A stretch of 64,000 nt of DNA from an uncultured Clostridia bacterium (GTDB lineage Bacteria > Bacillota > Clostridia > Oscillospirales > Ruminococcaceae), in contig CANQCK010000008.1 in assembly GCA_947589185.1 (NCBI GenBank), positions 1-64,000 on the forward strand, in the 5' to 3' direction. Position numbers and translations under genes: made by a program. Shown here piece by piece: positions 1 to 64,000 of the stretch. Each line of letters begins with the position of its first letter. Positions within the stretch are counted from its first letter, which is position 1. The notes beneath the pieces are model-generated. The model worked only from the letters and a program-made list of their open reading frames with translations, was not told the DNA's origin and did not search any database.

Positions 1-65
1 ATATATCACCTCATTTTAATTGTAATATACACAAAACGGGGATTTATATTTATACACAAAATGTG

Positions 66-94
66 TTGACAAAACTAGAATTGTGTATTATAAT
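66..94 (+). promoter_or_regulatory. sigma-A promoter of the first BspA-like gene
   Basis: TTGACA at 66-71, a 17-nt spacer and TATAAT at 89-94 match the vegetative consensus exactly. Transcription would start near 101, leaving a leader of about 45 nt before the start codon at 146. Confidence 0.8.
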
Positions 95-145
95 ATTGAT
101 GTACACTAAAGTACAAAATAATATTTTCAATATGGAGGAAAACAA

Positions 146-1201
146 ATGAAGGAAAAATTTTTATGTGTTATATTGATGTTGATAATGGTTCTAAGTCTGG
201 CGAGTATATTGCCTGCATCGCTAGCATTAGCAGATGAGGATTCCGCTTCACAGGAAACATCGTCAGAGGTGGGAGAGCTACCATCGGAGCCACAAACACC
301 AACAGCAATATCGACCGAGCCGTCGCCAACAAGCGGTTCATGCGGAGATAATGTTAAATGGGCTTTTAATAAAGATACTGGCGTGCTTACTATCTCTGGT
401 ACGGGTGAAATGGAAATTTTTTATTTTGATGGTTTTGAAGAGTATCCATTACCTCATGGACCATGGTCTAGTTATAATGATTATATAAAATCCATTAATA
501 TTCTAAATGGGGTTACAAGCATTGAACCTAACGCTTTTGTGGCACAGAATAACTTAACAAGTGTGATGATAGGTAATAGTGTAACAAGTATTGAAGAATA
601 TGCTTTTTATGATTGTACAAGCTTAACAAGTGTAATAATACCGAAAACGGTAACTGATATAGGGAAAAGGGCATTCGGTTTCGTTCATGTTGATTCTTCA
701 GGTTCATATGCTAAAGTTGATAACTTAAAAATATATTGTTATGCAGGTACAGCAGGGGAGCAATATGCTAAAGATAACGAATTTGAATATGAGATATTAT
801 CTGATAAAGAAAATCCGCCTCAAAATCCAAACAACAATAAAAACAAACCAAATCAAACTGTCAACCCGGTAAATAAAGCAAAGATAACACCAAGCAAAGG
901 CAAAAAACTAACTGCATCCAAACCCGCCAAAATAAAAGAAGTTAAGCTGACCGCTAAGAAAAAGAAACTGAATGTAAAATGGAAAAAGGTCAGCGGAGCA
1001 ACAGGCTATGAGGTAACATATGCGACAAACAATAAGTTCACAAAGAACAAAAAGACAGTTAAAGTCAAGAAAAACAAGGTAACAATAAATAAACTGAAAT
1101 CAAAGAAAAAATATTATGTAAAGGTAAGAGCATATAAAAAGGCAAACGGCGATATAAATTACGGCAAGTGGAGCAAGGTCATTAAGAAGAAAACAAAATA
1201 A
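146..1201 (+). CDS. BspA-like leucine-rich-repeat secreted protein with cationic FN3-like C-terminus
   Basis: A 351-residue exported protein. Residues 1-29 form a Sec signal peptide ending in an Ala-rich stretch, followed by a Ser/Thr/Pro-rich linker. Residues about 65-235 carry LRR_5 (BspA-type) repeats, recognisable from the recurring pattern T-S-V-x-I-P/G and A-F-x-x-C. An Asn/Lys/Pro linker leads to a fibronectin-III-like domain at about 258-351, in which 33 of the last 93 residues are lysine. BspA-type repeats are usually surface adhesion or recognition modules; the basic tail could bind the anionic cell wall (inference). The SD GGAGG lies 8 nt before the ATG. The C-terminal domain is nearly identical to that of the gene at 9947. 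No enzymatic motif is visible. Confidence 0.85.
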   Translation: MKEKFLCVILMLIMVLSLASILPASLALADEDSASQETSSEVGELPSEPQTPTAISTEPSPTSGSCGDNVKWAFNKDTGVLTISGTGEMEIFYFDGFEEYPLPHGPWSSYNDYIKSINILNGVTSIEPNAFVAQNNLTSVMIGNSVTSIEEYAFYDCTSLTSVIIPKTVTDIGKRAFGFVHVDSSGSYAKVDNLKIYCYAGTAGEQYAKDNEFEYEILSDKENPPQNPNNNKNKPNQTVNPVNKAKITPSKGKKLTASKPAKIKEVKLTAKKKKLNVKWKKVSGATGYEVTYATNNKFTKNKKTVKVKKNKVTINKLKSKKKYYVKVRAYKKANGDINYGKWSKVIKKKTK

Positions 1202-1205
1202 GTAA

Positions 1206-1244
1206 AAAACCGCTCGGAATTTGAATTATCCGAGCGGTTTTATC
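1206..1244. terminator. bidirectional rho-independent terminator
   Basis: A perfect 13-bp stem (1206-1218 with 1229-1241) has A-runs on one side and T-runs on the other. It serves both the BspA-like gene on + and prfB on -. Confidence 0.85.
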
Positions 1245-1246
1245 TA

Positions 1247-2353
1247 TTATTGTTTAATTTCTTTTTTCAGATATGCGTCGATAAAAGGGTCGATATTGCC
1301 GTTCATAACCGACTCGACATTTTTGACCTCGCAGTTTGTTCGGTGATCCTTAACAAGGGTGTAGGGCATAAAAACATACGAGCGGATTTGAGCTCCCCAG
1401 GCTATTTCTTTATGCTCGCCTTTTATGTCCTCGATTTTTTCCAAATGCTCACGCTCTTTGATTTCTATTAGCTTGGCTTTAAGCATTTTCATTGCGTAAT
1501 CTCTGTTCTGGTGCTGTGAACGCTGAGTCTGGCAGGAGCAAACAATACCTGTCGGTATGTGAGTGATTCTCACTGCAGAGTCGGTTTTGTTTATGTGCTG
1601 ACCGCCTGCTCCGCTTGCACGGTAGGTGTCCATTTTAATGTCATCAGGCTTAATTTCTACAGGCGTACTGTCGTCGATTTCAGGCATTACATCAACAGCC
1701 GCAAATGAAGTATGACGGCTTCCCGAGCTGTCGAAAGGGGATATTCTCACAAGACGGTGAATACCCGCCTCGCTCTTTAGAAACCCGTAAGCGTTCCTGC
1801 CTTCAATTAAAATAGCGGCACTTTTAATACCTGCCTCTCCGCCTTCAAGGTAGTCGAGAGTTGTTACTTTGAAATCATGTTTTTCAGCATATCTTGTGTA
1901 CATTCTAAGCAGCATTTCTGCCCAGTCCTGAGCTTCTGTGCCTCCTGCACCGGGATGAAAGGATACAATTGCATTGTTACGGTCGTATTCTCCCGTTAGC
2001 AGAGTTGTAATAGTTAAAGCGTCGAGGTTATCAGCAAATTTTTTGAGTTCTGTTTTAGCCTCAACAGCAAGACTTTCATCATCGTCTTCTTCTGCAAGCT
2101 CAAGCATAAGAGAAATTTCATCATACTTATCCTTTGTATCCGTATATGACTTTATAGTGTCTTCGATAGACTTTATTTCCTTTAACACTTTTTGCGAGTT
2201 GTCAGAATCGTTCCAGAAATCACTGCCGAGAGTTTTATCCTGAAGTTCTTTCAGCTTGACTTTATTTGCGTCAATTTCCAGAACATCATATAATTCTGAT
2301 AGCTTTGGAGCATAGCCTGCAAGCTCTTGTTTTATTTCATCTAAAATAATCAT
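1247..2353 (-). CDS. prfB: peptide chain release factor 2
   Basis: RF2 recognises UGA and UAA stop codons and triggers release of the finished peptide from the ribosome. The 368-residue product has the RF2 stop-codon tripeptide SPF (in RISPFDSSG) and the universal GGQ motif (in ASGAGGQH) that acts in the peptidyl transferase centre. I choose the ATG at 2351-2353, which has GGAG 6 nt upstream and begins MIILDEIKQ; an in-frame TTG 12 nt further upstream overlaps that SD. The reading frame is continuous through residues 25-28 (L-E-I-D), where most bacterial prfB genes carry an in-frame UGA and a programmed +1 frameshift, so that autoregulation is absent here. Confidence 0.95.
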   Translation of the reverse strand: MIILDEIKQELAGYAPKLSELYDVLEIDANKVKLKELQDKTLGSDFWNDSDNSQKVLKEIKSIEDTIKSYTDTKDKYDEISLMLELAEEDDDESLAVEAKTELKKFADNLDALTITTLLTGEYDRNNAIVSFHPGAGGTEAQDWAEMLLRMYTRYAEKHDFKVTTLDYLEGGEAGIKSAAILIEGRNAYGFLKSEAGIHRLVRISPFDSSGSRHTSFAAVDVMPEIDDSTPVEIKPDDIKMDTYRASGAGGQHINKTDSAVRITHIPTGIVCSCQTQRSQHQNRDYAMKMLKAKLIEIKEREHLEKIEDIKGEHKEIAWGAQIRSYVFMPYTLVKDHRTNCEVKNVESVMNGNIDPFIDAYLKKEIKQ

Positions 2354-2488
2354 ACTTATCTCCAATAAAAAATTAATTAAAACTATTATACTTAATTTTG
2401 GATAAAAAGTAAAGAATTTTAATAAATAACTTTATTTTTCAGAATTTATGTGTTATAATACTTTTAATTAGGTAATTATTCTAATTTA

Positions 2489-2521
2489 AGGAGGAAAGCT
2501 CTTACAGGGCAAGTATAAAGT
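2489..2521 (+). promoter_or_regulatory. SD followed by a small hairpin before the start codon
   Basis: AGGAGG (2489-2494) lies 27 nt from the ATG at 2522, too far for normal initiation. Between them GCTC (2498-2501) can pair with GGGC (2507-2510), leaving 11 nt before the ATG. This is the weakest of four such arrangements in the window (the others precede galU, the cysteine desulfurase and engB). An extended -10 (TGTTATAAT, 2451-2459) lies just upstream. Confidence 0.5.
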
Positions 2522-3520
2522 ATGGCAAATTACAACGGTTCAAAATGTATTGTCTGCGGTAAGGAATTTGAAGAAAATGATGATATAGTGGTATGTCCCG
2601 ATTGCGGAACGCCTTATCACAGAGATTGCTATAATCAAGAAGGAAAGTGCATAAACACAGAGCTTCACGAGAAGGGCGTGTCTTGGAATCAGAAAAAAAG
2701 CGATGAGGAAGAGGCAAAAGAAGCAGAGTCTGAAAATAAAGTCTGCCCGAGATGTGGGCATTCAAACGCCGGTAATCAGAATTTCTGTTCACATTGCGGA
2801 CTTCCGTTAATTAATGGGTCTGATTATCAGCATTTTAATGACGGAGACGGGCAGAATCCGTATTCTGAGTTCGGACCGATGGGGCAAGGTTTCGGCGGTC
2901 AGGACGGACCGTTTCAGGGAGGACAGCCTTTCAATCCTTTTTCGGGCGGTTTTGTAACAATAGAGGACGATACTGATATTGACGGTATAAAGGCAAAGGA
3001 TATAGCTGATTATGTAGGAAGCAACAAGTTTTATTTTCTCGCACAGTTTATGAGATTTGCCAAGCTGAAAATAAAAAGGTCGTTTAACTTTTGTGCTTTT
3101 CTTTTTCCTGAGTACTACTATTTTTACAGAAAGATGCTGGGACACGGTTTTTTCTATATGACATTCAGAATCGTTATGACTGTTTTTATGCAAAGTATGC
3201 TTTTGAATTTCGGTATGACTTCTGAAATGACAACAGCTGATATTGCTGAAAAAATATCTGCGTCGCCGCTTTGGTCGGGAGTGTTTTTAGGACTTGGTTT
3301 ACTGTCTTTGATTCTTTATATAATCAGCGGAATGTTTTCAAACTTCTGGTATTTTCAAAAAGCGAAGCATGATATTGGAAATATAGATAAGATTGCTCAG
3401 TCGGATATACAGAGGCGTGATACTATTGCTAAAAGGGGAGGAACATCCTTTGGAATTGCAATAGCGGCAATAGCGGCATATTATTTAATTATCAGGGTAA
3501 TAGCAATGCTGATAGGCTAA
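2522..3520 (+). CDS. zinc-ribbon / RING-like membrane protein (DUF2628-like)
   Basis: A 332-residue protein of unknown function. The N-terminus has a C-x2-C ... C-x2-C ... H-x2-C arrangement (residues about 9-40), like the prokaryotic RING-finger family. A second zinc ribbon follows at about 75-95 (CPRCG ... CSHCG), then a Gly/Pro/Gln-rich linker. The C-terminal half (about 165-332) has three or four hydrophobic segments and an aromatic stretch (FLFPEYYYFYRKM) typical of DUF2628 proteins. The zinc domains probably face the cytoplasm. Its stop codon TAA is directly followed by a GC-rich repeat hairpin at 3521. The start is fixed by the family-like N-terminus; the SD spacing is unusual (see 2489). 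Confidence 0.8.
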   Translation: MANYNGSKCIVCGKEFEENDDIVVCPDCGTPYHRDCYNQEGKCINTELHEKGVSWNQKKSDEEEAKEAESENKVCPRCGHSNAGNQNFCSHCGLPLINGSDYQHFNDGDGQNPYSEFGPMGQGFGGQDGPFQGGQPFNPFSGGFVTIEDDTDIDGIKAKDIADYVGSNKFYFLAQFMRFAKLKIKRSFNFCAFLFPEYYYFYRKMLGHGFFYMTFRIVMTVFMQSMLLNFGMTSEMTTADIAEKISASPLWSGVFLGLGLLSLILYIISGMFSNFWYFQKAKHDIGNIDKIAQSDIQRRDTIAKRGGTSFGIAIAAIAAYYLIIRVIAMLIG

Positions 3521-3768
3521 CCGGCGAGCCGCCGGATGCCCTCTGCCTTTGAGAAGTTTGTACAATTTTTTTGATTTGTGCAACGGCAGGCTAGTATATA
3601 GATTAAAAAGGCAAAAAAGTAAGACTGGCGAGCCGCCGGATGCCCTCTGCCTTTGAGAAGTTTGTACAATTTTTTTGATTTGTACAACGGCAGGCTAGTA
3701 TATAGATTAAAAAGGCAAAAAAGTAAGACCGGCGAGCCGCCGGACGCTCTCTGCCTTTGAGAAATCAC
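3521..3768 (+). repeat. tandem GC-hairpin repeat array A (104-bp period, about 2.4 units)
   Basis: Three units start at 3521, 3625 and 3729. Each opens with a 15-nt hairpin, CCGGCG-AGC-CGCCGG (the second unit has one change). A second imperfect stem follows, CTGCCTTTG pairing with CAACGGCAG (3543-3551 with 3581-3589 in unit 1), then an A-rich tail. The third unit is cut off after the first arm of the second stem. The first unit abuts the stop codon of the preceding gene. Related arrays lie near 12045, 39703 and 58688. Confidence 0.8.
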
Positions 3769-3846
3769 TTTTTTCTAACTTAATGTTGATATATTATTTG
3801 CAGTTTTGCTAAAAAAAGCATAAGGTGATTTTTTGAAATTTCTAAT

Positions 3847-3881
3847 AGGAGGATGCTCGATAGGAGCATATGGTCATAAGT
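3847..3881 (+). promoter_or_regulatory. SD followed by hairpin before the galU start
   Basis: AGGAGG (3847-3852) is followed directly by ATGCTC (3853-3858), a 5-nt loop and GAGCAT (3864-3869), a perfect 6-bp stem. Twelve nt then lead to the ATG at 3882. The full SD-to-start distance is 29 nt; with the stem folded it is about 12. A mini-ORF starting at 3853 would end at 3879, 2 nt before the galU start, but its SD spacing is zero. Confidence 0.6.
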
Positions 3882-4763
3882 ATGAAAGTAAAAAAGGCTG
3901 TAATTCCTGCAGGCGGGTGGGGAACCCGTGATTTACCTGCGACAAAGGCTATGCCAAAAGAGCTTTTGCCGATTGTAGACAAGCCTGCCATTCAGTATAA
4001 TGTTGAAGAGGCTGTAAAAAGCGGTATAACAGATATATGTATTATTTTAAGTCCTGATAAAGACATAGTAAAAAAACACTTTTCAACTAATGAAAGGCTG
4101 GAAAGGCATCTAAAAAACGGCGGAAAAAAATACGAACAAAAGCTTGAGGAAGTTAAGAAAATATCACGAATGGCAAATATTACGTATGTCATACAGGAAA
4201 AGGCTATGGGCTTGGGACATGCAGTTTCTCTTGCAAAGGAATTTGTCGGCGGAGAATCGTTTGCCGTTTTGTACGGCGATGATGTTATAATTGGAGATAT
4301 TCCGTGCTGTAAACAGATTTGCGACGCATATGAAAAGTACGGTCTTGGTGCGGTTGCAATAAAAGAGGTTTCAGATGAATATATAGTTAAGTATTCTTCA
4401 ATGAAATGTGAAAATATAAAAGATAATGTTTATTCAATAACAGATATGAAGGAAAAACCCAGTCTTGATGATAAGTTTTCTAATTTCTCTATTTTAGGCA
4501 GATGTGTTCTGCCGTTTGAGATTTTTGACATACTTGAATCTATACCAAGAGGTCAGGGAGGAGAATACCAGCTTACCGACGCTATGGCTGTTTTAGCTCG
4601 TGAAAAGGGAATGATAGGTATCGACTTTCTGGGAAGAAGGTATGATATGGGCAGTAAAATCGGCATTTTGGAAGCTGCTCTTGAAATAGGACTTAAACAC
4701 CCTGAGGTCAAGGACGATTTGGAAAAGTTAGTAATTAAATTAGCACAAAAAATCAATAGTTGA
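3882..4763 (+). CDS. galU: UTP--glucose-1-phosphate uridylyltransferase
   Basis: Makes UDP-glucose from UTP and glucose-1-phosphate for cell-wall and surface polysaccharides. The 293-residue product carries the nucleotidyltransferase signature near its N-terminus (GGWGTRDLPATKA, then MPKELLPIVDKP), the YGDD metal-binding segment and the GGEYQLTDA sugar-site segment, all in family order. The GWGTRD variant replaces the more usual GLGTRF. The ATG at 3882 gives the usual family start MKVKKAVIPA; an in-frame ATG at 3870 overlaps the leader hairpin and is less likely. Its stop codon overlaps the -35 box of the rpsF promoter. Confidence 0.9.
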   Translation: MKVKKAVIPAGGWGTRDLPATKAMPKELLPIVDKPAIQYNVEEAVKSGITDICIILSPDKDIVKKHFSTNERLERHLKNGGKKYEQKLEEVKKISRMANITYVIQEKAMGLGHAVSLAKEFVGGESFAVLYGDDVIIGDIPCCKQICDAYEKYGLGAVAIKEVSDEYIVKYSSMKCENIKDNVYSITDMKEKPSLDDKFSNFSILGRCVLPFEIFDILESIPRGQGGEYQLTDAMAVLAREKGMIGIDFLGRRYDMGSKIGILEAALEIGLKHPEVKDDLEKLVIKLAQKINS

Positions 4764-4788
4764 CAATAAAATATTATTGTGTTATAAT
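4760..4788 (+). promoter_or_regulatory. rpsF-ssb-rpsR promoter
   Basis: TTGACA (4760-4765) overlaps the galU stop codon; a 17-nt spacer leads to TATAAT (4783-4788). The match to consensus is exact. Confidence 0.85.
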
Positions 4789-4803
4789 TTACAAGTTATC
4801 CTT

Positions 4804-4825
4804 GCTTGCGATTAAAAACGCAGGC
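4804..4825 (+). promoter_or_regulatory. leader hairpin of the rpsF operon
   Basis: GCTTGCG (4804-4810) pairs with CGCAGGC (4819-4825) over 7 bp with one G-U pair and an 8-nt A-rich loop, close to the expected transcription start. S6 operons are often autoregulated through a leader hairpin bound by S6:S18. I cannot confirm the known binding motif here. Confidence 0.4.
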
Positions 4826-4851
4826 GAAATCTAAAAGGAGGTGCAATAGTA

Positions 4852-5142
4852 ATGGCTAAGGTTACAGAAAAGTACGAGGCTATGGTAGTATTCAGCACTA
4901 AGCTCAGCGAAGAGGAAATTCAAAATCTTACGCTAAAGTTCGGTGACCTGATTTCAGCAAATGCCGAAGAGGTTTCAATTGATGAGTGGGGCAAGAGAAA
5001 GTTGGCTTATCCTATCAATTATGAAAACGAAGGCTATTATGTTCTTTGGAACTTTATTTCAAAGCCAAATTTTCCGGCAGAATTAGAGCGTGTACTTAAA
5101 ATTACTGACGGCGTTCTGAGATTTTTAGTAACAGTAAGCTAA
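4852..5142 (+). CDS. rpsF: 30S ribosomal protein S6
   Basis: A 96-residue small-subunit protein that sits on the platform of the 30S particle paired with S18. The YEAMVVFSTKLSEEE start and the DEWGKRKLAYPI segment are typical of S6. SD AGGAGG is 9 nt before the ATG. It is the first gene of rpsF-ssb-rpsR, a conserved bacterial operon, with its own consensus promoter. Confidence 0.95.
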   Translation: MAKVTEKYEAMVVFSTKLSEEEIQNLTLKFGDLISANAEEVSIDEWGKRKLAYPINYENEGYYVLWNFISKPNFPAELERVLKITDGVLRFLVTVS

Positions 5143-5165
5143 AATCAGAGAAAGGAAGATACGTT

Positions 5166-5639
5166 ATGTTGAACAGAGTAATTTTGATGGGAAGAATAAC
5201 CCAAGATCTAGAGCTTAAACAGACCCAAAGCGGTGTCAGCGTTTTGTCATTTAACATTGCCGTTGACAGAGGCTATGTAAAACAGGGCGAGGAAAGGCAG
5301 ACTGATTTTATCAGTTGTGTTGCGTGGCGTCAAAGAGCGGAGTTCATTAACAATTATTTTGCAAAGGGCAGAATGATTGCCGTTGAGGGAAGTCTTCAAA
5401 CGAGAACTTATGATGACAAAAACGGAGTTAAGCATTATGTTACCGAGGTAGTTGTAGATAACGTGTCATTCACCGGCGAGCCTAAACAGCAGAGCGGTAA
5501 TACTACAAGCTCTACGTTCAGCACACCGGAACAGACTCAGAACCATGTTGACAATAATGCTTCAATGAATGAGTCTATTGCTATCGGCGATATTGACGAT
5601 TTTGAGGTAGTTATTTCAGACGACGGAGTTCCGTTCTAA
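5166..5639 (+). CDS. ssb: single-stranded DNA-binding protein
   Basis: A 157-residue SSB that coats single-stranded DNA in replication and repair. Residues about 1-105 form the OB-fold (MLNRVILMGRITQDLEL, DFISCVAWRQRAEF, VEGSLQTRTY). A Gln/Asn/Thr-rich flexible linker follows, and the acidic tip DDGVPF at the C-terminus is the docking peptide for partner proteins. It lies 23 nt after rpsF, with SD AAAGGA. Confidence 0.95.
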   Translation: MLNRVILMGRITQDLELKQTQSGVSVLSFNIAVDRGYVKQGEERQTDFISCVAWRQRAEFINNYFAKGRMIAVEGSLQTRTYDDKNGVKHYVTEVVVDNVSFTGEPKQQSGNTTSSTFSTPEQTQNHVDNNASMNESIAIGDIDDFEVVISDDGVPF

Positions 5640-5693
5640 TCAAAGCAATTGATTATTGAAATGAATTAAATCAGGTTAAAGGAGGAAATTACC

Positions 5694-5930
5694 ATGGAGA
5701 GAACCGGCAAACCGGTTAAGAGAAGCCGAAAAAAGGTTTGTATGTTCTGTGTTGACAGAGCAGAAAAAATTGATTATAAAGATGTTGCCAAGTTGAGAAA
5801 GTGTATGACCGAGAGAGCAAAGATTCTTCCTCGCCGTGTTACGGGAACTTGTGCATATCACCAAAGAGAGCTTACTTCTGCTATTAAAAGAGCACGCCAT
5901 GTTGCGTTGCTGCCTTACACGGCTGAATAA
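5694..5930 (+). CDS. rpsR: 30S ribosomal protein S18
   Basis: A 78-residue basic protein that partners S6 in the 30S subunit. The core segments [22 protein letters not shown] and [25 protein letters not shown] match S18 closely. The N-terminus has CMFC, and with the cysteines at LRKC and GTC this gives four Cys, as in zinc-type S18. SD AGGAGG is 9 nt upstream. It is the last gene of the operon. Confidence 0.95.
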
Positions 5931-5950
5931 GCAATTATATTTTGATATTA

Positions 5951-5978
5951 AGCTCGGAGCATTGCTTCGGGCTTTTTA
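5951..5978 (+). terminator. terminator of rpsF-ssb-rpsR
   Basis: A 10-bp stem (5951-5960 with 5964-5973, two G-U pairs) with a 3-nt loop is followed by TTTT. Confidence 0.85.
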
Positions 5979-6090
5979 ATTAGTAATACAGTCATATGTA
6001 ACGCTTGATGTTAGAGATCAGATAAATCAGTAAATTGTAAAAATTTCAAATGCAGCAGAGCAATCAGCATCACGACGGTCTTTTAAAAGG

Positions 6091-6109
6091 ATATAGTTTT
6101 AAACTATAT
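6091..6109. promoter_or_regulatory. inverted repeat upstream of metE, possible LysR operator
   Basis: ATATAGTTT and AAACTATAT form a perfect 9+1+9 inverted repeat, which fits the T-N11-A pattern of LysR-type operators. It lies about 45 bp upstream of a -10 box TATAAT (6154-6159) whose -35 is poor, as expected of an activated promoter. The LysR gene at 8513 is the closest candidate regulator (inference). Confidence 0.4.
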
Positions 6110-6188
6110 ATAGTCATAAAAAATAAGTGTTACATTATGGCTGCAATAAATGATATAATAGAAAAAAAGTAAAGAAAGGTGTAATTAA

Positions 6189-8453
6189 ATGAAAACATCA
6201 GTTATCGGTTATCCGAGAATAGGCAAGGACAGAGAACTTAAATTTGCCTCAGAAAAATATTTCAGAGATGAGATCACTGAAGCGGAGCTTTTGGAAACTG
6301 CAAAGGCGTTGAGATTATCACATTGGGAGGTTCAGAATTTAAACGGAACAGACTATATTTCATCGAATGACTTCTCTTTTTATGATAATGTTCTTGACAC
6401 AGCAGTGCTTTTAAATGCAATTCCTAAGCGTTACAAACAGCTTGGGCTTTCAGAGCTTGATACATATTTTGCAATGGCAAAGGGCTATCAGGGCGAAAAG
6501 GGAGACGTTAAAGCACTTGCAATGAAAAAGTGGTTCAACACAAATTATCACTATATGGTGCCTGAAATAGAAGACGACATTGAAATCTCATTGAAAGGAA
6601 CAAAGCCGTTTGACGAGTATTGTGAAGCTGATAAGAACGGAATAAAAACAAAGCCGGACATAATCGGTGCTTTTACATTCTTGAAGCTTGCACGTTTCAC
6701 AGGAAATAAAACAGCGGAGGATATTGCAGACAGCATTGCAAAGGCTTATTGTGAAATACTGCAAAAGTTCAACGATTTGGGTACAGAGTGGGTGCAGTTT
6801 GACGAGCCATCGTTGGTAAGGGATTTAAACGATTCTGACAAGGCACTTTTTGTATCGCTTTATAAGAAAATATTATCTGAAAAGGGAAACGTTAAGGTCC
6901 TTCTTCAGACATATTTCGGCGATGTTCGTGATTGTTGTGATGAAATCAGCTCTCTTGATTTTGACGGTGTTGGTCTTGACTTTGTTGAGGGGAAAATGTC
7001 TCTTGAAATTGCTGATAAAATTGACGGCAATAAGATTCTGTTTGCAGGAGTTGTAAACGGAAAGAACATCTGGAAAAACAATTACAAGAAGACAATAGAC
7101 ATCATTAATAAGCTGAAAGGCCATTTCGGTGAAATCGTTCTCAATACGTCTTGCTCGCTTTTACACAGCCCGTATACGTTAAAAAGCGAAACAAAACTCA
7201 ATAAATCTTATACAAAGCACCTTGCATTTGCTGAGGAGAAGTTGGGTGAACTGAGCGAACTCAAAAAGATTTTTAACAGCGATGATCCTTTTGGAACCGC
7301 TGAGTATAAGACAAACGCAGAGTTATTCAGCGAAAGCAGAGATTGTGAAAACAAAGAGGTTCAGAAAAAGACTGCTGAATTAAGCGAAAAGGATTTTGTA
7401 AGGCTACCTGAATTTGCGGAGCGTGAGAAAATTCAGAAGTCAGTATTTGATCTTCCGCTTTTCCCGACGACTACGATCGGCTCGTTCCCGCAAACGGCTG
7501 AAGTCAGACAAAATCGTGCAAAATTTCGCAGAGGAGAAATTTCAGAAGGGGAATATGAGGCTTTTAATAAGCAGAAAATCAAGGAATGTGTTGAGCTTCA
7601 GGAGAAAATCGGACTTGACGTTCTTGTTCACGGAGAGTTTGAGCGTAACGATATGGTAGAATATTTCGGCGAGTGTTTAGACGGATTTATATTCACCACA
7701 AAGGCTTGGGTTCAGTCATACGGAACACGCTGTGTAAAGCCGCCGATTGTTTGGGGAGATGTTTCAAGAGCAAAGCCGATGACAGTAAAGTGGTCTGTAT
7801 ATGCACAGAGCCTTACAGAAAAAGCTATGAAGGGTATGCTTACCGGTCCTGTAACCATTCTCAACTGGTCGTTCCCGAGAGAGGATATTTCTCTTAATGA
7901 GTGTGCTTATCAGATTGCTTTAGCAATTCGTGAAGAGGTTCTTGACCTTGAGGCTAACGGAATCAAAATAATTCAGGTTGACGAAGCCGCTCTAAGAGAA
8001 AAGCTTCCGCTCAGAAAATCTGACTGGAAAGCAGATTACCTAGACTGGGCAATTCCTGCATTCAGACTTGTTCACAGCGGAGTTAAAGCTGAAACTCAGA
8101 TACACACCCATATGTGTTACAGCGAGTTTACCGACATCATTAAGGATATTGACAATATGGACGCAGACGTTATAACCTTTGAGGCATCACGTTCTGATCT
8201 TACCATTCTTGATTCTTTGAAGGAAAACAACTTCAGAACACAGGTAGGTCCCGGAGTTTACGATATTCATTCACCTAGAATCCCGTCGGTTGAAGAGATT
8301 GTTTCTGCTGTTAAAAAGATGCTTAAAAAGATACCGAAAGAAAAGCTTTGGATCAACCCTGACTGCGGTCTGAAAACAAGAGGTAATGAGGAAACTGTTC
8401 CCAGCCTTGAAAACTTAGTAAAGGCTGCAAAGTTATCAAGAAAGAATGCCTAA
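6189..8453 (+). CDS. metE: cobalamin-independent methionine synthase
   Basis: Transfers the methyl group of 5-methyltetrahydropteroyl-polyglutamate to homocysteine, making methionine without vitamin B12. At 754 residues it is full length, with the two TIM-barrel halves typical of MetE. The zinc ligands are present: His641 and Cys643 in IHTHMCYSEF and Cys726 in NPDCGLKTRG. The catalytic-region segments VDEAALREKLPLR and GMLTGPVTILNWS are intact. SD AAAGGTG is 7 nt before the ATG. The 250-bp leader shows no S-box or cobalamin riboswitch that I recognise, but holds an inverted repeat (6091). It converges with a LysR gene. Confidence 0.96.
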   Translation: MKTSVIGYPRIGKDRELKFASEKYFRDEITEAELLETAKALRLSHWEVQNLNGTDYISSNDFSFYDNVLDTAVLLNAIPKRYKQLGLSELDTYFAMAKGYQGEKGDVKALAMKKWFNTNYHYMVPEIEDDIEISLKGTKPFDEYCEADKNGIKTKPDIIGAFTFLKLARFTGNKTAEDIADSIAKAYCEILQKFNDLGTEWVQFDEPSLVRDLNDSDKALFVSLYKKILSEKGNVKVLLQTYFGDVRDCCDEISSLDFDGVGLDFVEGKMSLEIADKIDGNKILFAGVVNGKNIWKNNYKKTIDIINKLKGHFGEIVLNTSCSLLHSPYTLKSETKLNKSYTKHLAFAEEKLGELSELKKIFNSDDPFGTAEYKTNAELFSESRDCENKEVQKKTAELSEKDFVRLPEFAEREKIQKSVFDLPLFPTTTIGSFPQTAEVRQNRAKFRRGEISEGEYEAFNKQKIKECVELQEKIGLDVLVHGEFERNDMVEYFGECLDGFIFTTKAWVQSYGTRCVKPPIVWGDVSRAKPMTVKWSVYAQSLTEKAMKGMLTGPVTILNWSFPREDISLNECAYQIALAIREEVLDLEANGIKIIQVDEAALREKLPLRKSDWKADYLDWAIPAFRLVHSGVKAETQIHTHMCYSEFTDIIKDIDNMDADVITFEASRSDLTILDSLKENNFRTQVGPGVYDIHSPRIPSVEEIVSAVKKMLKKIPKEKLWINPDCGLKTRGNEETVPSLENLVKAAKLSRKNA

Positions 8454-8472
8454 TTAAAAGAATTAACAAGTA

Positions 8473-8509
8473 AAAAACTGCTGTACTATCCAAAAGCACA
8501 GCAGTTTTT
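8473..8509. terminator. bidirectional terminator between metE and the LysR gene
   Basis: A perfect 12-bp stem (8473-8484 with 8498-8509) has an A-run on one side and a T-run on the other. Confidence 0.85.
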
Positions 8510-8512
8510 GTT

Positions 8513-9436
8513 TTATTCAATTATTTTATAACCGCAGTCTGAAATAAGCCTTTTAAGCTCTGCGATATAATCCTTTGCAAATCGGCTAAGGTTCATTTTA
8601 GGATTTATTATATAACCGATTGTCATATTCTCTTCAGTTTTAAGCGGAACGGAAACTATATTGTCGCCGTTTAAATCACTGTTGAGAATTCCTGAGCATA
8701 TAGTGTAACCGTTAAGACCTATAAGCAGATTAAACAGCGTTGCACGGTCGCTGACGTGGATAATCTTTTTTCTGGGAACAGTGCTCAGAATTTCCTCAGA
8801 ATAGTAAAATGAATTATTAGTTCCCTGCTCAAATGAAAGGAAAGGGAAGTTCTTTAAATCGTCGGTCGTGACAGAACTATTCTCTGCAAGCGGATGTTCA
8901 GAGCTTATAAAAACGTGAGGATTTGCAGTAAAAAGAGGGTGAAATTCAAGTCTGTTTTCTGAAAACATCTTTCGCATAACCTTTTCATTAAAAGCATTGA
9001 TATACAAAATGCCTATTTCACTGCGATAATTGTGAACATCGTCAATGATTTCATATGTACGGGTTTCACGAAGAGTGAATTCATACTCGTCCGAATTAAG
9101 TCTGTCTATAAGGTTAGAAAAGGCGTTTACTGCAAATGCGTAGTGTTGAGTTGATATCGAACAAAGCTGTTTTGAAGGCTTTTTATTCTTGTATCTTTGC
9201 TCAAGCAGCTCTGTCTGTTCAATAACTTGTCTTGCATAGGAAAGAAACTCCTCGCCGTCGGCAGAGAGAGAAATTCCCCTTGCAGTACGGTTGAATATCT
9301 CAATACCAAGTTCAGTTTCCAAATCCTTTACCGAGTTTGAAAGGCTGGGCTGAGAAATAAATAGACGTCTTGCAGCTTCGGTTATTGAACCGCACTTTAC
9401 TATTGTTATTATGTATTTTAATTGCTGTAAAGTCAT
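8513..9436 (-). CDS. LysR family transcriptional regulator
   Basis: A 307-residue activator/repressor. The N-terminal winged helix (about residues 1-60: QQLKYIITIVKCGSITEAA, LFISQPSLSNSVKDLETELG) is characteristic. The effector-binding domain (about 90-300) is complete. SD AAGGAG is 5 nt before the ATG. It converges with metE, and a palindrome suited to a LysR protein precedes metE, so a role in methionine regulation is plausible but unproven. The ligand cannot be inferred. Confidence 0.85.
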   Translation of the reverse strand: MTLQQLKYIITIVKCGSITEAARRLFISQPSLSNSVKDLETELGIEIFNRTARGISLSADGEEFLSYARQVIEQTELLEQRYKNKKPSKQLCSISTQHYAFAVNAFSNLIDRLNSDEYEFTLRETRTYEIIDDVHNYRSEIGILYINAFNEKVMRKMFSENRLEFHPLFTANPHVFISSEHPLAENSSVTTDDLKNFPFLSFEQGTNNSFYYSEEILSTVPRKKIIHVSDRATLFNLLIGLNGYTICSGILNSDLNGDNIVSVPLKTEENMTIGYIINPKMNLSRFAKDYIAELKRLISDCGYKIIE

Positions 9437-9496
9437 ATAAGCTCCTTAAAAATATTATGATATTATTATATTTATTTGACATATAATTGTCAACTG

Positions 9497-9666
9497 GCAA
9501 CGGTGACGTTGCATCCAGTTCCGCCTTTGTACAGCTTGTAAAATGAGATAGTTTGTACAACGGCGGACTTTACTTTTTTTAAGGTCAAAGCGAGGCAGGG
9601 GTGACGTTTCATCCGGTGCCGCCTTTGGAAAGTTATCAAATAAAATATAGTTTGATAAACGGTGGC
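9497..9666 (+). repeat. two diverged hairpin repeats (variant B)
   Basis: Two units of the CCGCCTTTG...CAACGGCGG type. In unit 1, TCCGCC and TTGTACA (9520-9533) pair with TGTACAA and GGCGGA (9554-9567), 13 pairs with one mismatch. In unit 2, GCCGCC (9618-9623) pairs with GGTGGC (9661-9666) around an inner TTATCAAA/TTTGATAA stem. The leading element GGTGACGTTGCATCC replaces the CCGGCGAGCC hairpin of arrays A, C and E. The rest of 9437-9946 holds only the upstream region of the next gene. Confidence 0.6.
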
Positions 9667-9946
9667 AAATATAGCAGATAAACACAAAAGCGTTCAGGGC
9701 TATTTTGAACAATTTTCTTGTTTCTTTTCTCTAGTTTCTGGCATATAATTATCAACCGAACAGTAGGCAAGGATTTACACTTTTAACAGTGTTGCTCTTA
9801 CCTTAAGAAATATATACTTCTCTTTGCATCTTACGACAAAAAAGTGCAGGTTGTGCCGGAATTCTTGATTATTCTAGACTGATAATATATTCTAAACTTA
9901 TGTAAACACAGTAAAGAATTATTGGTAATTTAGGAGGTTAAGAAAA

Positions 9947-11923
9947 ATGAAACTTAAAAAACTTTTATCATTTACCGCAGCGGCGGTAGTGGCAGTAACT
10001 GCACTGGCAGGTGCAATGACAGCATCAGCTGATACAGTTGATTCAGGCACTTGCGGAGACTTGAGCTGGACGCTTGATTCAGAGGGCGTGCTGACTTTTA
10101 CAGGCAAGGGAAAAATGGGAACGCCCAATGTTAAGGACGGTACGCCTGAACAACAATTAGATGACTATCTTAATATATACACTTATAAAGAACACAAGAA
10201 TGACATAAAGAAAGTAGTAATTGAAGAGGGAGCGACATCAGTAGGATTTTGTTCATTTTATCAAATGCCAAATCTTGAATCCGTTTCTTTGCCTTCAACT
10301 ATTGAAGAATTTAGCGGAAGTAGGACTTTAGAATATAATATAGAAAACAGTACGGGTGGAAGTATTAATGATGATCAAAAAGATATAGCCAGTTATGCGT
10401 TTTCAGGATGCACTTCATTAAGAAGTGTGACTTTATCAGAGGGAATTAAACACTTAGGTTCTTATACATTTCTTGGATGTACATCTCTTGAGAGTGTAAT
10501 AATTCCAAAAACAATAGAGAAATGGGGAGTATGTACCTTTAGTGATTGCACATCATTAAAAAATATAACGCTTACTGACGGATTGACTGTTTTGGGAGCA
10601 TTTGCTTTTAGTAATACAGCTGTACAAAGTATTGTAATTCCGTCCACAATAAAAAAATGGGGAATAAAAGATTCAGACTTAGGAATTGGTGCTACGTCAA
10701 CGACCTTTAGAGACAATGCAAACTGTGCATTTATTAATTGTAAAAAGTTGTCGTCTGTAAAATTTGTTGACGGTTTACAGGAGATTTCACAAGCGGTATT
10801 TACCGGCTGCACATCCTTGAAGAAAGCAGTTATACCGTCATCGGTAACAGACATGAGATATGCATTTTTTAGCTGTACAGGTCTTGAGGAGGCATATATA
10901 GAGGAAGGGTCTCAGCTTTTTAGACATTCTAGCTCTACAGCTACAGGCGAAGTTGCTTCCGGTATTGACAGTGCTTTTAGTAAATGTACAAATCTTAAAA
11001 GATTGGAAATACCTGCAGGTGTTTATTTAGATTATACTAATCCCGGATGGATCAATAAATGTAGTTCTCTAACGGATATTTATCTTCACGACAAGAATTA
11101 TAGAATGGGTTTGCCAGATGGAGGAGGAACACCAAAATTCCACTGTTATTTTGATTCAACAACATATGAAACTTTAACTAATCCTTACAAGAATAATGTT
11201 CCAGAGGAAAGATTAGTTAATATTGAAGGCGAAATATCAGCATATAAAGATACAATTCAATCAAGGCTTAACGACGCTAAATCATATGACGAAGCACAAT
11301 ACACACCGGAAAGCTATGGTGTATTAAAAGCACTTATTGAAAAGGCGGAAAAATATGGAGATGACTCAAATATAATGGAAATGCAAGAAACAGCTTCAGA
11401 TATAAGAGCGGCTATTAAGGCTCTTGAGAAAAAGCCGGACGAGCCTGTAACTGACCCAACATCAGATGATAAGTCAGACCCGACAAATAGTTCAAACAAT
11501 ACATCAGATTCATCTAACAATAAGCCAACACCGCCGGCAAAAACCGAGCCAACAACGGCAAAGACCCCAGTACAGAATAATAATTCTGTAACAAAAAAGC
11601 CTGCAAATAAAATGCCAAGCACACCTAAAGTAACTGCTCAAAAACCAGCCAAAGTAAAAGCAGTTAAACTTATTGCAAAGAAAAAGAAACTGAATGTAAA
11701 GTGGAAAAAGGTAAGCGGAGCAACAGGCTATGAAGTAATGTATGCAACAAATAATAAGTTTACAAAGAACAAAAAGACAGTTAAAGTCAAGAAAAACAAG
11801 GTAACGTTAAAGAGGCTGAAATCCAAGAAAAAATATTATGTAAAGGTAAGAGCATATAAAAAAGCAAACGGCGATACAAATTACGGAAAGTGGAGTAAAG
11901 TCGTTAAGAAAAAGGCTAAGTGA
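9947..11923 (+). CDS. BspA-like leucine-rich-repeat secreted protein with FIVAR-like segment and cationic FN3-like C-terminus
   Basis: A 658-residue exported protein. Residues 1-28 form a Sec signal peptide (cleavage near ASA). Residues about 45-420 hold many LRR_5 repeats with the pattern A-F-x-x-C-T-S-L-x-x-V-x-I-P. Residues about 425-510 form a helical, FIVAR-like segment (YTPESYGVLKALIEKAEKY). A Thr/Asn/Pro linker leads to the lysine-rich FN3-like domain (about 565-658), nearly the same as in the gene at 146 and related to that of the GH59-like enzyme at 45426. It is likely a surface-exposed recognition or adhesion protein (inference). SD AGGAGG is 9 nt before the ATG. Confidence 0.85.
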   Translation: MKLKKLLSFTAAAVVAVTALAGAMTASADTVDSGTCGDLSWTLDSEGVLTFTGKGKMGTPNVKDGTPEQQLDDYLNIYTYKEHKNDIKKVVIEEGATSVGFCSFYQMPNLESVSLPSTIEEFSGSRTLEYNIENSTGGSINDDQKDIASYAFSGCTSLRSVTLSEGIKHLGSYTFLGCTSLESVIIPKTIEKWGVCTFSDCTSLKNITLTDGLTVLGAFAFSNTAVQSIVIPSTIKKWGIKDSDLGIGATSTTFRDNANCAFINCKKLSSVKFVDGLQEISQAVFTGCTSLKKAVIPSSVTDMRYAFFSCTGLEEAYIEEGSQLFRHSSSTATGEVASGIDSAFSKCTNLKRLEIPAGVYLDYTNPGWINKCSSLTDIYLHDKNYRMGLPDGGGTPKFHCYFDSTTYETLTNPYKNNVPEERLVNIEGEISAYKDTIQSRLNDAKSYDEAQYTPESYGVLKALIEKAEKYGDDSNIMEMQETASDIRAAIKALEKKPDEPVTDPTSDDKSDPTNSSNNTSDSSNNKPTPPAKTEPTTAKTPVQNNNSVTKKPANKMPSTPKVTAQKPAKVKAVKLIAKKKKLNVKWKKVSGATGYEVMYATNNKFTKNKKTVKVKKNKVTLKRLKSKKKYYVKVRAYKKANGDTNYGKWSKVVKKKAK

Positions 11924-11930
11924 TAACAGA

Positions 11931-11960
11931 AGCGTTCAGGATTTATCCTGAACGCTTTTC
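11931..11960 (+). terminator. terminator of the second BspA-like gene
   Basis: A perfect 10-bp stem (11931-11940 with 11947-11956) with a 6-nt loop is followed by TTTTC and then by the heptanucleotide array. Confidence 0.8.
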
Positions 11961-12037
11961 TTGCTTCTTGCTTCTTGCTTCTTGCTTCTTGCTTCTTGCT
12001 TCTTGCTTCTTGCTTCTTGCTTCTTGCTTCTTGCTTC
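11961..12037. repeat. heptanucleotide microsatellite, 11 perfect TTGCTTC units
   Basis: Eleven uninterrupted 7-bp units fill 77 bp between the terminator at 11931 and hairpin array C. Similar TTGCTTCT stretches occur once at the edges of individual repeat units (e.g. 12119-12128), so the array may have grown from the repeat family's own flank. It is noncoding. Confidence 0.9.
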
Positions 12038-12044
12038 TAGTTGC

Positions 12045-12213
12045 TAGTCTGCCGTTGTACAAAGTGAATACATTTTGCTAACTCCCCAAAGGCAGATTGC
12101 TTCCGGTGGCTCGTTGGTCTTGCTTCTTTGTTCTAAGTACTAGTCTGCCGTTGTACAAAGTGAATACATTGTGCTAACTCCCCAAAGGCAGATTGCCTCC
12201 GGCGGCTCGCCGG
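12045..12213 (-). repeat. tandem GC-hairpin repeat array C (96-bp period, two units)
   Basis: Same family as array A in the opposite orientation. On the minus strand each unit reads GC hairpin, CTGCCTTTG, then TACAACGGCAG. The first unit's hairpin (12199-12213) begins at the base right after the cimA stop codon TAA (12214-12216). The second unit carries substitutions in the GC hairpin. Confidence 0.8.
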
Positions 12214-13785
12214 TTACCGTTGCTCTTGTACTTTCATCAGCTTATATTCAATACTGTCGACCAGAGCCTTAACAGATGCGTTTATAATATCTGTTGACGC
12301 TCCTACTGTAGTCCAAACATTCTGACCGTCGGTTGATTCTATTAAAACTCTTACAGCCGCCGCTGTTGCAGACGCTGTATCTACGACTCTAACTTTGTAG
12401 TCTATGAGGTTTATATGCGATAGAACGTCAGGATAGTATTCTGCGAGTGCATTTCTGATCGCCTTATCAAGAGCATTTACAGGACCGTTTCCCTCGTCTG
12501 CAGCCATTTTGCATTTATCTGACACCTTTACCTTTACCATAGCACAGGCAGGTGATTTCCTATCGCCCTCAGGCTCTGTAATTACCTTGAAAAACTCTAT
12601 GTGGAAAAACGGTTTGAGCAGACCTAAAAATCTTTTTACCAAAAGCTCAAATGAAGCGTCAGCGGCTTCGTATTGAAAGCCTTTCTGTTCCTGAAGTTTA
12701 AGCATTTCAAGAACGTCTGCCAGAACAGGCGACCCCTTTTCAATATCGGGAAGAAAAGCCTTGATTTTTGAGAGTATCGCAGTTCTGCCTGAAACTTCGC
12801 TTAGCAGAAACTGACGTTCGTTTCCGACTTCAGAGGGGTCTATATGTTCAAATGATCTTGACAGCTTTGAAACTCCGTCGATGTGCATTCCGCCTTTGTG
12901 AGCAAAAGCCGATTTTCCGACATATGATAATCCGTCAGGAAGTGTAATGTTAGAAAGCTCTGCTATGTATCGTGCATACGAGGTCAGCTTTTTAATAGAA
13001 GCTTCAGGTATAACCTCATAGCCTAGTTTTAACTGTAGATTAGGAATAACTGTTGAAAGACAGGTATTTCCGCATCGCTCGCCAATACCTATAAAAGTTC
13101 CCTGAACGCTTGTTGCTCCGCCGATAACGGCAGAGACGGTATTTGCAACAGCACAACCTGAATCGTTATGGCAGTGAATTCCGACTTCGCAGGAAATAAT
13201 TTTGCAAACTTCTTTAACTATATTTTCAATCTCGTGAGGAAAGCAACCTCCGTTTGTATCGCAAAGTGCGATAGATTTTGCACCTGCTTTTTCGGCAGTT
13301 TTAAGAGTTTCAATTGCATACTTAGGATTGTTTTTATACCCGTCAAAGAAATGTTCAGCGTCAAAGAAAACATATTTTCCCTTGTCGGTGAGATATTTTA
13401 CAGTGTCATAAATCATATTGAGGTTTTCTTCAAGCGTTGTGTTTAAAATCTTTGTTGCGTGAAGATCCCAGCTTTTCCCGAAAATTGCAACATAATCGCA
13501 TGGCACTTCTGCCATTACGTTTACTGATTTGTCCTCTTTAATATTAGTGTTTGCCCGTCTTGTAGAGCCGAAAGCAACGATTTTTGAATGTGAAAGCTCT
13601 AAGCTCTTGCTTGCTTCAAAGAACTCTTTGTCTTTTGGATTAGAAAAAGGGTTTCCCGCTTCAATGAAATCTATGCCGATTTCGTCAAGTGCCTTTGTAA
13701 TTGCAATTTTATCCTGAACCGAGAAGTTCATATTTTCACCCTGAGCACCGTCCCGCAAGGTGGAATCATACATTGAAATTCTCAT
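12214..13785 (-). CDS. cimA: (R)-citramalate synthase
   Basis: Condenses acetyl-CoA with pyruvate to (R)-citramalate, the first step of threonine-independent isoleucine synthesis. The 523-residue protein has an HMGL-like TIM barrel (about residues 1-270) with YDSTLRDGAQ, the EAGNP substrate segment and the HCHNDSG metal-binding motif. The linker and C-terminal LeuA-type regulatory dimerisation domain (about 380-515) are also present. The DGAQGENMNFS start and overall length fit CimA better than 2-isopropylmalate synthase. It lies 30 bp after ilvB and shares its T-box leader. SD GGAG is 7 nt before the ATG. Confidence 0.9.
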   Translation of the reverse strand: MRISMYDSTLRDGAQGENMNFSVQDKIAITKALDEIGIDFIEAGNPFSNPKDKEFFEASKSLELSHSKIVAFGSTRRANTNIKEDKSVNVMAEVPCDYVAIFGKSWDLHATKILNTTLEENLNMIYDTVKYLTDKGKYVFFDAEHFFDGYKNNPKYAIETLKTAEKAGAKSIALCDTNGGCFPHEIENIVKEVCKIISCEVGIHCHNDSGCAVANTVSAVIGGATSVQGTFIGIGERCGNTCLSTVIPNLQLKLGYEVIPEASIKKLTSYARYIAELSNITLPDGLSYVGKSAFAHKGGMHIDGVSKLSRSFEHIDPSEVGNERQFLLSEVSGRTAILSKIKAFLPDIEKGSPVLADVLEMLKLQEQKGFQYEAADASFELLVKRFLGLLKPFFHIEFFKVITEPEGDRKSPACAMVKVKVSDKCKMAADEGNGPVNALDKAIRNALAEYYPDVLSHINLIDYKVRVVDTASATAAAVRVLIESTDGQNVWTTVGASTDIINASVKALVDSIEYKLMKVQEQR

Positions 13786-13815
13786 AAATATTCTCCATTC
13801 GTAATTAATTATTCA

Positions 13816-15504
13816 TCAATCATCTATTTCAATTTCCATGATCTGATCGTTGATGTCAGCCCCTGCAGGAACCATCGGAAGAACGTTTATGTCCTTGTTG
13901 ATTCTGCAATCTATAAGACAAGGCTTACCTGATTTAATTGCTTTTTCAAGAACGACTTTAATATCAGATTTTTTTTCTATAACATAACCGTTTATACCGA
14001 AAGCGTTGGCGAGCGTCATATAATCGGTATTTCTGTTAATATCGGTTTCAGAAAAATGCTTTTTATAGAAAAGTCTTTGCCATTGACGAACCATTCCAAG
14101 CACATTGTTGTTGAATACGAGTTCTATCACAGGTATATTGTGTTTTTTCAAAGTTGACAGTTCGTTTAAGTTCATAAAGAAACTGCCGTCGCCTGCAATA
14201 TTTATAACAGGTCTGTCAGGGTTGCCGATTTTTGAGCCTATTGACGCACCGAGTCCGTAACCCATTGTTCCGAGTCCGCCGCTTGAGGCAAATTGTCTGG
14301 CAGTTTTGAAGTTATAGAACTGTGCAGCCCACATCTGATGCTGACCTACTTCGGTAGTTATAATTGCTTTTCCGTTTGTTAATTCATCGAGGGTAGTTAT
14401 AACATCGCTGGGAAGAACCTCAGTGTCATTTTTAAAAGGCTTCATATGAAGCGGATAATCCTTTTTCCATTCTGAAATTTGATCGATCCAGGAACGGTGG
14501 TCTTGTTTTGGAATTAGACTGTCGAGCTTATTTATTATGTATTTAACATCGCCGTTTACAGATAAATAAGCGTTGACATTCTTTCCTATCTCTGCCGGGT
14601 CAATATCTATGTGAATAATCTTTTTTCCTTTAGCAAATGTATTCGCGTTGCACAAAACTCTGTCTGAAAATCTTGAGCCGAAAACAATAAACAAATCGCA
14701 GTTTTGAAGTGCCAGTGCACTTGTTTTTGTTCCGTGCATACCTAGCATACCCGTGTAAAGTTTGTTAGTGTTATCAAATGCACACTGTCCCATAAGAGAA
14801 AGAGAAACAGGAGCGTTGATTTTTTCTACAAGCGTTTCAAAATCGTCCTTAGCGTCAGCTGAGACAACTCCGCCGCCGGCATAAACGAAAGGCTTTTTGC
14901 TTTTTTTGATAAGTTCAGCAACCTTTTCACACTGTTCATTTATGTTATCAGGGTTGTGAAAAACAGGCTTGACAGGAGTTTTCTTTTTGTATTCGCAAAC
15001 AGCAGCTGTTATATCTTTTGGAATATCAATAAGTACAGGACCCTTTCTGCCTTCGTTTGCAATATAAAATGCTTCTCTTATGGTATCGGCGAGTTTGTTT
15101 ATATCCTTTACTATGTAGTTATGCTTTGTTATAGGCATAGTTATTCCGCATATGTCGACTTCCTGAAACGAGTCAAGTCCGAGCAGGGAAGTGCCGACAT
15201 TACCCGTTATCGCAACAAGTGGTATTGAATCCATATGTGCTGTTGCAATTCCTGTTACAAGATTAGTTGCACCGGGACCTGATGTGGCTATCACCACACC
15301 TGTTTTGCCTGTTGTTCTTGAATATCCGTCAGCGGCGTGACAAGCACCCTGCTCATGAGCAGTGATAATGTGCCTGATTTTTTTCTTGTACTTATAAAGA
15401 GCGTCATAAATGTTTAAAACAGCACCGCCCGGATACCCGAATACAGTGTCTACTCCTTGCTCTAAAAGACATTCAATAATAATGTCAGAACCGTTTAATT
15501 TCAT
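13816..15504 (-). CDS. ilvB: acetolactate synthase large (catalytic) subunit
   Basis: TPP-dependent condensation of pyruvate with pyruvate or 2-ketobutyrate, the shared step of valine, leucine and isoleucine synthesis. The 562-residue protein has the catalytic Glu segment (TAHEQGACHAADGYSR), the FAD/middle domain, and the TPP motif GDGSFFMNLNELSTL followed by NNN. I choose the ATG at 15504 (MKLNGSDIIIECL, with GGGG 6 nt upstream) over the in-frame ATG at 15516. No small subunit ilvN is adjacent; cimA follows instead. Expression is governed by the T-box at 15556. Confidence 0.92.
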   Translation of the reverse strand: MKLNGSDIIIECLLEQGVDTVFGYPGGAVLNIYDALYKYKKKIRHIITAHEQGACHAADGYSRTTGKTGVVIATSGPGATNLVTGIATAHMDSIPLVAITGNVGTSLLGLDSFQEVDICGITMPITKHNYIVKDINKLADTIREAFYIANEGRKGPVLIDIPKDITAAVCEYKKKTPVKPVFHNPDNINEQCEKVAELIKKSKKPFVYAGGGVVSADAKDDFETLVEKINAPVSLSLMGQCAFDNTNKLYTGMLGMHGTKTSALALQNCDLFIVFGSRFSDRVLCNANTFAKGKKIIHIDIDPAEIGKNVNAYLSVNGDVKYIINKLDSLIPKQDHRSWIDQISEWKKDYPLHMKPFKNDTEVLPSDVITTLDELTNGKAIITTEVGQHQMWAAQFYNFKTARQFASSGGLGTMGYGLGASIGSKIGNPDRPVINIAGDGSFFMNLNELSTLKKHNIPVIELVFNNNVLGMVRQWQRLFYKKHFSETDINRNTDYMTLANAFGINGYVIEKKSDIKVVLEKAIKSGKPCLIDCRINKDINVLPMVPAGADINDQIMEIEIDD

Positions 15505-15555
15505 ATTGATCCCCATTCCTGCGTAACATTTACGCTTGTTTTTAATTATTTAGCA

Positions 15556-15828
15556 ATAAAAAACGCCTCACTCGTAAAGCTAAACTTTAAGAGACGAAGC
15601 GAAAATCGTTCGTGATACCACTCTTATTCGGCAATGGTTTTATTTATATCCATAACCCTCACAAGCATCTGACAATGCTTTACTCGATAACGGGAGTTCC
15701 CGAACTAGCCTACTGAAAATTTCAGCCGTCAGCTCAGAGGTGATAAAATATTGGTTAAGTCTTACTGACTCACATCTGCCGTCAGCTTTCTGAAAAGGCT
15801 AAAACCTATTCGTCCTCGTCATAGCTTT
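15556..15828 (-). promoter_or_regulatory. T-box riboswitch, isoleucine specifier likely
   Basis: The T-box core AGTGGTATCACG (complement of 15611-15622) is followed by a terminator stem and a T6 run (complement of about 15558-15600). Upstream, the segment ATC-ACCTCTGAGCTG (complement of about 15730-15744) aligns with the known specifier context, giving ATC (Ile) as the probable specifier at 15742-15744. The conserved AGTAGG and CCCGTTAT segments are present. Uncharged tRNA(Ile) would favour the antiterminator and switch on ilvB-cimA, which fits the pathway. Confidence 0.88.
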
Positions 15829-15841
15829 TACACTAATTCAC

Positions 15842-15870
15842 ATTATATACAACCAAAAAGCATTTGTCAA
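15842..15870 (-). promoter_or_regulatory. promoter of the ilvB-cimA leader
   Basis: On the minus strand TTGACA (15865-15870), a 17-nt spacer and TATAAT (15842-15847) match the consensus exactly, just upstream of the T-box leader. Confidence 0.85.
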
Positions 15871-15897
15871 GAGCTTTTTATAAAAATGTCTTAAATT

Positions 15898-15929
15898 AAA
15901 AAGACCTGACTAAATAGAGTCAGATCTTT
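15898..15929 (-). terminator. terminator of RNase P RNA
   Basis: A 12-bp stem with one G-U pair lies directly downstream of rnpB and ends in a T-rich run on the minus strand. Confidence 0.75.
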
Positions 15930-15941
15930 GTATCTTATTAT

Positions 15942-16282
15942 GCGACCAAGCCGATAAGCCGAGTTTTGTCGTGTACGGTAATCTATCTAGGTCTTATGTC
16001 GCCATAAGACTCAAGCCTCCTATAAGCCAAAGCCTGACGAGCAGCCATTGACTTTGTACTTACCATTGGAGTTGCATCGAATAGGGTTTACATGGCAATG
16101 CGGTCTCCCGCATTCCGGTGAGCTCTTACCTCGCCATTCCAACCTTACCTCGCAAAGGCGGTATATTTCTGTTGCACTAGCCCTAAGGTCGCCCTCGGCT
16201 GCCGTTAGCAGCTATCCTGCTCTGTGATGCTCGGACTTTCCTCTGAACGTAACGCCGTCCAGCTACCGCATAGCTTACTCGC
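15942..16282 (-). ncRNA. rnpB: RNase P RNA
   Basis: The catalytic RNA that trims the 5' leader of tRNA precursors. The minus strand shows the conserved GAGGAAAGTCCGAGC segment near the 5' end and the GACAAAACTCGGCTTA segment near the 3' end. P1 can form between 16273-16282 and 15942-15951 (GCGA and AAGC arms around a 2-nt mismatch). The estimated length is 341 nt. A consensus promoter lies 7 nt upstream and a terminator follows. Confidence 0.92.
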
Positions 16283-16288
16283 AAGGGA

Positions 16289-16317
16289 AGTATAGCATAT
16301 TTTACTCACATTGTCAA
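16289..16317 (-). promoter_or_regulatory. rnpB promoter
   Basis: TTGACA (16312-16317), a 17-nt spacer and TATACT (16289-16294) on the minus strand place the start near the 5' end of P1 at about 16282. Confidence 0.85.
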
Positions 16318-16381
16318 ACAAGATTTATTTTATAAAAATTGATAATTGAAATTTGACAATGGACAATTTTTGTTAGCATAG

Positions 16382-16409
16382 AAAAAGGACCTCATAAGAG
16401 ATCCTTTTT
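16382..16409. terminator. terminator downstream of the surface-protein gene
   Basis: A 12-bp stem with one mismatch and a 4-nt loop, with A-run and T-run flanks, lies just past the stop codon of the minus-strand gene at 16430. Confidence 0.75.
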
Positions 16410-16429
16410 ATTTATTAAGTATTACAATT

Positions 16430-17275
16430 TTACTTTCTCTTCTTTGTAAGAACGATAGCACCGCCTGCAAGAGCAAGACCTATAAGAGCAAGACCTGTCT
16501 CTGCACCGGTATTTGTGTTTGAAGTAGTGTTAGCAGCTGTTGTGTCAGCACCGCCGCCTACTGCAGCAGTTGTAGTAGGTTGTGCGTCATTATTGCTAGC
16601 AGCAGCCTTTGTTGTAGATTTTGTAGCAGATTTATCTTTAATACCTTTAATGTTAAAGGTAACTTCAATGCTGTCAGACCACATTACTGCAGCTTGGTCA
16701 ATTGGAGGATTATCTTTTGTCTTACCATATGTGTTATAGATTTCAATTCTGTAGTTTGTGTTCTGATCTTCAATATTACCATAAAGAATCTTGCTTGCAT
16801 CAAATTTCAATTCTTTACCATCTTGTTTAATGCTCTTTAATTTGCATTTGATGTCTTTTGCATCATAAGTACCATTCTCTTTAACACCGTTTCTCAATTC
16901 GCCACTTTTATTAAATTTTTCACACTTTAAGATACCTGTGATATCTACGCAGAAAACAACTGCACCGCTTGCATATTCAGTTCCGCCTTTACCCTGTGGG
17001 TTATCACCCTCAGAGTTTCCATCAACAGATTCACTTGTGATAGAAACAGTGTAATCACCATCTTTAGTAATATAAGCGTCTTTACCGTAAGGAAGCCTCT
17101 CAGGAGCTCCTGTTCCGATACCATTTTGAGCGCTCATACTTGACCAAAGCCAGTTATGGTCTGCAAACATCAAAAAAGCATCATAGCCTTCTTCAGCAGA
17201 AGCTGAAAAACTTGCACAAGTTGAAGCGGCTAATGCCATTGCAGCAACTCCTGCAATAATTCTTTTAAGTTTCAT
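16430..17275 (-). CDS. secreted, probably wall-anchored surface protein
   Basis: A 281-residue protein whose function I do not recognise. A Sec signal peptide (residues 1-27, cut after ASA) is followed by an acidic and aromatic globular region (about 28-225). A low-complexity Thr/Ala/Asn linker precedes a C-terminal sorting-type tail: NTNTGAETG, a hydrophobic segment of about 15 residues, and KKRK. This looks like a sortase substrate of the NxxTG type rather than a canonical LPXTG. SD AAGGAG is 9 nt before the ATG. It is monocistronic, with its own terminator. Confidence 0.7.
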   Translation of the reverse strand: MKLKRIIAGVAAMALAASTCASFSASAEEGYDAFLMFADHNWLWSSMSAQNGIGTGAPERLPYGKDAYITKDGDYTVSITSESVDGNSEGDNPQGKGGTEYASGAVVFCVDITGILKCEKFNKSGELRNGVKENGTYDAKDIKCKLKSIKQDGKELKFDASKILYGNIEDQNTNYRIEIYNTYGKTKDNPPIDQAAVMWSDSIEVTFNIKGIKDKSATKSTTKAAASNNDAQPTTTAAVGGGADTTAANTTSNTNTGAETGLALIGLALAGGAIVLTKKRK

Positions 17276-17395
17276 ATTCTAAAACTCCTTTACATATTAT
17301 TTTACACTATAAATTTTACTACAATCAAGCAAGTTATTCAATGTACTAAATAGCCAAAAAAAGTAATAGAATATTATATATTTTTCACAATTTTT

Positions 17396-18157
17396 TTATG
17401 ATTGTTTCTTTTTTTGAATAAGTTTTGTAATTTCCAACAGCGGTCGTGTCGGCATAAGCCGTGAAGCACATACTGAGAGTTTCATTTCTGCTGACGGAAC
17501 TATTATCATTTTTCGATTTTCAAACATATTGTAAAGAGCGTATTTGGCACAGTATTTTTTGCTTATACCCTTCATTTCAAATTTCACATCGGCAACTTCG
17601 CTAAACTCTGTATCCACAGGTCCCGGGCATAATGCTCCGACATAGACATTACTTCCCATATCTGCAAGTTCAGTGTTGACAGCACGGGTTAGATCAACGA
17701 CGTATGCTTTAGTTGCGTAGTATGTTGCCATAAGAGGTCCGCCTGCCATAAGACCTGCCGATGACGCGACATTCAGAATATAGCCGTCATCTTTCTTGAC
17801 GAAATCCTTTAAAAACAGCTTTGTCAGAATATGAACTGCTTTGATATTAACGTTTATCATAGAAAGCTCTTTATCCAAATCAGTTTCGGTGAAATTTCCG
17901 CAAAGACCGAACCCTGCATTATTAATGAGTACAGAAATATCTTTCTCCTTAACTTTTTTATAAAGCTCTTTACATTCATCTTCCTTGGATAAATCGCATA
18001 AAACAATTTCAGAATGCGTCTCAAGAACCTTTTGAAGTTCTAACAGTCTGTCCTCACGTCGAGCAACCAATATAAGTTCATAGCCCAAATGGCTCAATAC
18101 TCTTGACATTTCATACCCAATTCCCGAGCTGGCTCCGGTAACAAGTGCAGTTTTCAT
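17396..18157 (-). CDS. short-chain dehydrogenase/reductase
   Basis: A 253-residue NAD(P)-dependent oxidoreductase of the classical SDR family. It shows the cofactor motif TGASSGIG (about residues 7-14), the NNAG motif (INNAGFG), a Ser near ASSAGL and the catalytic YxxxK (YYATK). The substrate is not evident; the closest pattern is the DltE/YqjQ-like SDR group. SD AAGGA is 7 nt before the ATG. It stands alone. Confidence 0.85.
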   Translation of the reverse strand: MKTALVTGASSGIGYEMSRVLSHLGYELILVARREDRLLELQKVLETHSEIVLCDLSKEDECKELYKKVKEKDISVLINNAGFGLCGNFTETDLDKELSMINVNIKAVHILTKLFLKDFVKKDDGYILNVASSAGLMAGGPLMATYYATKAYVVDLTRAVNTELADMGSNVYVGALCPGPVDTEFSEVADVKFEMKGISKKYCAKYALYNMFENRKMIIVPSAEMKLSVCASRLMPTRPLLEITKLIQKKKQS

Positions 18158-18348
18158 AAAAAGTCCTTCTTTCTGGAGAGATTTATATATTTATTATAAC
18201 CTGAATTGCGTATTTTTACAAGAAATTAAATAATAATTATTATTTAACTGAAATATAAAAATTATCGTTTACAAATTAAATGCCGCGGTATATAATATAC
18301 TATAATACATAAAAATTAGCAGCATTGCAATTTGAAAGGGGATACTTT

Positions 18349-18798
18349 ATGGATCACTCAAAAAAAGCTGTTGAGCTTTTTAAAAGCGGATATAACTGTT
18401 CTCAGGCAGTTTTTGGTGCATATGCTGAAGAGCTTGGACTCGATTTGAATACTGCACTAAAAATATCATCGTCGTTTGGCGGCGGAATGGGAAGAATGAG
18501 AGAGGTCTGCGGTGCATTGACAGGTTCTTTTATGGCAGCAGGAATGTTAGAGGGCGGTTACGATGCAAGAGATAATAAAGCAAAAGCGGAGCATTATAAA
18601 AATATTCAGGAATTAGCAGAAAAGTTCAGACAGCAAAACGGCTCGATAATATGCAGAGAGCTTTTGGGACTTTCGAAAAAGGGTGCAGACAGTCCAATTC
18701 CTGAGCTGAGAACGGAAAGTTATTACAAAAAAAGACCTTGCGTTGAATTGGTAGAGCTTGCAGCAAAAAATCTTGATGAAAAGTATTTTTCTGATTAG
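18349..18798 (+). CDS. C_GCAxxG_C_C family protein
   Basis: A 149-residue protein of the family named for its Cys/Gly pattern. NCSQAVFGAYAEELGL, the Gly-rich FGGGMGRMREVCGALTG and the downstream C-R and RPC cysteines match. Members are probably redox or metal-binding proteins; the function is not established. I choose the ATG at 18349 with SD AAAGGGG, rather than an in-frame TTG 24 nt upstream that precedes the SD. Confidence 0.85.
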   Translation: MDHSKKAVELFKSGYNCSQAVFGAYAEELGLDLNTALKISSSFGGGMGRMREVCGALTGSFMAAGMLEGGYDARDNKAKAEHYKNIQELAEKFRQQNGSIICRELLGLSKKGADSPIPELRTESYYKKRPCVELVELAAKNLDEKYFSD

Positions 18799-18811
18799 GA
18801 TCCTTATGAAA

Positions 18812-18845
18812 AAGGAGCTTACCATTATTGAAATGGCTGCTCCTT
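18812..18845 (+). terminator. terminator of the C_GCAxxG_C_C gene
   Basis: AAGGAGC (18812-18818) pairs with GCTCCTT (18839-18845) around an inner CCATT/AATGG stem. Confidence 0.6.
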
Positions 18846-18868
18846 ATAATATATTTTATTTAAGTTGT

Positions 18869-18906
18869 AAACAGAGAGATTGTAAATTTTAATACTCTCT
18901 GTTTTT
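18869..18906. terminator. terminator facing the YitT gene
   Basis: ACAGAGAG (18871-18878) pairs with CTCTCTGT (18895-18902), flanked by a T-run on + and an A-rich stretch on the other side. It probably ends transcription from both directions. Confidence 0.6.
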
Positions 18907-19757
18907 TAATAGTTATTCATTCTCAGTTTGTAGCCTTCGCCGTAGATCTCATTTGCCGAAGTCACTATCATAAACGAATCACGGTCGGTTTGCAAAATAT
19001 ATTCCTGAAGCTGCGGAAGATCACGCTTTTTTATAGCACACATTACTGTCTGACGCTTTTCTTTTGAATAAGCTCCCTGACTTTCAAGCAATGTGCAGCC
19101 TATATCAAGCTTTTTTAAAATGTAGTCGCTGATTTCCTTCTCCTTTTTAGTGATAATGTATACAAGCTTTGCTTCGTCGCTGCCGTATAGTACAATGTCT
19201 AAAACTATGCTTGATGTGACAAGCGACAGCAATGCGTATAAGGCATAGTCAGGGTTTTGAAAAACTATTCCTGATAATATGGATATGATTCCGTCAACGG
19301 CTATGAATATTATTCCCGTTTTCAGATGTTTATGTCTTAGTTTAATAAGCCTTACTATTATGTCCGTTCCGCCCGTTGTGTAGCCCGCTTTAAAAATCAG
19401 ACCTATTGCAACTGCAAGAGAAACACCGCCTCCCAAAGCGGAAAGCATTGTGTTTTTTGTAAGGGGAGGGAGCTTTGCAAATAAATCGGTAAGTATGGAA
19501 GACATCAATATTGTAACCATTGTTCCGAAGAAAAAACTCTTCCCAAGCTTTATAAGCCCGATAATCAGCAGCGGAATGTTTATAAGAAATAAAAATACTC
19601 CAACGCCGATGCCGGTTAGGTGATTTGCCATAATGGATATGCCCGATACTCCTCCTGGAGCTATTTTATTTGGGGTCAGAAACAGGCTCAATGCAAAAGC
19701 ATACATTGTTGAGCCTGCAATAATTAACAAAGTGTTTTTTAATAATTTTCTTTTCAT
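18906..19757 (-). CDS. YitT family membrane protein
   Basis: A 283-residue protein with five to six hydrophobic segments in residues 1-205 (DUF161/YitT) and a cytoplasmic DUF2179 domain at about 215-275. Typical segments are FLTPNKIAPGGVSGI, GYTTGGTDI and the C-terminal FMIVTSANEIYGEGY. The family's transport substrate is unknown. I choose the ATG at 19757 (MKRKLLKN) because GAGGAG lies 5 nt upstream; a longer frame begins 72 nt earlier without an SD. Confidence 0.85.
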   Translation of the reverse strand: MKRKLLKNTLLIIAGSTMYAFALSLFLTPNKIAPGGVSGISIMANHLTGIGVGVFLFLINIPLLIIGLIKLGKSFFFGTMVTILMSSILTDLFAKLPPLTKNTMLSALGGGVSLAVAIGLIFKAGYTTGGTDIIVRLIKLRHKHLKTGIIFIAVDGIISILSGIVFQNPDYALYALLSLVTSSIVLDIVLYGSDEAKLVYIITKKEKEISDYILKKLDIGCTLLESQGAYSKEKRQTVMCAIKKRDLPQLQEYILQTDRDSFMIVTSANEIYGEGYKLRMNNY

Positions 19758-19834
19758 ATTAACTCCTCTCTGCGTAATTGCCTGCAAGTTTATTTTATGA
19801 CCATAATTATTTATCATACTGTCAAGCAAATAAT

Positions 19835-22800
19835 TTATGACTTATGTTCCTTTTTGCCTTTGAAATATTTATTAGGTTTTGATTCTAAAGCGTCTGTTTT
19901 TTGAGCAATACCGTCAGAGTTCAGATTACCGCTCATTATATCAAGAACCTCTTTCATAAGCTCGGAAGATTTTTGTCTATTTGGCTTTTGTAAAAGCCTT
20001 ACTCTTATATGGGGCTTTTTGACGTCCTCAAAATCAACACGCTGTCTGTAAGCTTGCCTGAGATTAGTTATCTGCTCAATAGTAGGCGACTTGATGTAGA
20101 AATACAGCCAGTCTCCTCTCTGAGTGATTTCGGTAATTCCCAGATTTGACGCTGTGTTACGCATAAGTGCAATATTGATCAGTCCCATAACAGCTAAAGG
20201 CGGCTCTCCGTATCTGTCAGTCAGTTCGTCTAAAACGTCGCCGCTGTCTTCGCTGTTCTGGATAGAAGCTATTTTTCTGTATGCGTCGATCCTTTGAGAA
20301 AGACTTTCTATATATTTTTCGGGAATGTAAGCGTCAATTGCTATATCGACAAGGCAATCTTCAGGCGAGGAGGGGAGAGCCTCTCCCTTTTGTTCTGCAA
20401 TAGCCTCGTTTAACAGTCTGAGATACATATCGTATCCTACAGCTTCCATATGTCCGTGTTGTTTTCCCGATAGAATTGAGCCTGCTCCTCTTATTTCAAG
20501 GTCACGCAGAGCAATTCTAAAGCCGGAGCCGAACTGTGTGAACTCCCTGATTGCATTAAGCCGCTTTGAGGCAATTTCAGTAAGTACCTTTCCTCTCCTG
20601 AAAGTAAAATATGCAAATGCACGGCGGCTGCTTCTGCCTACTCTTCCTCTTAGCTGATAAAGCTGCGAAAGTCCGAGTCTGTCTGCGTCTTCTATTATAA
20701 GTGTGTTTACATTAGGTACGTCTACACCTGTTTCGATAAGTGTTGTGCAAACCAGAATGTCGATTTCTTTGTCTATAAGCTGACGCCAGATTTCAGATAA
20801 TTCATTTTCACCGATTTGACCGTGTGCAGTGCCTATTCTGGCGTCCGGCAGAAGTTTTTGAAGACGTGAAACACATCGGTCAATAGTTTCAATTCGGTTG
20901 TGTATATAGTAAACCTGACCGCCCCGACGAAGTTCCTTTGAAATTGCATTTGCCACAACGCCGTCGTTGTGTTCAATAACATAGGTCTGAACAGGATACC
21001 TGTCCTGAGGCGGTTCTTCAATGACCGACATATCTCTTATTCCGCTCATAGCCATATTGAGCGTTCGGGGAATAGGAGTTGCCGAAAGGGTTAGTATATC
21101 AATACCTGAAAACATTTCCTTAAAGCGTTCCTTATGTGCAACGCCGAAACGCTGTTCTTCGTCGATAACCGCAAGACCGAGATCCTTAAACTCCACATCC
21201 TTCTGAACAAGTCTGTGCGTGCCGATTACCATATCAATAACACCGCGTTTAAGGTCTTTTATTATTTCCTTTTGCTGTTTTGGGGTTCTGAACCGTGAGA
21301 GCAGCTCAATTTTAACAGGGAAATGCTCGAAGCGTTTTACAGCAGTTTGATAATGCTGCCACGCAAGCACGGTAGTCGGTGCAAGAATTACGCACTGCTT
21401 TGAATCAAGCATACATTTAAAACAGGCTCTCAGTGCGACCTCCGTCTTTCCAAAGCCGACATCTCCGCATAGAAGTCTGTCCATAGGAACAGCTTTTTGC
21501 ATATCTTCCTTTATCTCATTTGCAGAACGAAGCTGATCGTCTGTTTCCTGATACTCAAAGCGTTCTTCAAAATCCGCCTGCCAGTCGTTATCGGGCGAGA
21601 ACGCAAAGCCCTTTGACATCTGTCTTTTTGCATACAGCTTTATCAGTTCGTCCGCCATATCTTTTACTGCGGTTTTAACACGTTTTCTTGTTTTTTGCCA
21701 TTCTAACGAATTGAGTTTGCTCAGTTTTATGTTAGCGTCGTCACGGGGTCCGATATAACGTGATACCAAATCAAGCTGCGTAACGGGTACATACAGAATA
21801 TCAGTGCCTGCATAATTTATTTTTATATAGTCTTTTGTAACACCGTTAGTTTCAAGCTTTTGTATTCCGGAAAATTTACCTATTCCGTAAAGCGAGTGTA
21901 CGACCAGATCTCCGATTGATACATCGGATAGGTTTTTAATTTCCTCACCTTTTTTGTATTTTCTCTTTGGCTTTTTCTTAGGTGAGTTTATTTTTTTACC
22001 CGTTATCATCGCACATTTTATTTCGGGGTATTCAAAGCCTCCGCTTGCGTTTCCATAGGTAACATATACAAGTCCTTGTGTTACTTCTGATTTATCAGTT
22101 AATATCTCAGCTGGAATATTGCTGTTTCTTAAATCGTTCACCAGAATAGGCAAAGTTTTTTCGCTTCCTGCAAGAACTATAACACAGTAATTTTGATTGC
22201 AATATGCAGTTAAGTCTTCAATCAGATGACGTAAATCTCCGCTCCAACTTGATGTTTGCAGGGGACTTGCATTTATAAGACCTTTCAGATTTAAGTCTCC
22301 GCCGCCACGCATAAAGGCGTCAAGATAGACAAGAGATGTATTTTCCACTCTCGACATAAGCTCTGCATATTCACAGTAAAAGCCCTCGAGCGGTTTGAAA
22401 AGAATACCGTCCTCATAGAGCATTTTAATATCTTCGGAAAGCTGTGTTAAAATTGTCTTAGCCTGCTCTTTGCAGTTTGAGTTTTCAGAGATAAGCACTA
22501 TGCCGTCTTTAAAATAATCTACAACAGAACAGAATTCATCATAAGCAAGAGCATAGTATTTATCCAGATTATTCAGAGATATTCCCGCTTCAAGCAAATC
22601 TAAATCGTTAGACAGCTTCTCTTTGATCTTATCTGCATTTTTGCCTCTCGGCCTTTTTAAAATCTCTCGAATCCTTTCGGCAAACACATCGGCAGACGAA
22701 AATATAACTTCAAGCGCAGGAGAAACTGTCAACGAATTAACTTTTTCAAGTCTTCTTTGAGATTCTACTTCAAACATATGGATACTGTCAATTGTATCTC

Positions 22801-23389
22801 CCCACATTTCAAGCCTGAACGGCTGTGAAGAATTAACGGGAAAAATATCTGCTATTCCGCCTCTTATCGAAAACTGTGCCTGCCCCTCGACTTGTTCACA
22901 TTCGGTATAGCCTGATGACACAAGCAATGAAGCAAGTTCTTTTAAATTTATATCTCCGCCTGTTTTAATGTCAAAGGAGTATCTTTCCAGTTCTTGCGGA
23001 GGAATAGTACCCTGCATACAGGCTTCAACAGTCGTAACTATTATTTTTGACAAGCCTTTTTTGATTTTAGATAGTGCTTCTATTCTTTTGTGTTCATATT
23101 CTCTTGAAAAGCTGTCAACGTACGCAAAGTTAAAATCTTTAGCAGGGAACAGACATGCAGTTTCATTATGTGAAAAGGAATTTATATCCTCGCATATACG
23201 TCTTGCGGAGGTTTCGGTATCGCAGATAATACAGCAAGGCTTTAGTTCGCAAAGAGCTAAAGCCAGATGTGCTTTATGAACGGAAGAAACTCCGGTCAGC
23301 GAAACGGGAGTTTTACCGTTTTTTATAGACTTTTCAATATCCTGATAAAAGTCGAGTTTAAAGCAAATTTCATTAAATATCTTTTTCAT
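19835..23389 (-). CDS. mfd: transcription-repair coupling factor
   Basis: A 1184-residue superfamily-2 translocase that removes RNA polymerase stalled at DNA damage and recruits UvrA. The N-terminal UvrB-like domains lack a functional ATPase. The RNA-polymerase-interaction (CarD-like) domain is at about residues 490-560 ([15 protein letters not shown]). The RecG-like motor has Walker [11 protein letters not shown] at about 640 and the DEEQ box near 740. The C-terminal TRCF domain is complete. It lies 45 bp downstream of pth in a compact minus-strand run. Its SD is weak (AGGT). Confidence 0.96.
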
Positions 23390-23433
23390 ATATTTACCTA
23401 TTATATATTGTTTAATTATAAGTTTTAAGATTA

Positions 23434-24057
23434 CTAATTGTACAAATTCATAGCCTTATCAATATTACCCTCAACAATTAAATTCAGCGAATCTATTGCA
23501 TTTTCAAAAGCAGGCTCAAGAGCTTTCTTGTCTTCCTCGCTGAATTTAGACAGCACCCAGTCGGCAAGATTGTATTTAGGATTCGGCTTTTTGCCTATAC
23601 CTATTTTTATTCTGGGGAATTCGTCGCTGCCTGTCAAAGCAATAATGCTTTTTATGCCGTTGTGACCGCCGTCCGATCCCTTTCTGCGTATACGCAGCTT
23701 TCCCGGTTCGAGAGAAATATCATCATATATCACTATTACGTTTTCAATAGGGATCTTGTAAAAGTTCATAGCTTCAGCAACGGCTTCACCGCTGTTGTTC
23801 ATATATGTTGTGGGTTTAATCACAAGACACCTCTTGCCATTAATAAGCGTTTCACCTGTTTTTGATTTGAACTTTACCTTGCTTATATCAAATCCGTTTT
23901 TCTTAACAAGTTTGTCTACTGCCATAAAGCCGGCGTTGTGTCTTGTTTCATTGTACTCTATTCCGAAATTTCCCAGACCAACAATAATATATTCTATTTT
24001 TCCCTTAGTTGTGCCGTTGTCTTTTTCTATTTTTTTAAATATATCCCAGATGCTCAT
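23434..24057 (-). CDS. pth: peptidyl-tRNA hydrolase
   Basis: Releases tRNA from peptidyl-tRNA that drops off the ribosome. The 207-residue protein has the family core: VGLGNFGIEYNETRHNAGF with the catalytic His, KPTTYMNNSGEAV, and VIYDDISLEPGKLRIRRKGSDGGHNG. GNFG replaces the common GNPG. About 22 residues precede the usual family start, and the SD GAGGAG, 6 nt before the ATG at 24057, supports this extended N-terminus. It lies upstream of mfd. Confidence 0.93.
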   Translation of the reverse strand: MSIWDIFKKIEKDNGTTKGKIEYIIVGLGNFGIEYNETRHNAGFMAVDKLVKKNGFDISKVKFKSKTGETLINGKRCLVIKPTTYMNNSGEAVAEAMNFYKIPIENVIVIYDDISLEPGKLRIRRKGSDGGHNGIKSIIALTGSDEFPRIKIGIGKKPNPKYNLADWVLSKFSEEDKKALEPAFENAIDSLNLIVEGNIDKAMNLYN

Positions 24058-24181
24058 AATTTTCTCCTCAGTATAATTTTATACACCACTTTAACCCCCG
24101 TTCCTTGCAGGACAGGGGGTAAAGCGCTTTGTTTAATTGACAATTTACAGTGGATAATTGATAATGAAAGTGATCTGTTTT

Positions 24182-25609
24182 TTAATTCTGGTTATTGTCA
24201 TCAGCAGCCCGCTGGGCTTTTTCTTTTGCGATTTTTTCGTTTCTGTTTTTTAACATTCTGTCAGCGTAGCCGTCTTTGATAACTCCCTGACCTCTCTCAA
24301 TTATTAAAGCACCGTCAGGAACATCTTTTGTTACTGTTGAGCCTGCTGCGGTATAAGCGTTTTTGCCGATTTTTACAGGTGCGATAAGATTAGTGTTGCA
24401 GCCGATAAACGAGTTGTCGCCTATGGTCGTTCTAAATTTTTTGTCGCCGTTGTAATTTGCCGTAGTAACGCCGCAGCCTAGATTTACATTTTCTCCGACG
24501 TCGCTGTCTCCTACATATGTAAGATGGGCAACGGCAGTACCTTCACCGATATTTGAGTTCTTTATCTCTACAAAGTCGCCGATTTTAGCTCCGTTTGCAA
24601 TATGTGTGTTCGGTCTTAGCTGAACCCAAGGACCAATGGTTACACCGTTTCCTATTACGCTTTCGTTGGCAACAACATTGTTGAGCTTTGTATCTCTGCC
24701 TACCTTTGTGTCGTTTAAGTAGGTGTTGGGACCTATCTCACATCCGTTCCCGATTTCGGTATTTCCTTTTAGGATTACTCCTGAATGAATAACTGTTCCA
24801 ATGCCAATTTTAACGCTGTTTGAAATGCTTACTCCGTCTGTGCAGGTGAATTCAATGCCGTTATCAAGGTGCTTGTTTATGATTTGACGTCTTGCAACGT
24901 CGTTTAAGTGCAGAAGCCCCCGTCTGTCATTTGCACCGAGCGATACATTCTCATTTTCAGAAATATAAGCGTCTGCCGATTTACCGTTTTTAATAAGAAG
25001 TGAAATGCAGTCGGTGAGATAGTATTCACCCTGTGCGTTATCAGGCTTTATGCTGAATAATACGTCAAGTAAATCTTTTGTCTTGAACCAAAAACAGCCC
25101 GAGTTGATCTCCTTGATTTTTTTCTGCTCTTCGGTGCAGTCACGCTCCTCAATAATACCTGATATGCCGTTTTCAGTTCTGATAATTCTGCCGTAACCAT
25201 ATGGATCCTCAAGGACTGACGTTACAACTGTAACCGATAACTTTTTATCCTGATGGAATTTAAGTGCATTTTTAATGGTTTTGCTGTCGATGAAAGGTGC
25301 GTCGCCGCAAAGAATAAGTGTGTTGCCGTCTGAATGCTTACGCAGAAAGTTTACCGCCTGCATAACTGCATGACCCGTTCCCAAACGGTCTGCTTGAAGT
25401 ACAGTCTGGTACTTACCGTTTAAAAAGCTGTCAATGTATTCCCCGGCAAAGCCCTTGACTACGCAAATGTTTTTTAAGTCAGCATTCTCACAGGCTTCTA
25501 TGACCCATTGAAGCATTGGCTTGCCCAGAACCTCGCACAGAGCTTTCGGCATATCTGTTTTCATACGCTTGCCCTGTCCTCCTGCAAGAATAACAACAGA
25601 ATTTTTCAT
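24182..25609 (-). CDS. glmU: bifunctional UDP-GlcNAc pyrophosphorylase / glucosamine-1-phosphate acetyltransferase
   Basis: Acetylates glucosamine-1-phosphate and transfers UMP to it, giving UDP-GlcNAc for peptidoglycan and wall polymers. The N-terminal uridylyltransferase (about residues 1-230) has LAGGQGKRMKTDMPKAL and the LCGDAP metal site. The C-terminal left-handed beta-helix (about 255-455) shows many hexapeptide repeats and NYNGDKKFRT near the acetyl-CoA site. The length of 475 is near the family norm. The tail 455-475 is basic and Gln/Asn-rich. SD GGAG is 7 nt before the ATG. Confidence 0.95.
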   Translation of the reverse strand: MKNSVVILAGGQGKRMKTDMPKALCEVLGKPMLQWVIEACENADLKNICVVKGFAGEYIDSFLNGKYQTVLQADRLGTGHAVMQAVNFLRKHSDGNTLILCGDAPFIDSKTIKNALKFHQDKKLSVTVVTSVLEDPYGYGRIIRTENGISGIIEERDCTEEQKKIKEINSGCFWFKTKDLLDVLFSIKPDNAQGEYYLTDCISLLIKNGKSADAYISENENVSLGANDRRGLLHLNDVARRQIINKHLDNGIEFTCTDGVSISNSVKIGIGTVIHSGVILKGNTEIGNGCEIGPNTYLNDTKVGRDTKLNNVVANESVIGNGVTIGPWVQLRPNTHIANGAKIGDFVEIKNSNIGEGTAVAHLTYVGDSDVGENVNLGCGVTTANYNGDKKFRTTIGDNSFIGCNTNLIAPVKIGKNAYTAAGSTVTKDVPDGALIIERGQGVIKDGYADRMLKNRNEKIAKEKAQRAADDNNQN

Positions 25610-25788
25610 AAAAAAGTCTCCGTTTCTTTATTTTTATGTAATATGCTTTAATTATACAATATAATTTTGTCATTTACAACACCATTTATGCCAATTTTAT
25701 ATATAAGTAACAAAAATGTTAATAAAATTTTCCCTCAATTTTGCAAACAAATTACCAAAAAGGGCTAGCATTTTAAAAATAAATCTGT

Positions 25789-25836
25789 TATAATCATTAT
25801 ATGTCCGTCGGGATTTGGCTTAGCACCGTTCCCACC
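25789..25836 (+). promoter_or_regulatory. ppdK extended -10 promoter and leader hairpin
   Basis: An extended -10 (TGTTATAAT, -10 at 25789-25794) has only a weak -35. The early leader (about 25805-25838) can fold with GGGA...TCCC inside CCG...CGG arms around a 16-nt loop. No known riboswitch is recognised. Confidence 0.45.
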
Positions 25837-25872
25837 GGAAGAATTATAAATTTTTTATGGAGGTAAATACCA

Positions 25873-28506
25873 ATGAGCAAAAAATGGGTTTATTTGTTCT
25901 CAGAGGGCGACGCTACTATGAGAGAGCTTCTCGGCGGTAAGGGTGCAAACCTTGCTGAGATGACAAAGCTCGGACTTCCTGTTCCGCAGGGTTTTACTAT
26001 TTCTACAGAGGCTTGTACTCAGTATTATGAGGACGGCAGGCAGATCAATGATGAGATTCAGGCACAGATTATGGAGTATATCGGAAAGATGGAGGAAATC
26101 ACCGGAAAGAAATTCGGTGACGACGAAAATCCTCTTCTTGTTTCAGTACGTTCAGGAGCTCGTGCTTCAATGCCGGGTATGATGGATACTATATTGAATC
26201 TTGGTCTTAACGAAAAGGTTGTAGAGGTTATGGCTAAGAAGTCAGGCAACCCTCGCTGGGCATGGGATTGCTACAGAAGATTTATTCAGATGTATTCTGA
26301 CGTAGTTATGGAAGTCGGCAAGAAGTATTTTGAAGAGCTTATCGACGAAATGAAGGCAAAGAAGGGTGTTACTCAGGACGTTGAGCTTACTGCTGACGAC
26401 TTGAAAGAGCTTGCTTCACAGTTCAAGGCAGAGTATAAGGCAAAAATCGGCGAGGATTTCCCGACAGATCCGGTTGCACAGCTTATGGGAGCAGTCAAGG
26501 CAGTATTCCGTTCATGGGATAACCCTCGTGCTAACGTATACCGCCGTGACAATGATATTCCATATTCATGGGGTACTGCTGTAAACGTACAGATGATGGC
26601 GTTTGGTAATATGGGTGAAACATCAGGTACAGGTGTTGCATTTACCCGTGACCCTGCTACAGGTGAAAAGCACCTTATGGGCGAGTTCTTGATGAACGCT
26701 CAGGGCGAGGACGTTGTTGCAGGTGTAAGAACACCGCAGCCTATCTCACAGCTTAAAGAGGTTATGCCTGAGGTTTACGAACAGTTTGTAAATATCTGCA
26801 ACACTCTTGAGGATCACTACAGAGATATGCAGGATATGGAGTTCACTATAGAAGACAGAAAGCTCTATATGCTTCAGACGAGAAACGGTAAGAGAACAGC
26901 ACCGGCTGCATTGAAAATTGCCTGCGATCTTGTTGACGAGGGTATGATTTCAGAGGAAAAGGCTGTTCTGATGATAGATCCGAGAAACCTTGATTCACTT
27001 CTACACCCACAGTTTGACGCTAAGGAGTTAAAGGCTGCTACACCTATCGGAAAGGGCCTCGGTGCTTCTCCGGGAGCTGCTTGCGGTAAGATAGTATTCA
27101 CAGCAGAGGACGCTGAAAATTGGAATGCTAAGGGTGAAAAGGTTGTTCTTGTACGTCTTGAGACTTCACCTGAGGACATCACGGGTATGAAGGCTTCACA
27201 GGGTATTCTCACAGTTCGCGGAGGTATGACGTCTCACGCTGCTGTTGTTGCCCGTGGTATGGGTACTTGCTGCGTTTCCGGTTGTGCTGATATAGTTATG
27301 GACGAGGAAAACAAGAAATTCACACTCGCCGGAAAGACATTCAAAGAAGGCGACTACATTTCAATAGACGGTTCAACAGGTAACATTTACGACGGAATTA
27401 TTCCTACTGTTGACGCTACTATAGCAGGTGAGTTCGGCAGAATTATGGGCTGGGCTGACAAGTACAGAGAGTTAAAGGTAAGAACAAATGCTGATACTCC
27501 TGCTGACGCTAAAAAGGCAAGAGAGTTAGGTGCTGAAGGTATTGGACTTTGCCGTACTGAGCATATGTTCTTTGAGGCTGACAGAATCGCAGCATTCAGA
27601 GAGATGATTTGTTCAGACACAGTTGAGGAGAGAGAAGCAGCTTTAGCTAAGATACTTCCAATGCAGCAGGCTGACTTTGAGGCTCTTTACGAGGCACTTG
27701 AGGGCAACCCTGTAACAATCAGATTCCTTGATCCTCCTCTGCACGAGTTTGTTCCTACAGAAGAAGCTGACATTGAGGCTCTGGCTAAAGCTCAGGGCAA
27801 GAGCATTGAAGAAATCAAGGCTATTATTTCATCACTTCACGAGTTCAACCCTATGATGGGACACCGTGGATGCCGTCTTGCGGTAACATATCCTGAGATT
27901 GCTAAGATGCAGACAAGTGCCGTTATCCGTGCTGCAATCAATGTCAAGAAGGCTCATCCTGATTGGACAATAGTTCCTGAGATTATGATTCCGCTTGTTG
28001 GAGACATTAAGGAGCTTAAATATGTTAAGAAGATGGTAGTTGAAACTGCTGACGCAGAAATCGCTGCTGCTAATGCTGATCTTAAATACGAGGTTGGTAC
28101 AATGATCGAGATTCCGAGAGCTGCTCTTACAGCTGATGAAATTGCAACAGAGGCTGACTTCTTCTGCTTTGGTACTAACGACCTGACACAGATGACATTC
28201 GGCTTCTCGAGAGACGACGCTGGCAAGTTCCTTGACGCTTATTATGACGCTAAGATATTTGAATCTGATCCGTTTGCAAGACTTGATCAGAGCGGTGTTG
28301 GTAAGCTTATGGATATGGCTATCAAGCTTGGTAAGCCGGTTAATCCAAATCTCCACATTGGTATCTGCGGAGAACACGGAGGAGATCCTACATCAGTTGA
28401 ATTCTGCCATAACATTGGTCTTAACTATGTATCTTGCTCACCGTTCCGTGTGCCGATAGCAAGACTTGCTGCTGCTCAGGCTGCAATTCAGAATCCTAGA
28501 AAGTAA
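25873..28506 (+). CDS. ppdK: pyruvate, phosphate dikinase
   Basis: Interconverts pyruvate, ATP and phosphate with PEP, AMP and PPi; in anaerobic clostridia it often serves PPi-dependent glycolysis. The 877-residue protein has an ATP-grasp nucleotide domain (GGKGANLAEMTKLGLPVPQGF at the start), the phosphorylatable His455 in GGMTSHAAVVARGMGTCC, and the C-terminal PEP/pyruvate barrel with Cys832 in HIGICGEHGG. The full family length is kept. The SD GGAGG is 9 nt before the ATG. The gene is monocistronic with a strong terminator. Confidence 0.97.
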   Translation: MSKKWVYLFSEGDATMRELLGGKGANLAEMTKLGLPVPQGFTISTEACTQYYEDGRQINDEIQAQIMEYIGKMEEITGKKFGDDENPLLVSVRSGARASMPGMMDTILNLGLNEKVVEVMAKKSGNPRWAWDCYRRFIQMYSDVVMEVGKKYFEELIDEMKAKKGVTQDVELTADDLKELASQFKAEYKAKIGEDFPTDPVAQLMGAVKAVFRSWDNPRANVYRRDNDIPYSWGTAVNVQMMAFGNMGETSGTGVAFTRDPATGEKHLMGEFLMNAQGEDVVAGVRTPQPISQLKEVMPEVYEQFVNICNTLEDHYRDMQDMEFTIEDRKLYMLQTRNGKRTAPAALKIACDLVDEGMISEEKAVLMIDPRNLDSLLHPQFDAKELKAATPIGKGLGASPGAACGKIVFTAEDAENWNAKGEKVVLVRLETSPEDITGMKASQGILTVRGGMTSHAAVVARGMGTCCVSGCADIVMDEENKKFTLAGKTFKEGDYISIDGSTGNIYDGIIPTVDATIAGEFGRIMGWADKYRELKVRTNADTPADAKKARELGAEGIGLCRTEHMFFEADRIAAFREMICSDTVEEREAALAKILPMQQADFEALYEALEGNPVTIRFLDPPLHEFVPTEEADIEALAKAQGKSIEEIKAIISSLHEFNPMMGHRGCRLAVTYPEIAKMQTSAVIRAAINVKKAHPDWTIVPEIMIPLVGDIKELKYVKKMVVETADAEIAAANADLKYEVGTMIEIPRAALTADEIATEADFFCFGTNDLTQMTFGFSRDDAGKFLDAYYDAKIFESDPFARLDQSGVGKLMDMAIKLGKPVNPNLHIGICGEHGGDPTSVEFCHNIGLNYVSCSPFRVPIARLAAAQAAIQNPRK

Positions 28507-28531
28507 TAAGATATATAGTATTGTAAAATTG

Positions 28532-28568
28532 AAAGCGTTCAAGCCATTTATTGGCTTGAACGCTTTTT
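28532..28568 (+). terminator. ppdK terminator
   Basis: A perfect 14-bp stem (28532-28545 with 28553-28566) with a 7-nt loop is followed by a T-run. Confidence 0.9.
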
Positions 28569-28630
28569 CTGTAGCCTTTTGGCGTAAAAAGAAATCCCCC
28601 AGTTCTACTGGGGAAGATATCAGAAATGTT

Positions 28631-30064
28631 TTAGGTTAAGTCGCCAAAGTTAAAGTTTTTATAGGTATCGGTTTGTTCAACCTCAATAGTTTCATAAATC
28701 TTGTAAAGTACTTTATTAACAGCGTTGTTATTATAAGTCTGAGCGAAGTATTCAATATTTTTATTAATATATTTTTTATCTAAAGGAACACGCATAATAA
28801 TGTGGTAACCTGTACTTGACTCAACGACCTTGCTTATTTCGTTTTCTTTTAAGCTCAACGCAGCTTTTAGATAAGCCTCATCATAATCATAATCCTTGCC
28901 GACTAGAACGCCTTTTGGATAGCTCTCATATAAAGAGTCATATGTGTTATCCTTCATAAGGCTGTCAAAATCAGTACCCGATTGAATCTTTTTATAAAGG
29001 TTGTCGGCAACCTTTTTTGAAGCCTTTTTAGCTTTGTTTTGCTGGTCATCGCTTAAAGCGTCATAATTTGAATCAATAACCTGAGCCCTTGCCGGTTTTG
29101 AGAGTTTATCATAGTCTTTAACGCTGTTTGATGATAAGACTTCGTCAGATATTTTTTCTTCAGAACCAAAAGGAATAAATATTTGCTTTACCTGATAAAG
29201 CTCTTTTTGAGCTGTTTTGTAAAAATCCTTTTCAGGAATGGAAAGAGATTCTTCCACCTTATCAGCTAAGACATTATTTCTCATAGCAATATTAAGGTAT
29301 TTTTCACTCATATAGTTTTCCTTTAGGAAATTCTTATAATTATCTCCCTGTTCGTCTTTAACTGACTGAATTCTTTCTTTAACGGTCTTTTCATCATCTT
29401 CATTAAGCTTTATGTTATTTTCCTTTGCATAGACTGCATGAACATAGCCGCCCTTAATATATTCAGCAAGAGTGTCCTTAAATGAATCGAACATATTTTT
29501 AAGATCATCTCCGCTTGCATTTTTAAAGGTATCTTCAGAAATGCCGTAGTATTGACCGTATCCATATAAAAACTGATAATAGCAGTTTCTCAATTCATCA
29601 AATCCGATTTCAGTTCCGTTAATTTTTAAAAATACTAAATCATCGGTGTCAACTTTTTTACCGTCAATTTTAAATGACGCTTCGGGAACATCAGCACTGG
29701 AACTTGCTGAACCAGAATTAGATAATGACGGATTAATTTTAGATTTGTTCATAAAAATCATCAAAGCCGCAACAATAATTACTGCAATAACAACAATTAT
29801 GGGTATTAGAACTTTAAGCGGTCTGTTTGACTTTTTTATATCAGTATCAATTTCGCTGTCGTCTGAAGAGCCAATCTCAGAATTTTCATCTGCATCATCA
29901 GGTTCTAAAATACTTGTATATTCCGATGAAGACGATTTTTCCTTATCGCTGCTGTCAAGAATTTCATCATATAAATTTTCATCAGTTTGACTGACGTTAT
30001 TCAGTGAATTATCAATCTGATTTTCATTATTCAGAACTTCATCCTGATTTTTATTCTCATCCAT
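28631..30064 (-). CDS. membrane-anchored PpiC/parvulin-type foldase
   Basis: A 477-residue protein. Residues 1-80 are acidic and Asn/Ser-rich and probably cytoplasmic. One hydrophobic span at about 84-108 anchors the protein. The extracytoplasmic part has a SurA/PrsA-like chaperone region (about 150-290) and a parvulin rotamase domain (about 290-440) recognisable from VKQIFIPFGSEEKI, LYESYPKGVLVG and SSTGYHIIMRV. It would help fold exported proteins. Unlike PrsA it is not a lipoprotein. SD GGAG precedes the ATG. It lies downstream of the gatCAB operon but 105 bp away. Confidence 0.8.
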   Translation of the reverse strand: MDENKNQDEVLNNENQIDNSLNNVSQTDENLYDEILDSSDKEKSSSSEYTSILEPDDADENSEIGSSDDSEIDTDIKKSNRPLKVLIPIIVVIAVIIVAALMIFMNKSKINPSLSNSGSASSSADVPEASFKIDGKKVDTDDLVFLKINGTEIGFDELRNCYYQFLYGYGQYYGISEDTFKNASGDDLKNMFDSFKDTLAEYIKGGYVHAVYAKENNIKLNEDDEKTVKERIQSVKDEQGDNYKNFLKENYMSEKYLNIAMRNNVLADKVEESLSIPEKDFYKTAQKELYQVKQIFIPFGSEEKISDEVLSSNSVKDYDKLSKPARAQVIDSNYDALSDDQQNKAKKASKKVADNLYKKIQSGTDFDSLMKDNTYDSLYESYPKGVLVGKDYDYDEAYLKAALSLKENEISKVVESSTGYHIIMRVPLDKKYINKNIEYFAQTYNNNAVNKVLYKIYETIEVEQTDTYKNFNFGDLT

Positions 30065-30169
30065 ATTTATTCTCCATTCTTTAAATTAAATTATTTAAGT
30101 TTATACTTAATAATAATTTTGCCAACTCATAATCTAGCATACCAATGTGACGGTAATGTGATAACTAAA

Positions 30170-33055
30170 TTATGGCAGTAATCTGTTCAAATCTCTCGGG
30201 AACATCGATGTTTCACGAATGTTTGAGTAGTTTAACAGCTTCATTAAAAGCCGCTCAAGACCAATTCCCAAACCGCCGTGAGGGGGAAGTCCATATTTGT
30301 GAGATTCCAGATAATTTTCGAAGTCGGCAGGATCAAGTCCCTGACGTTTCATTTTTGCTACCTGCTCGTCATAATCGTGAATTCTCTGACCGCCCGATGT
30401 GATCTCAAGACCTCTGAATATAAGGTCAAACTTATATGCGGCTTTAGGATCATCTCTGTCGTCCATTGCATAGAACGGAGGCTTAGAGCTGGGAAAGTGA
30501 GTTATAAAGATAAAATCGCTGTCATACTTTTCCTTAGCGTATTTACAAAGATTTACCTCGTCCTCAGGGTCTAAATCGAATTTTGTCGAAACATTTTTGC
30601 CCCGCAGAAGCTCTATTGCATCGGAAAATTTAATTGATGGAATATCTTTGATATGAGGTACGTCAGCACCGAGCAGTTTTATCTCTTTGGAGTAATTTTT
30701 CTCGATATATTCAAAAATATGTTTAAGCATAGCTGTTTCCATATTCATAACATCATACATACTGTCTATATATCCCATCTCGAAATCAAGACCGATATAC
30801 TCGTTTATATGACGTGAAGTTGCGTGCTTTTCCGCTCTGTAAACAGGAGCTATTTCATAAACTCTGTCATAGAAAGCAATAGCGGCTTGCTTATAAAACT
30901 GGGGAGACTGATTCAAAAATGCAGGATGACCGAAATAATCTATCTTGAAGATGTTTGCTCCGCCTTCTGCACCCTGAGCAACGATTTTCGGCGTGTGAAT
31001 TTCAGTGAAGTCATTCATTCTCATAAACTCGTGCATTCCCTGAACAAGACCTTCCTGGAGTTTGAAAATAGCACGCTGATATGGGTTTCTCAAAGAAACG
31101 CTTCTGTTATCGAGATTGACATCAAGGGTGCATTTAAGTTCGCCCTGAGAAATCTTGAGGGGATATTCCTCTTTAGGTTTAGAAATAAGCTTTATTTCAC
31201 TTAGAATGATCTCAATACCGTTTTGGTCACGCTTATTTTCATTGACAGTGCCCTTAATATGAACATAATAACCCTCGTGCAGACCGTCTATACTGTCCTT
31301 GCAGTTATCTTTATTATATACTGTCTGAATTACGTCTCTTGCAGTTCGGATAACAACAAAAGATATGCTTCCCATTGATTTGACTTTATGAACACAGCCT
31401 GAGAATTCAACTTCTGAACCAATATTACTTTGAGCAGTCTCAACATTGAATTCTTTCATCACGTCTTTACCGCTAATAACAAGCAGCTTGTCGTTATTAG
31501 ACTCTGTATTCGGAATGAATTTATTTTTGTTTTCATATTTTGACAGTTTTGAGTTGTCAATTTTTAAATTGTTTTCAGTCTTTGCATTAATTTGTTCTAC
31601 TTGCTTTTTTTCTTCTTTATCAGATTTAAGCTTGCTTTCGAGAATTTCTTTTATAACCTTAGGTGTGCCGACGCCTTTAAGTGCTTTTGTACATTTGCCC
31701 ATAAAGAAGCCGAACACCTTTGTTTCGCCGTTTCTGTACTGTTCTACCTGCTCCGGGTTAGCCTTTAAAATCTCGTCGATTCCTGCTTCTACCTTTGAGT
31801 TGTCAAGTTCAATCAGATAGCCGTTTGCCTTTATGATCTCGGCACATGGCTTTCCTGTTTCGACCATCTCCCTGAACGTCTTATTAGCGTCGTTTAAAGA
31901 AATCTTTTCTTCGTCTGAGAGCTTAACCAGTTCTGCAAGATCCTCAGATGTGAAGTTCAGATTATCCAAATCAATTTCACCGAGATTTAGTCTTCTCATA
32001 AATTCACGCAGAATAAATGAAGCTATGCTCTTTGGATTGTTATATGCCTTTACTGCGTTGTCAAAGAAATCTGAAACGACCTTAGACTGAATCAATATTT
32101 TAGCGTCTGTTTCGCTCAAACCGAATTTCTCAACATACCGCTTGATTCTTTTATTGGGCATTTCAGGCAGTTTTGCTTTGATTTCGTCAAGCATTTCGTC
32201 AGTGAAGTTTACTTGTAAAATATCAGGCTCAGGGAAGTATCTGTAATCGTGAGCGTTTTCCTTATTTCTCATTGAGGTCGTAACGTCACGGTTTTCGTTG
32301 TATCTCCTTGTTTCCTGAATAACACGCTTTCCTGCGTCAAGCAAGAGTGCCTGACGTCTTTCTTCGTATTTTATCGCTCTGCCGATTGATTTTATTGAGT
32401 TTAAGTTTTTGATCTCCGCACGAGTGCCGAATTCCTTATCATCAGGTCTCATAAGAGAAATATTTACGTCGCACCTTAAAGAACCCTGCTCCATTTTACA
32501 GTCGCTGACTCCTGCATACTTAAGCAAAAGTGCAATTTGAGATACAAACGCCTGAGCCTCCTCGGCTGACGAAATATCAGGCTCGGTAACTATCTCGATA
32601 AGAGGTATTCCGCATCTGTTATAGTCGGCGAGAGAAACGCCGTTAAAATCGTCGTGTATAAGCTTTCCTGCGTCCTCCTCAAGATGTATACGGTTAATTC
32701 TGATATTCTTCTTTTTTCCATCAACCTCAATAGGAACAAGACCGTCTAAGCATAGAGGTCTTTGAAGCTGTGAGATTTGATATGCTTTAGGCAGGTCGGG
32801 GTAGAAGTAGTTCTTTCTGTCGAACACAGAAAACTTGCTTATGTTGCAGCCCAACGCAAAGCCTGCTTTTACTGCGTATTCAACGGCAGTCTGATTGATA
32901 ACGGGAAGTGTTCCCGGCATACCTGTGCATACAGGACAGCACCTGGTGTTTTGGTCGCCTCCGAACTCAGCGTTGCAGGTGCAGAAAACCTTTGATTTTG
33001 TAAGCAGCTCGGAGTGAATTTCAAGACCGATGACTGTTATATATTTATTTTCCAT
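30170..33055 (-). CDS. gatB/aspS: fusion: Asp/Glu-tRNA amidotransferase subunit B + archaeal-type aspartyl-tRNA synthetase
   Basis: A single 961-residue frame joins two complete enzymes. Residues 1 to about 477 are GatB, with the start YITVIGLEIHSELLT, a CxC...CCxxC zinc site at Cys25/27/39/40/43, and the YqeY-like tail ending near KVIKEILESKLKS. A Lys/Asn/Glu-rich linker spans about 478-523. Residues about 524-961 form a full archaeal-type AspRS: an OB-fold anticodon-binding domain (545-625), motif 1 near 672-690, QSPQFYKQ at 716-723, motif 2 around Arg740-Glu742 (VYRAEKHATSRH) and motif 3 at 927-936 (GGLGIGLERL). In free-standing form such AspRS enzymes are often non-discriminating and make Asp-tRNA(Asn), the substrate of GatCAB. 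The fusion would place the two steps on one chain. It follows gatA by 19 bp, with SD GGAGG. Confidence 0.93.
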   Translation of the reverse strand: MENKYITVIGLEIHSELLTKSKVFCTCNAEFGGDQNTRCCPVCTGMPGTLPVINQTAVEYAVKAGFALGCNISKFSVFDRKNYFYPDLPKAYQISQLQRPLCLDGLVPIEVDGKKKNIRINRIHLEEDAGKLIHDDFNGVSLADYNRCGIPLIEIVTEPDISSAEEAQAFVSQIALLLKYAGVSDCKMEQGSLRCDVNISLMRPDDKEFGTRAEIKNLNSIKSIGRAIKYEERRQALLLDAGKRVIQETRRYNENRDVTTSMRNKENAHDYRYFPEPDILQVNFTDEMLDEIKAKLPEMPNKRIKRYVEKFGLSETDAKILIQSKVVSDFFDNAVKAYNNPKSIASFILREFMRRLNLGEIDLDNLNFTSEDLAELVKLSDEEKISLNDANKTFREMVETGKPCAEIIKANGYLIELDNSKVEAGIDEILKANPEQVEQYRNGETKVFGFFMGKCTKALKGVGTPKVIKEILESKLKSDKEEKKQVEQINAKTENNLKIDNSKLSKYENKNKFIPNTESNNDKLLVISGKDVMKEFNVETAQSNIGSEVEFSGCVHKVKSMGSISFVVIRTARDVIQTVYNKDNCKDSIDGLHEGYYVHIKGTVNENKRDQNGIEIILSEIKLISKPKEEYPLKISQGELKCTLDVNLDNRSVSLRNPYQRAIFKLQEGLVQGMHEFMRMNDFTEIHTPKIVAQGAEGGANIFKIDYFGHPAFLNQSPQFYKQAAIAFYDRVYEIAPVYRAEKHATSRHINEYIGLDFEMGYIDSMYDVMNMETAMLKHIFEYIEKNYSKEIKLLGADVPHIKDIPSIKFSDAIELLRGKNVSTKFDLDPEDEVNLCKYAKEKYDSDFIFITHFPSSKPPFYAMDDRDDPKAAYKFDLIFRGLEITSGGQRIHDYDEQVAKMKRQGLDPADFENYLESHKYGLPPHGGLGIGLERLLMKLLNYSNIRETSMFPRDLNRLLP

Positions 33056-33074
33056 TTGTCTGTTCCTCCGTTTA

Positions 33075-34532
33075 TTAATCTATGTTTGGTAAAACTCTTG
33101 TAAAGTTCTTTTCATAGGCGTCCGCTGTCTGAATTACCGTCTGCTCGTCAAAAGGCTTTCCGATAACCGACATTCCGATAGGAAGTCCCTTACCGTCATA
33201 TCCGCACGGGGTCGAGATTGCAGGAAGACCTGCAATATTAACTGTTACTGTGCAAATATCAGCCTGATACATCTTGACTGGGTCGGATATATTTTCATCA
33301 CAGCGGTATGCAGTTGTTGGCGTTGTAGGTGTTAAAATAACATCGCACTTTTCAAATATATCGTTGTATTCTTTTCTTATTAGCTGTCTTAAAGCCATTG
33401 CTTTTCCGTAGTAAGCGTCGTAGTAACCGCTGGAAAGAGCGTAGTTGCCTAAGAGTATTCTTCTTTTAACCTCGTCGCCGAAGCCCTCACGTCTTGACGC
33501 TTTGATAAGCTCATCGTATGACTCGCACTTCTTATCAGTTCTGTGACCGTACTTTATACCGTCATATCTTGAAAGGTTTGAAGCCGCCTCAGCAGATGCA
33601 ATAAGATAGTATGCAGGAATTGCATATTTAAGAGACGGCATAGAACATTCAACAAGCTCCGCACCCATAGCTTTGTATTCGTCAGCGGCTTTTAAGACTG
33701 CATTTTTTATAACATCGTCTATTCCCTCAGCAAAAAACTCTTTAGGCAGGGCAATTTTCAACCCTTTTATATCCCTGCCAATTTTTGCGTTGAAGTCGGG
33801 TACATCTACTTTAGCAGATGTTCCGTCGTGAATATCAAAGCCGCAAATAGCATTTAGTATAGTTCCGCAGTCCTGAGCGTTTTTAGCGACAGGACCTATC
33901 TGGTCGAGAGACGATGCGAACGCCACCAAACCGTATCTTGAAACACGGCTGTAGGTCGGTTTCATACCCGTTACTCCGCAGAAGGAGGATGGCTGACGTA
34001 TTGAGCCTCCTGTATCTGAGCCGAGAGCCGCTGTGCAAAGGTCTGATGAAACTGCACTTGCCGAGCCGCCCGATGAACCGCCCGGTACTCTGTTAGTATC
34101 ATACGGGTTCTTGGTTTTCTTGAATGCCGCTGTTTGTGTTGAACCGCCCATTGCAAACTCGTCCATAGAAACCTTTCCGAGCATTACTATGCCCTCGTTC
34201 TCCAGCTTATCCATAACTGTTGCGTTGTAAGGCGGAATGAAATTTTCAAGCATTCTTGACGCACAGGTGGTTTTTACACCCTCTGTGCAGATGTTGTCTT
34301 TAATAGCCATTGGTATTCCCGTCAACGGTGAAGCTTCGCCCTTATTGATTTTCTCCTGTGCTTTATCGCAAGCCTTATATGCCTGCTCTTTTGAAAGGGT
34401 TATAAAGCAGTCCAGCTTTTTGTCTGCTGATTCAATACGGCTGTAGTATTCGTCGGTAAGCTCTTTTACGGAAATTTCCTTTCCGTCCAGAGCTTTTCTT
34501 ATATCATTAATACTGCTGTTTTTCAGTTCCAT
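33075..34532 (-). CDS. gatA: Asp-tRNA(Asn)/Glu-tRNA(Gln) amidotransferase subunit A
   Basis: The amidase subunit that frees ammonia from glutamine (or asparagine) for transfer to mischarged tRNA. The 485-residue protein has the amidase-signature catalytic triad region: Lys in PMAIKDNI, and the Ser pair in PGGSSGGSASAVSS and GSDTGGSIRQPSSF. It lies between gatC (45-bp gap) and gatB/aspS (19-bp gap), in the order gatC-gatA-gatB. SD AAGGAG precedes the ATG. Confidence 0.96.
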   Translation of the reverse strand: MELKNSSINDIRKALDGKEISVKELTDEYYSRIESADKKLDCFITLSKEQAYKACDKAQEKINKGEASPLTGIPMAIKDNICTEGVKTTCASRMLENFIPPYNATVMDKLENEGIVMLGKVSMDEFAMGGSTQTAAFKKTKNPYDTNRVPGGSSGGSASAVSSDLCTAALGSDTGGSIRQPSSFCGVTGMKPTYSRVSRYGLVAFASSLDQIGPVAKNAQDCGTILNAICGFDIHDGTSAKVDVPDFNAKIGRDIKGLKIALPKEFFAEGIDDVIKNAVLKAADEYKAMGAELVECSMPSLKYAIPAYYLIASAEAASNLSRYDGIKYGHRTDKKCESYDELIKASRREGFGDEVKRRILLGNYALSSGYYDAYYGKAMALRQLIRKEYNDIFEKCDVILTPTTPTTAYRCDENISDPVKMYQADICTVTVNIAGLPAISTPCGYDGKGLPIGMSVIGKPFDEQTVIQTADAYEKNFTRVLPNID

Positions 34533-34577
34533 TGATTATTCTCCTTATTAATTCGGAATTTATTAATGTGCGTTTTG

Positions 34578-34856
34578 TTATTCCACTACCTTTGGAACAA
34601 CAAAGCAGTTATCTCTGTTTTTAGCATTGGCAATTACCTTTTCGGTAGGCATTGAAGGTTCATTGAAATCCTCTCTTAGGTCGTTTAAATATATATTCTT
34701 ATTATCGGCAAGAGCGTCATAGGTGACGTCGATTTCCTTTACCTTATCCATAAGCTCAATAATGCTTGTCATATCACTTGACGCCTTTTTAAGCTCATCG
34801 TCGGTAAAATCAAGTTTACCAAGCTCTGCTAAGTATTTTACCATTTCTAAATCCAT
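34578..34856 (-). CDS. gatC: Asp-tRNA(Asn)/Glu-tRNA(Gln) amidotransferase subunit C
   Basis: A 92-residue stabilising subunit that wraps around GatA and GatB. The typical features are VKYLAELGKLDFTDDEL near the N-terminus and the LREDFNEPSMPTEKVIANA region near the C-terminus. It is the first gene of the operon, with its own promoter upstream and SD AAAGGAC. Confidence 0.93.
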   Translation of the reverse strand: MDLEMVKYLAELGKLDFTDDELKKASSDMTSIIELMDKVKEIDVTYDALADNKNIYLNDLREDFNEPSMPTEKVIANAKNRDNCFVVPKVVE

Positions 34857-34935
34857 AACGATTTGTCCTTTCTGAAATATTTAGGTATAATTAGTTTTCC
34901 TTATTTTGGACGTAATAATCCAATACTTAGATTTT

Positions 34936-34964
34936 ATTATACACTATTTTGTAAGCAAACGCAA
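34936..34964 (-). promoter_or_regulatory. gatC-gatA-gatB/aspS promoter
   Basis: On the minus strand TTGCGT (34959-34964), a 17-nt spacer and TATAAT (34936-34941). Transcription would begin near 34930. It diverges from the promoter at 34998. Confidence 0.7.
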
Positions 34965-34997
34965 GAGTTTTAAACGTAATTGATATTTTAGTAACTC

Positions 34998-35026
34998 TTG
35001 ACATATAAAAGTATTTGTGGTATATT
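34998..35026 (+). promoter_or_regulatory. promoter of the unknown gene at 35131
   Basis: TTGACA (34998-35003), a 17-nt spacer and TATATT (35021-35026). The leader from about 35032 holds two copies of a GGGGAG...CCCATA motif (35039-35054 and 35100-35115), each followed by an A-rich stretch. Confidence 0.8.
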
Positions 35027-35130
35027 GAAATCGGCAAAGGGGAGAAAACCCATAACAAAAAAACAAGCCGAAAATTAAATATCTTGCTTTACTGCAAAAG
35101 GGGGAGTTACCCATAGAAAAAAACATTATT

Positions 35131-35970
35131 GTGGTAGACAAAGACGAAAACGAAATCGGAAAGACCTATCCCAAAAGGGCGAAAGGTCTTGTCAAAAAAG
35201 GTCGGGCAGAGTATGCAGACGACCGTAAAATTCGTCTTTTAGAGCTTACTCATGTTCCGGCCGTAAATATTGAAACGGAGGATATAAAAATGAGTAATAT
35301 TATAAACTTTAATGCAGGAGATTTTTCTTTTAATAAGAAGTGCGGAAGCAATCAGGGTTACAAGGGCTTTATAACAAACAGTTTCGGTGAGGGTATCGAA
35401 ATGTTTGAAATAGGCGATTGGAACTGGAATTGGACGTCGATTATCTCAAAGCAGCAGCTTGAAAAGAATACCGACTATGTATTCAGGTTCGGCGTTACGA
35501 TGGGGCATAATGACGATCAGGACGAGGTATTGAGGTTTTATATCCGTTTTGACGGCGATGAAGAAAACCAGACTATATATGTCCTTGAGCGTGGCAGGTA
35601 TAAGCCTGTGATTTCTAAAAAACTCGGTGAAACTATGCTCAGAATATATGAGATAGAGTTTAACACGGGCGACGCTGAAAATGTGGAATTTGAGTTTGGT
35701 GCAATGAGAGCTGTAACCCAGATTATTCCTGTTAAGGAGTGTTCCGCATACGGAGAGCTTGAAGATCTAAGCTATGATGATTGGTGGCAAACCAGAAAAA
35801 ATGAAATTTTTAAAGTTGGCGGCAATGTAATCAATCTTCAAGATGCTAATTTGTCATTAAAGATTTTACGAAAGTTAAAAAAGGTTTTACCTAAAACGGG
35901 AGACTATGTATTAAATCTTCAAGGTGCAAATATTTTTGATGATAAAGATGATAAAGATGATAATGAATAA
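35131..35970 (+). CDS. hypothetical protein, unusual start region
   Basis: 279 residues from the first canonical start, GTG at 35131, which has no SD. Homology-like continuity (IEKNIIVVDKDENEIG, then TYPKRAKGLVKKGRAEY) and an SD GGGGAG 6 nt before an in-frame ATA at 35113 suggest initiation at AUA. A third possibility is the ATG at 35290 with a good GGAGG SD. The N-terminal 50 residues form a basic TYPKRAKGLVK-type module that I believe recurs in Ruminococcus proteins. The remainder is acidic and aromatic, beta-rich in look, with no signal peptide, and ends in a D/K-rich repeat tail. The function is unknown. Confidence 0.6.
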   Translation: MVDKDENEIGKTYPKRAKGLVKKGRAEYADDRKIRLLELTHVPAVNIETEDIKMSNIINFNAGDFSFNKKCGSNQGYKGFITNSFGEGIEMFEIGDWNWNWTSIISKQQLEKNTDYVFRFGVTMGHNDDQDEVLRFYIRFDGDEENQTIYVLERGRYKPVISKKLGETMLRIYEIEFNTGDAENVEFEFGAMRAVTQIIPVKECSAYGELEDLSYDDWWQTRKNEIFKVGGNVINLQDANLSLKILRKLKKVLPKTGDYVLNLQGANIFDDKDDKDDNE

Positions 35971-36009
35971 ATCTTTGCATTAAAGATAATATTCAACCCG
36001 AAATTTTTT

Positions 36010-36285
36010 AGAGAGTATCTTTTGATACTATATGAAAGCGTAGTTTAGTTTTGTTTTCAGGGGAAGCCCTCTCTTGCAGGGCTTCCCCTCTTTAAAAACA
36101 GTCCACTGGACTATTTTTAAATTCACCCTTTTCGGAGCGCACTCCGTAAGGAATTTCGCTGACAGTTTGTCAGCGACAGGGCTCCGCCCTTGACCCGCAA
36201 GCCTTTTGAAAAAGGCTTGACCGAAAACTTTTAGTTTATTATGAAGAACCTTTTTCGACAAGCTGAGAGAGTATCTTTTGATACT
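36010..36285. mobile_element. short palindrome-rich insert flanked by 20-bp direct repeats
   Basis: Identical 20-bp direct repeats (36010-36029 and 36266-36285) bracket 236 bp. The repeats are the left part of a terminator hairpin. The insert holds consecutive hairpins: AGGGGAAGCCCT with its complement (about 36058-36089), TCGCTGACA with TGTCAGCGA (about 36154-36178), CAGGGC with GCCCTTG (about 36177-36193) and CAAGCCTTTT with AAAGGCTTG (about 36198-36220). No credible gene lies inside. It looks like a nonautonomous MITE-like unit or a mobile hairpin array. The rest of 35971-36466 holds only the terminator at 36267 and the mazF upstream region. Confidence 0.55.
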
Positions 36286-36297
36286 CTCTTTATTTTT
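36267..36297 (+). terminator. terminator downstream of the unknown gene
   Basis: A perfect 9-bp stem with a TTTT loop (36267-36288) is followed by TTTATTTTTT. A partial copy of its left arm and loop lies at 36010-36029. Confidence 0.8.
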
Positions 36298-36466
36298 TCA
36301 CTAATTATCAGAGGTTTAAAGCCAAGTAAATTTTTTATCACATTTTAAAGAACAATGTCATATAATAAACTATCACACCTTTTGCTCCCCGTTTTTTAAT
36401 ATAAAGGTGTTTAAAACTTATTTGTGCGGTCAACACTAATATCAAATGAAAATGGGAGTGTTATAT

Positions 36467-36838
36467 GTGTCGGGTTATTATGACAACGGAATTCACAGGG
36501 GAGAAATATATTACGCAGATCTAAGCCCGGTAGTCGGCTCGGAGCAGGGGGGAATGAGACCTGTGCTTATTGTCCAGAACGACGTCGGGAACAAGCACAG
36601 CCCTACCGTTATAGCGGCGGCGATAACAAGCAAAATGGATAAGGCAAAGCTGCCTACTCACATTGCAGTAAACGCTTCAAGCTGTGGTCTTGCTAAAAAC
36701 TCAGTGGTGCTTTTAGAGCAGATAAGAACAATAGATAAAACCCGTCTGAAAGAGAGAATGGGAGAGCTTGATACAAGCTCAATGTCCGCTGTGAACAGTG
36801 CGTTGTCGATTTCCTTCGGTTTAGGCGGCAGAACTTAA
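36467..36838 (+). CDS. mazF: MazF/PemK-family mRNA interferase, no adjacent antitoxin
   Basis: A 123-residue ribosome-independent endoribonuclease of the type II toxin family. [29 protein letters not shown] and the [20 protein letters not shown] strand match MazF/EndoA closely, and the Arg and Thr/Ser needed for cleavage appear present. The GTG at 36467 has GGGAG 8 nt upstream; a longer frame from 36446 has no SD. I see no mazE-like or other small gene between 36290 and 36466 or in the 210 bp after it, so this is an orphan toxin or its antitoxin is elsewhere. Confidence 0.88.
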
Positions 36839-36906
36839 ATATAATATATCATATCGCAAAATAAATTTTTACTTATTAAAACTTTATAGATTATTATATA
36901 AATATT

Positions 36907-36937
36907 TCGGCATCGTTTAACTCGGTGCCGATTTTTT
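36907..36937 (+). terminator. mazF terminator
   Basis: A 9-bp stem (36907-36915 with 36923-36931, one T-G pair) with a 7-nt loop and a T6 run. Confidence 0.8.
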
Positions 36938-37048
36938 GCTTTTCTGTAAAATATTTGGTAGAATCATAAATCATACATATATTAATGTAAAAAAGTTAAA
37001 ATTATATTGATAGAATAAAAGCAACTTATAATAACGGAGGTCAGAACA

Positions 37049-37690
37049 ATGAAAACAAAGATTTTAATTATGGCTGTATTAATGTCAATAATGGCAGTTA
37101 TGGCAGGGTGCGGCGAAAAAGATAAAACTTCATCTGATGTATCAAGCGATACTACTCAGCTGTCAGAGAGCATTGCTGATACAAGCAACACTGAGCAATC
37201 TGAAAGCACAACAAGCTCACAGAGTACAAAAGCTGCAAACACTTCGATTTCAGAAGATGATGCAAAAAATATAGCGTTAAAAGACGCAAATGTATCCGAG
37301 TCTGATATTACAGGTATGAGAATAAAACAGAAAATTGATGACGGCATATCGGTATATGAAGTAGATTTCTATGTAAGCAATAAAGAATACGAATATGAGA
37401 TTTCGGCTGAGGACGGAAGTATTAGAAGCAAGGATGCAGATATAGATAACGATTTCGGTTCTGCGGCACAAAGTAAAGCAGGCGTGTCTTTAGATGACGC
37501 GAAGAAAACAGCATTGAGTAAGGTAAAAGGAGCGACAGAAAAAGATATTCGTATTCATTCTGAATACGACGACGGCAGACAGATCTATGAAGGCTCTATA
37601 GTTTACAACGAAATGGAATATGATTTTGAAATAGACAGCGAAACGGGGAAAATCCTGTCGTGGGAATCAGAATCTATTTATGATGATTAA
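37049..37690 (+). CDS. lipoprotein with two PepSY-like domains
   Basis: A 213-residue exported lipoprotein. A short signal peptide ends in the lipobox VMAGC with Cys21 as the lipidated residue. A Ser/Thr-rich tether (about 22-70) is followed by two PepSY-like repeats (about 70-135 and 148-210). Each has the pattern DDAKxIALxxA...Ihxx...DDGxxxYEhxhhxxxxEYEYEIdAxxG. PepSY domains are often protease-inhibitory or regulatory modules at the cell surface. The SD GGAGG is 9 nt before the ATG. Strong terminators on both sides make it monocistronic. Confidence 0.85.
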   Translation: MKTKILIMAVLMSIMAVMAGCGEKDKTSSDVSSDTTQLSESIADTSNTEQSESTTSSQSTKAANTSISEDDAKNIALKDANVSESDITGMRIKQKIDDGISVYEVDFYVSNKEYEYEISAEDGSIRSKDADIDNDFGSAAQSKAGVSLDDAKKTALSKVKGATEKDIRIHSEYDDGRQIYEGSIVYNEMEYDFEIDSETGKILSWESESIYDD

Positions 37691-37708
37691 AAGTTGACGT
37701 ATAAACAG

Positions 37709-37741
37709 AAAAGCACCTATCCGAATTGGGTAGGTGCTTTT
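37709..37741. terminator. bidirectional terminator
   Basis: A perfect 14-bp stem (37709-37722 with 37728-37741) with A- and T-run flanks lies between the converging lipoprotein and ricT genes. Confidence 0.88.
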
Positions 37742-37761
37742 AGCTTGTAAAGAATTGAGTT

Positions 37762-38625
37762 TTATTTATCTTCGAGGTCTTTAAGTTCTTTTAATTCTTC
37801 ATTATTGATTTTATTGTTTCCGTCTTTTATTACCTTGATTTCGTCTTTTGTATAAGTGTTGACGGCTTCAGTATCTGAATTTTTCACTCTCATTTTCCCT
37901 GTAAGAATATTAATATCAACAACATTTCCTTTTCCGTCGGGAGTTTCTACAACAGCTCCCATTTTCGGAAGTCCTTTAATAAGCTCTTCATATCCGTCCT
38001 GTTCATATTTCAAACAGCACATAAGCCTTCCGCAGGTTCCTGAGATTTTAGTAGGATTTAAAGACAGGCTTTGATCCTTCGCCATTTTGATAGATACCGG
38101 CTGGAAATCTCCCAAGAATGATTTACAGCAAAACGGTCTTCCGCATATACCGAGACCGCCCAGCATTTTAGCTTCGTCACGAACGCCTATTTGCCTGAGT
38201 TCAATCCTGGTTCTGAAAACTGACGCTAGGTCCTTTACCAACTCTCTGAAATCAACTCTGTTTTCAGATGTGAAATAGAAAAGCAGTTTATTGTTGTCAA
38301 AGGTACATTCAACGTCAACGAGCTTCATATTAAGACCGTGCTTTGCGATTTTTTCTTCGCATATCTTGAATGCTTCCGCTTCGTTCTTTTTGTTCTGCTC
38401 TATTTTATCTAGGTCTTTTTTTGTAGCGATTCGTATTATATCTTTAAGCGGTGCAGTGAGTTCTTTTTCGCTGATTTCTCTGTTGCTAAGAACAACCTCT
38501 CCGCATTCAACTCCTCTTGATGTTTCTACAATTACTTTTTCACCCACATCCAACTTATTTTTTGCAGGGGAAAAGTAGTATATTTTTCCCACGCTCTTAA
38601 AGCGAACGCCAATAATTTCAGCCAT
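37762..38625 (-). CDS. ricT: PSP1-domain protein RicT (YaaT)
   Basis: A 287-residue protein of the family that, in Bacillus, forms the Ric (Y) complex which binds an iron-sulfur cluster and stimulates RNase Y processing and phosphorelay steps. The conserved cysteines are visible at 161, 166, 167, 198, 203 and 204 (CGRPFCC and TCGRLMCC). The PSP1 C-terminal domain surrounds them. It follows holB by 36 bp, the usual neighbour in Firmicutes. SD GGAGG. Confidence 0.9.
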   Translation of the reverse strand: MAEIIGVRFKSVGKIYYFSPAKNKLDVGEKVIVETSRGVECGEVVLSNREISEKELTAPLKDIIRIATKKDLDKIEQNKKNEAEAFKICEEKIAKHGLNMKLVDVECTFDNNKLLFYFTSENRVDFRELVKDLASVFRTRIELRQIGVRDEAKMLGGLGICGRPFCCKSFLGDFQPVSIKMAKDQSLSLNPTKISGTCGRLMCCLKYEQDGYEELIKGLPKMGAVVETPDGKGNVVDINILTGKMRVKNSDTEAVNTYTKDEIKVIKDGNNKINNEELKELKDLEDK

Positions 38626-38661
38626 ATTAAACCTCCGATATTTTTGATCAAACAGAAATTT

Positions 38662-39645
38662 CTACAAATTTTCTTTTATTTCAGAGCATAGAGAGTTAAG
38701 TGCAAGGCTTAGATTCCCGTTTGAATTTATTCTTTCTATATATTTAGTAATCAAAATATATATTCTTCGTGCTTGTGAATTAGTTATTTGTTCTGACAGC
38801 CTGACAGCTCCGCTTTTGTATGTGCTTATCAGTATTTTTTCATCGCAGCCTGCGTTATAAGACATAGCGTCACGAATGACCTCGCAAAGAAGCTTTAAGA
38901 CCATTAAGGTCATAAGCTTTGCACCGGCAAGCTCGCTGAACTCTTTAAGCATTAAGTATTCGTCGCCCGTGATCACAGCGTCTGTAATATTTTTAGTTAT
39001 AGTTACAGCGTCAACTATATCCTCGCCGTCCAAATAGCTTTTGCATTTTCCGATGTTTCCGCCAAGAATTTCAATGCTTTTTTGTATTTCTTCCGAATTA
39101 TAACCAAACTGTGCAAGTGCCTTTTCACAGGAACTTTTACTTACCTCGTGAACCGACAGAGAGATCACTCTTGAAATAATTGTAGGAAGAAGCGAAGTTC
39201 GCGACTGAGCAGTCAGTATGATAACACAGTGGTCTGGCGGCTCCTCGATCAGTTTAAGAAGTGCATTTTGTGCAGGAACAAGAGTGTTGTCCATATCGGC
39301 AATGACATATATTTTAAATCTGCCTTCGTTTGGCATAATTGGTGCATTTTCAACGATTTCACGGAGAGTATCGATTTTGTAATTTCCGCTTTTGCCGCTT
39401 GGTTCGGCATAGATGACATCAGGATGAGTTTTGTGTAAAATCATTTTGCATGATTTACATTCTCCGCAGGGAGTTCCGTTTTTTTTCTCACAGAGAAGTG
39501 CAGCAGATATATAATCAGCAGCAGTTTTTTTACCCAATCCCTTTTCGCCGCAAACAAGAAATGAGTTTACCACTTTGTCCTTGATTATCATTGAACGTAT
39601 TGTGTCTTTTAATATTTCATTTTCATAAAATGAAAAATTCTCCAT
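38662..39645 (-). CDS. holB: DNA polymerase III delta-prime subunit
   Basis: A clamp-loader subunit of 327 residues. The N-terminal AAA+ domain has GEKGLGKKT (33-41) and the zinc module with Cys52, Cys60, Cys63 and Cys66. SRT follows at the sensor region (QSRTSLLPTIISR). The P-loop is close to a working Walker A, as in several Firmicute delta-prime proteins. It is upstream of ricT in the same operon. Confidence 0.85.
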   Translation of the reverse strand: MENFSFYENEILKDTIRSMIIKDKVVNSFLVCGEKGLGKKTAADYISAALLCEKKNGTPCGECKSCKMILHKTHPDVIYAEPSGKSGNYKIDTLREIVENAPIMPNEGRFKIYVIADMDNTLVPAQNALLKLIEEPPDHCVIILTAQSRTSLLPTIISRVISLSVHEVSKSSCEKALAQFGYNSEEIQKSIEILGGNIGKCKSYLDGEDIVDAVTITKNITDAVITGDEYLMLKEFSELAGAKLMTLMVLKLLCEVIRDAMSYNAGCDEKILISTYKSGAVRLSEQITNSQARRIYILITKYIERINSNGNLSLALNSLCSEIKENL

Positions 39646-39702
39646 AACAATTACCTTTTCAAAAATTCGGTTTTTAAAAGCAATAAGGTATCTTGCCTCT
39701 AA

Positions 39703-39781
39703 GTATTAGCCTGCCGTTGTTCTAAATTATAAATTTTATAAGCTTTTCAAAGGCAGAACGCTAGCGGCAGCCCAACGCTCT
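39703..39781 (-). repeat. single diverged copy of the hairpin repeat (copy D)
   Basis: On the minus strand, TTCTGCCTTTGAAAAG is followed by a long A/T loop and AACAACGGCAGGCTAATAC. Its leading GC element is altered (GGGCTGCCGCTAGCG). It begins about 13 nt after the stop codon of the decarboxylase. Confidence 0.55.
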
Positions 39782-39793
39782 TGCTCATATAAT

Positions 39794-41173
39794 TCATTTT
39801 ACCACATTAACAGAAAAAATGCTATACCTTTTGAGTAAATTAATAGTTTTTCGGTCAAATACCTCTCCGCTGACTACCAAAGGAATGCACGGCGGGCAAA
39901 TTGATACAGAAGATGAACATATTCTTCCCAGTGCTTTTTCAATGGGAATATTTTCGGATTTGCTGAACAAAGCGTTCCTGATTGACATTTTTTTCTCGGG
40001 CTTTGTTATATTAAAAGCGGTATTTGATATATTAGAAGTTCTACTAAGCGAGCTTTTTATTTCTTTTAATGCAGACAATAGAGCATTGAAGTCGTTATCA
40101 TTATTTTCAGGTGAAATCATTAAAACCACTGATGAAATATCTGCATATTCGCAGCAGATGTTATGCTTTTCAAGCATATAGAGAAGCTCTTTGCCGTCAA
40201 TACCCAATTTATTTGTAAGTAAAACAAGCTTGAGCGGTTCGGTATGCGGGCTGTCAATTAAATCAAAGCCTATCAATTTAATTTCATTCTTTAGTGCATT
40301 GACTCTTTTACAGGTATTATTGAGCTTGTCAATGTATTCTTTGTTACTTAAAATCCGATTGCATAAATCAAGAGAAGCCAGAATCAGATAGGAGGGAGAG
40401 GTAGTTGCAAAAATCTGCATTGCTTCTTTTACATTGGCTCTGCTTTTGAATTCATCTTTTGTGTTTTTTGAAATGTGGAGATAAGCTCCTCCCGTAAGGC
40501 ACGGAAGCGTTTTATGTGCTGAATCACAGCACATATCGGCACCGAGATTTAATGGGTGAATATTGTTTGATAAAAAGTTAAGATATGCACCGTGAGCATT
40601 GTCAACAAGCAGGGGAATTTCGTATTTTTTACACACATCGGAAATGCTGTGTATATCAAGCATATTTCCAAGATAATCAGGAGTGGTAATGTAAACGGCA
40701 CTGGGAAGTTCGCTTTTTTTATAATTTGACAAAGCATTTTCAAAATCATCAGCAGACAGCCTGATTGTACATACGGAGTCAACGGCTTCACCGGGAAAGA
40801 GCCAGTCCACGTCAATGTCGATCAATGCACAGGCGTTTATAAATGATTTATGTACGTTTCTTGCTGCAAGAATTTTTTTTCGCTTACCCTTTACAGCAAG
40901 AAAAAGCATTGTTTTTAGAGCAAGTGTAGAGCCTTCGGTTGAATAAACAGTAAGAGCTGAATTGAAAAGCTGTGAAGCGTTTTTTTCACTTTCACCTATT
41001 ATTCCTCCGTCAGATGTGTTGAAAAGAAAGTCAGCACCTGAGATTTCGGTTATATCAAAAGGTGAGACAGAACTCAGTTCATCAGAACCTCTGCCTTTGT
41101 GACCCGGCATATGAAACCTGATACCGCTTTTATTTTTGTATTCAGTTAAGAAATCATAGATCGGCGTCTTCAT
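39794..41173 (-). CDS. Orn/Lys/Arg-type PLP-dependent decarboxylase
   Basis: A 459-residue fold-type I decarboxylase related to SpeA/Cad-like enzymes of Firmicutes. The start KTPIYDFLTEYKNK, FHMPGHKG and the PLP-lysine segment DSAHKTLPCLTGGAYLH are typical. The C-terminal domain ends slightly short of the usual length of about 480. Whether the substrate is arginine, lysine or ornithine cannot be told. The ATG at 41173 gives the family start; a TTG at 41179 lies nearer to the SD GGAG and is possible. Its start overlaps the stop of the sigma-like gene by 20 nt, so translation is probably coupled. Confidence 0.85.
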   Translation of the reverse strand: MKTPIYDFLTEYKNKSGIRFHMPGHKGRGSDELSSVSPFDITEISGADFLFNTSDGGIIGESEKNASQLFNSALTVYSTEGSTLALKTMLFLAVKGKRKKILAARNVHKSFINACALIDIDVDWLFPGEAVDSVCTIRLSADDFENALSNYKKSELPSAVYITTPDYLGNMLDIHSISDVCKKYEIPLLVDNAHGAYLNFLSNNIHPLNLGADMCCDSAHKTLPCLTGGAYLHISKNTKDEFKSRANVKEAMQIFATTSPSYLILASLDLCNRILSNKEYIDKLNNTCKRVNALKNEIKLIGFDLIDSPHTEPLKLVLLTNKLGIDGKELLYMLEKHNICCEYADISSVVLMISPENNDNDFNALLSALKEIKSSLSRTSNISNTAFNITKPEKKMSIRNALFSKSENIPIEKALGRICSSSVSICPPCIPLVVSGEVFDRKTINLLKRYSIFSVNVVK

Positions 41174-41480
41174 TATCAATAAAGCTCCTGAAATTGGTAT
41201 ATTTTAACCGTTCATAAATTCGGTTTTTAGCCCGCTTGATAGTTCTTGATACGGTTGATTTATTCACCTTGCACTTAAATGCTATCTCGTGGATTTTCAT
41301 ATTGTTCATATAATACATAATGATATATTGTTTCTGAGTTTTTGTCAAATCATTGTTGATGATCTCACGAAGAAACTTGATGATTTGTTTGTTGGAGGTT
41401 GAAGCGTATTTACCAAATTTAACACCCTGATCTAAATACAGAAATTCAATAGGCACTCTTTTATTTGTATACTTTTTCAT
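41154..41480 (-). CDS. sigma-70 region 4-like DNA-binding protein
   Basis: A 108-residue basic protein. Residues about 42-95 form a sigma-70 region-4-type helix-turn-helix (TKTQKQYIIMYYMNN, then IHEIAFKCKVNKSTVSRTIKRAKNRIY). There is no region 2, so it is not a complete sigma factor. It may be a transcriptional regulator or an orphan sigma fragment. The gene follows the coiled-coil gene by 35 bp and overlaps the decarboxylase. SD GGAAC is 10 nt before the ATG. Confidence 0.75.
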   Translation of the reverse strand: MKKYTNKRVPIEFLYLDQGVKFGKYASTSNKQIIKFLREIINNDLTKTQKQYIIMYYMNNMKIHEIAFKCKVNKSTVSRTIKRAKNRIYERLKYTNFRSFIDNEDADL

Positions 41481-41515
41481 TAAATAAACAGGTTCCTTTC
41501 CATTTAGATCTCAAC

Positions 41516-41746
41516 TCAGGCGTCTTTTCGGGAAATGCTGACTTCTGATTTTGGCTTAAAGTAATTTTCAATCATTCTTGCACTGAATAAAACGTCAAGA
41601 TATTCAGAATATAGTGTTTCAGAACGCTTTGAAAGAGCCTTTCTTTCATCAACATCAGTTGATTCATTTATCTTTGTTTTTAAGAATTCAATCTGTTTTT
41701 TTAAAGCGTCGGCGGTCTTCATATAAGCTCTAAATAAGTTTTCCAT
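41516..41746 (-). CDS. small coiled-coil protein
   Basis: A 76-residue, charged, helical protein with no recognised domain. Heptad-like hydrophobics run through residues 5-65. SD AAAGGAC is 8 nt before the ATG. It is the first gene of an operon with the sigma-like protein and the decarboxylase, and its promoter region carries a LexA-type box. Confidence 0.65.
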   Translation of the reverse strand: MENLFRAYMKTADALKKQIEFLKTKINESTDVDERKALSKRSETLYSEYLDVLFSARMIENYFKPKSEVSISRKDA

Positions 41747-41780
41747 AATTTTTATGTCCTTTCTTAAAAATGTAATTTAT

Positions 41781-41814
41781 ATTATACATAATTTTATGCA
41801 TAGAACAAATGTTC
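41781..41814 (-). promoter_or_regulatory. LexA (SOS) box over the -35 of the 41746 operon
   Basis: GAAC-AAAT-GTTC at 41803-41814 is a perfect match to the Firmicute SOS consensus GAAC-N4-GTTC. On the minus strand its half site TTGTTC serves as the -35 of a promoter with a 16-nt spacer and TATAAT (complement of 41781-41786). The box is about 180 bp upstream of ynzC on the other strand. Confidence 0.65.
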
Positions 41815-41922
41815 TTTTTACAATTTTTATGATATATCCAAAGATAAAATTTGTCAATACCTTTTTTGAAATTTTTTCAAAAAAATAATTTCTGGGAACT
41901 TTTTTGGACAGTTACTAAATTT

Positions 41923-41951
41923 TGCATTGATTTTTACAAAAAGATATGATA
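41923..41951 (+). promoter_or_regulatory. ynzC promoter
   Basis: TTGCAT, a 17-nt spacer and TATGAT lead to a start near 41958. Confidence 0.5.
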
Positions 41952-41993
41952 AAATAAATAAAATATTTTAATAGCTTGAGAAAGGAACAGGTA

Positions 41994-42227
41994 ATGAAAA
42001 AGGAAAAACTGGATAGGATCTCACAGCTTTACCGACTGTCAAAGGAACGCAAGCTGACAAAGGAGGAATTATCAGAGCAGAAAAAACTGAGAGACGAGTA
42101 CCGTCAGGGTTATGTAAGAAATCTCACTCAGCAGCTTGAACATACCGAGCTTTTGCGTCCTGACGGGACAAAGGTGAAGGTTTCTGACTTAAGGAGAAAA
42201 AATGAATTTGACAAAACAAAAAATTAG
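41994..42227 (+). CDS. ynzC: DUF896 (YnzC) family protein
   Basis: A 77-residue highly charged, helical protein. KLDRISQLYRLSKERKLTKEE, then EQKKLRDEYRQGYVRN are the family hallmarks. The function is unknown; in Bacillus ynzC is in an SOS-induced operon next to lexA. I choose the ATG at 41994, just after the SD, over an upstream in-frame alternative at 41976. A WYL regulator follows. Confidence 0.88.
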   Translation: MKKEKLDRISQLYRLSKERKLTKEELSEQKKLRDEYRQGYVRNLTQQLEHTELLRPDGTKVKVSDLRRKNEFDKTKN

Positions 42228-42278
42228 CGTTTGATTTTCGATTAATGACAAATTTGGTAAATGCGAGGAAAGAAAACA

Positions 42279-43292
42279 ATGGAGAAAAATTATAATCTTA
42301 TATCAAACGGCGGATTTTCGAGACAAAAGCTAAAGCTGTTGATTTTGGAGAAAATTTTGCTTAATGAAACTGACGAGGCACATTCTCTGACAGGGAAAGA
42401 GCTTATTAATAAGCTTGAGGCTTACGGAATTAAGGCAGAAAGAAAAACCATATATGACGATATAACCTCATTGCAGGAGAGCGGGCTAGACATTCTGGCG
42501 GATAAAAGAGGGCATGCAAACGCTTATTATGTAGGTTCCAGAACTTTTCAGGACGAAGAGCTTTATGTTCTGGCAGACGCAGTAGCATCGTCGGTTTTTC
42601 TGACAAAGAAGAAGTCTGATGAGCTTATCGGCAAGCTTCAGACGTTGACTTCTAAATATAAAGCACAGGGGTTAAGAAGAAATGTATATGTTGCCAACCG
42701 TACAAAGACCTTCAATGAGCGAATTTATTACAATATAAATATTATCCACGAGGCAATTTTCTCAAATTATCAGATTGAGTTTAAATACTATGAATACAGC
42801 ATAGATAAAAAGGCACAGTTCCGTCACGGGGGAGAGATTTACAGTGTGTCTCCGTATCAGCTTATATGGGAAAATGATAAATACTATCTTATCTGTTACT
42901 GCAACAAGCATGAAAAGTTATGCAGATACAGAGTTGACAGAATAACAGATGTCAGGATATGTGAGGATAAAAGACGTTCGCTGACTGTTGATGAAAATGA
43001 AATAGTGAAAAGTCTGAGGGCTACATACGATATGTACGGCGGCGACAGAGAAAATGTTGAGATCGAGTTTGACAATTCGCTTATCAATGTTGTGATAGAC
43101 AGATTCGGAAGCAAGGTTTTAATTAATAAAAGGGGTGACGGAAGATTCAGCATAAATGTTGATGTTGAGATAAGCCCGACATTTTGGGGCTGGTTGTTTA
43201 CTTTCGGTATCAATGCAAGAATTTTAGGTCCTGAAAAAATTGTTAATGAGGCAAAGAAAAGGTTAAATGAAATTTCTGATTGTTACAAATAA
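42279..43292 (+). CDS. WYL-domain transcriptional regulator
   Basis: A 337-residue regulator. The N-terminal winged HTH (about 15-75: TGKELINKLEAYGIKAERKTIYDDI) and the WYL ligand-binding domain (about 150-240, including SPYQLIWENDKYYLICYC) are clear. A WCX-like C-terminus follows. WYL proteins often respond to nucleotides or DNA damage. I choose the ATG at 42279 with GAGGAAAG upstream. The neighbours are ynzC and a sirtuin. Confidence 0.85.
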   Translation: MEKNYNLISNGGFSRQKLKLLILEKILLNETDEAHSLTGKELINKLEAYGIKAERKTIYDDITSLQESGLDILADKRGHANAYYVGSRTFQDEELYVLADAVASSVFLTKKKSDELIGKLQTLTSKYKAQGLRRNVYVANRTKTFNERIYYNINIIHEAIFSNYQIEFKYYEYSIDKKAQFRHGGEIYSVSPYQLIWENDKYYLICYCNKHEKLCRYRVDRITDVRICEDKRRSLTVDENEIVKSLRATYDMYGGDRENVEIEFDNSLINVVIDRFGSKVLINKRGDGRFSINVDVEISPTFWGWLFTFGINARILGPEKIVNEAKKRLNEISDCYK

Positions 43293-43331
43293 ATTAATAC
43301 ATATTAAAACTATTCTAAGGAGGTAAATAAT

Positions 43332-44069
43332 TTGACAAACAGTTTTTATGATAAAATTAAACTTCTTCAGAAAATGATTGATGAAAGCAGTTCTATAGTA
43401 TTTTTCGGGGGTGCAGGGGTGTCAACCGAGAGCGGCATACCCGACTTCAGAAGTGTTGACGGCTTATATAATCAGAAGTTTGACTATCCACCTGAGCAGA
43501 TGCTTTCGCACACCTTTTATGTAAACAAGCCGGAGGAGTTTTTTAAATTCTACAAGGATAAAATGCTGGCTCTTGATATAAAGCCGAATCAAGCACATAA
43601 AAAGCTGGCTGAGCTTGAAGCCAAGGGTAAGCTGTCGTGCGTTATCACTCAGAATATAGACGGACTTCATCAGGCGGCAGGCAGCAAGAAGGTTTATGAA
43701 CTTCACGGTTCGGTTCACAGAAACTATTGTGAGAAATGCCATAAATTTTTCGATGCCATATATATAAAGAACAGCACAGGTATTCCGTTATGTAATGCCT
43801 GCGGAGGAAGGATAAAGCCGGACGTTGTTTTGTATGAAGAGGGGCTTGACAATAATATTATTTCCGGGGCAATAAATATGATAGACAAAGCGGATATGCT
43901 TATTATCGGAGGAACGTCATTAGTAGTTTATCCTGCGGCATCGTTGGTAAGGTATTTCAGAGGTAAAAATCTTGTTCTTATAAACAGAGATAAAACTGAT
44001 ATGGATAATAACGCTGATTTGGTTATACATGAGAAAATCGGTGAAACGTTAAGTCAGATCAGAATATAA
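43332..44069 (+). CDS. cobB: NAD-dependent protein deacylase (sirtuin)
   Basis: Removes acyl groups from lysine using NAD. The 245-residue protein has the NAD site GAGVSTESGIPDFRS (27-41), TQNIDGLHQAAG (106-117), the catalytic His125 in ELHGS, and the zinc site Cys133, Cys136, Cys154 and Cys157. The start is TTG at 43332, with AGGAGG 8 nt upstream. It precedes ruvX by 20 bp. Confidence 0.93.
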   Translation: MTNSFYDKIKLLQKMIDESSSIVFFGGAGVSTESGIPDFRSVDGLYNQKFDYPPEQMLSHTFYVNKPEEFFKFYKDKMLALDIKPNQAHKKLAELEAKGKLSCVITQNIDGLHQAAGSKKVYELHGSVHRNYCEKCHKFFDAIYIKNSTGIPLCNACGGRIKPDVVLYEEGLDNNIISGAINMIDKADMLIIGGTSLVVYPAASLVRYFRGKNLVLINRDKTDMDNNADLVIHEKIGETLSQIRI

Positions 44070-44089
44070 ATATCTTTAAGGAGAAATAT

Positions 44090-44524
44090 ATGAAAATTAT
44101 GGCTGTAGATTTAGGCGATGCAAGAACAGGTCTTGCTGTTTGCGACAGAACGGAATTTTTAGCGTCGCCTATAGGAACGATAGAAGAACGCAATTTTAAT
44201 GTACTGATTACAAAGGTAGCACATATGGCTGGTGAATACGAGGTCGGAGAAATTATTGTAGGGCTGCCACTTAATATGAACGGAAGTTATGGTCCGAGAG
44301 CAGAAAAATGCAGGCAGTTTGCTGACGCATTGAATGAGATTGTTGATGTTCCCGTGAATATGTGGGACGAGCGTTCAACTACCGTGTCGGCACATAATTT
44401 TCTAAATGAAACCAATACAAGGGGCAAAAAGAGAAAAGAGGTCATAGACCAGGTGGCGGCGACTATCATTCTCGAAAGCTATCTTGATTTTAGGAGAAAG
44501 AAAAAGGAAAATGAAAATAAATAG
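44090..44524 (+). CDS. ruvX: RuvX/YqgF family pre-16S rRNA nuclease
   Basis: A 144-residue RNase-H-like protein implicated in 16S rRNA 5' maturation and once proposed as a Holliday-junction resolvase. MAVDLGDARTGLAVCD, VGLPLNMNGSYGPRAEKC, DERSTTVSA and the late Asp in DQVAATIILESYL are the conserved acidic and basic segments. SD AAGGAG is 6 nt before the ATG. Confidence 0.93.
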   Translation: MKIMAVDLGDARTGLAVCDRTEFLASPIGTIEERNFNVLITKVAHMAGEYEVGEIIVGLPLNMNGSYGPRAEKCRQFADALNEIVDVPVNMWDERSTTVSAHNFLNETNTRGKKRKEVIDQVAATIILESYLDFRRKKKENENK

Positions 44525-44555
44525 CAAGGCACTTATTTGTACCTTGCTTTATTTT
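44523..44555. terminator. bidirectional terminator between ruvX and the TSUP genes
   Basis: AGCAAGG (44523-44529) pairs with CCTTGCT (44542-44548), followed by a T-rich run. Confidence 0.7.
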
Positions 44556-44916
44556 GTTGTTCAGGTTTTTTAATAAGCTCTTTAATGCCAATGATTATTA
44601 TAAAAACCGAGAATATTTTTGATAAGATTTCTGATCCCAGCATACTTGCGATAAAGCTGAATAAAATAGCGGCAGCTACTCCAGTTAAAATTGACGGGAG
44701 TAGTTTTTTCCATATTATCAGCTTTGATTTTGTATGAAGTATTATAGAGATTAAGGCTATGGGAATAAAGAAAATAAGATTTATTCCCTGTGCCTCAAGC
44801 TGACTCATTTGCGTAAAAATCGCAAGGTAAATAATAAGCACCATTCCGCCGCCTAATCCGAGAGAAGCTATAAACCCACTGAGAAATGAAACAATGGCAA
44901 TAACAAAAATACTCAT
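44533..44916 (-). CDS. half-length TSUP (TauE/SafE-like) permease, second half
   Basis: A 127-residue protein with four hydrophobic segments. It resembles one half of a TauE/SafE-family permease, with the family's Gly-rich turn (SLGLGGGMVLIIYL). Its ATG overlaps the stop codon of the upstream half by 4 nt (ATGA type), so both halves are made together and probably assemble into one transporter. The substrate is unknown; family members move sulfite, sulfonates or other organic anions. Confidence 0.78.
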   Translation of the reverse strand: MSIFVIAIVSFLSGFIASLGLGGGMVLIIYLAIFTQMSQLEAQGINLIFFIPIALISIILHTKSKLIIWKKLLPSILTGVAAAILFSFIASMLGSEILSKIFSVFIIIIGIKELIKKPEQQNKARYK

Positions 44917-45296
44917 AACATCAACATCCTGATCCCGGAAATTATCAGAATAATTCCGAATATTTTTTTAAGTATTTTATTTGAGATTTTTTTTAAAAGC
45001 CAGCTTCCGGCGATTGCTCCTAACAGACCTAAAGGTATGAATTTAAGTGCAAGGGAGTAGTTTATATGACCTTTAAGCGAATAGACAAAAGTGCTTACAA
45101 CAGACAGCGGAAGAGTTATTGCAATTGATGAAGCATGAGCTTTTTTTGCTTCAAGACCAGTGTTTTCCAGAAGCGGAACGCTTAACATTCCTCCGCCTGA
45201 GCCAAAAAGTCCGTTGGCTATTCCGGTAACTCCGCCTACAATATAGTAGTATGCTTTACTGTGTTTTAAATTTTTCAGTTTGTTTTTAATTCTCAT
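44913..45296 (-). CDS. half-length TSUP (TauE/SafE-like) permease, first half
   Basis: A 127-residue protein with four hydrophobic segments and the matching Gly-rich turn GLFGSGGGMLSVPLL. Start taken at the ATG at 45296 (MRIKNKLKN), though the SD is weak; a longer frame starts upstream at a TTG. Together with the following gene it covers a whole TSUP permease. Confidence 0.75.
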   Translation of the reverse strand: MRIKNKLKNLKHSKAYYYIVGGVTGIANGLFGSGGGMLSVPLLENTGLEAKKAHASSIAITLPLSVVSTFVYSLKGHINYSLALKFIPLGLLGAIAGSWLLKKISNKILKKIFGIILIISGIRMLML

Positions 45297-45425
45297 ACAG
45301 CTATTATTTTCTTTATAATAAAATATATACAATCATTCTTTTTTTGTAAAATTATTTACAAATGACTGCTGATGATTTATAATAAAAAAAAGCCGTGTTT
45401 TGCTTTTAATAAGGAGGTCGTATTA

Positions 45426-48400
45426 ATGATTAAGATTTCAAAAATTGTTGCCGTATTTACAGCGGCTGTACTGATTTATTCGTTAACGGGGGTTATGCCT
45501 ATGGCTAAGGAAAGCATTAAAGCTCAAGCAGAAAACACTTTTTCGATTAGTATAGACGGCAGTAAAATCACACAGGATTCGCTGAGATTAGGAGTTGTTT
45601 CTGCAAATAACTCGTCAAGGCTGCTTATGGATTATAAAGAGAAAAATGAAAAGGCTTATTGGGAAATAATGAATTATTTATTCAATAAGAAAACCGGAAT
45701 AGGGCTTACACACATAAAAATTGAGCTTGGTTCCGACTGCGACTCAAGTTCGGGAACAGAACCTGCAACTATGCGGTATGAAAATGAAGAAGCGAATGTA
45801 AACCGAGGTGCAGGTTTCCACTTATGTGCCGACGCTAAGACCATAAACCCTGATATTTCCATTGATATGCTGAGATGGGGTTCGCCGAGATGGACCGGCT
45901 CAAACGGTGCGACCAATGATGAGAATATGGCTAAGAGATTCAAGTGGTATAAAAACACGCTTGATGCGGCTTACGATGAATATGGACTTAAATTTGATTA
46001 TGTTAGTGCAGACAGAAATGAAATCAGCGATCCGGACTATGATTGGATAAAGTATCTGAGAAAGCATCTTGATTCTGCGGCTCAAGAAGCAGGAGCTAAG
46101 TATGACTATAGTCAGATAAAGCTGATAGCGTCTGATGAAGTTGGGCATTTCAAAATAGCAGACCAGATGATGACAGACGCAGAATTAAGAGACGCTGTAG
46201 ACGTTATGGGACTGCATTATTCAACATGGCCGGGTGAGAATGCCCTAAAGCTAAAAAAAGAATACGGAAAAGAAATTTGGTATTCTGAGGGTTCTGCTGT
46301 TACTATTGATCCTAAGTATGCCGTAAACGCTACTAATGCTTCAGGGGCTGAACTTGATAATATTGCAAAGGGAACGGGACTCACAGGAATTAACGGTCCG
46401 CTTGAAATTGGTTTGCGTGTTTTAAATATGTATGCTCAGGAAGGTTCAAACGGCGGCGGAATGACAATGTATGAATTCCAGCCTGCGGTTGCGGCTTATT
46501 ATACAGGTGCACAGTATGTACCAAAGCAGCTTATACTGGCAGATACGCCATGGAGCGGACATTATGAGGTTCAGGTAGGAACTTACATTATGGAGCATTT
46601 TACAAGGTTCCAGACTGAAAATATGAAGTATGTTGACGGTGCTTGCTTTGGCGACGGAATTGCAGCGGGCGACGGTCACGGAATTGGAAGCACGACAAAT
46701 AACTACATCACATTAGCAGATCCCAATACAGGGGATTACACGATGGTGTTTATAAACGATTCATCAGAGTCAAGAGCTTATAATGTTTCTGTAAGCAATC
46801 TCAGCAAGGCAGATTCTCCATTGACAGCATGGGTAACAAAGGGTCCTGATGAGGGTCAGGTATATGACGCAAACTGGCTGAAAAATTCGGGCACTGTGAC
46901 TCCTGAGAACGGCAGCTTTACATATACTGTTGAGCCGTATTCTATTGTTACGCTTACTACCACATCAGGTCAGAAGGGATACGCAGATGAAGAAAAATCA
47001 GAATATCAGAAAGATGAAACAAACAAGAATCTTTCTCTTCCGTATACAGATGACTTTAACTACTCAGATGAGTTTTTGGAGGAAAGAGGCGGAACTCCTC
47101 TCTACACTTGTGACGCCGGCGGAGCATTTGAAGTAGTAAAAAAAGCGGACGGTTCAAAGGTACTTCAGCAGAGGATAAACGGTGATATTAGCCCTCTTGA
47201 TTGGGGAGTTGGAACGTCTCCGGTAACAACTCTGGGAGACACCGAATGGGCAGATTACAGTGTTTCTGCAGATGTTAAGCTCGAGGCAAAAACTTCTCAA
47301 ATGAATTATGCAGGAGTTGGTATAAGATCTGTCGGAACCTGTTCTGGTATTTCACAAATCAGTAAGACAGGTTATTGGATAAGGATTTCAAGTGATGGAA
47401 CTTATTCATGTCGAAAAGCCAACAAAGAAATCAGTAAAGGTACAATAAGGGGATTTGATATTAATAAATGGTACAATCTCAAGTTAAGTGCTGTTGGAAA
47501 TGAAATAATCTTCTATGTAAATGATACTGCAATTTTTGGATATACTGATACCGAGAACCCATATTTATCTGGAAGGGTAGGGTTCCAAAGTAGCAATTAT
47601 ATGACTGAATTTGATAACTTGAAAGTTGAAGAGGCTTCAGAAAGTATGACAGGTTTCGGTGCAAGCACATATGTTGATAGAATCGATCCGCTTGACAGCT
47701 CTGTTAAATACACAGGCAACTGGACGCTGAAAGTAGGAGATTCGTTTAAGCTGTATAACAGAACAAGTGCTGCTACAAGTGAAAAAGATGCGTCTCTTGA
47801 ATATGCGTTTAACGGCACGGGTATAAATTTTGTTGCTGGAAGTACAAATACGGAAACAGATATTAGCGTTGAACTGGACGGAAAATCCGTAGAAAAAAAT
47901 ATAACAGTAAAATCAGGAATGCTTAATCGTCAAAGTCTGTATTTTATAAACGGTCTTTTGAGCGGGCAGCATACAGTAAAAATTACTGTGAACAGCGGTT
48001 ACTTTATGATTGACTGCATAGAGATTTTAGGCGAGACGCACAATACAATCAAAGCAGACATAAAGGACCATGTAGGAGAGTATCCTTCACAGGCAAAGCC
48101 AAATACAACCAAACCGTCATCACAGAAATCTCAAACACCGGCAGTAAAAGGCGGAAATACTTCAAATAAAAACAAGAATTCAGCTGAAAGAGCAATAAAG
48201 AGTGCAAAAATAAAAAATCTGAAGGTAAAGAGTAAAAATAAGAAAAAAATAAATGTAAGCTGGCAAAAAGTTAAAAATGCAAAAGGTTACCGTGTACAAG
48301 TTGCTAAAAAGAAAAACTTTAAAAATATTGTATTTGATAAGCACATAATCAAGAGAAAAATTACGATAAAGAACAATAAAATAAAGCGCAAAAAGACTTA

Positions 48401-48488
48401 CTTCGTTCGGGTTAGAGCATATGCAAAAATTAACGGTAAAAAGGAATACGGCAAGTGGAGCAAGAAAGTAAAAATTAAGGTTAAATAA
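45426..48488 (+). CDS. secreted GH59-like glycosidase (galactocerebrosidase family) with cationic FN3-like tail
   Basis: A 1020-residue exported enzyme. A signal peptide (about 1-35) leads to a TIM-barrel GH59-like domain (about 50-345). It matches animal galactocerebrosidase in segment order: SRLLMDY, ELGSDCDSSSGTEPATM, the acid/base Glu199 in DRNEISD, IASDE, and the nucleophile Glu288 in IWYSEGS. The PWSGHYEV and beta-sandwich region follows (to about 515). A lectin-like domain covers about 540-735 and a second CBM-like domain about 745-870. A linker leads to a lysine-rich FN3-like domain (about 925-1020), as in the BspA-like proteins. It probably cleaves beta-galactosides of glycolipids or glycans outside the cell (inference). 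SD AGGAGG is 8 nt before the ATG at 45426. Confidence 0.85.
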   Translation: MIKISKIVAVFTAAVLIYSLTGVMPMAKESIKAQAENTFSISIDGSKITQDSLRLGVVSANNSSRLLMDYKEKNEKAYWEIMNYLFNKKTGIGLTHIKIELGSDCDSSSGTEPATMRYENEEANVNRGAGFHLCADAKTINPDISIDMLRWGSPRWTGSNGATNDENMAKRFKWYKNTLDAAYDEYGLKFDYVSADRNEISDPDYDWIKYLRKHLDSAAQEAGAKYDYSQIKLIASDEVGHFKIADQMMTDAELRDAVDVMGLHYSTWPGENALKLKKEYGKEIWYSEGSAVTIDPKYAVNATNASGAELDNIAKGTGLTGINGPLEIGLRVLNMYAQEGSNGGGMTMYEFQPAVAAYYTGAQYVPKQLILADTPWSGHYEVQVGTYIMEHFTRFQTENMKYVDGACFGDGIAAGDGHGIGSTTNNYITLADPNTGDYTMVFINDSSESRAYNVSVSNLSKADSPLTAWVTKGPDEGQVYDANWLKNSGTVTPENGSFTYTVEPYSIVTLTTTSGQKGYADEEKSEYQKDETNKNLSLPYTDDFNYSDEFLEERGGTPLYTCDAGGAFEVVKKADGSKVLQQRINGDISPLDWGVGTSPVTTLGDTEWADYSVSADVKLEAKTSQMNYAGVGIRSVGTCSGISQISKTGYWIRISSDGTYSCRKANKEISKGTIRGFDINKWYNLKLSAVGNEIIFYVNDTAIFGYTDTENPYLSGRVGFQSSNYMTEFDNLKVEEASESMTGFGASTYVDRIDPLDSSVKYTGNWTLKVGDSFKLYNRTSAATSEKDASLEYAFNGTGINFVAGSTNTETDISVELDGKSVEKNITVKSGMLNRQSLYFINGLLSGQHTVKITVNSGYFMIDCIEILGETHNTIKADIKDHVGEYPSQAKPNTTKPSSQKSQTPAVKGGNTSNKNKNSAERAIKSAKIKNLKVKSKNKKKINVSWQKVKNAKGYRVQVAKKKNFKNIVFDKHIIKRKITIKNNKIKRKKTYFVRVRAYAKINGKKEYGKWSKKVKIKVK

Positions 48489-48497
48489 CAAAATTTC

Positions 48498-48528
48498 AAG
48501 CGTTCGGAATTTTTCCGAACGCTTTTTT
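48498..48528 (+). terminator. terminator of the GH59-like gene
   Basis: A 12-bp stem (48498-48509 with 48513-48524) with a short loop is followed by a T-run. Confidence 0.85.
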
Positions 48529-48603
48529 CTTGCATCTTGTCTCTGGCGGCAGGGTCACCCCTGTTTAATTTGTAAATAAAGTATTAATAAATATATTCCG
48601 TAC

Positions 48604-48662
48604 TTGATTTTTGTATTAGCAGTGATATAATACTGTTAGCACTCAAATGAATAGAGTGCTAA
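48604..48662 (+). promoter_or_regulatory. htpG promoter with CIRCE operator
   Basis: TTGATT (48604-48609), a 16-nt spacer and TATAAT (48626-48631). Directly after the -10, TTAGCACTC (48636-48644), nine bases and GAGTGCTAA (48654-48662) form an exact CIRCE element, the HrcA repressor site. It overlaps the predicted transcription start. Confidence 0.93.
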
Positions 48663-48704
48663 AAATGCTAAAATTTATCAAGACGCAGAAAGGAATGACC
48701 GGTT

Positions 48705-50609
48705 TTGGGAACAAAACAATTTAAAGCAGAATCTAAAAGACTTTTAGAAATGATGATCAACTCTATCTATACGCATAAGGAGATATTTTTAAGAGAGCTT
48801 ATTTCAAATGCGTCGGACGCTATTGACAAGCTGTATTTTAAATCTCTTACCGACACGAGTATAGGGCTTAATAAAGACGATTTCGCAATAAACATAGAGA
48901 TTGACAAGGAAAAAAGAATTCTTACCGTATCTGATAACGGAATAGGTATGACAAAAGAGGAGCTTGAGAACAATCTCGGTACTATTGCTAAGAGCGGCTC
49001 GCTTGCATTCAAGAATGACAATAATCTGGACGGCGACGTTGACATAATCGGTCAGTTCGGAGTGGGTTTTTATTCGGCATTTATGGTGGCAAAGAAGGTT
49101 ACTGTAGTTTCTAAGGCATACGGCGAGGATAAAGCTTATATCTGGAAATCCTCAGGCGTATCGGGTTATACAATTGATGAGTGCGATTCGGATATAAAAT
49201 CAGGAACGGTAATTACTTTAGAAATAAAGGAAAACACCGATGAGGAAAACTACGACGAGTTTTTAGAGCAGTATAGAATTCAGTCGCTTGTAAAGAAGTA
49301 TTCAGACTATATACGTTTTCCAATCAAAATGGAAATGGAGAGAACGGAGTATCCTGAGAAAAAGGAAGGCGAGGAAAAAGAGCCTGAGCCGATCACCGTA
49401 AAAGAAATCGTTACGCTGAACAGTATGGTTCCAATCTGGAAGAAGAACAAAAGCGAACTGAAAGACGAGGATTACAACAGTTTCTATACTGATAAGTTTG
49501 CCGATTATGAAGCTCCTATCACGCATATTCATTCTAAGAACGAGGGTATCGCAACCTATGACGCTTTGCTGTTTATTCCGTCAAAAGCACCTTTTGACTA
49601 CTACACAAAGAACTACAAAAAGGGTTTGCAGCTATATTCAAGCGGAGTTATGATTATGGATTGCTGTGAGGATCTGCTGCCCGATTACTTCAATTTTGTA
49701 AAGGGACTTGTAGATTCGCAGGATTTGTCTTTGAATATTTCAAGAGAAATGCTTCAGCACGACAGACAGGTTAAAATTATTGCCAAGAACATTGAAAAAT
49801 CAATAAAGAACGAGCTTGCAAAAATGCTTAAAAATAAGAGGGAAGACTATGAAAAGTTTTTCAAGGCATTCGGTCTGAATCTGAAATTCGGCATTTATCA
49901 AAGCTACGGAATGGCAAAGGATACTTTGCAGGATCTGCTTTTGTTTAAGTCGTCTTTTGAGAGCAAAATGGTTACGCTAGACGAGTATGTAAGCCGTATG
50001 AAGGACGACCAGAAATACATTTACTATGCCTGCGGCGAGAGCGAGGCACGCATTGATATGCTTCCTCAGACGGAAGCGGTTAAAGATAAAGGCTATGAGA
50101 TTCTTTACTTTACCGACGACGTGGACGAGTTTACAATCAAGATGATTATGAACTATAAGGAGAAGGAGTTCAAATCAATTTCGGCAAGCGATCTAGACCT
50201 TACTACCGACGAGGAAAAAGAAGAGGTCAAAAAGAAAACTGAGGACAGCAAGGGTATGTTCGACTATATGAAAGAGGTTCTTGGCGATAAGGTTTCAGAG
50301 GTAAGACTTTCTTCAAAACTGAAAACACACCCTGTTTGCCTTTCAAGCGACGGGCAGGTTTCAATCGAGATGGAAAAGGTGTTAAATTCAATGCCTCAGA
50401 ACGGAGATAACAAGGTGAAATCTGAAAAGGCTCTGGAGATAAATGCTTCGCATCCTATATATGATAAGCTGACAAGTCTTTATGAGAGTGACAAAGACAA
50501 GCTGAAAATCTATGCAGAGCTTTTATATAATCAGGCTCTGCTGATTGAGGGAATGAGTATCGAAAATCCGCTTGAGTTTTCTAATCAGATTTGTGACCTT
50601 ATGGTATAA
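48705..50609 (+). CDS. htpG: molecular chaperone HtpG (Hsp90)
   Basis: A 634-residue ATP-dependent chaperone. The N-terminal ATPase has [18 protein letters not shown], the [13 protein letters not shown] lid region and [11 protein letters not shown]. The middle domain (Arg in [11 protein letters not shown]) and the dimerisation domain are complete. The start is TTG at 48705 with AAAGGA upstream. Its promoter bears a CIRCE element, so it should be induced by heat through HrcA. Confidence 0.96.
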
Positions 50610-50623
50610 ATATAGTAATCAAA

Positions 50624-50660
50624 AAAGAAGTAAGAGATTAAAATTTTCTCTTACTTCTTT
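50624..50660 (+). terminator. htpG terminator
   Basis: A perfect 14-bp stem (50624-50637 with 50647-50660) ends in a T-rich stretch. Confidence 0.85.
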
Positions 50661-50683
50661 AATATTTGTCTAAGTATAATAGT

Positions 50684-50712
50684 TTGACAAAATTTTTATT
50701 TTGTTTTATAAT
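50684..50712 (+). promoter_or_regulatory. toxin mRNA promoter of the type I module
   Basis: TTGACA (50684-50689), a 17-nt spacer and TATAAT (50707-50712). The match to consensus is exact. Confidence 0.88.
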
Positions 50713-50777
50713 AAGCCATAGGGTGCTGTACATAAACGGTCAGCGGTGGCGGTTTCTCCCCGAAGGGGGGTGATGAT

Positions 50778-50867
50778 ATGGTATCATATGCTGAATTGTA
50801 TTTATTCGTTAGTATGATAACTGATATTATCACTCTGATTCTTCTTATAATTTATAAGAAAAACTAG
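50778..50867 (+). CDS. small hydrophobic holin-like toxin (type I TA)
   Basis: A 29-residue peptide: a short polar start (MVSYAELYLF), one membrane-spanning hydrophobic segment (about residues 9-25) and a basic tail (YKKN). This is the pattern of the putative holin-like toxin family (Hol_Tox/Fst/TxpA-like). The ribosome-binding sequence GGTGAT is partly inside a hairpin. It would insert into the membrane if overproduced; that effect is inferred from the family. Confidence 0.78.
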   Translation: MVSYAELYLFVSMITDIITLILLIIYKKN

Positions 50868-50875
50868 AGTTTCTT

Positions 50876-50980
50876 ACATAAAAATAAGAAACACCGCCTA
50901 CTCCCACAAGTAACGGTGTTTCAAACATCAAAAACTTAGGGAAAAACCGCAAGCCGTAAGACTTTGTACAGCACCCTTTT
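50876..50980 (-). ncRNA. antisense RNA antitoxin of the type I module
   Basis: The minus strand has its own consensus promoter (see 50990) that would start transcription near 50980, exactly over the 3' end of the toxin message. A stem at 50888-50922 followed by TTATTTTTATG gives a terminator near 50876. The RNA of about 100 nt would be fully complementary to the 3' region of the toxin mRNA. Confidence 0.72.
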
Positions 50981-50989
50981 TATACTTAT

Positions 50990-51017
50990 ATTATAACACA
51001 CATTTTTAATATGTCAA
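50990..51017 (-). promoter_or_regulatory. antitoxin RNA promoter
   Basis: On the minus strand TTGACA (51012-51017), a 16-nt spacer and TATAAT (50990-50995). Confidence 0.8.
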
Positions 51018-51021
51018 GCAC

Positions 51022-51055
51022 CTGTCAAGGAAAAATTTAACCTTGACAGTTTTTT
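51022..51055. terminator. terminator hairpin beside the type I module
   Basis: CTGTCAAGG (51022-51030) pairs perfectly with CCTTGACAG (51041-51049), followed by TTTTTT on +. Confidence 0.8.
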
Positions 51056-51140
51056 ATTCTGTTTTGGAATTATTCCAAAATTGAATAAAAATTTCTATCT
51101 ATATATGATAGAATAAATAAAAGAAAGCGAGGTGAAAATT

Positions 51141-51326
51141 ATGGAAAAGAATTTTAAACGTATTCAATTTAGAGCAGACCCTGAAACGCTAGAAAAAATT
51201 AATTACATAGCCGCACATTACGGTCGTTCTGCAAAGGAGGAGATAATACAATTAATCGAAAACTGCGTTTCCGAGTATGAAGCAAAGAGAGGTCCGATTG
51301 AAGCTGACATTAAAGATGAAAAGTAA
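51141..51326 (+). CDS. Arc-like ribbon-helix-helix DNA-binding protein
   Basis: A 61-residue protein with the RHH pattern: a short beta-strand (FKRIQFRADPETLEKIN), helix, and the RSAKEEIIQLIENCVSEYE second helix. Such proteins are common as plasmid, phage or antitoxin regulators. I choose the ATG at 51141 with GAGGTGA upstream. It lies between a type I TA locus and a broken XRE gene, which suggests an acquired islet. Confidence 0.78.
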   Translation: MEKNFKRIQFRADPETLEKINYIAAHYGRSAKEEIIQLIENCVSEYEAKRGPIEADIKDEK

Positions 51327-51336
51327 GCGGTAAAAA

Positions 51337-51524
51337 ATGAAAAGGAATTTGGAAAGGTTAAAGGAATTAAGATTATATGCAGAGATTACCCAAAAGCAGA
51401 TAGCGGAAATAATAAATGTATCGCCGAGTACGATTTCAAGATACGAAAGCGGAAAAGTCCAATAAGAGTTGATGAAGTAATGGTAGTATTTTGTAAGTTT
51501 ATATCGATTTTTGTTCACGATTAA
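51337..51524 (+). pseudogene. frameshifted XRE-family HTH regulator
   Basis: The first 40 codons encode a clear XRE helix-turn-helix (LKELRLYAEITQKQIAEII, then SPSTISRYESGK). The frame then ends in TAA at 51463-51465. A one-base shift near 51455-51462 would continue with PIRVDEVMVVFCKF and stop at 51524, as in full-length relatives. So the gene looks frameshifted, or the sequence has an indel error. A 42-residue product from 51337 to 51465 remains possible. Confidence 0.6.
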
Positions 51525-51593
51525 ATGAATAAGTCATAATATATTAATGCCCCTAATATTTATTGTCAATGACAAAAGGAGGACTAATTAACA

Positions 51594-51812
51594 ATGCAAA
51601 AAAGCCTGATAGCGGTTTCATCGATAACTTATGCCATGAAAGCAAAAAAGCTCCTCAATAATATGGGACTTTATTGCGAGATACAAAAAACGCCGAAAAA
51701 TCTGGGTTCGGGATGCGGTTATTCAATAAGGGTAAAAGATGATTTAAAATATATATTTTCAATTCTTGACGCTGAGAATATCACTCATAAGGCATATCAA
51801 AAACTTCCTTAA
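51594..51812 (+). CDS. DUF3343 protein, putative sulfur/selenium carrier
   Basis: A 72-residue protein. The pattern STTYAMKAKKLL, then KNLGSGCGYSIRV with a single Cys in GSGCGYS, fits DUF3343, often encoded next to a cysteine-desulfurase-like gene. SD AGGAGG is 11 nt before the ATG. The cysteine desulfurase follows 128 bp downstream. Confidence 0.8.
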   Translation: MQKSLIAVSSITYAMKAKKLLNNMGLYCEIQKTPKNLGSGCGYSIRVKDDLKYIFSILDAENITHKAYQKLP

Positions 51813-51905
51813 ATTATTATCGAAAGGTATAGTGCTTTTTAGTCTTTATCCAAAATATTGATCTTAATCAGCCAAATCAAAGAAATATGCGAATTAAAAT
51901 TGAAA

Positions 51906-51940
51906 AGGAGGTATGCTCTTAAAGGAGCACAGATGTTAAG
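51906..51940 (+). promoter_or_regulatory. SD followed by hairpin before the cysteine desulfurase start
   Basis: AGGAGG (51906-51911) is 29 nt from the ATG at 51941. Between them TGCTC (51914-51918) pairs with GAGCA (51925-51929), leaving 11 nt after the stem. A mini-ORF from 51913 would end at 51939, one nt before the gene, but its SD spacing is only 1 nt. Confidence 0.6.
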
Positions 51941-53080
51941 ATGATATATTTTGATAATTCAGCAACGACCTTTCCAAAGCCGAAAGCTGTACTTAACAGA
52001 GCTTATTATGCTTCAAGATATTTAGGCGGAAATCCCGGAAGAAGCGGGCATAAAATGTCAGTGAGGGTGGCAGATGAGGTATATAGGGTAAGAGAAAAAA
52101 TAGCATATTTTTTCAATGCAAAGCCTGAGAATGTTGTTTTCACACTTAACTGTACCCATGCTGTCAACTTTGCGATGAAGGGTGTAATGCAGAGCGGAGG
52201 GCATATAATAATATCTTCTCTTGAGCATAATGCCGTAGCCCGACCTGCTTATGCACTTGCAAATTCAAAACAGAATATTAGTTATTCTGTAGCAGAGGTA
52301 GGAGACTGCAATGAAAAAACGGTGTCTAATTTCAAATCGCTGATAAGAAGTAATACAAAATGTATTTGTATGATGGCGGCTTCAAATGTAACTGGAGAGA
52401 TCCTTCCGTTCAATGAAATAGCGGCTATATGCAAAAAACGCGGAATATGCTTTATCTTAGACGCAGCACAGGGAGCAGGAGTTCTTGACATCAAGCTGGG
52501 AGAGGGAATAAACTTCGTATGCTGTGCAGGTCATAAGGGTCTTTACGGACTTCCGGGAACAGGCGTGCTTATTTCAGACGGAAAATATAAGTTAAGCACA
52601 ATTATTGAGGGAGGAACAGGAGCAACTTCGCTTGAGCTTGAGCAGACAGATTTTCTTCCCGAACAGCTTGAGAGCGGAACAATAAACGTTCCGGGAATAA
52701 TTTCGCTCGGAGCAGGAGTTGATTTTGTTAAAAGTACCGGGTTAAATAATATAAAAAGAAAAGAGGACAGACTTTGTAATTTGTTTGCTTCTCAGGTTAA
52801 AAAACTAAGCAATTTTACGGTATACAGAAACGATAATAAGGATTATGCTCCTTTAGTTTCATTCAGTTATAAAAATGCAAATTCATTTGAGGTAACCGAA
52901 TATTTGAGCAATCGGGGTTTTGCACTTCGCGGAGGATTCCATTGCTCAGCACTTGCTCACAAAACGCTAGGTACGGAGGGAGACGGTCTTACGAGGTTTT
53001 CACCTTCGGTATTCAACAGTGAAATAGAAGTAAGAAAAGTTATAACAGAGCTAAAAAAAGTAAATAATATTGGGATTTAG
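51941..53080 (+). CDS. cysteine desulfurase-like class V aminotransferase
   Basis: A 379-residue PLP enzyme. MIYFDNSATTFPKP, the internal DAAQGAG, the PLP-lysine in CAGHKGLYGLPGTG and the late Cys loop RGGFHCSALAHK are typical. The family (the EF2568-like group) takes sulfur or selenium from cysteine or selenocysteine. It is paired with DUF3343 upstream, a recurring neighbour and perhaps its sulfur acceptor. The SD spacing is unusual (see 51906). Confidence 0.88.
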   Translation: MIYFDNSATTFPKPKAVLNRAYYASRYLGGNPGRSGHKMSVRVADEVYRVREKIAYFFNAKPENVVFTLNCTHAVNFAMKGVMQSGGHIIISSLEHNAVARPAYALANSKQNISYSVAEVGDCNEKTVSNFKSLIRSNTKCICMMAASNVTGEILPFNEIAAICKKRGICFILDAAQGAGVLDIKLGEGINFVCCAGHKGLYGLPGTGVLISDGKYKLSTIIEGGTGATSLELEQTDFLPEQLESGTINVPGIISLGAGVDFVKSTGLNNIKRKEDRLCNLFASQVKKLSNFTVYRNDNKDYAPLVSFSYKNANSFEVTEYLSNRGFALRGGFHCSALAHKTLGTEGDGLTRFSPSVFNSEIEVRKVITELKKVNNIGI

Positions 53081-53083
53081 CCC

Positions 53084-53112
53084 TTGTTAAAATAATATCG
53101 GTGTGTTATAAT
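53084..53112 (+). promoter_or_regulatory. cdaA-cdaR promoter
   Basis: TTGTTA (53084-53089), a 17-nt spacer and TATAAT (53107-53112). The leader to 53261 is about 140 nt. Confidence 0.75.
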
Positions 53113-53197
53113 ATTTAAAGAGAGTTATTTGGTAAAGCTATGAAGTTAAAATTGCTTAGTGAAAAACTTAAGATTTAATTTCATAACTGACGTGTAT

Positions 53198-53231
53198 ACG
53201 GCATTTGCCGTCAATTGTTTGTTGGCGGTAA
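53198..53231 (+). promoter_or_regulatory. mutually exclusive leader hairpins before cdaA
   Basis: ACGGCA (53198-53203) pairs with TGCCGT (53206-53211). The same bases as part of TTGCCGTCAA (53205-53214) can instead pair over 10 bp (two wobble pairs) with TTGGCGGTAA (53222-53231). The two folds cannot coexist. A possible 12-codon leader peptide lies at 53140-53178, with a weak SD. Confidence 0.4.
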
Positions 53232-53261
53232 TTGTGTTGCTATATTAAAATCTGAAGGGAA

Positions 53262-54158
53262 GTGAATGTATTGTCTGCGGTATCTGAAGTCTTACAGGCA
53301 TTTGTAAGCGTTTTTAAATCTATAACGATCGTTGATTTAATAGATATGGCTATTTTATCCTATTTAATCTTCAAGGGAACACAAATAGTCAGAGAGACAA
53401 GAGCAGGACAGCTTGTTAAGGGAATAATTCTTATATTGCTGTGCTATTTAATAGCTTCACTTCTCGAATTGAAGACAATGACCTTTCTGCTTGAAAACTT
53501 CTTTAAGTGGGGATTTGTCGCACTGATAATAGTTTTCCAGCCGGAGCTGAGAAGAATTCTTGAAAAGATGGGACGTACAAACGTTGCGAATTTGTCATTT
53601 ATCAATTTAGATAATCAAGAGGGTCGTTCAGCATGGACAGAGTGTATAGATTCAATATGCGACTCAGCAGCCAATCTTTCAAAGACAAAGACGGGTGCAT
53701 TGATAGTTTGCGAAAGAAAGACAAAGCTCGGCGAGCAGGTTGCAAACGGAACAATACTTAATTGCAGACCAAGCGATGCGATTTTCGGGAACATATTTTT
53801 TCCGAATTCTCCGCTTCACGACGGAGCTGTTATAATAAGAGACGCTGAAATTTTAGCGGCAGGATGTTTTCTTCCAACGCCGCAGAAGGAAGAGTTTATC
53901 AATAAACAGCTTGGTTCAAGGCACAGAGCGGCAATCGGAATAAGTGAAGTATCCGATGCTATTGTAATTGTTGTTTCTGAGGAAACGGGAAACATTTCTG
54001 TTGCTGAGGAGGGTGAACTCACACGGGGATTTTCTAAAGAGAGCCTTAAAAGACTTCTGAAAAAACGCCTAATATCTGATGTATCTGAAAAGGACAAAGG
54101 CGGATTTGCAAAGAGGGTGAAGAAAAAATGGAAAAGCGTACAAAAAGAGCAAGGATAG
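53262..54158 (+). CDS. cdaA: diadenylate cyclase CdaA
   Basis: Makes the second messenger cyclic di-AMP from two ATP. The 298-residue protein has three N-terminal membrane segments (about 20-90) and a DisA_N catalytic domain (about 95-260) with DGA at 187-189 and RHR at 220-222. The start is GTG at 53262; a TTG 9 nt later is an alternative. Its 3' end overlaps cdaR by 31 nt. glmM, which often follows in Firmicutes, is not here. Confidence 0.93.
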   Translation: MNVLSAVSEVLQAFVSVFKSITIVDLIDMAILSYLIFKGTQIVRETRAGQLVKGIILILLCYLIASLLELKTMTFLLENFFKWGFVALIIVFQPELRRILEKMGRTNVANLSFINLDNQEGRSAWTECIDSICDSAANLSKTKTGALIVCERKTKLGEQVANGTILNCRPSDAIFGNIFFPNSPLHDGAVIIRDAEILAAGCFLPTPQKEEFINKQLGSRHRAAIGISEVSDAIVIVVSEETGNISVAEEGELTRGFSKESLKRLLKKRLISDVSEKDKGGFAKRVKKKWKSVQKEQG

Positions 54159-55399
54159 ATTTAGAGCACCTTTTTGATAATAAGCTGTTTTTAAGGATAT
54201 TTTCAGTTGTTATTGCTGTAATCATATGGATCGCGTTATCACTGACTCTTTACCCATCGATGTATAAAACCGTATCAAACATTCCGATTTCTGTTGATTT
54301 AACGGGAACCAAAGCCGAGCGTGAGGGATTATCGGTTGTAAAATACAATGTCAATCAGGTAAGTGCAACTATAAATGGAATGAGATATGAAATAGGAAAC
54401 TACTCAAGCGACGATCTTTATGCAACTGTTGACGCATCAAAGGTTGAAAAATCAGGAGAGTATGAGCTTGACGTCAGAATCCAGTCGAAGAATGACGATG
54501 AATTTTCGGTAGAAAATATAACTCCAAGCAAAGTTAAGGTAAGTCTTGACTATATAGAAACAGTGGAAAAAGATGTAACCGTTGATGCGACGGGTGTAAG
54601 TGCAAGCGAGGGCTTCACATTGACAGAGGCTTCTGTATCGCCTGATAAGGTTGAAATAAGAGGACCTAAGGATAAGATAAATAAGATAACAGATGTTAAG
54701 GTTAAGTTTGACGGAAAGCTTTCCTTATCAGAATCGTATACAGCGACATCTACTGATATAGTTTTGTATCAGAATGATAAAATCATAGATCAGTCTGATA
54801 TAACTCTGGGAACAGAGGAGTTTACAATAGACTTTTCTGTTTATATGAGGAAGACGCTTCCGTTCTCTATTGGAATACAAGGAGCACCGAACAATTTTGA
54901 CGAATCAGTAATAGAGTATTCAATGTCTGATGACAGCATAGATGTTTTGTCTCCAAACAACAATATTGAAGATGTTGTATCAAATCACCTGGGTTATTTG
55001 CAGTTAAGTGATATTCGGCCCGGAGCTAAATTTGATTTAGATGTTAAAACAGAAAGCGGTTTGATAAACGCTTCGGGAATCAGTACTGTATCAGTAAAGG
55101 TTAAAAATAATAATCTCAGCAAAAAGGTTATCTCGCTTAAAAGCTCTCAGATAAAGGTAATAAACAAGTCTGACGACAACAGAATTACAAAAAGAACCAA
55201 TCAGATAACAGATGTAACGATTTACGGACCGAAAAGGGTTCTTTCGTCAATGAAGGCGTCTGACTTTATCGCAGAGTTAGATTTAAAGGGAGAAACTTTG
55301 AGTGAAGGCTCATATACTAAATCTGTAATGATATATGCACCTGATAACGGTAAGGTGTGGGCTTATGGCTATTACGATATAACTATTGAGGTCAGTTAG
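54128..55399 (+). CDS. cdaR: CdaA regulator CdaR (YbbR-domain protein)
   Basis: A 423-residue membrane-anchored protein. One transmembrane span at about 20-42 is followed by several extracytoplasmic YbbR repeats (about 50-420). Each has a pattern like V-x-V-x-hTG...GYxhxxxxVxPxxVxIxGP (for example PDKVEIRGPKDKI). It binds CdaA and modulates c-di-AMP synthesis. It overlaps the end of cdaA, so translation is likely coupled. Confidence 0.88.
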   Translation: MEKRTKRARIDLEHLFDNKLFLRIFSVVIAVIIWIALSLTLYPSMYKTVSNIPISVDLTGTKAEREGLSVVKYNVNQVSATINGMRYEIGNYSSDDLYATVDASKVEKSGEYELDVRIQSKNDDEFSVENITPSKVKVSLDYIETVEKDVTVDATGVSASEGFTLTEASVSPDKVEIRGPKDKINKITDVKVKFDGKLSLSESYTATSTDIVLYQNDKIIDQSDITLGTEEFTIDFSVYMRKTLPFSIGIQGAPNNFDESVIEYSMSDDSIDVLSPNNNIEDVVSNHLGYLQLSDIRPGAKFDLDVKTESGLINASGISTVSVKVKNNNLSKKVISLKSSQIKVINKSDDNRITKRTNQITDVTIYGPKRVLSSMKASDFIAELDLKGETLSEGSYTKSVMIYAPDNGKVWAYGYYDITIEVS

Positions 55400-55476
55400 A
55401 AGATCAAAGCCATTGAAGATTTATGATGTTTAAAGCCGTAGGATTATGCAAGGGGCTTTGTTCCTATTGAATTTTT

Positions 55477-55506
55477 GGGTGGCATTAAAATGTCACCCTT
55501 TTTTAT
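55477..55506 (+). terminator. cdaA-cdaR terminator
   Basis: GGGTG (55477-55481 region) pairs with CACCC around CA/TG pairs, followed by a T-run. Confidence 0.7.
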
Positions 55507-55545
55507 AAATAAATATTGCAGTTTGTTTTAAGAAGGTGAAATGTT

Positions 55546-57123
55546 ATGCCTGTAATAATTTCGGGAATAAAAACGCCGATCGACGCAACTGAAGAGAATG
55601 TTATTTCAAAAGCAATAAAAATTGCTTCGCTAAAGAAAAGGGACGTGCGTAAAATTAAAATTCACAAGACTTCAATTGACGCAAGAGACAGGGATAACAT
55701 AAGATTTGTTCATTCGGTTTTCATACATCTTTTAGATACTAAGTGTGAAAAAGAGCTTTGCAAAAGGCTTAAATCTGCAATCTATTGTGAGGAGTTCGGA
55801 TTTTCACCGAAGCTTAAAAATGGTAATGAGAATAAAAGGGTTGCGGTAATAGGTTTTGGTCCGGCAGGAATGTTTTCGGCACTTGTTTTGGCTGAAAGCG
55901 GAATTAAGCCGATAGTTATAGAACGCGGAGAACAGATTGAAAAGCGTATTTCAACAGTTGATTCATTTATGAACGGAGGTGTCTTTAATGAGACATCAAA
56001 CATTCAGTTCGGAGAGGGAGGAGCAGGCACGTTTTCTGACGGCAAACTTACTTCACGAATTAAGGACAAGCTGTGCAGATATGTGCTTGAAAGATTTGTT
56101 GAATTCGGAGCACCTAAGGAAATACTAACGAAAGCTAAGGCTCATATAGGAACAGATAATCTGAGAAGCATTGTCAAAGCAATAAGAGAGCGTATTTTGT
56201 CTTTGGGCGGAGAGATATATTTTGAAACAAAGCTTGAGGATTTCACTTTCAGGAACGGAAAAATCAGCGAGATAAAAACAAACAGATTTTCTATTCAGGT
56301 TGACGATGTGATCCTTGCTGTCGGGCATTCGGCGAGAGACACTTTTGAACTTCTGGCGAGAAAGAATATTGTTCTTGAGCCAAAACCCTTTTCGGTAGGC
56401 GTAAGAATTGAACATAGACAGAGAGATGTAGATATAAGTCTTTACGGCGATAATGCGGGAAATCCGCTTCTGCCTAAGGGAGAGTATCAGCTTTCAAAGA
56501 GAGATAGGAGCGGCAGGGGAGTTTATACATTCTGTATGTGTCCGGGCGGATATGTCGTACCGGCTCAAAGTGAGGATAAAACAATAGTTACAAATGGTAT
56601 GAGCGAATTTTCAAGAAACGGAGAAAATGCAAACTCTGCTGTAGTTGTATCGGTAACACCAAAAGATTTCGGTGATAAGCCGCTTGACGGGATTTATTTT
56701 CAAAGGGAGATAGAAACCCGTGCATACAAGCTTGCCGGGGAGGATTATACTGCACCTGCTACAACGGTTGAGGGCTTTCTCAGCAGAAATCCGAGCATAA
56801 AATCGTCTATAAAAGGCACATACTCAAGAGGTCTGAAAGCGGCAGAACTAAGAGAATTGTTTCCGGTAATTGTTACAGATATGCTGGAAACGGGACTTAA
56901 TGATTTTTCAAGAAAGATGAAATGTTTTGGTTTTGGTGACGCACTTCTTACCGCACCTGAAACAAGAACCTCATCGCCTGTTCGCATAACAAGAACAGAC
57001 AGCTATTATTCTCTGAACTGCGAGAACCTTTTTCCCTGCGGAGAGGGAGCAGGCTATGCAGGAGGAATTATGAGTGCCGCTGTTGATGGAATAAAGGCTG
57101 CCGTACAGATTATTGAGAATTAA
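55546..57123 (+). CDS. FAD-dependent oxidoreductase (COG2509-like)
   Basis: A 525-residue flavoprotein. After an N-terminal ferredoxin-like segment (about 1-85), the dinucleotide site GFGPAGMFSALVLAESG lies near 102-118, followed by QFGEGGAGTFSDGKLTSRIKD. A C-terminal GEGAGYAGGIMSAAVDGIKAA closes the FAD site. The substrate is unknown; members of this group are often simply called FAD-dependent dehydrogenases. SD AAGGTG precedes the ATG. Confidence 0.85.
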   Translation: MPVIISGIKTPIDATEENVISKAIKIASLKKRDVRKIKIHKTSIDARDRDNIRFVHSVFIHLLDTKCEKELCKRLKSAIYCEEFGFSPKLKNGNENKRVAVIGFGPAGMFSALVLAESGIKPIVIERGEQIEKRISTVDSFMNGGVFNETSNIQFGEGGAGTFSDGKLTSRIKDKLCRYVLERFVEFGAPKEILTKAKAHIGTDNLRSIVKAIRERILSLGGEIYFETKLEDFTFRNGKISEIKTNRFSIQVDDVILAVGHSARDTFELLARKNIVLEPKPFSVGVRIEHRQRDVDISLYGDNAGNPLLPKGEYQLSKRDRSGRGVYTFCMCPGGYVVPAQSEDKTIVTNGMSEFSRNGENANSAVVVSVTPKDFGDKPLDGIYFQREIETRAYKLAGEDYTAPATTVEGFLSRNPSIKSSIKGTYSRGLKAAELRELFPVIVTDMLETGLNDFSRKMKCFGFGDALLTAPETRTSSPVRITRTDSYYSLNCENLFPCGEGAGYAGGIMSAAVDGIKAAVQIIEN

Positions 57124-57160
57124 GTAGATTTTCATACTGAAAGAAAGGGAGATTGACATA

Positions 57161-58687
57161 ATGTTTGCAAAAATAAACAGCATAGGTCTTTTAGGTATGA
57201 ACTCGTTCGGTGTTACCGTAGAGATTGAGGCGTCATACGGATTGCCTAAATTTGATATTGTCGGACAAGCCGACACTGTAGTAAGAGAAAGCCGTGAAAG
57301 AATAAAAAGTGCATTTCGCTCATGTAAGATGCCTTTTCCTGAGCAGGCAGTTACCGTAAATCTTGCTCCTGCTGATATAAGAAAAACGCAGTCGTCTTTT
57401 GATATGGCTATTTCTGTAGCAGTGCTTGTAGTGTCAGGTCATATAGGAGAGCCGGCAACAAGGGACAAAGCGTTTATAGGCGAGGTATCATTAGGCGGGG
57501 AGATAAGAGAAGTAAACGGAGTTCTTCCTATGGTTTTGTACGCACAGAAAATGGGTATAAAGGAGATATTCGTTCCAAAAAAGAACGCATTTGAGGCGTC
57601 TGTTGTTGAAGGCATAACCGTTTACGGAGTGAAAACGCTTAAGGAGCTTTTGTTTCACTTTATATCAACACCGTTAATTCCTGAAAAAAGATACATACCG
57701 AAAGATGTAGATTATTTTGACACGCTTGACTTTTCCGATGTAAGAGGTCAGGCGGGGGCTAAGAAAGCACTTGAGATCGCAGCTTGCGGCGGTCACAACG
57801 TTATGATGATAGGTTCACCGGGAAGCGGAAAGAGTATGCTTGCAAAAAGACTTCCTACCATTCTTCCCAAGATGACGTTTGAGGAGTCAATTGAAGCTAC
57901 AAATTTATATTCTGTAGCAGGTGTTTTGAATCCTGACACTCCGCTTATTACAAAGCGGCCTTTTAGAAGTCCACATCATACGATCTCACAAGCAGGTTTG
58001 ACAGGCGGAGGAGCTATACCTAAGCCCGGAGAAATATCTCTTTCGCATAACGGTCTTTTATTTTTGGACGAGCTTGCCGAATTTGACAGGAGAACCTTAG
58101 AAGCTCTGCGTCAACCCTTAGAGGACGGTGTTGTAACTATTTCAAGAGCGTGGGGAAATATTACTTATCCGTGTTCTGTAATGCTGGTTGCCGCTATGAA
58201 CCCCTGTCCGTGCGGATATTACGGACACCCTACAAGAAAATGTATATGCACGCCAAGTCAGGTGGCGAAGTATCTCTCAAAGATTTCGGGACCGTTAATT
58301 GACAGGTTTGATATACATCTTGAAGTTGCTCCTGTTGAGTATGAAAGCATTTCTTCAAAAGAGAAGTCGGAGACCTCATCGCAAATCAGAGAGCGTGTTT
58401 TTGAGGCAAGAGAAATACAGAACAGAAGATTCAGAAACACAAAAATCACCTGTAATGCAAATATTACATCAGATATTCTTCATGAAGTTTGCCAAATGAC
58501 AGACGATGCTAACACTATGCTTAAAAGCGTATTTGAAAGGTTGGGTTTATCCGCTCGTGCATACGATAAAATTGTTAAGGTATCTAGAACCATTGCGGAT
58601 ATGGACAAGAGCGATATTATTCAAAAATCACATATTGCACAGGCTGTTCAGTACAGAAGTCTTGACAGAAAATATTGGCAGCGTTGA
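57161..58687 (+). CDS. yifB: YifB/ComM family AAA+ ATPase
   Basis: A 508-residue Mg-chelatase-like AAA+ ATPase. The N-terminal Lon-like ChlI domain (about 1-180) precedes the ATPase, with Walker A GSPGSGKS at 218-225, Walker B LFLDELAEF and the C-terminal Mg_chelatase_C region. The ComM group acts as a helicase in natural transformation; the role here is not fixed. Its TGA stop is directly followed by repeat array E. SD AAAGGGAG. Confidence 0.9.
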   Translation: MFAKINSIGLLGMNSFGVTVEIEASYGLPKFDIVGQADTVVRESRERIKSAFRSCKMPFPEQAVTVNLAPADIRKTQSSFDMAISVAVLVVSGHIGEPATRDKAFIGEVSLGGEIREVNGVLPMVLYAQKMGIKEIFVPKKNAFEASVVEGITVYGVKTLKELLFHFISTPLIPEKRYIPKDVDYFDTLDFSDVRGQAGAKKALEIAACGGHNVMMIGSPGSGKSMLAKRLPTILPKMTFEESIEATNLYSVAGVLNPDTPLITKRPFRSPHHTISQAGLTGGGAIPKPGEISLSHNGLLFLDELAEFDRRTLEALRQPLEDGVVTISRAWGNITYPCSVMLVAAMNPCPCGYYGHPTRKCICTPSQVAKYLSKISGPLIDRFDIHLEVAPVEYESISSKEKSETSSQIRERVFEAREIQNRRFRNTKITCNANITSDILHEVCQMTDDANTMLKSVFERLGLSARAYDKIVKVSRTIADMDKSDIIQKSHIAQAVQYRSLDRKYWQR

Positions 58688-58981
58688 CCGGCAAGCCGCC
58701 GGAGGCTCCGCTGCCTTTGGAAAGTTTTCAGAGCGTGTTTACTTTGCACAACGGCAGGCTAATACTTTGTTGCAAAAGGAAAGGAAGTTGGTATGGTGAG
58801 CGGCGAGCCGCCGGAGGTACTGCTGCCTTTGGAAAGTTTTCAGAGCGTGTTTACTTTGCATAACGGCAGACTAATACTTTGTTCAAAAGGAATGGAAGTT
58901 GGTATGTTGACCGGCGAGCCGCCGGAGGTACTGCTGCCTTTGGAAAGTTTTCAGAATGTGTTTACTTTGCACAACGGCAGC
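58688..58981 (+). repeat. tandem GC-hairpin repeat array E (111-112-bp period, about 2.6 units)
   Basis: Units start at 58688, 58800 and 58911. Each opens with the GC hairpin (CCGGC-AAG/GAG-CCGCCGG) and has GCTGCCTTTGGAAAG paired with a downstream CAACGGCAG or ATAACGGCAG. The first unit begins at the base after the yifB stop codon TGA (58685-58687). The last unit ends at the second stem. Units 2 and 3 are nearly identical. Confidence 0.8.
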
Positions 58982-59078
58982 GGCGTTAAAAGCGCAAAAA
59001 TTTTAATAGGCAAAAAGGTTGTATATCAGAATATTAATGGATAGCATTAAGCAGGCATAGATGTGTTAAAAGATAAAC

Positions 59079-59104
59079 AGCGTTCGGAATTTTTTCCGAA
59101 CGCT
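59079..59104 (+). terminator. terminator before lon
   Basis: AGCGTTCGGAA (59079-59089) pairs with TTCCGAACGCT (59094-59104). The T-run is short (TTT). Confidence 0.65.
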
Positions 59105-59246
59105 TTCCCTGACTCTTGAAGGTATATTATATGAATTTAATTCCTGTTGCAAAAAAATGCGAGTTATGTTAGAATAACCTTAATCGAACAATGCTTTTTA
59201 CACACATAGTATATATAAATATTAAAGAAAGGAACATACATACGCG

Positions 59247-61667
59247 ATGAGTGAGGAAATTAAAACGACAAGCAGTAAAAATATACAGATACTTCCCTGT
59301 GTTGCAATGAGGGATATAGTTTTGTTCCCTAATATGGTAATGCATTTTGATGTTGCACGCACAAGGTCTGTACTTGCACTTAAAGAGGCACTTGATAATG
59401 ACAGAATGGTATTTTTAACTACTCAAAAAGATTTGATCGTTGATAAACCTGAGTTTGGCGATCTATTTAAAATCGGTGTAATAGCTGAAATAAAGCAGAT
59501 TATCAAAACTCCTGAGGGATTTTCAAGAGTTCTGGTTGAAGGACGTTATAAAGCAAAGGCACAAAATGTTTATCTTGGGGAAAACAATTATCTTGAGGCA
59601 GAGGTCAAAAAACTTCCTACCTATTCACGCGAGAAAATGGACGAATATGAGCTTCAGGCGGTAATGCGTGAGATCAAGCGTACATTCAGAGAGTATGCAG
59701 AAAATGTTCCGAGAATGCCCAAGGAGATTATAGCGTCGGTATATTCAGCACAGACTCCTAAGGACTTATTTGAATCAATAGTATTCAATATAGCTTTGTC
59801 GACGGAGTATAAGCAGTCGCTTTTAGAAATAAAAACCGTCGGCGATAAGCTGGCTAATCTTATTACTATATTGTCAAGCGAGCTTGAGGTTTTGTCAATT
59901 GAAAAGGAAATTCAGTCTCAGGTTTCTCAGAACATAGAAGAGAATCAAAAGGAATATTACCTGAGAGAACAGCTAAAGGTTATACGCTCTGAACTCGGAG
60001 AGGATTCGTCAGAGGACGATATTGAACTTTATACAAACAAAATATATGAGCTGAGACTTTCAAAAGATAATGAGGATAAGCTGTTAAGTGAAGTCAGAAG
60101 ACTTGAAAAAATGCCGTCAGGCTCTCAGGAGGCTGTTGTTATAAGAACATATCTTGATACTTGTATAGCACTTCCGTGGAACAAGTCTACTGAGGACACG
60201 GCAAATATTGAAAAGGCAAGAAAGATTCTGGACGACGACCATTACGGACTAAAAAAGGTAAAAGAAAGAATACTTGAGATATTGTCTGTAAAGGCACTTA
60301 ACCCTGATATAAAGGGGCAGATAATATGTCTTGCAGGTCCTCCGGGAGTTGGTAAAACTTCAATAGGAAAATCAATTGCCCGTGCACTCGGACGGCAGTA
60401 TGTGAGGGTTTCGCTCGGAGGAGTAAAAGACGAATCTGATATAAGAGGACATAGAAAAACCTATGTCGGTGCAATGCCGGGAAGAATTATAACTGCACTC
60501 AAACAGGCTGGAACAAACAATCCTGTAATGCTTCTTGATGAGATTGATAAAATGAGCAATGATTTCAGAGGCGATCCGTCTTCTGCAATGCTCGAGGTTT
60601 TAGACAGCGAACAGAATAAGGAGTTTAGAGACCACTATATTGAAATGCCGTTTGATTTGTCTAATGTATTGTTTATTACTACGGCTAATAACCTCAACAC
60701 CATTCAGGCACCTTTGCTTGACAGAATGGAGGTAATTGAGCTTTCAAGCTATACAAGAGAGGAAAAATTCAATATTGCAAAGCGTCATCTTATACCGAAA
60801 CAGCTAAAGGCAAACGGAATGAAGTCAACACAGATGAAAATTGCCGATGACTGCATTTATACACTTGTTGACAGCTATACCAGAGAAGCAGGTGTCAGAA
60901 AACTCGAGAGATGTATAGCTTCACTTTGCAGAAAGGCTGCAAAAGAAATTGTGGAAAACGACGTTAAAAAGGTCACATTTAAAGAAAGCAATATCGAGAA
61001 ATATTTGGGTGTGAAGAAATATCTTCCTGACCTTGTTGCTAAGGACAGCGAGGTAGGTCTTGTAAACGGTCTTGCGTGGACGGCAGTAGGCGGAGTTACT
61101 ATGCCTATGGAGGTTCTTGTTCTTGACGGAAAGGGAGAGATAACTCTTACCGGCTCGCTCGGAGACGTTATGAAAGAAAGTGCTAAGATTGCTGTTAGCT
61201 ATTGCAGAAGTATCGCTGAAAAATTCAATATTGATAAGGAATTTTATAAAAACAAGGATCTACATATTCACGCACCGGAGGGAGCAGTGCCAAAGGACGG
61301 TCCTTCGGCAGGAGTTACTATGGTAACGGCTATGGTTTCTGCACTTTCGGGCACACCTGTTAAAAGCTCTGTCGCGATGACGGGTGAGATCACTCTGAGG
61401 GGAAAGGTTTTGCCAATCGGGGGTTTAAGAGAAAAGTCTATGGCGGCTTATAAAGCAGGAATCAAGACAATAGTAATCCCATATGACAACAAGGCGGATA
61501 TTGAGGAAATAGACGAGGCAGTTAAATCATCTGTTGAAATTGTTCTTGCAAAGAATATAAGCGATGTGCTTGAGACTGCACTTGATTTTACACAGAGTGA
61601 TGATGAAATTCCGCTTGGTATAATTGCAGGTGAAACATCACAAGAAAGTATTACTGCTGCGGTTTAG
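59247..61667 (+). CDS. lon: ATP-dependent Lon protease
   Basis: An 806-residue AAA+ serine protease that degrades misfolded and regulatory proteins. The N-terminal substrate-binding domain (about 15-210) is followed by a coiled coil, the ATPase with Walker A GPPGVGKT (364-371) and Walker B VMLLDEIDK, and the protease domain with catalytic Ser687 in PKDGPSAGVTM and Lys in a later RGKVLPIGGLREK. SD AAAGGA is 12 nt before the ATG. It is followed by engB in the usual lon-engB arrangement. Confidence 0.96.
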   Translation: MSEEIKTTSSKNIQILPCVAMRDIVLFPNMVMHFDVARTRSVLALKEALDNDRMVFLTTQKDLIVDKPEFGDLFKIGVIAEIKQIIKTPEGFSRVLVEGRYKAKAQNVYLGENNYLEAEVKKLPTYSREKMDEYELQAVMREIKRTFREYAENVPRMPKEIIASVYSAQTPKDLFESIVFNIALSTEYKQSLLEIKTVGDKLANLITILSSELEVLSIEKEIQSQVSQNIEENQKEYYLREQLKVIRSELGEDSSEDDIELYTNKIYELRLSKDNEDKLLSEVRRLEKMPSGSQEAVVIRTYLDTCIALPWNKSTEDTANIEKARKILDDDHYGLKKVKERILEILSVKALNPDIKGQIICLAGPPGVGKTSIGKSIARALGRQYVRVSLGGVKDESDIRGHRKTYVGAMPGRIITALKQAGTNNPVMLLDEIDKMSNDFRGDPSSAMLEVLDSEQNKEFRDHYIEMPFDLSNVLFITTANNLNTIQAPLLDRMEVIELSSYTREEKFNIAKRHLIPKQLKANGMKSTQMKIADDCIYTLVDSYTREAGVRKLERCIASLCRKAAKEIVENDVKKVTFKESNIEKYLGVKKYLPDLVAKDSEVGLVNGLAWTAVGGVTMPMEVLVLDGKGEITLTGSLGDVMKESAKIAVSYCRSIAEKFNIDKEFYKNKDLHIHAPEGAVPKDGPSAGVTMVTAMVSALSGTPVKSSVAMTGEITLRGKVLPIGGLREKSMAAYKAGIKTIVIPYDNKADIEEIDEAVKSSVEIVLAKNISDVLETALDFTQSDDEIPLGIIAGETSQESITAAV

Positions 61668-61696
61668 TATTAAGGCTCAAGACAGAAAATGACAAA

Positions 61697-61729
61697 AGGA
61701 GGAATGCCCAAAAGGGCATAATTACAGAC
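61697..61729 (+). promoter_or_regulatory. SD followed by hairpin before the engB start
   Basis: AGGAGG (61697-61702) is 27 nt from the TTG at 61730. Between them ATGCCC (61704-61709) pairs perfectly with GGGCAT (61714-61719), leaving 10 nt after the stem. A mini-ORF from 61704 would be five codons long. Confidence 0.6.
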
Positions 61730-62317
61730 TTGAATTTTAACAATGTAGAATTTAAAACTTCATACGGCAGGCTTGACCAGATACCGAAAGCAGAGCGAAT
61801 AGAAATTGCTTTTTCCGGTCGTTCAAACGTCGGGAAGTCATCTCTGATAAATAAAATTTTCAATCGTAAACAGTTGGCAAAGGTAAGCTCTATGCCCGGA
61901 AAAACGGTTACTATAAACTTTTTCAGCTTTGAGAATATTTATATTGTCGATTTACCGGGTTACGGTTATGCTAAGGTTTCAAAGGGTGAAAAGAACAGAT
62001 GGGCAAGTTTGATAGAGGGGTATTTGAATGATAAATCAAGAAGACTTGATTTAATTTTCCAGCTTGTTGATATGCGTCATCCACCCTCAAAAGACGACCT
62101 TCTTATGATAGATTTTATGGTTGAAAACGAGCTGCCTTTTGTTATCGTACTCACAAAGGCTGACAAACTCAAGCCAACAGCGAGAAAGCTTAGACTGGAG
62201 GCTTTCAAGAACGAGATACCTTACTTTGATGAAATAACTGTTATACCTTGCTCTGCACAGACAGGGGAGGGTATTGACAGGATAAAAGAGATAATTGAAG
62301 AAGTAAGCGATAATTAA
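61730..62317 (+). CDS. engB: ribosome biogenesis GTPase EngB (YsxC/YihA)
   Basis: A 195-residue essential GTPase in late 50S assembly. The G1 motif GRSNVGKSSLI, G3 DLPGYG and G4 TKADKL are intact. The frame opens at a TTG at 61730 (family-like NFNNVEFKTSYGRL). The SD lies 27 nt upstream beyond a hairpin (see 61697). It follows lon by 62 bp. Confidence 0.93.
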   Translation: MNFNNVEFKTSYGRLDQIPKAERIEIAFSGRSNVGKSSLINKIFNRKQLAKVSSMPGKTVTINFFSFENIYIVDLPGYGYAKVSKGEKNRWASLIEGYLNDKSRRLDLIFQLVDMRHPPSKDDLLMIDFMVENELPFVIVLTKADKLKPTARKLRLEAFKNEIPYFDEITVIPCSAQTGEGIDRIKEIIEEVSDN

Positions 62318-62394
62318 CTATTTATTTTAAAGTAATTAGTTTTGCTATATTTTAGTCAAAATCTGAAATTTATAAGGAAGGATTATTCGTTTTA

Positions 62395-62559
62395 ATGAAA
62401 ATACTTTTTTTAATTGCAATTATTATTGTTTTAATTTGTATTTTATTAGAACAATTAACTCGTGCAAAAAAAGACGGCTTAGACAGGCTTGAAATCATAG
62501 GATTATCTCTGTCAGTTATAGGAATTGTAATAGTACTAATTTCATCTTTCTTTATATAG
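62395..62559 (+). CDS. 54-residue membrane protein
   Basis: A small protein not recognised. Residues 1-18 form one hydrophobic span, a short charged loop follows (EQLTRAKKDGLDRLE), and residues about 35-54 form a second span. GGAAGG lies 13 nt before the ATG. It sits between engB and yerC with a downstream hairpin (62591-62618), so it may be a separate small gene. Confidence 0.5.
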   Translation: MKILFLIAIIIVLICILLEQLTRAKKDGLDRLEIIGLSLSVIGIVIVLISSFFI

Positions 62560-62590
62560 AATCTAAATGAAATAAATGTTTATTAATCCG

Positions 62591-62618
62591 ACCGCTTAAG
62601 CAGAAATGCTTTGGCGGT
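62591..62618 (+). terminator. possible terminator after the small membrane protein
   Basis: ACCGC (62591-62595) with GCGGT (62614-62618) surrounds an inner AGCA/TGCT stem. The T-rich tail is weak. Confidence 0.45.
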
Positions 62619-62773
62619 TGTGTTTTGTTACTGTCAATTATTAATTATCAGATAATTTTGGTCTTTACTTTTACGTTTTAATGTGTTAATATATAGATAG
62701 ACATATTCACGTTGTAAAGTGTGAAACTGTTTGAATGAAGTGCGTATAGACACTCGCAGAACGGAGGATTATA

Positions 62774-63076
62774 ATGAAAGACGGCATCAGAGATAAGAAT
62801 ATGAACGATTTGTTTAAAGCGATTCTATGCCTTGAAACTGAGGACGAATGTTTTGCTTTTTTTGAGGATTTATGTACTATTCTTGAGTTGAAGTCGCTGT
62901 CGCAGCGTTTTCAGGTAGCTAAGATGCTGAACGAGCATTATGTATACAGCGATATAGTAAAAGAAACAGGAGCGTCTACTGCAACTATAAGCAGGGTAAA
63001 CCGCTCTATAAATTACGGCAGCGACGGATATAGGGTTGTATTTGAACGAATGGGAAAGAAAAATGACGGAGAATAA
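62774..63076 (+). CDS. yerC: YerC/YecD family TrpR-like regulator
   Basis: A 100-residue protein of the Trp-repressor-like fold. SLSQRFQVAKMLNEHYVYSDI, then TGASTATISRVNRSINYGSDGY are the helix-turn-helix hallmark. The function in Firmicutes is not settled. Its end overlaps the methyltransferase start by 14 nt. SD GGAGG is 6 nt before the ATG. Confidence 0.88.
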   Translation: MKDGIRDKNMNDLFKAILCLETEDECFAFFEDLCTILELKSLSQRFQVAKMLNEHYVYSDIVKETGASTATISRVNRSINYGSDGYRVVFERMGKKNDGE

Positions 63077-63815
63077 TTACACAGCATTTGCCAAATACTA
63101 TGATGATTTAATGTCAGACGCAGATTATCAGCAGATAGCTCAGAAAATAAACGACATTGTAAACGAGTATTACCCCGAAGCTGAATTTTTGGTTGATATG
63201 GCATGCGGAACAGGTTCTTTGAGCGAGGAGCTTACAAAGCTGGGTTTTAATGTTCTGGGATTTGATATTTCCGAGGAAATGCTTTCTATTGCCGAGAATA
63301 AAAAGATAAACTCGGGATTGGGTATGCGTTATATTTTCGGCGATATGACAGCCTGGTCGCTTGGAGAAAGCAAAGCGGACGTAATAGTTTGTATGATGGA
63401 CAGTCTGAATCATCTTGACAGCTTTGATGAAATTAAAGAGACATTTGTAAATGCTTATGATAATCTTACGAAAGGCGGATTATTCGTTTTTGATATGAAC
63501 ACTCCGTATAAGCACAAGAATATCTTGGCGGACAATGCTTTTGTATTCGAGAAGGAGAGCGTATACTGCGTATGGCAGAACGAGTATAGCAGTGAAGACA
63601 ATAGGGTAGACATTTTTCTGGATTTTTTTGAAAAATCTAACGACAATACTTACAAAAGGTATCATGAGGAGTTTTCGGAGATTTCATTTGAAAGTTTTGC
63701 TATAAAGGAGTTTGCCAGAGGTACGGGGTTTGAGTACTTAGAGAGCTTTGACGATTTTTCAGATAACAAGGCGTATGAAAAAAGCGAACGCATATTGTAT
63801 GTTTTCAGAAAATGA
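63063..63815 (+). CDS. class I SAM-dependent methyltransferase
   Basis: A 250-residue methyltransferase of the DUF-like small-molecule group. The SAM site is LVDMACGTGSLSEEL, with an FDISEEML segment and CMMDSLNHL following. The N-terminus YTAFAKYYDDLM matches common annotation of the family. I choose the ATG at 63063, inside the end of yerC, over an upstream in-frame start at 63036. The substrate is unknown. Confidence 0.85.
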   Translation: MTENNYTAFAKYYDDLMSDADYQQIAQKINDIVNEYYPEAEFLVDMACGTGSLSEELTKLGFNVLGFDISEEMLSIAENKKINSGLGMRYIFGDMTAWSLGESKADVIVCMMDSLNHLDSFDEIKETFVNAYDNLTKGGLFVFDMNTPYKHKNILADNAFVFEKESVYCVWQNEYSSEDNRVDIFLDFFEKSNDNTYKRYHEEFSEISFESFAIKEFARGTGFEYLESFDDFSDNKAYEKSERILYVFRK

Positions 63816-63847
63816 TTTTGATATTAAAGTGATAATTGAGGTATAAA

Positions 63848-64000
63848 ATGAGTAGAATAGTTAGGTCGATAACTGCTGACGCATCTGTCGTATGCAGTGC
63901 GATTGACGGAAAAGACATTGTTTCGGAAATTGAGAGGATTCACAAGACGTCTGCCGTAATAACGGCGGCTCTGGGAAGACTGTCTATGGGAGCGTCGTTG
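63848..64000 (+). CDS. hslO: Hsp33 family chaperone, partial (5' end only)
   Basis: The first 51 codons of a gene cut off by the window edge. MSRIVRSITADASVVCSAID, then RIHKTSAVITAALGRLSMGASL resembles the start of Hsp33, a redox-activated chaperone whose zinc-binding cysteines would lie beyond the window. It follows the methyltransferase by 32 bp. Confidence 0.75.
   Translation, partial: MSRIVRSITADASVVCSAIDGKDIVSEIERIHKTSAVITAALGRLSMGASL

Follow-up and report, generated by a model that had tools for sequence, protein, structure and literature searches.

The closest described system is the asparagine transamidosome of Thermus thermophilus, made up of AspRS2, GatCAB and tRNA(Asn) (PDB entry 3kfu). 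The locus described here has the same kind of AspRS, also with GatCAB; however, AspRS and GatB lie on separate chains in 3kfu, whereas they form a single chain in the window (the whole 64,000-nucleotide stretch that was analysed). Thermus has an AsnRS, according to passages of PMC4206432, whereas none over the cut-off was found in the genome of the window (G000). In the same paper, Clostridium acetobutylicum is credited with three AspRS, an additional GatCAB and tRNA-dependent Asn synthesis, and the extra AspRS and GatCAB are its likeness to G000; unlike G000, it is grouped there with AsnRS-bearing species (PMC4206432). T-box control in C. acetobutylicum is indicated by the title of a cited paper, whereas no T-box was found at the window operon.

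Covalent union of a synthetase and an amidotransferase subunit has precedents. Proteins of the AspRS-GatC family NF009460 join the two kinds of enzyme as the window protein does, but the subunit is GatC, and the 723-position profile suggests that the AspRS is bacterial-type; with a cut-off of 1379 for this profile, the window protein reaches 82.5 bits. In the Thermotoga maritima glutamine transamidosome (3al0), chain C is named GatC, Linker, Glutamate--tRNA ligase 2 and is likewise linker-joined; by its name this is an engineered construct of GluRS and GatC, whereas the window encodes a natural GatB-AspRS fusion. Another natural case is the indirect route to Cys, in which parts of two-step charging are fused (SepCysSN, and a SepRS bearing an editing domain), according to passages of PMC8762117; the amino acid and the enzymes are different, however, and what is fused on is a small domain or peptide, unlike in the window. 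Because NF009460 and 3al0 precede it, the idea of joining both steps is itself not new. A search of the open-access literature found no report of a GatB-AspRS fusion, and within the reach of these searches a natural fusion of whole GatB with AspRS is new.

The fusion gene occupies positions 30170..33055 on the minus strand of the window and runs from ATG to stop, without interruption, over 961 codons. The preliminary description of this DNA had proposed a single 961-codon frame of GatB and AspRS, naming no strand, at the end of an operon of gatC, gatA and gatB/aspS; both the frame and the operon are borne out, with the fusion gene as the last member. Upstream on the same strand lie gatA (33075..34532; 485 amino acids; TIGR00132, 615 bits) and gatC (34578..34856; 92 amino acids; TIGR00135, 52.5 bits, cut-off 47.1), with intergenic gaps of 19 and 45 bases. 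The GatB half (residues 1–477; 31625..33055, minus strand) contains the Pfam domains GatB_N (7–289) and GatB_Yqey (329–476); NF004012 matches residues 3–478 with 621 bits (cut-off 338) and TIGR00133 scores 535.9 bits. The archaeal-type AspRS half (residues 524–961; 30173..31486, minus strand) contains an OB-fold (550–624) and tRNA-synt_2 (645–955), and is matched by the AspRS profile NF003483 over residues 538–961 (541.5 bits, cut-off 353) and by TIGR00458, the profile of archaeal-type non-discriminating AspRS, over residues 545–961 (397.1 bits, cut-off 368.4). The cut-offs for the GatB and AspRS profiles are the curated ones of NCBI. The AsnRS profile TIGR00457 reaches 245.6 bits on the fusion protein, under its cut-off of 342.6, and the closest solved relative of the AspRS half is 1n9w/3kfu (349 bits). 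Across 18 of 18 aligned fusions, the window's included, Cys25, Cys27, Cys40 and Cys43 of the GatB half, which we take to be zinc-site cysteines, are invariant, as are Arg740 and Glu742 of motif 2 and Arg935 of motif 3. The amidase Lys and Ser stretches of gatA were seen by eye (K78, GGSSGGS, S177), K78 and S177 presumably being the Lys and Ser of the amidase by role. The AspRS half has 438 residues, and none of the five Pfam matches of the fusion is a GAD domain; absence of this insertion domain is a criterion for archaeal-type non-discriminating AspRS, according to passages of PMC4206432.

No T-box was found near gatC in the window or in a permissive scan of 34500-35400, and 11 related loci (eight fused, three unfused, some with little sequence before gatC) gave no hit at gathering score. 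Elsewhere in the window, a T-box leader (15587-15831, minus strand, 101.4 bits) immediately precedes an acetolactate-synthase-like gene (13816-15516), beyond which is a citramalate/isopropylmalate-synthase-like gene (12214-13785), both named by eye; a class A RNase P RNA is at 15939-16281 (minus strand, 254 bits). The related locus L060 carries a NiCo riboswitch at 95-191 (81.3 bits).

We read the fusion as a covalent asparagine transamidosome, that is, a fused two-step enzyme, with a probability of about 0.85. The archaeal-type AspRS half would charge tRNA(Asn) with Asp, and the GatB half, together with GatA and GatC from the same operon, would convert this Asp to Asn in place on the tRNA. 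The chain would stay uncut, and the tether would raise the local concentration of the partners, such that Asp-tRNA(Asn) would be corrected before release, and would fix the ratio at one AspRS per GatB. AspRS dimerises in known relatives, which would yoke two GatCAB to each other. We lean towards such channelling as the benefit of the fusion. The preliminary interpretation, that the joined enzymes keep mischarged Asp-tRNA(Asn) from escaping and fix their ratio, is upheld in part, namely for a real covalent GatB-AspRS, for the lack of a recognisable AsnRS or GlnRS and for a tRNA(Asn) gene with U1-A72; retention of the mischarged tRNA and a fixed ratio would be putative effects of the tether.

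A contig scan kept 79 loci, 48 of which had both GatB and AspRS matches: 22 fused in frame and 26 unfused, the latter including L094, whose AspRS is bacterial-type. The 22 fused loci, all additional to the window, come from several metagenome projects and are 69–96% identical to the window in the best matching segment. Unfused relatives exist, as would be expected if a missed stop or frameshift had merged two genes during sequencing or assembly, but this reading is effectively refuted by the 22 other loci, which share the fusion with linkers of similar length; the frame is open through 31487-31624, the interval named by the preliminary description for a possible stop or frameshift, and the linkers are coding-constrained. 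How often gatB frames exceed 900 codons, a question raised by that description, has a divided answer, since such frames are rare in the order but occur in 19 of 73 genomes of the family. In the order sample (245 genomes), NF003483 exceeds its cut-off in 44 genomes and a frame of more than 900 amino acids is found only in G000; in the phylum sample (398 genomes, 93 over the cut-off), G000 is again the only fused genome. The family set covers 73 of 120 relatives, with fusion mostly read from frame length; 19 of the 73 (G000 included) have frames of 952–1002 amino acids, and one more frame is cut at a contig end. Within the genus, 13 of 15 genomes (again counting G000) have frames of 957–1002 amino acids, G688 has 664 amino acids at a contig end and G694 a fragment only; outside the genus, frames of 952–969 amino acids occur in 6 of 58. 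A 979-amino-acid frame around an AspRS in G349 (350.8 bits, below cut-off) was considered as a second fusion in the phylum and rejected as chance read-through in GC-rich DNA, the first part of it being overlapped by another ORF in a different frame.

The AspRS halves of all 23 fusions fall into a single clade (SH-aLRT 100). In the GatB tree, where the operon-linked lineage is separate from standalone GatB, 20 of 21 fused rows group together and the exception, L048, pairs with the unfused L056; a single clade of all fused rows is not rejected (p-AU 0.31). In close unfused relatives, gatB and aspS adjoin with gaps of 19 to 704 bases (25 loci), and in the unfused L058 and L088 a small ORF, membrane-like by eye, separates them. 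On these comparisons, the simplest and most likely history is a single event in one family, in which gatB and aspS, already neighbours, were merged. L094 was considered as a fusion of GatB with a bacterial-type AspRS and rejected, the genes being adjacent but separate: gatC-gatA-gatB is followed there (3289-8139) by a bacterial-type AspRS gene of its own, a parallel pairing of gatB with the other AspRS type. The genome of L094 (G293) contains a pair of AspRS-like frames, of 591 and 589 amino acids, together with a GlnRS over cut-off and no AsnRS over cut-off.

A merger of neighbours also admits the reading that the protein is real and on the same pathway but that the join is idle, with genes merged by drift and a passive linker. 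This reading competes only with a benefit of the tether. It is favoured by the side-by-side position of gatB and aspS in unfused relatives, but in the 22 other loci the fusion is still intact, even where best-segment identity falls to about 69%. The distribution of AsnRS and the linker itself, discussed below, bear on it further.

PF00152 matches four proteins of G000, a genome of 1.9 Mb with 99.9% completeness: a bacterial-type AspRS of 591 amino acids, LysRS, the fusion and, weakly, a 488-amino-acid frame beside the AspRS gene that is presumably HisRS. The searches that the preliminary description had proposed thus return no recognisable AsnRS in this genome, a second AspRS, and two Asn_synthase proteins of AsnB size (651- and 618-amino-acid frames). 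With the bacterial-type AspRS and a second complete gatCAB, G000 has an AspRS and a GatCAB besides those of the fusion, and because two Asn_synthase proteins are encoded, the fusion is not the sole possible source of free Asn; a role as the sole asparagine source is thereby ruled out. Of 51 genomes, 50 have a PF00733 (Asn_synthase) match over its cut-off; G256 is without any match and those of G266 are weak. AsnA was found in 0 of 51. Free Asn can probably be made but not loaded directly onto tRNA, and the best reading is that the fusion route is the only path of the cell to Asn-tRNA(Asn).

Of the 20 fused family genomes, 17 reach at least 90% completeness with contamination of no more than 5%. 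AsnRS over cut-off is found in none of the 20 versus 39 of 52 others of the family, G694 being left uncounted, and in none of 23 fused versus 15 of 28 unfused genomes of an overlapping second set. In G744, an AsnRS-like gene is split in two pieces, each under the cut-off. The fused genomes are one clade, so the absence of AsnRS among them counts as about one event. AsnRS is also under cut-off in 13 of 52 non-fused family genomes and in 13 of the 28 unfused genomes, eight of which have neighbouring gatB and archaeal-type aspS; loss of AsnRS therefore does not require the fusion. Some of the AsnRS-negative unfused genomes may be incomplete MAGs, and the indirect route without AsnRS probably predates the fusion in part of the group. 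That unfused systems manage without AsnRS in those 13 of 28 genomes favours an idle join. Against it, AsnRS is kept in four of the five family genomes whose archaeal-type AspRS (more than 500 bits) is unfused, compared with none of the 20 fused ones.

The linker (residues 478–523; 31487..31624, minus strand) comprises 46 amino acids rich in K, E, S, T and D; across the 23 fusions its length is 41–48 amino acids, without a stop in any. Among eight close sequences, synonymous change in the linker (0.43) is near that of the flanks (0.37 and 0.48), and pN/pS is 0.311 (28 pairs), versus 0.038 in the GatB half and 0.027 in the AspRS half; the linker is therefore translated and loosely constrained. 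Its first part is variable (pN/pS 0.42), as a passive linker would be. Residues 504–515 (31511..31546, minus strand) are a conserved motif, with Leu504, Pro515 and an aromatic residue at 513 in 23 of 23 rows and Tyr507 and Asn509 in 22 of 23. The search pattern L[TSA].[YN].[NP]...[YF].P matches all fused linkers, and elsewhere only three times by chance (L050 on the other strand, L188 and L198). Unfused AspRS proteins (8 genes examined) start near fusion residue 525, so the motif arrived together with the fusion. Conservation of a motif that is not found in unfused relatives speaks against an idle join, which, with the evidence on AsnRS and on adjacency taken together, is a serious possibility, on balance less likely than not.

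A further possibility is that the chain is cut, or that AspRS is also started internally, such that mostly separate proteins result. The variability of the first linker part and its low pLDDT would suit this, as would the GTG and ATG at codons 532–533 of the window fusion, near the former AspRS start; however, frame and coding constraint cross the linker, and the conserved motif precedes the old start and is needless for either route, which makes separate proteins quite unlikely. An internal ATG with a Shine-Dalgarno sequence is found in 3 of 22 fusions and not in the window, a search with power near nil (only 3 of 25 unfused aspS starts were detected). The AlphaFold prediction, from an 18-sequence alignment, is poor (mean pLDDT 60.6), and its average of 75 for residues 501–510, versus 30–37 for residues 481–500, is a hint at most.

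G000 has two GatB, the second in a complete gatCAB cluster adjoining ligA, with gatB behind gatC-gatA. Of 23 fused genomes none has GlnRS over cut-off, against one of 28 others. In six of the 23 (G246, G256, G257, G259, G261 and G266), no GatB besides the fused one was found. In addition, G264 has two GatB pieces, perhaps of one gene, and in G263 standalone GatB alone is seen, since the contig with the fusion begins inside the fused gene. In the GatB and AspRS trees, G257, G261 and G266 are close kin, as is G264 in the AspRS tree, and G259 is near; this kinship makes loss of the second gatB in this group likelier than missing data. With no GlnRS and the fused GatB only, the fused enzyme would also have to serve Gln-tRNA(Gln). 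It may thus be that the fused GatCAB serves Gln equally with Asn and that AspRS is tethered chiefly to stabilise GatCAB, and GatCAB of Thermus is stabilised by AspRS2 according to passages of PMC4206432. This view is favoured by the six single-GatB genomes, but some of these six may be incomplete, and G000 itself retains the second gatCAB by ligA; we consider it rather unlikely.

In G000, 38 tRNA matches were obtained, 30 of them as loci, and ARAGORN was applied to 22, so that further copies are possible. Among the genes read by ARAGORN, U1-A72 is the first pair in the single tRNA(Asn) gene and in all three tRNA(Gln) genes, whereas two tRNA(Asp) genes and one tRNA(Glu) gene have G1-C72. GatCAB requires U1-A72 on its tRNAs, according to passages of PMC9976931. 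His556 of the fusion is present in 23 of 23 fusions and in 27 of 27 operon-linked unfused rows; the same residue stands in this column in 1n9w and 1wyd, and Trp in 1b8a. We take a His at this position, which corresponds to Trp26 of the discriminating Pyrococcus kodakaraensis AspRS, to be a mark of the non-discriminating enzyme. Recognition of tRNA(Asn) by archaeal non-discriminating AspRS presumably also needs Pro at the position of P. kodakaraensis Lys85, which is 611 in the fusion. The window fusion has Gln611, and Pro occurs here in 4 of 23 fusions and Lys in none of 23; this determinant is not conserved, so the AspRS half is filed as an archaeal-type AspRS and not as a proven standard non-discriminating one.

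The free bacterial-type AspRS of G000 has Leu where 4wj3 has His; Leu is likewise present in 1efw and 1eqr, which we take to be Asp-specific, and Lys in 6wom, the best match of the free AspRS. The enzyme in 4wj3 is the dual-specific P. aeruginosa AspRS, according to passages of PMC8762117. This sequence comparison weakly suggests that the free AspRS may handle tRNA(Asp) only. Channelling, the tRNA specificity of the fused half and the role of the linker motif are all inferences. An extended version of the transamidosome reading is tentative and, in our estimate, unlikely: the AspRS half, freed by the bacterial-type AspRS, would have ceased to be non-discriminating and be specialised for tRNA(Asn), the motif would dock, the acceptor end of tRNA(Asn) would pass between the two active sites unreleased, and the fusion would be a one-chain stand-in for AsnRS.

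How mischarged Asp-tRNA(Asn) is kept from proteins, by handover in a complex or otherwise, is an open question that this locus addresses. A natural fusion in bacteria without recognisable AsnRS makes it testable, and the unfused operons of relatives provide a control already present in nature. For structural work, the fused chain may be more amenable than complexes that dissociate.
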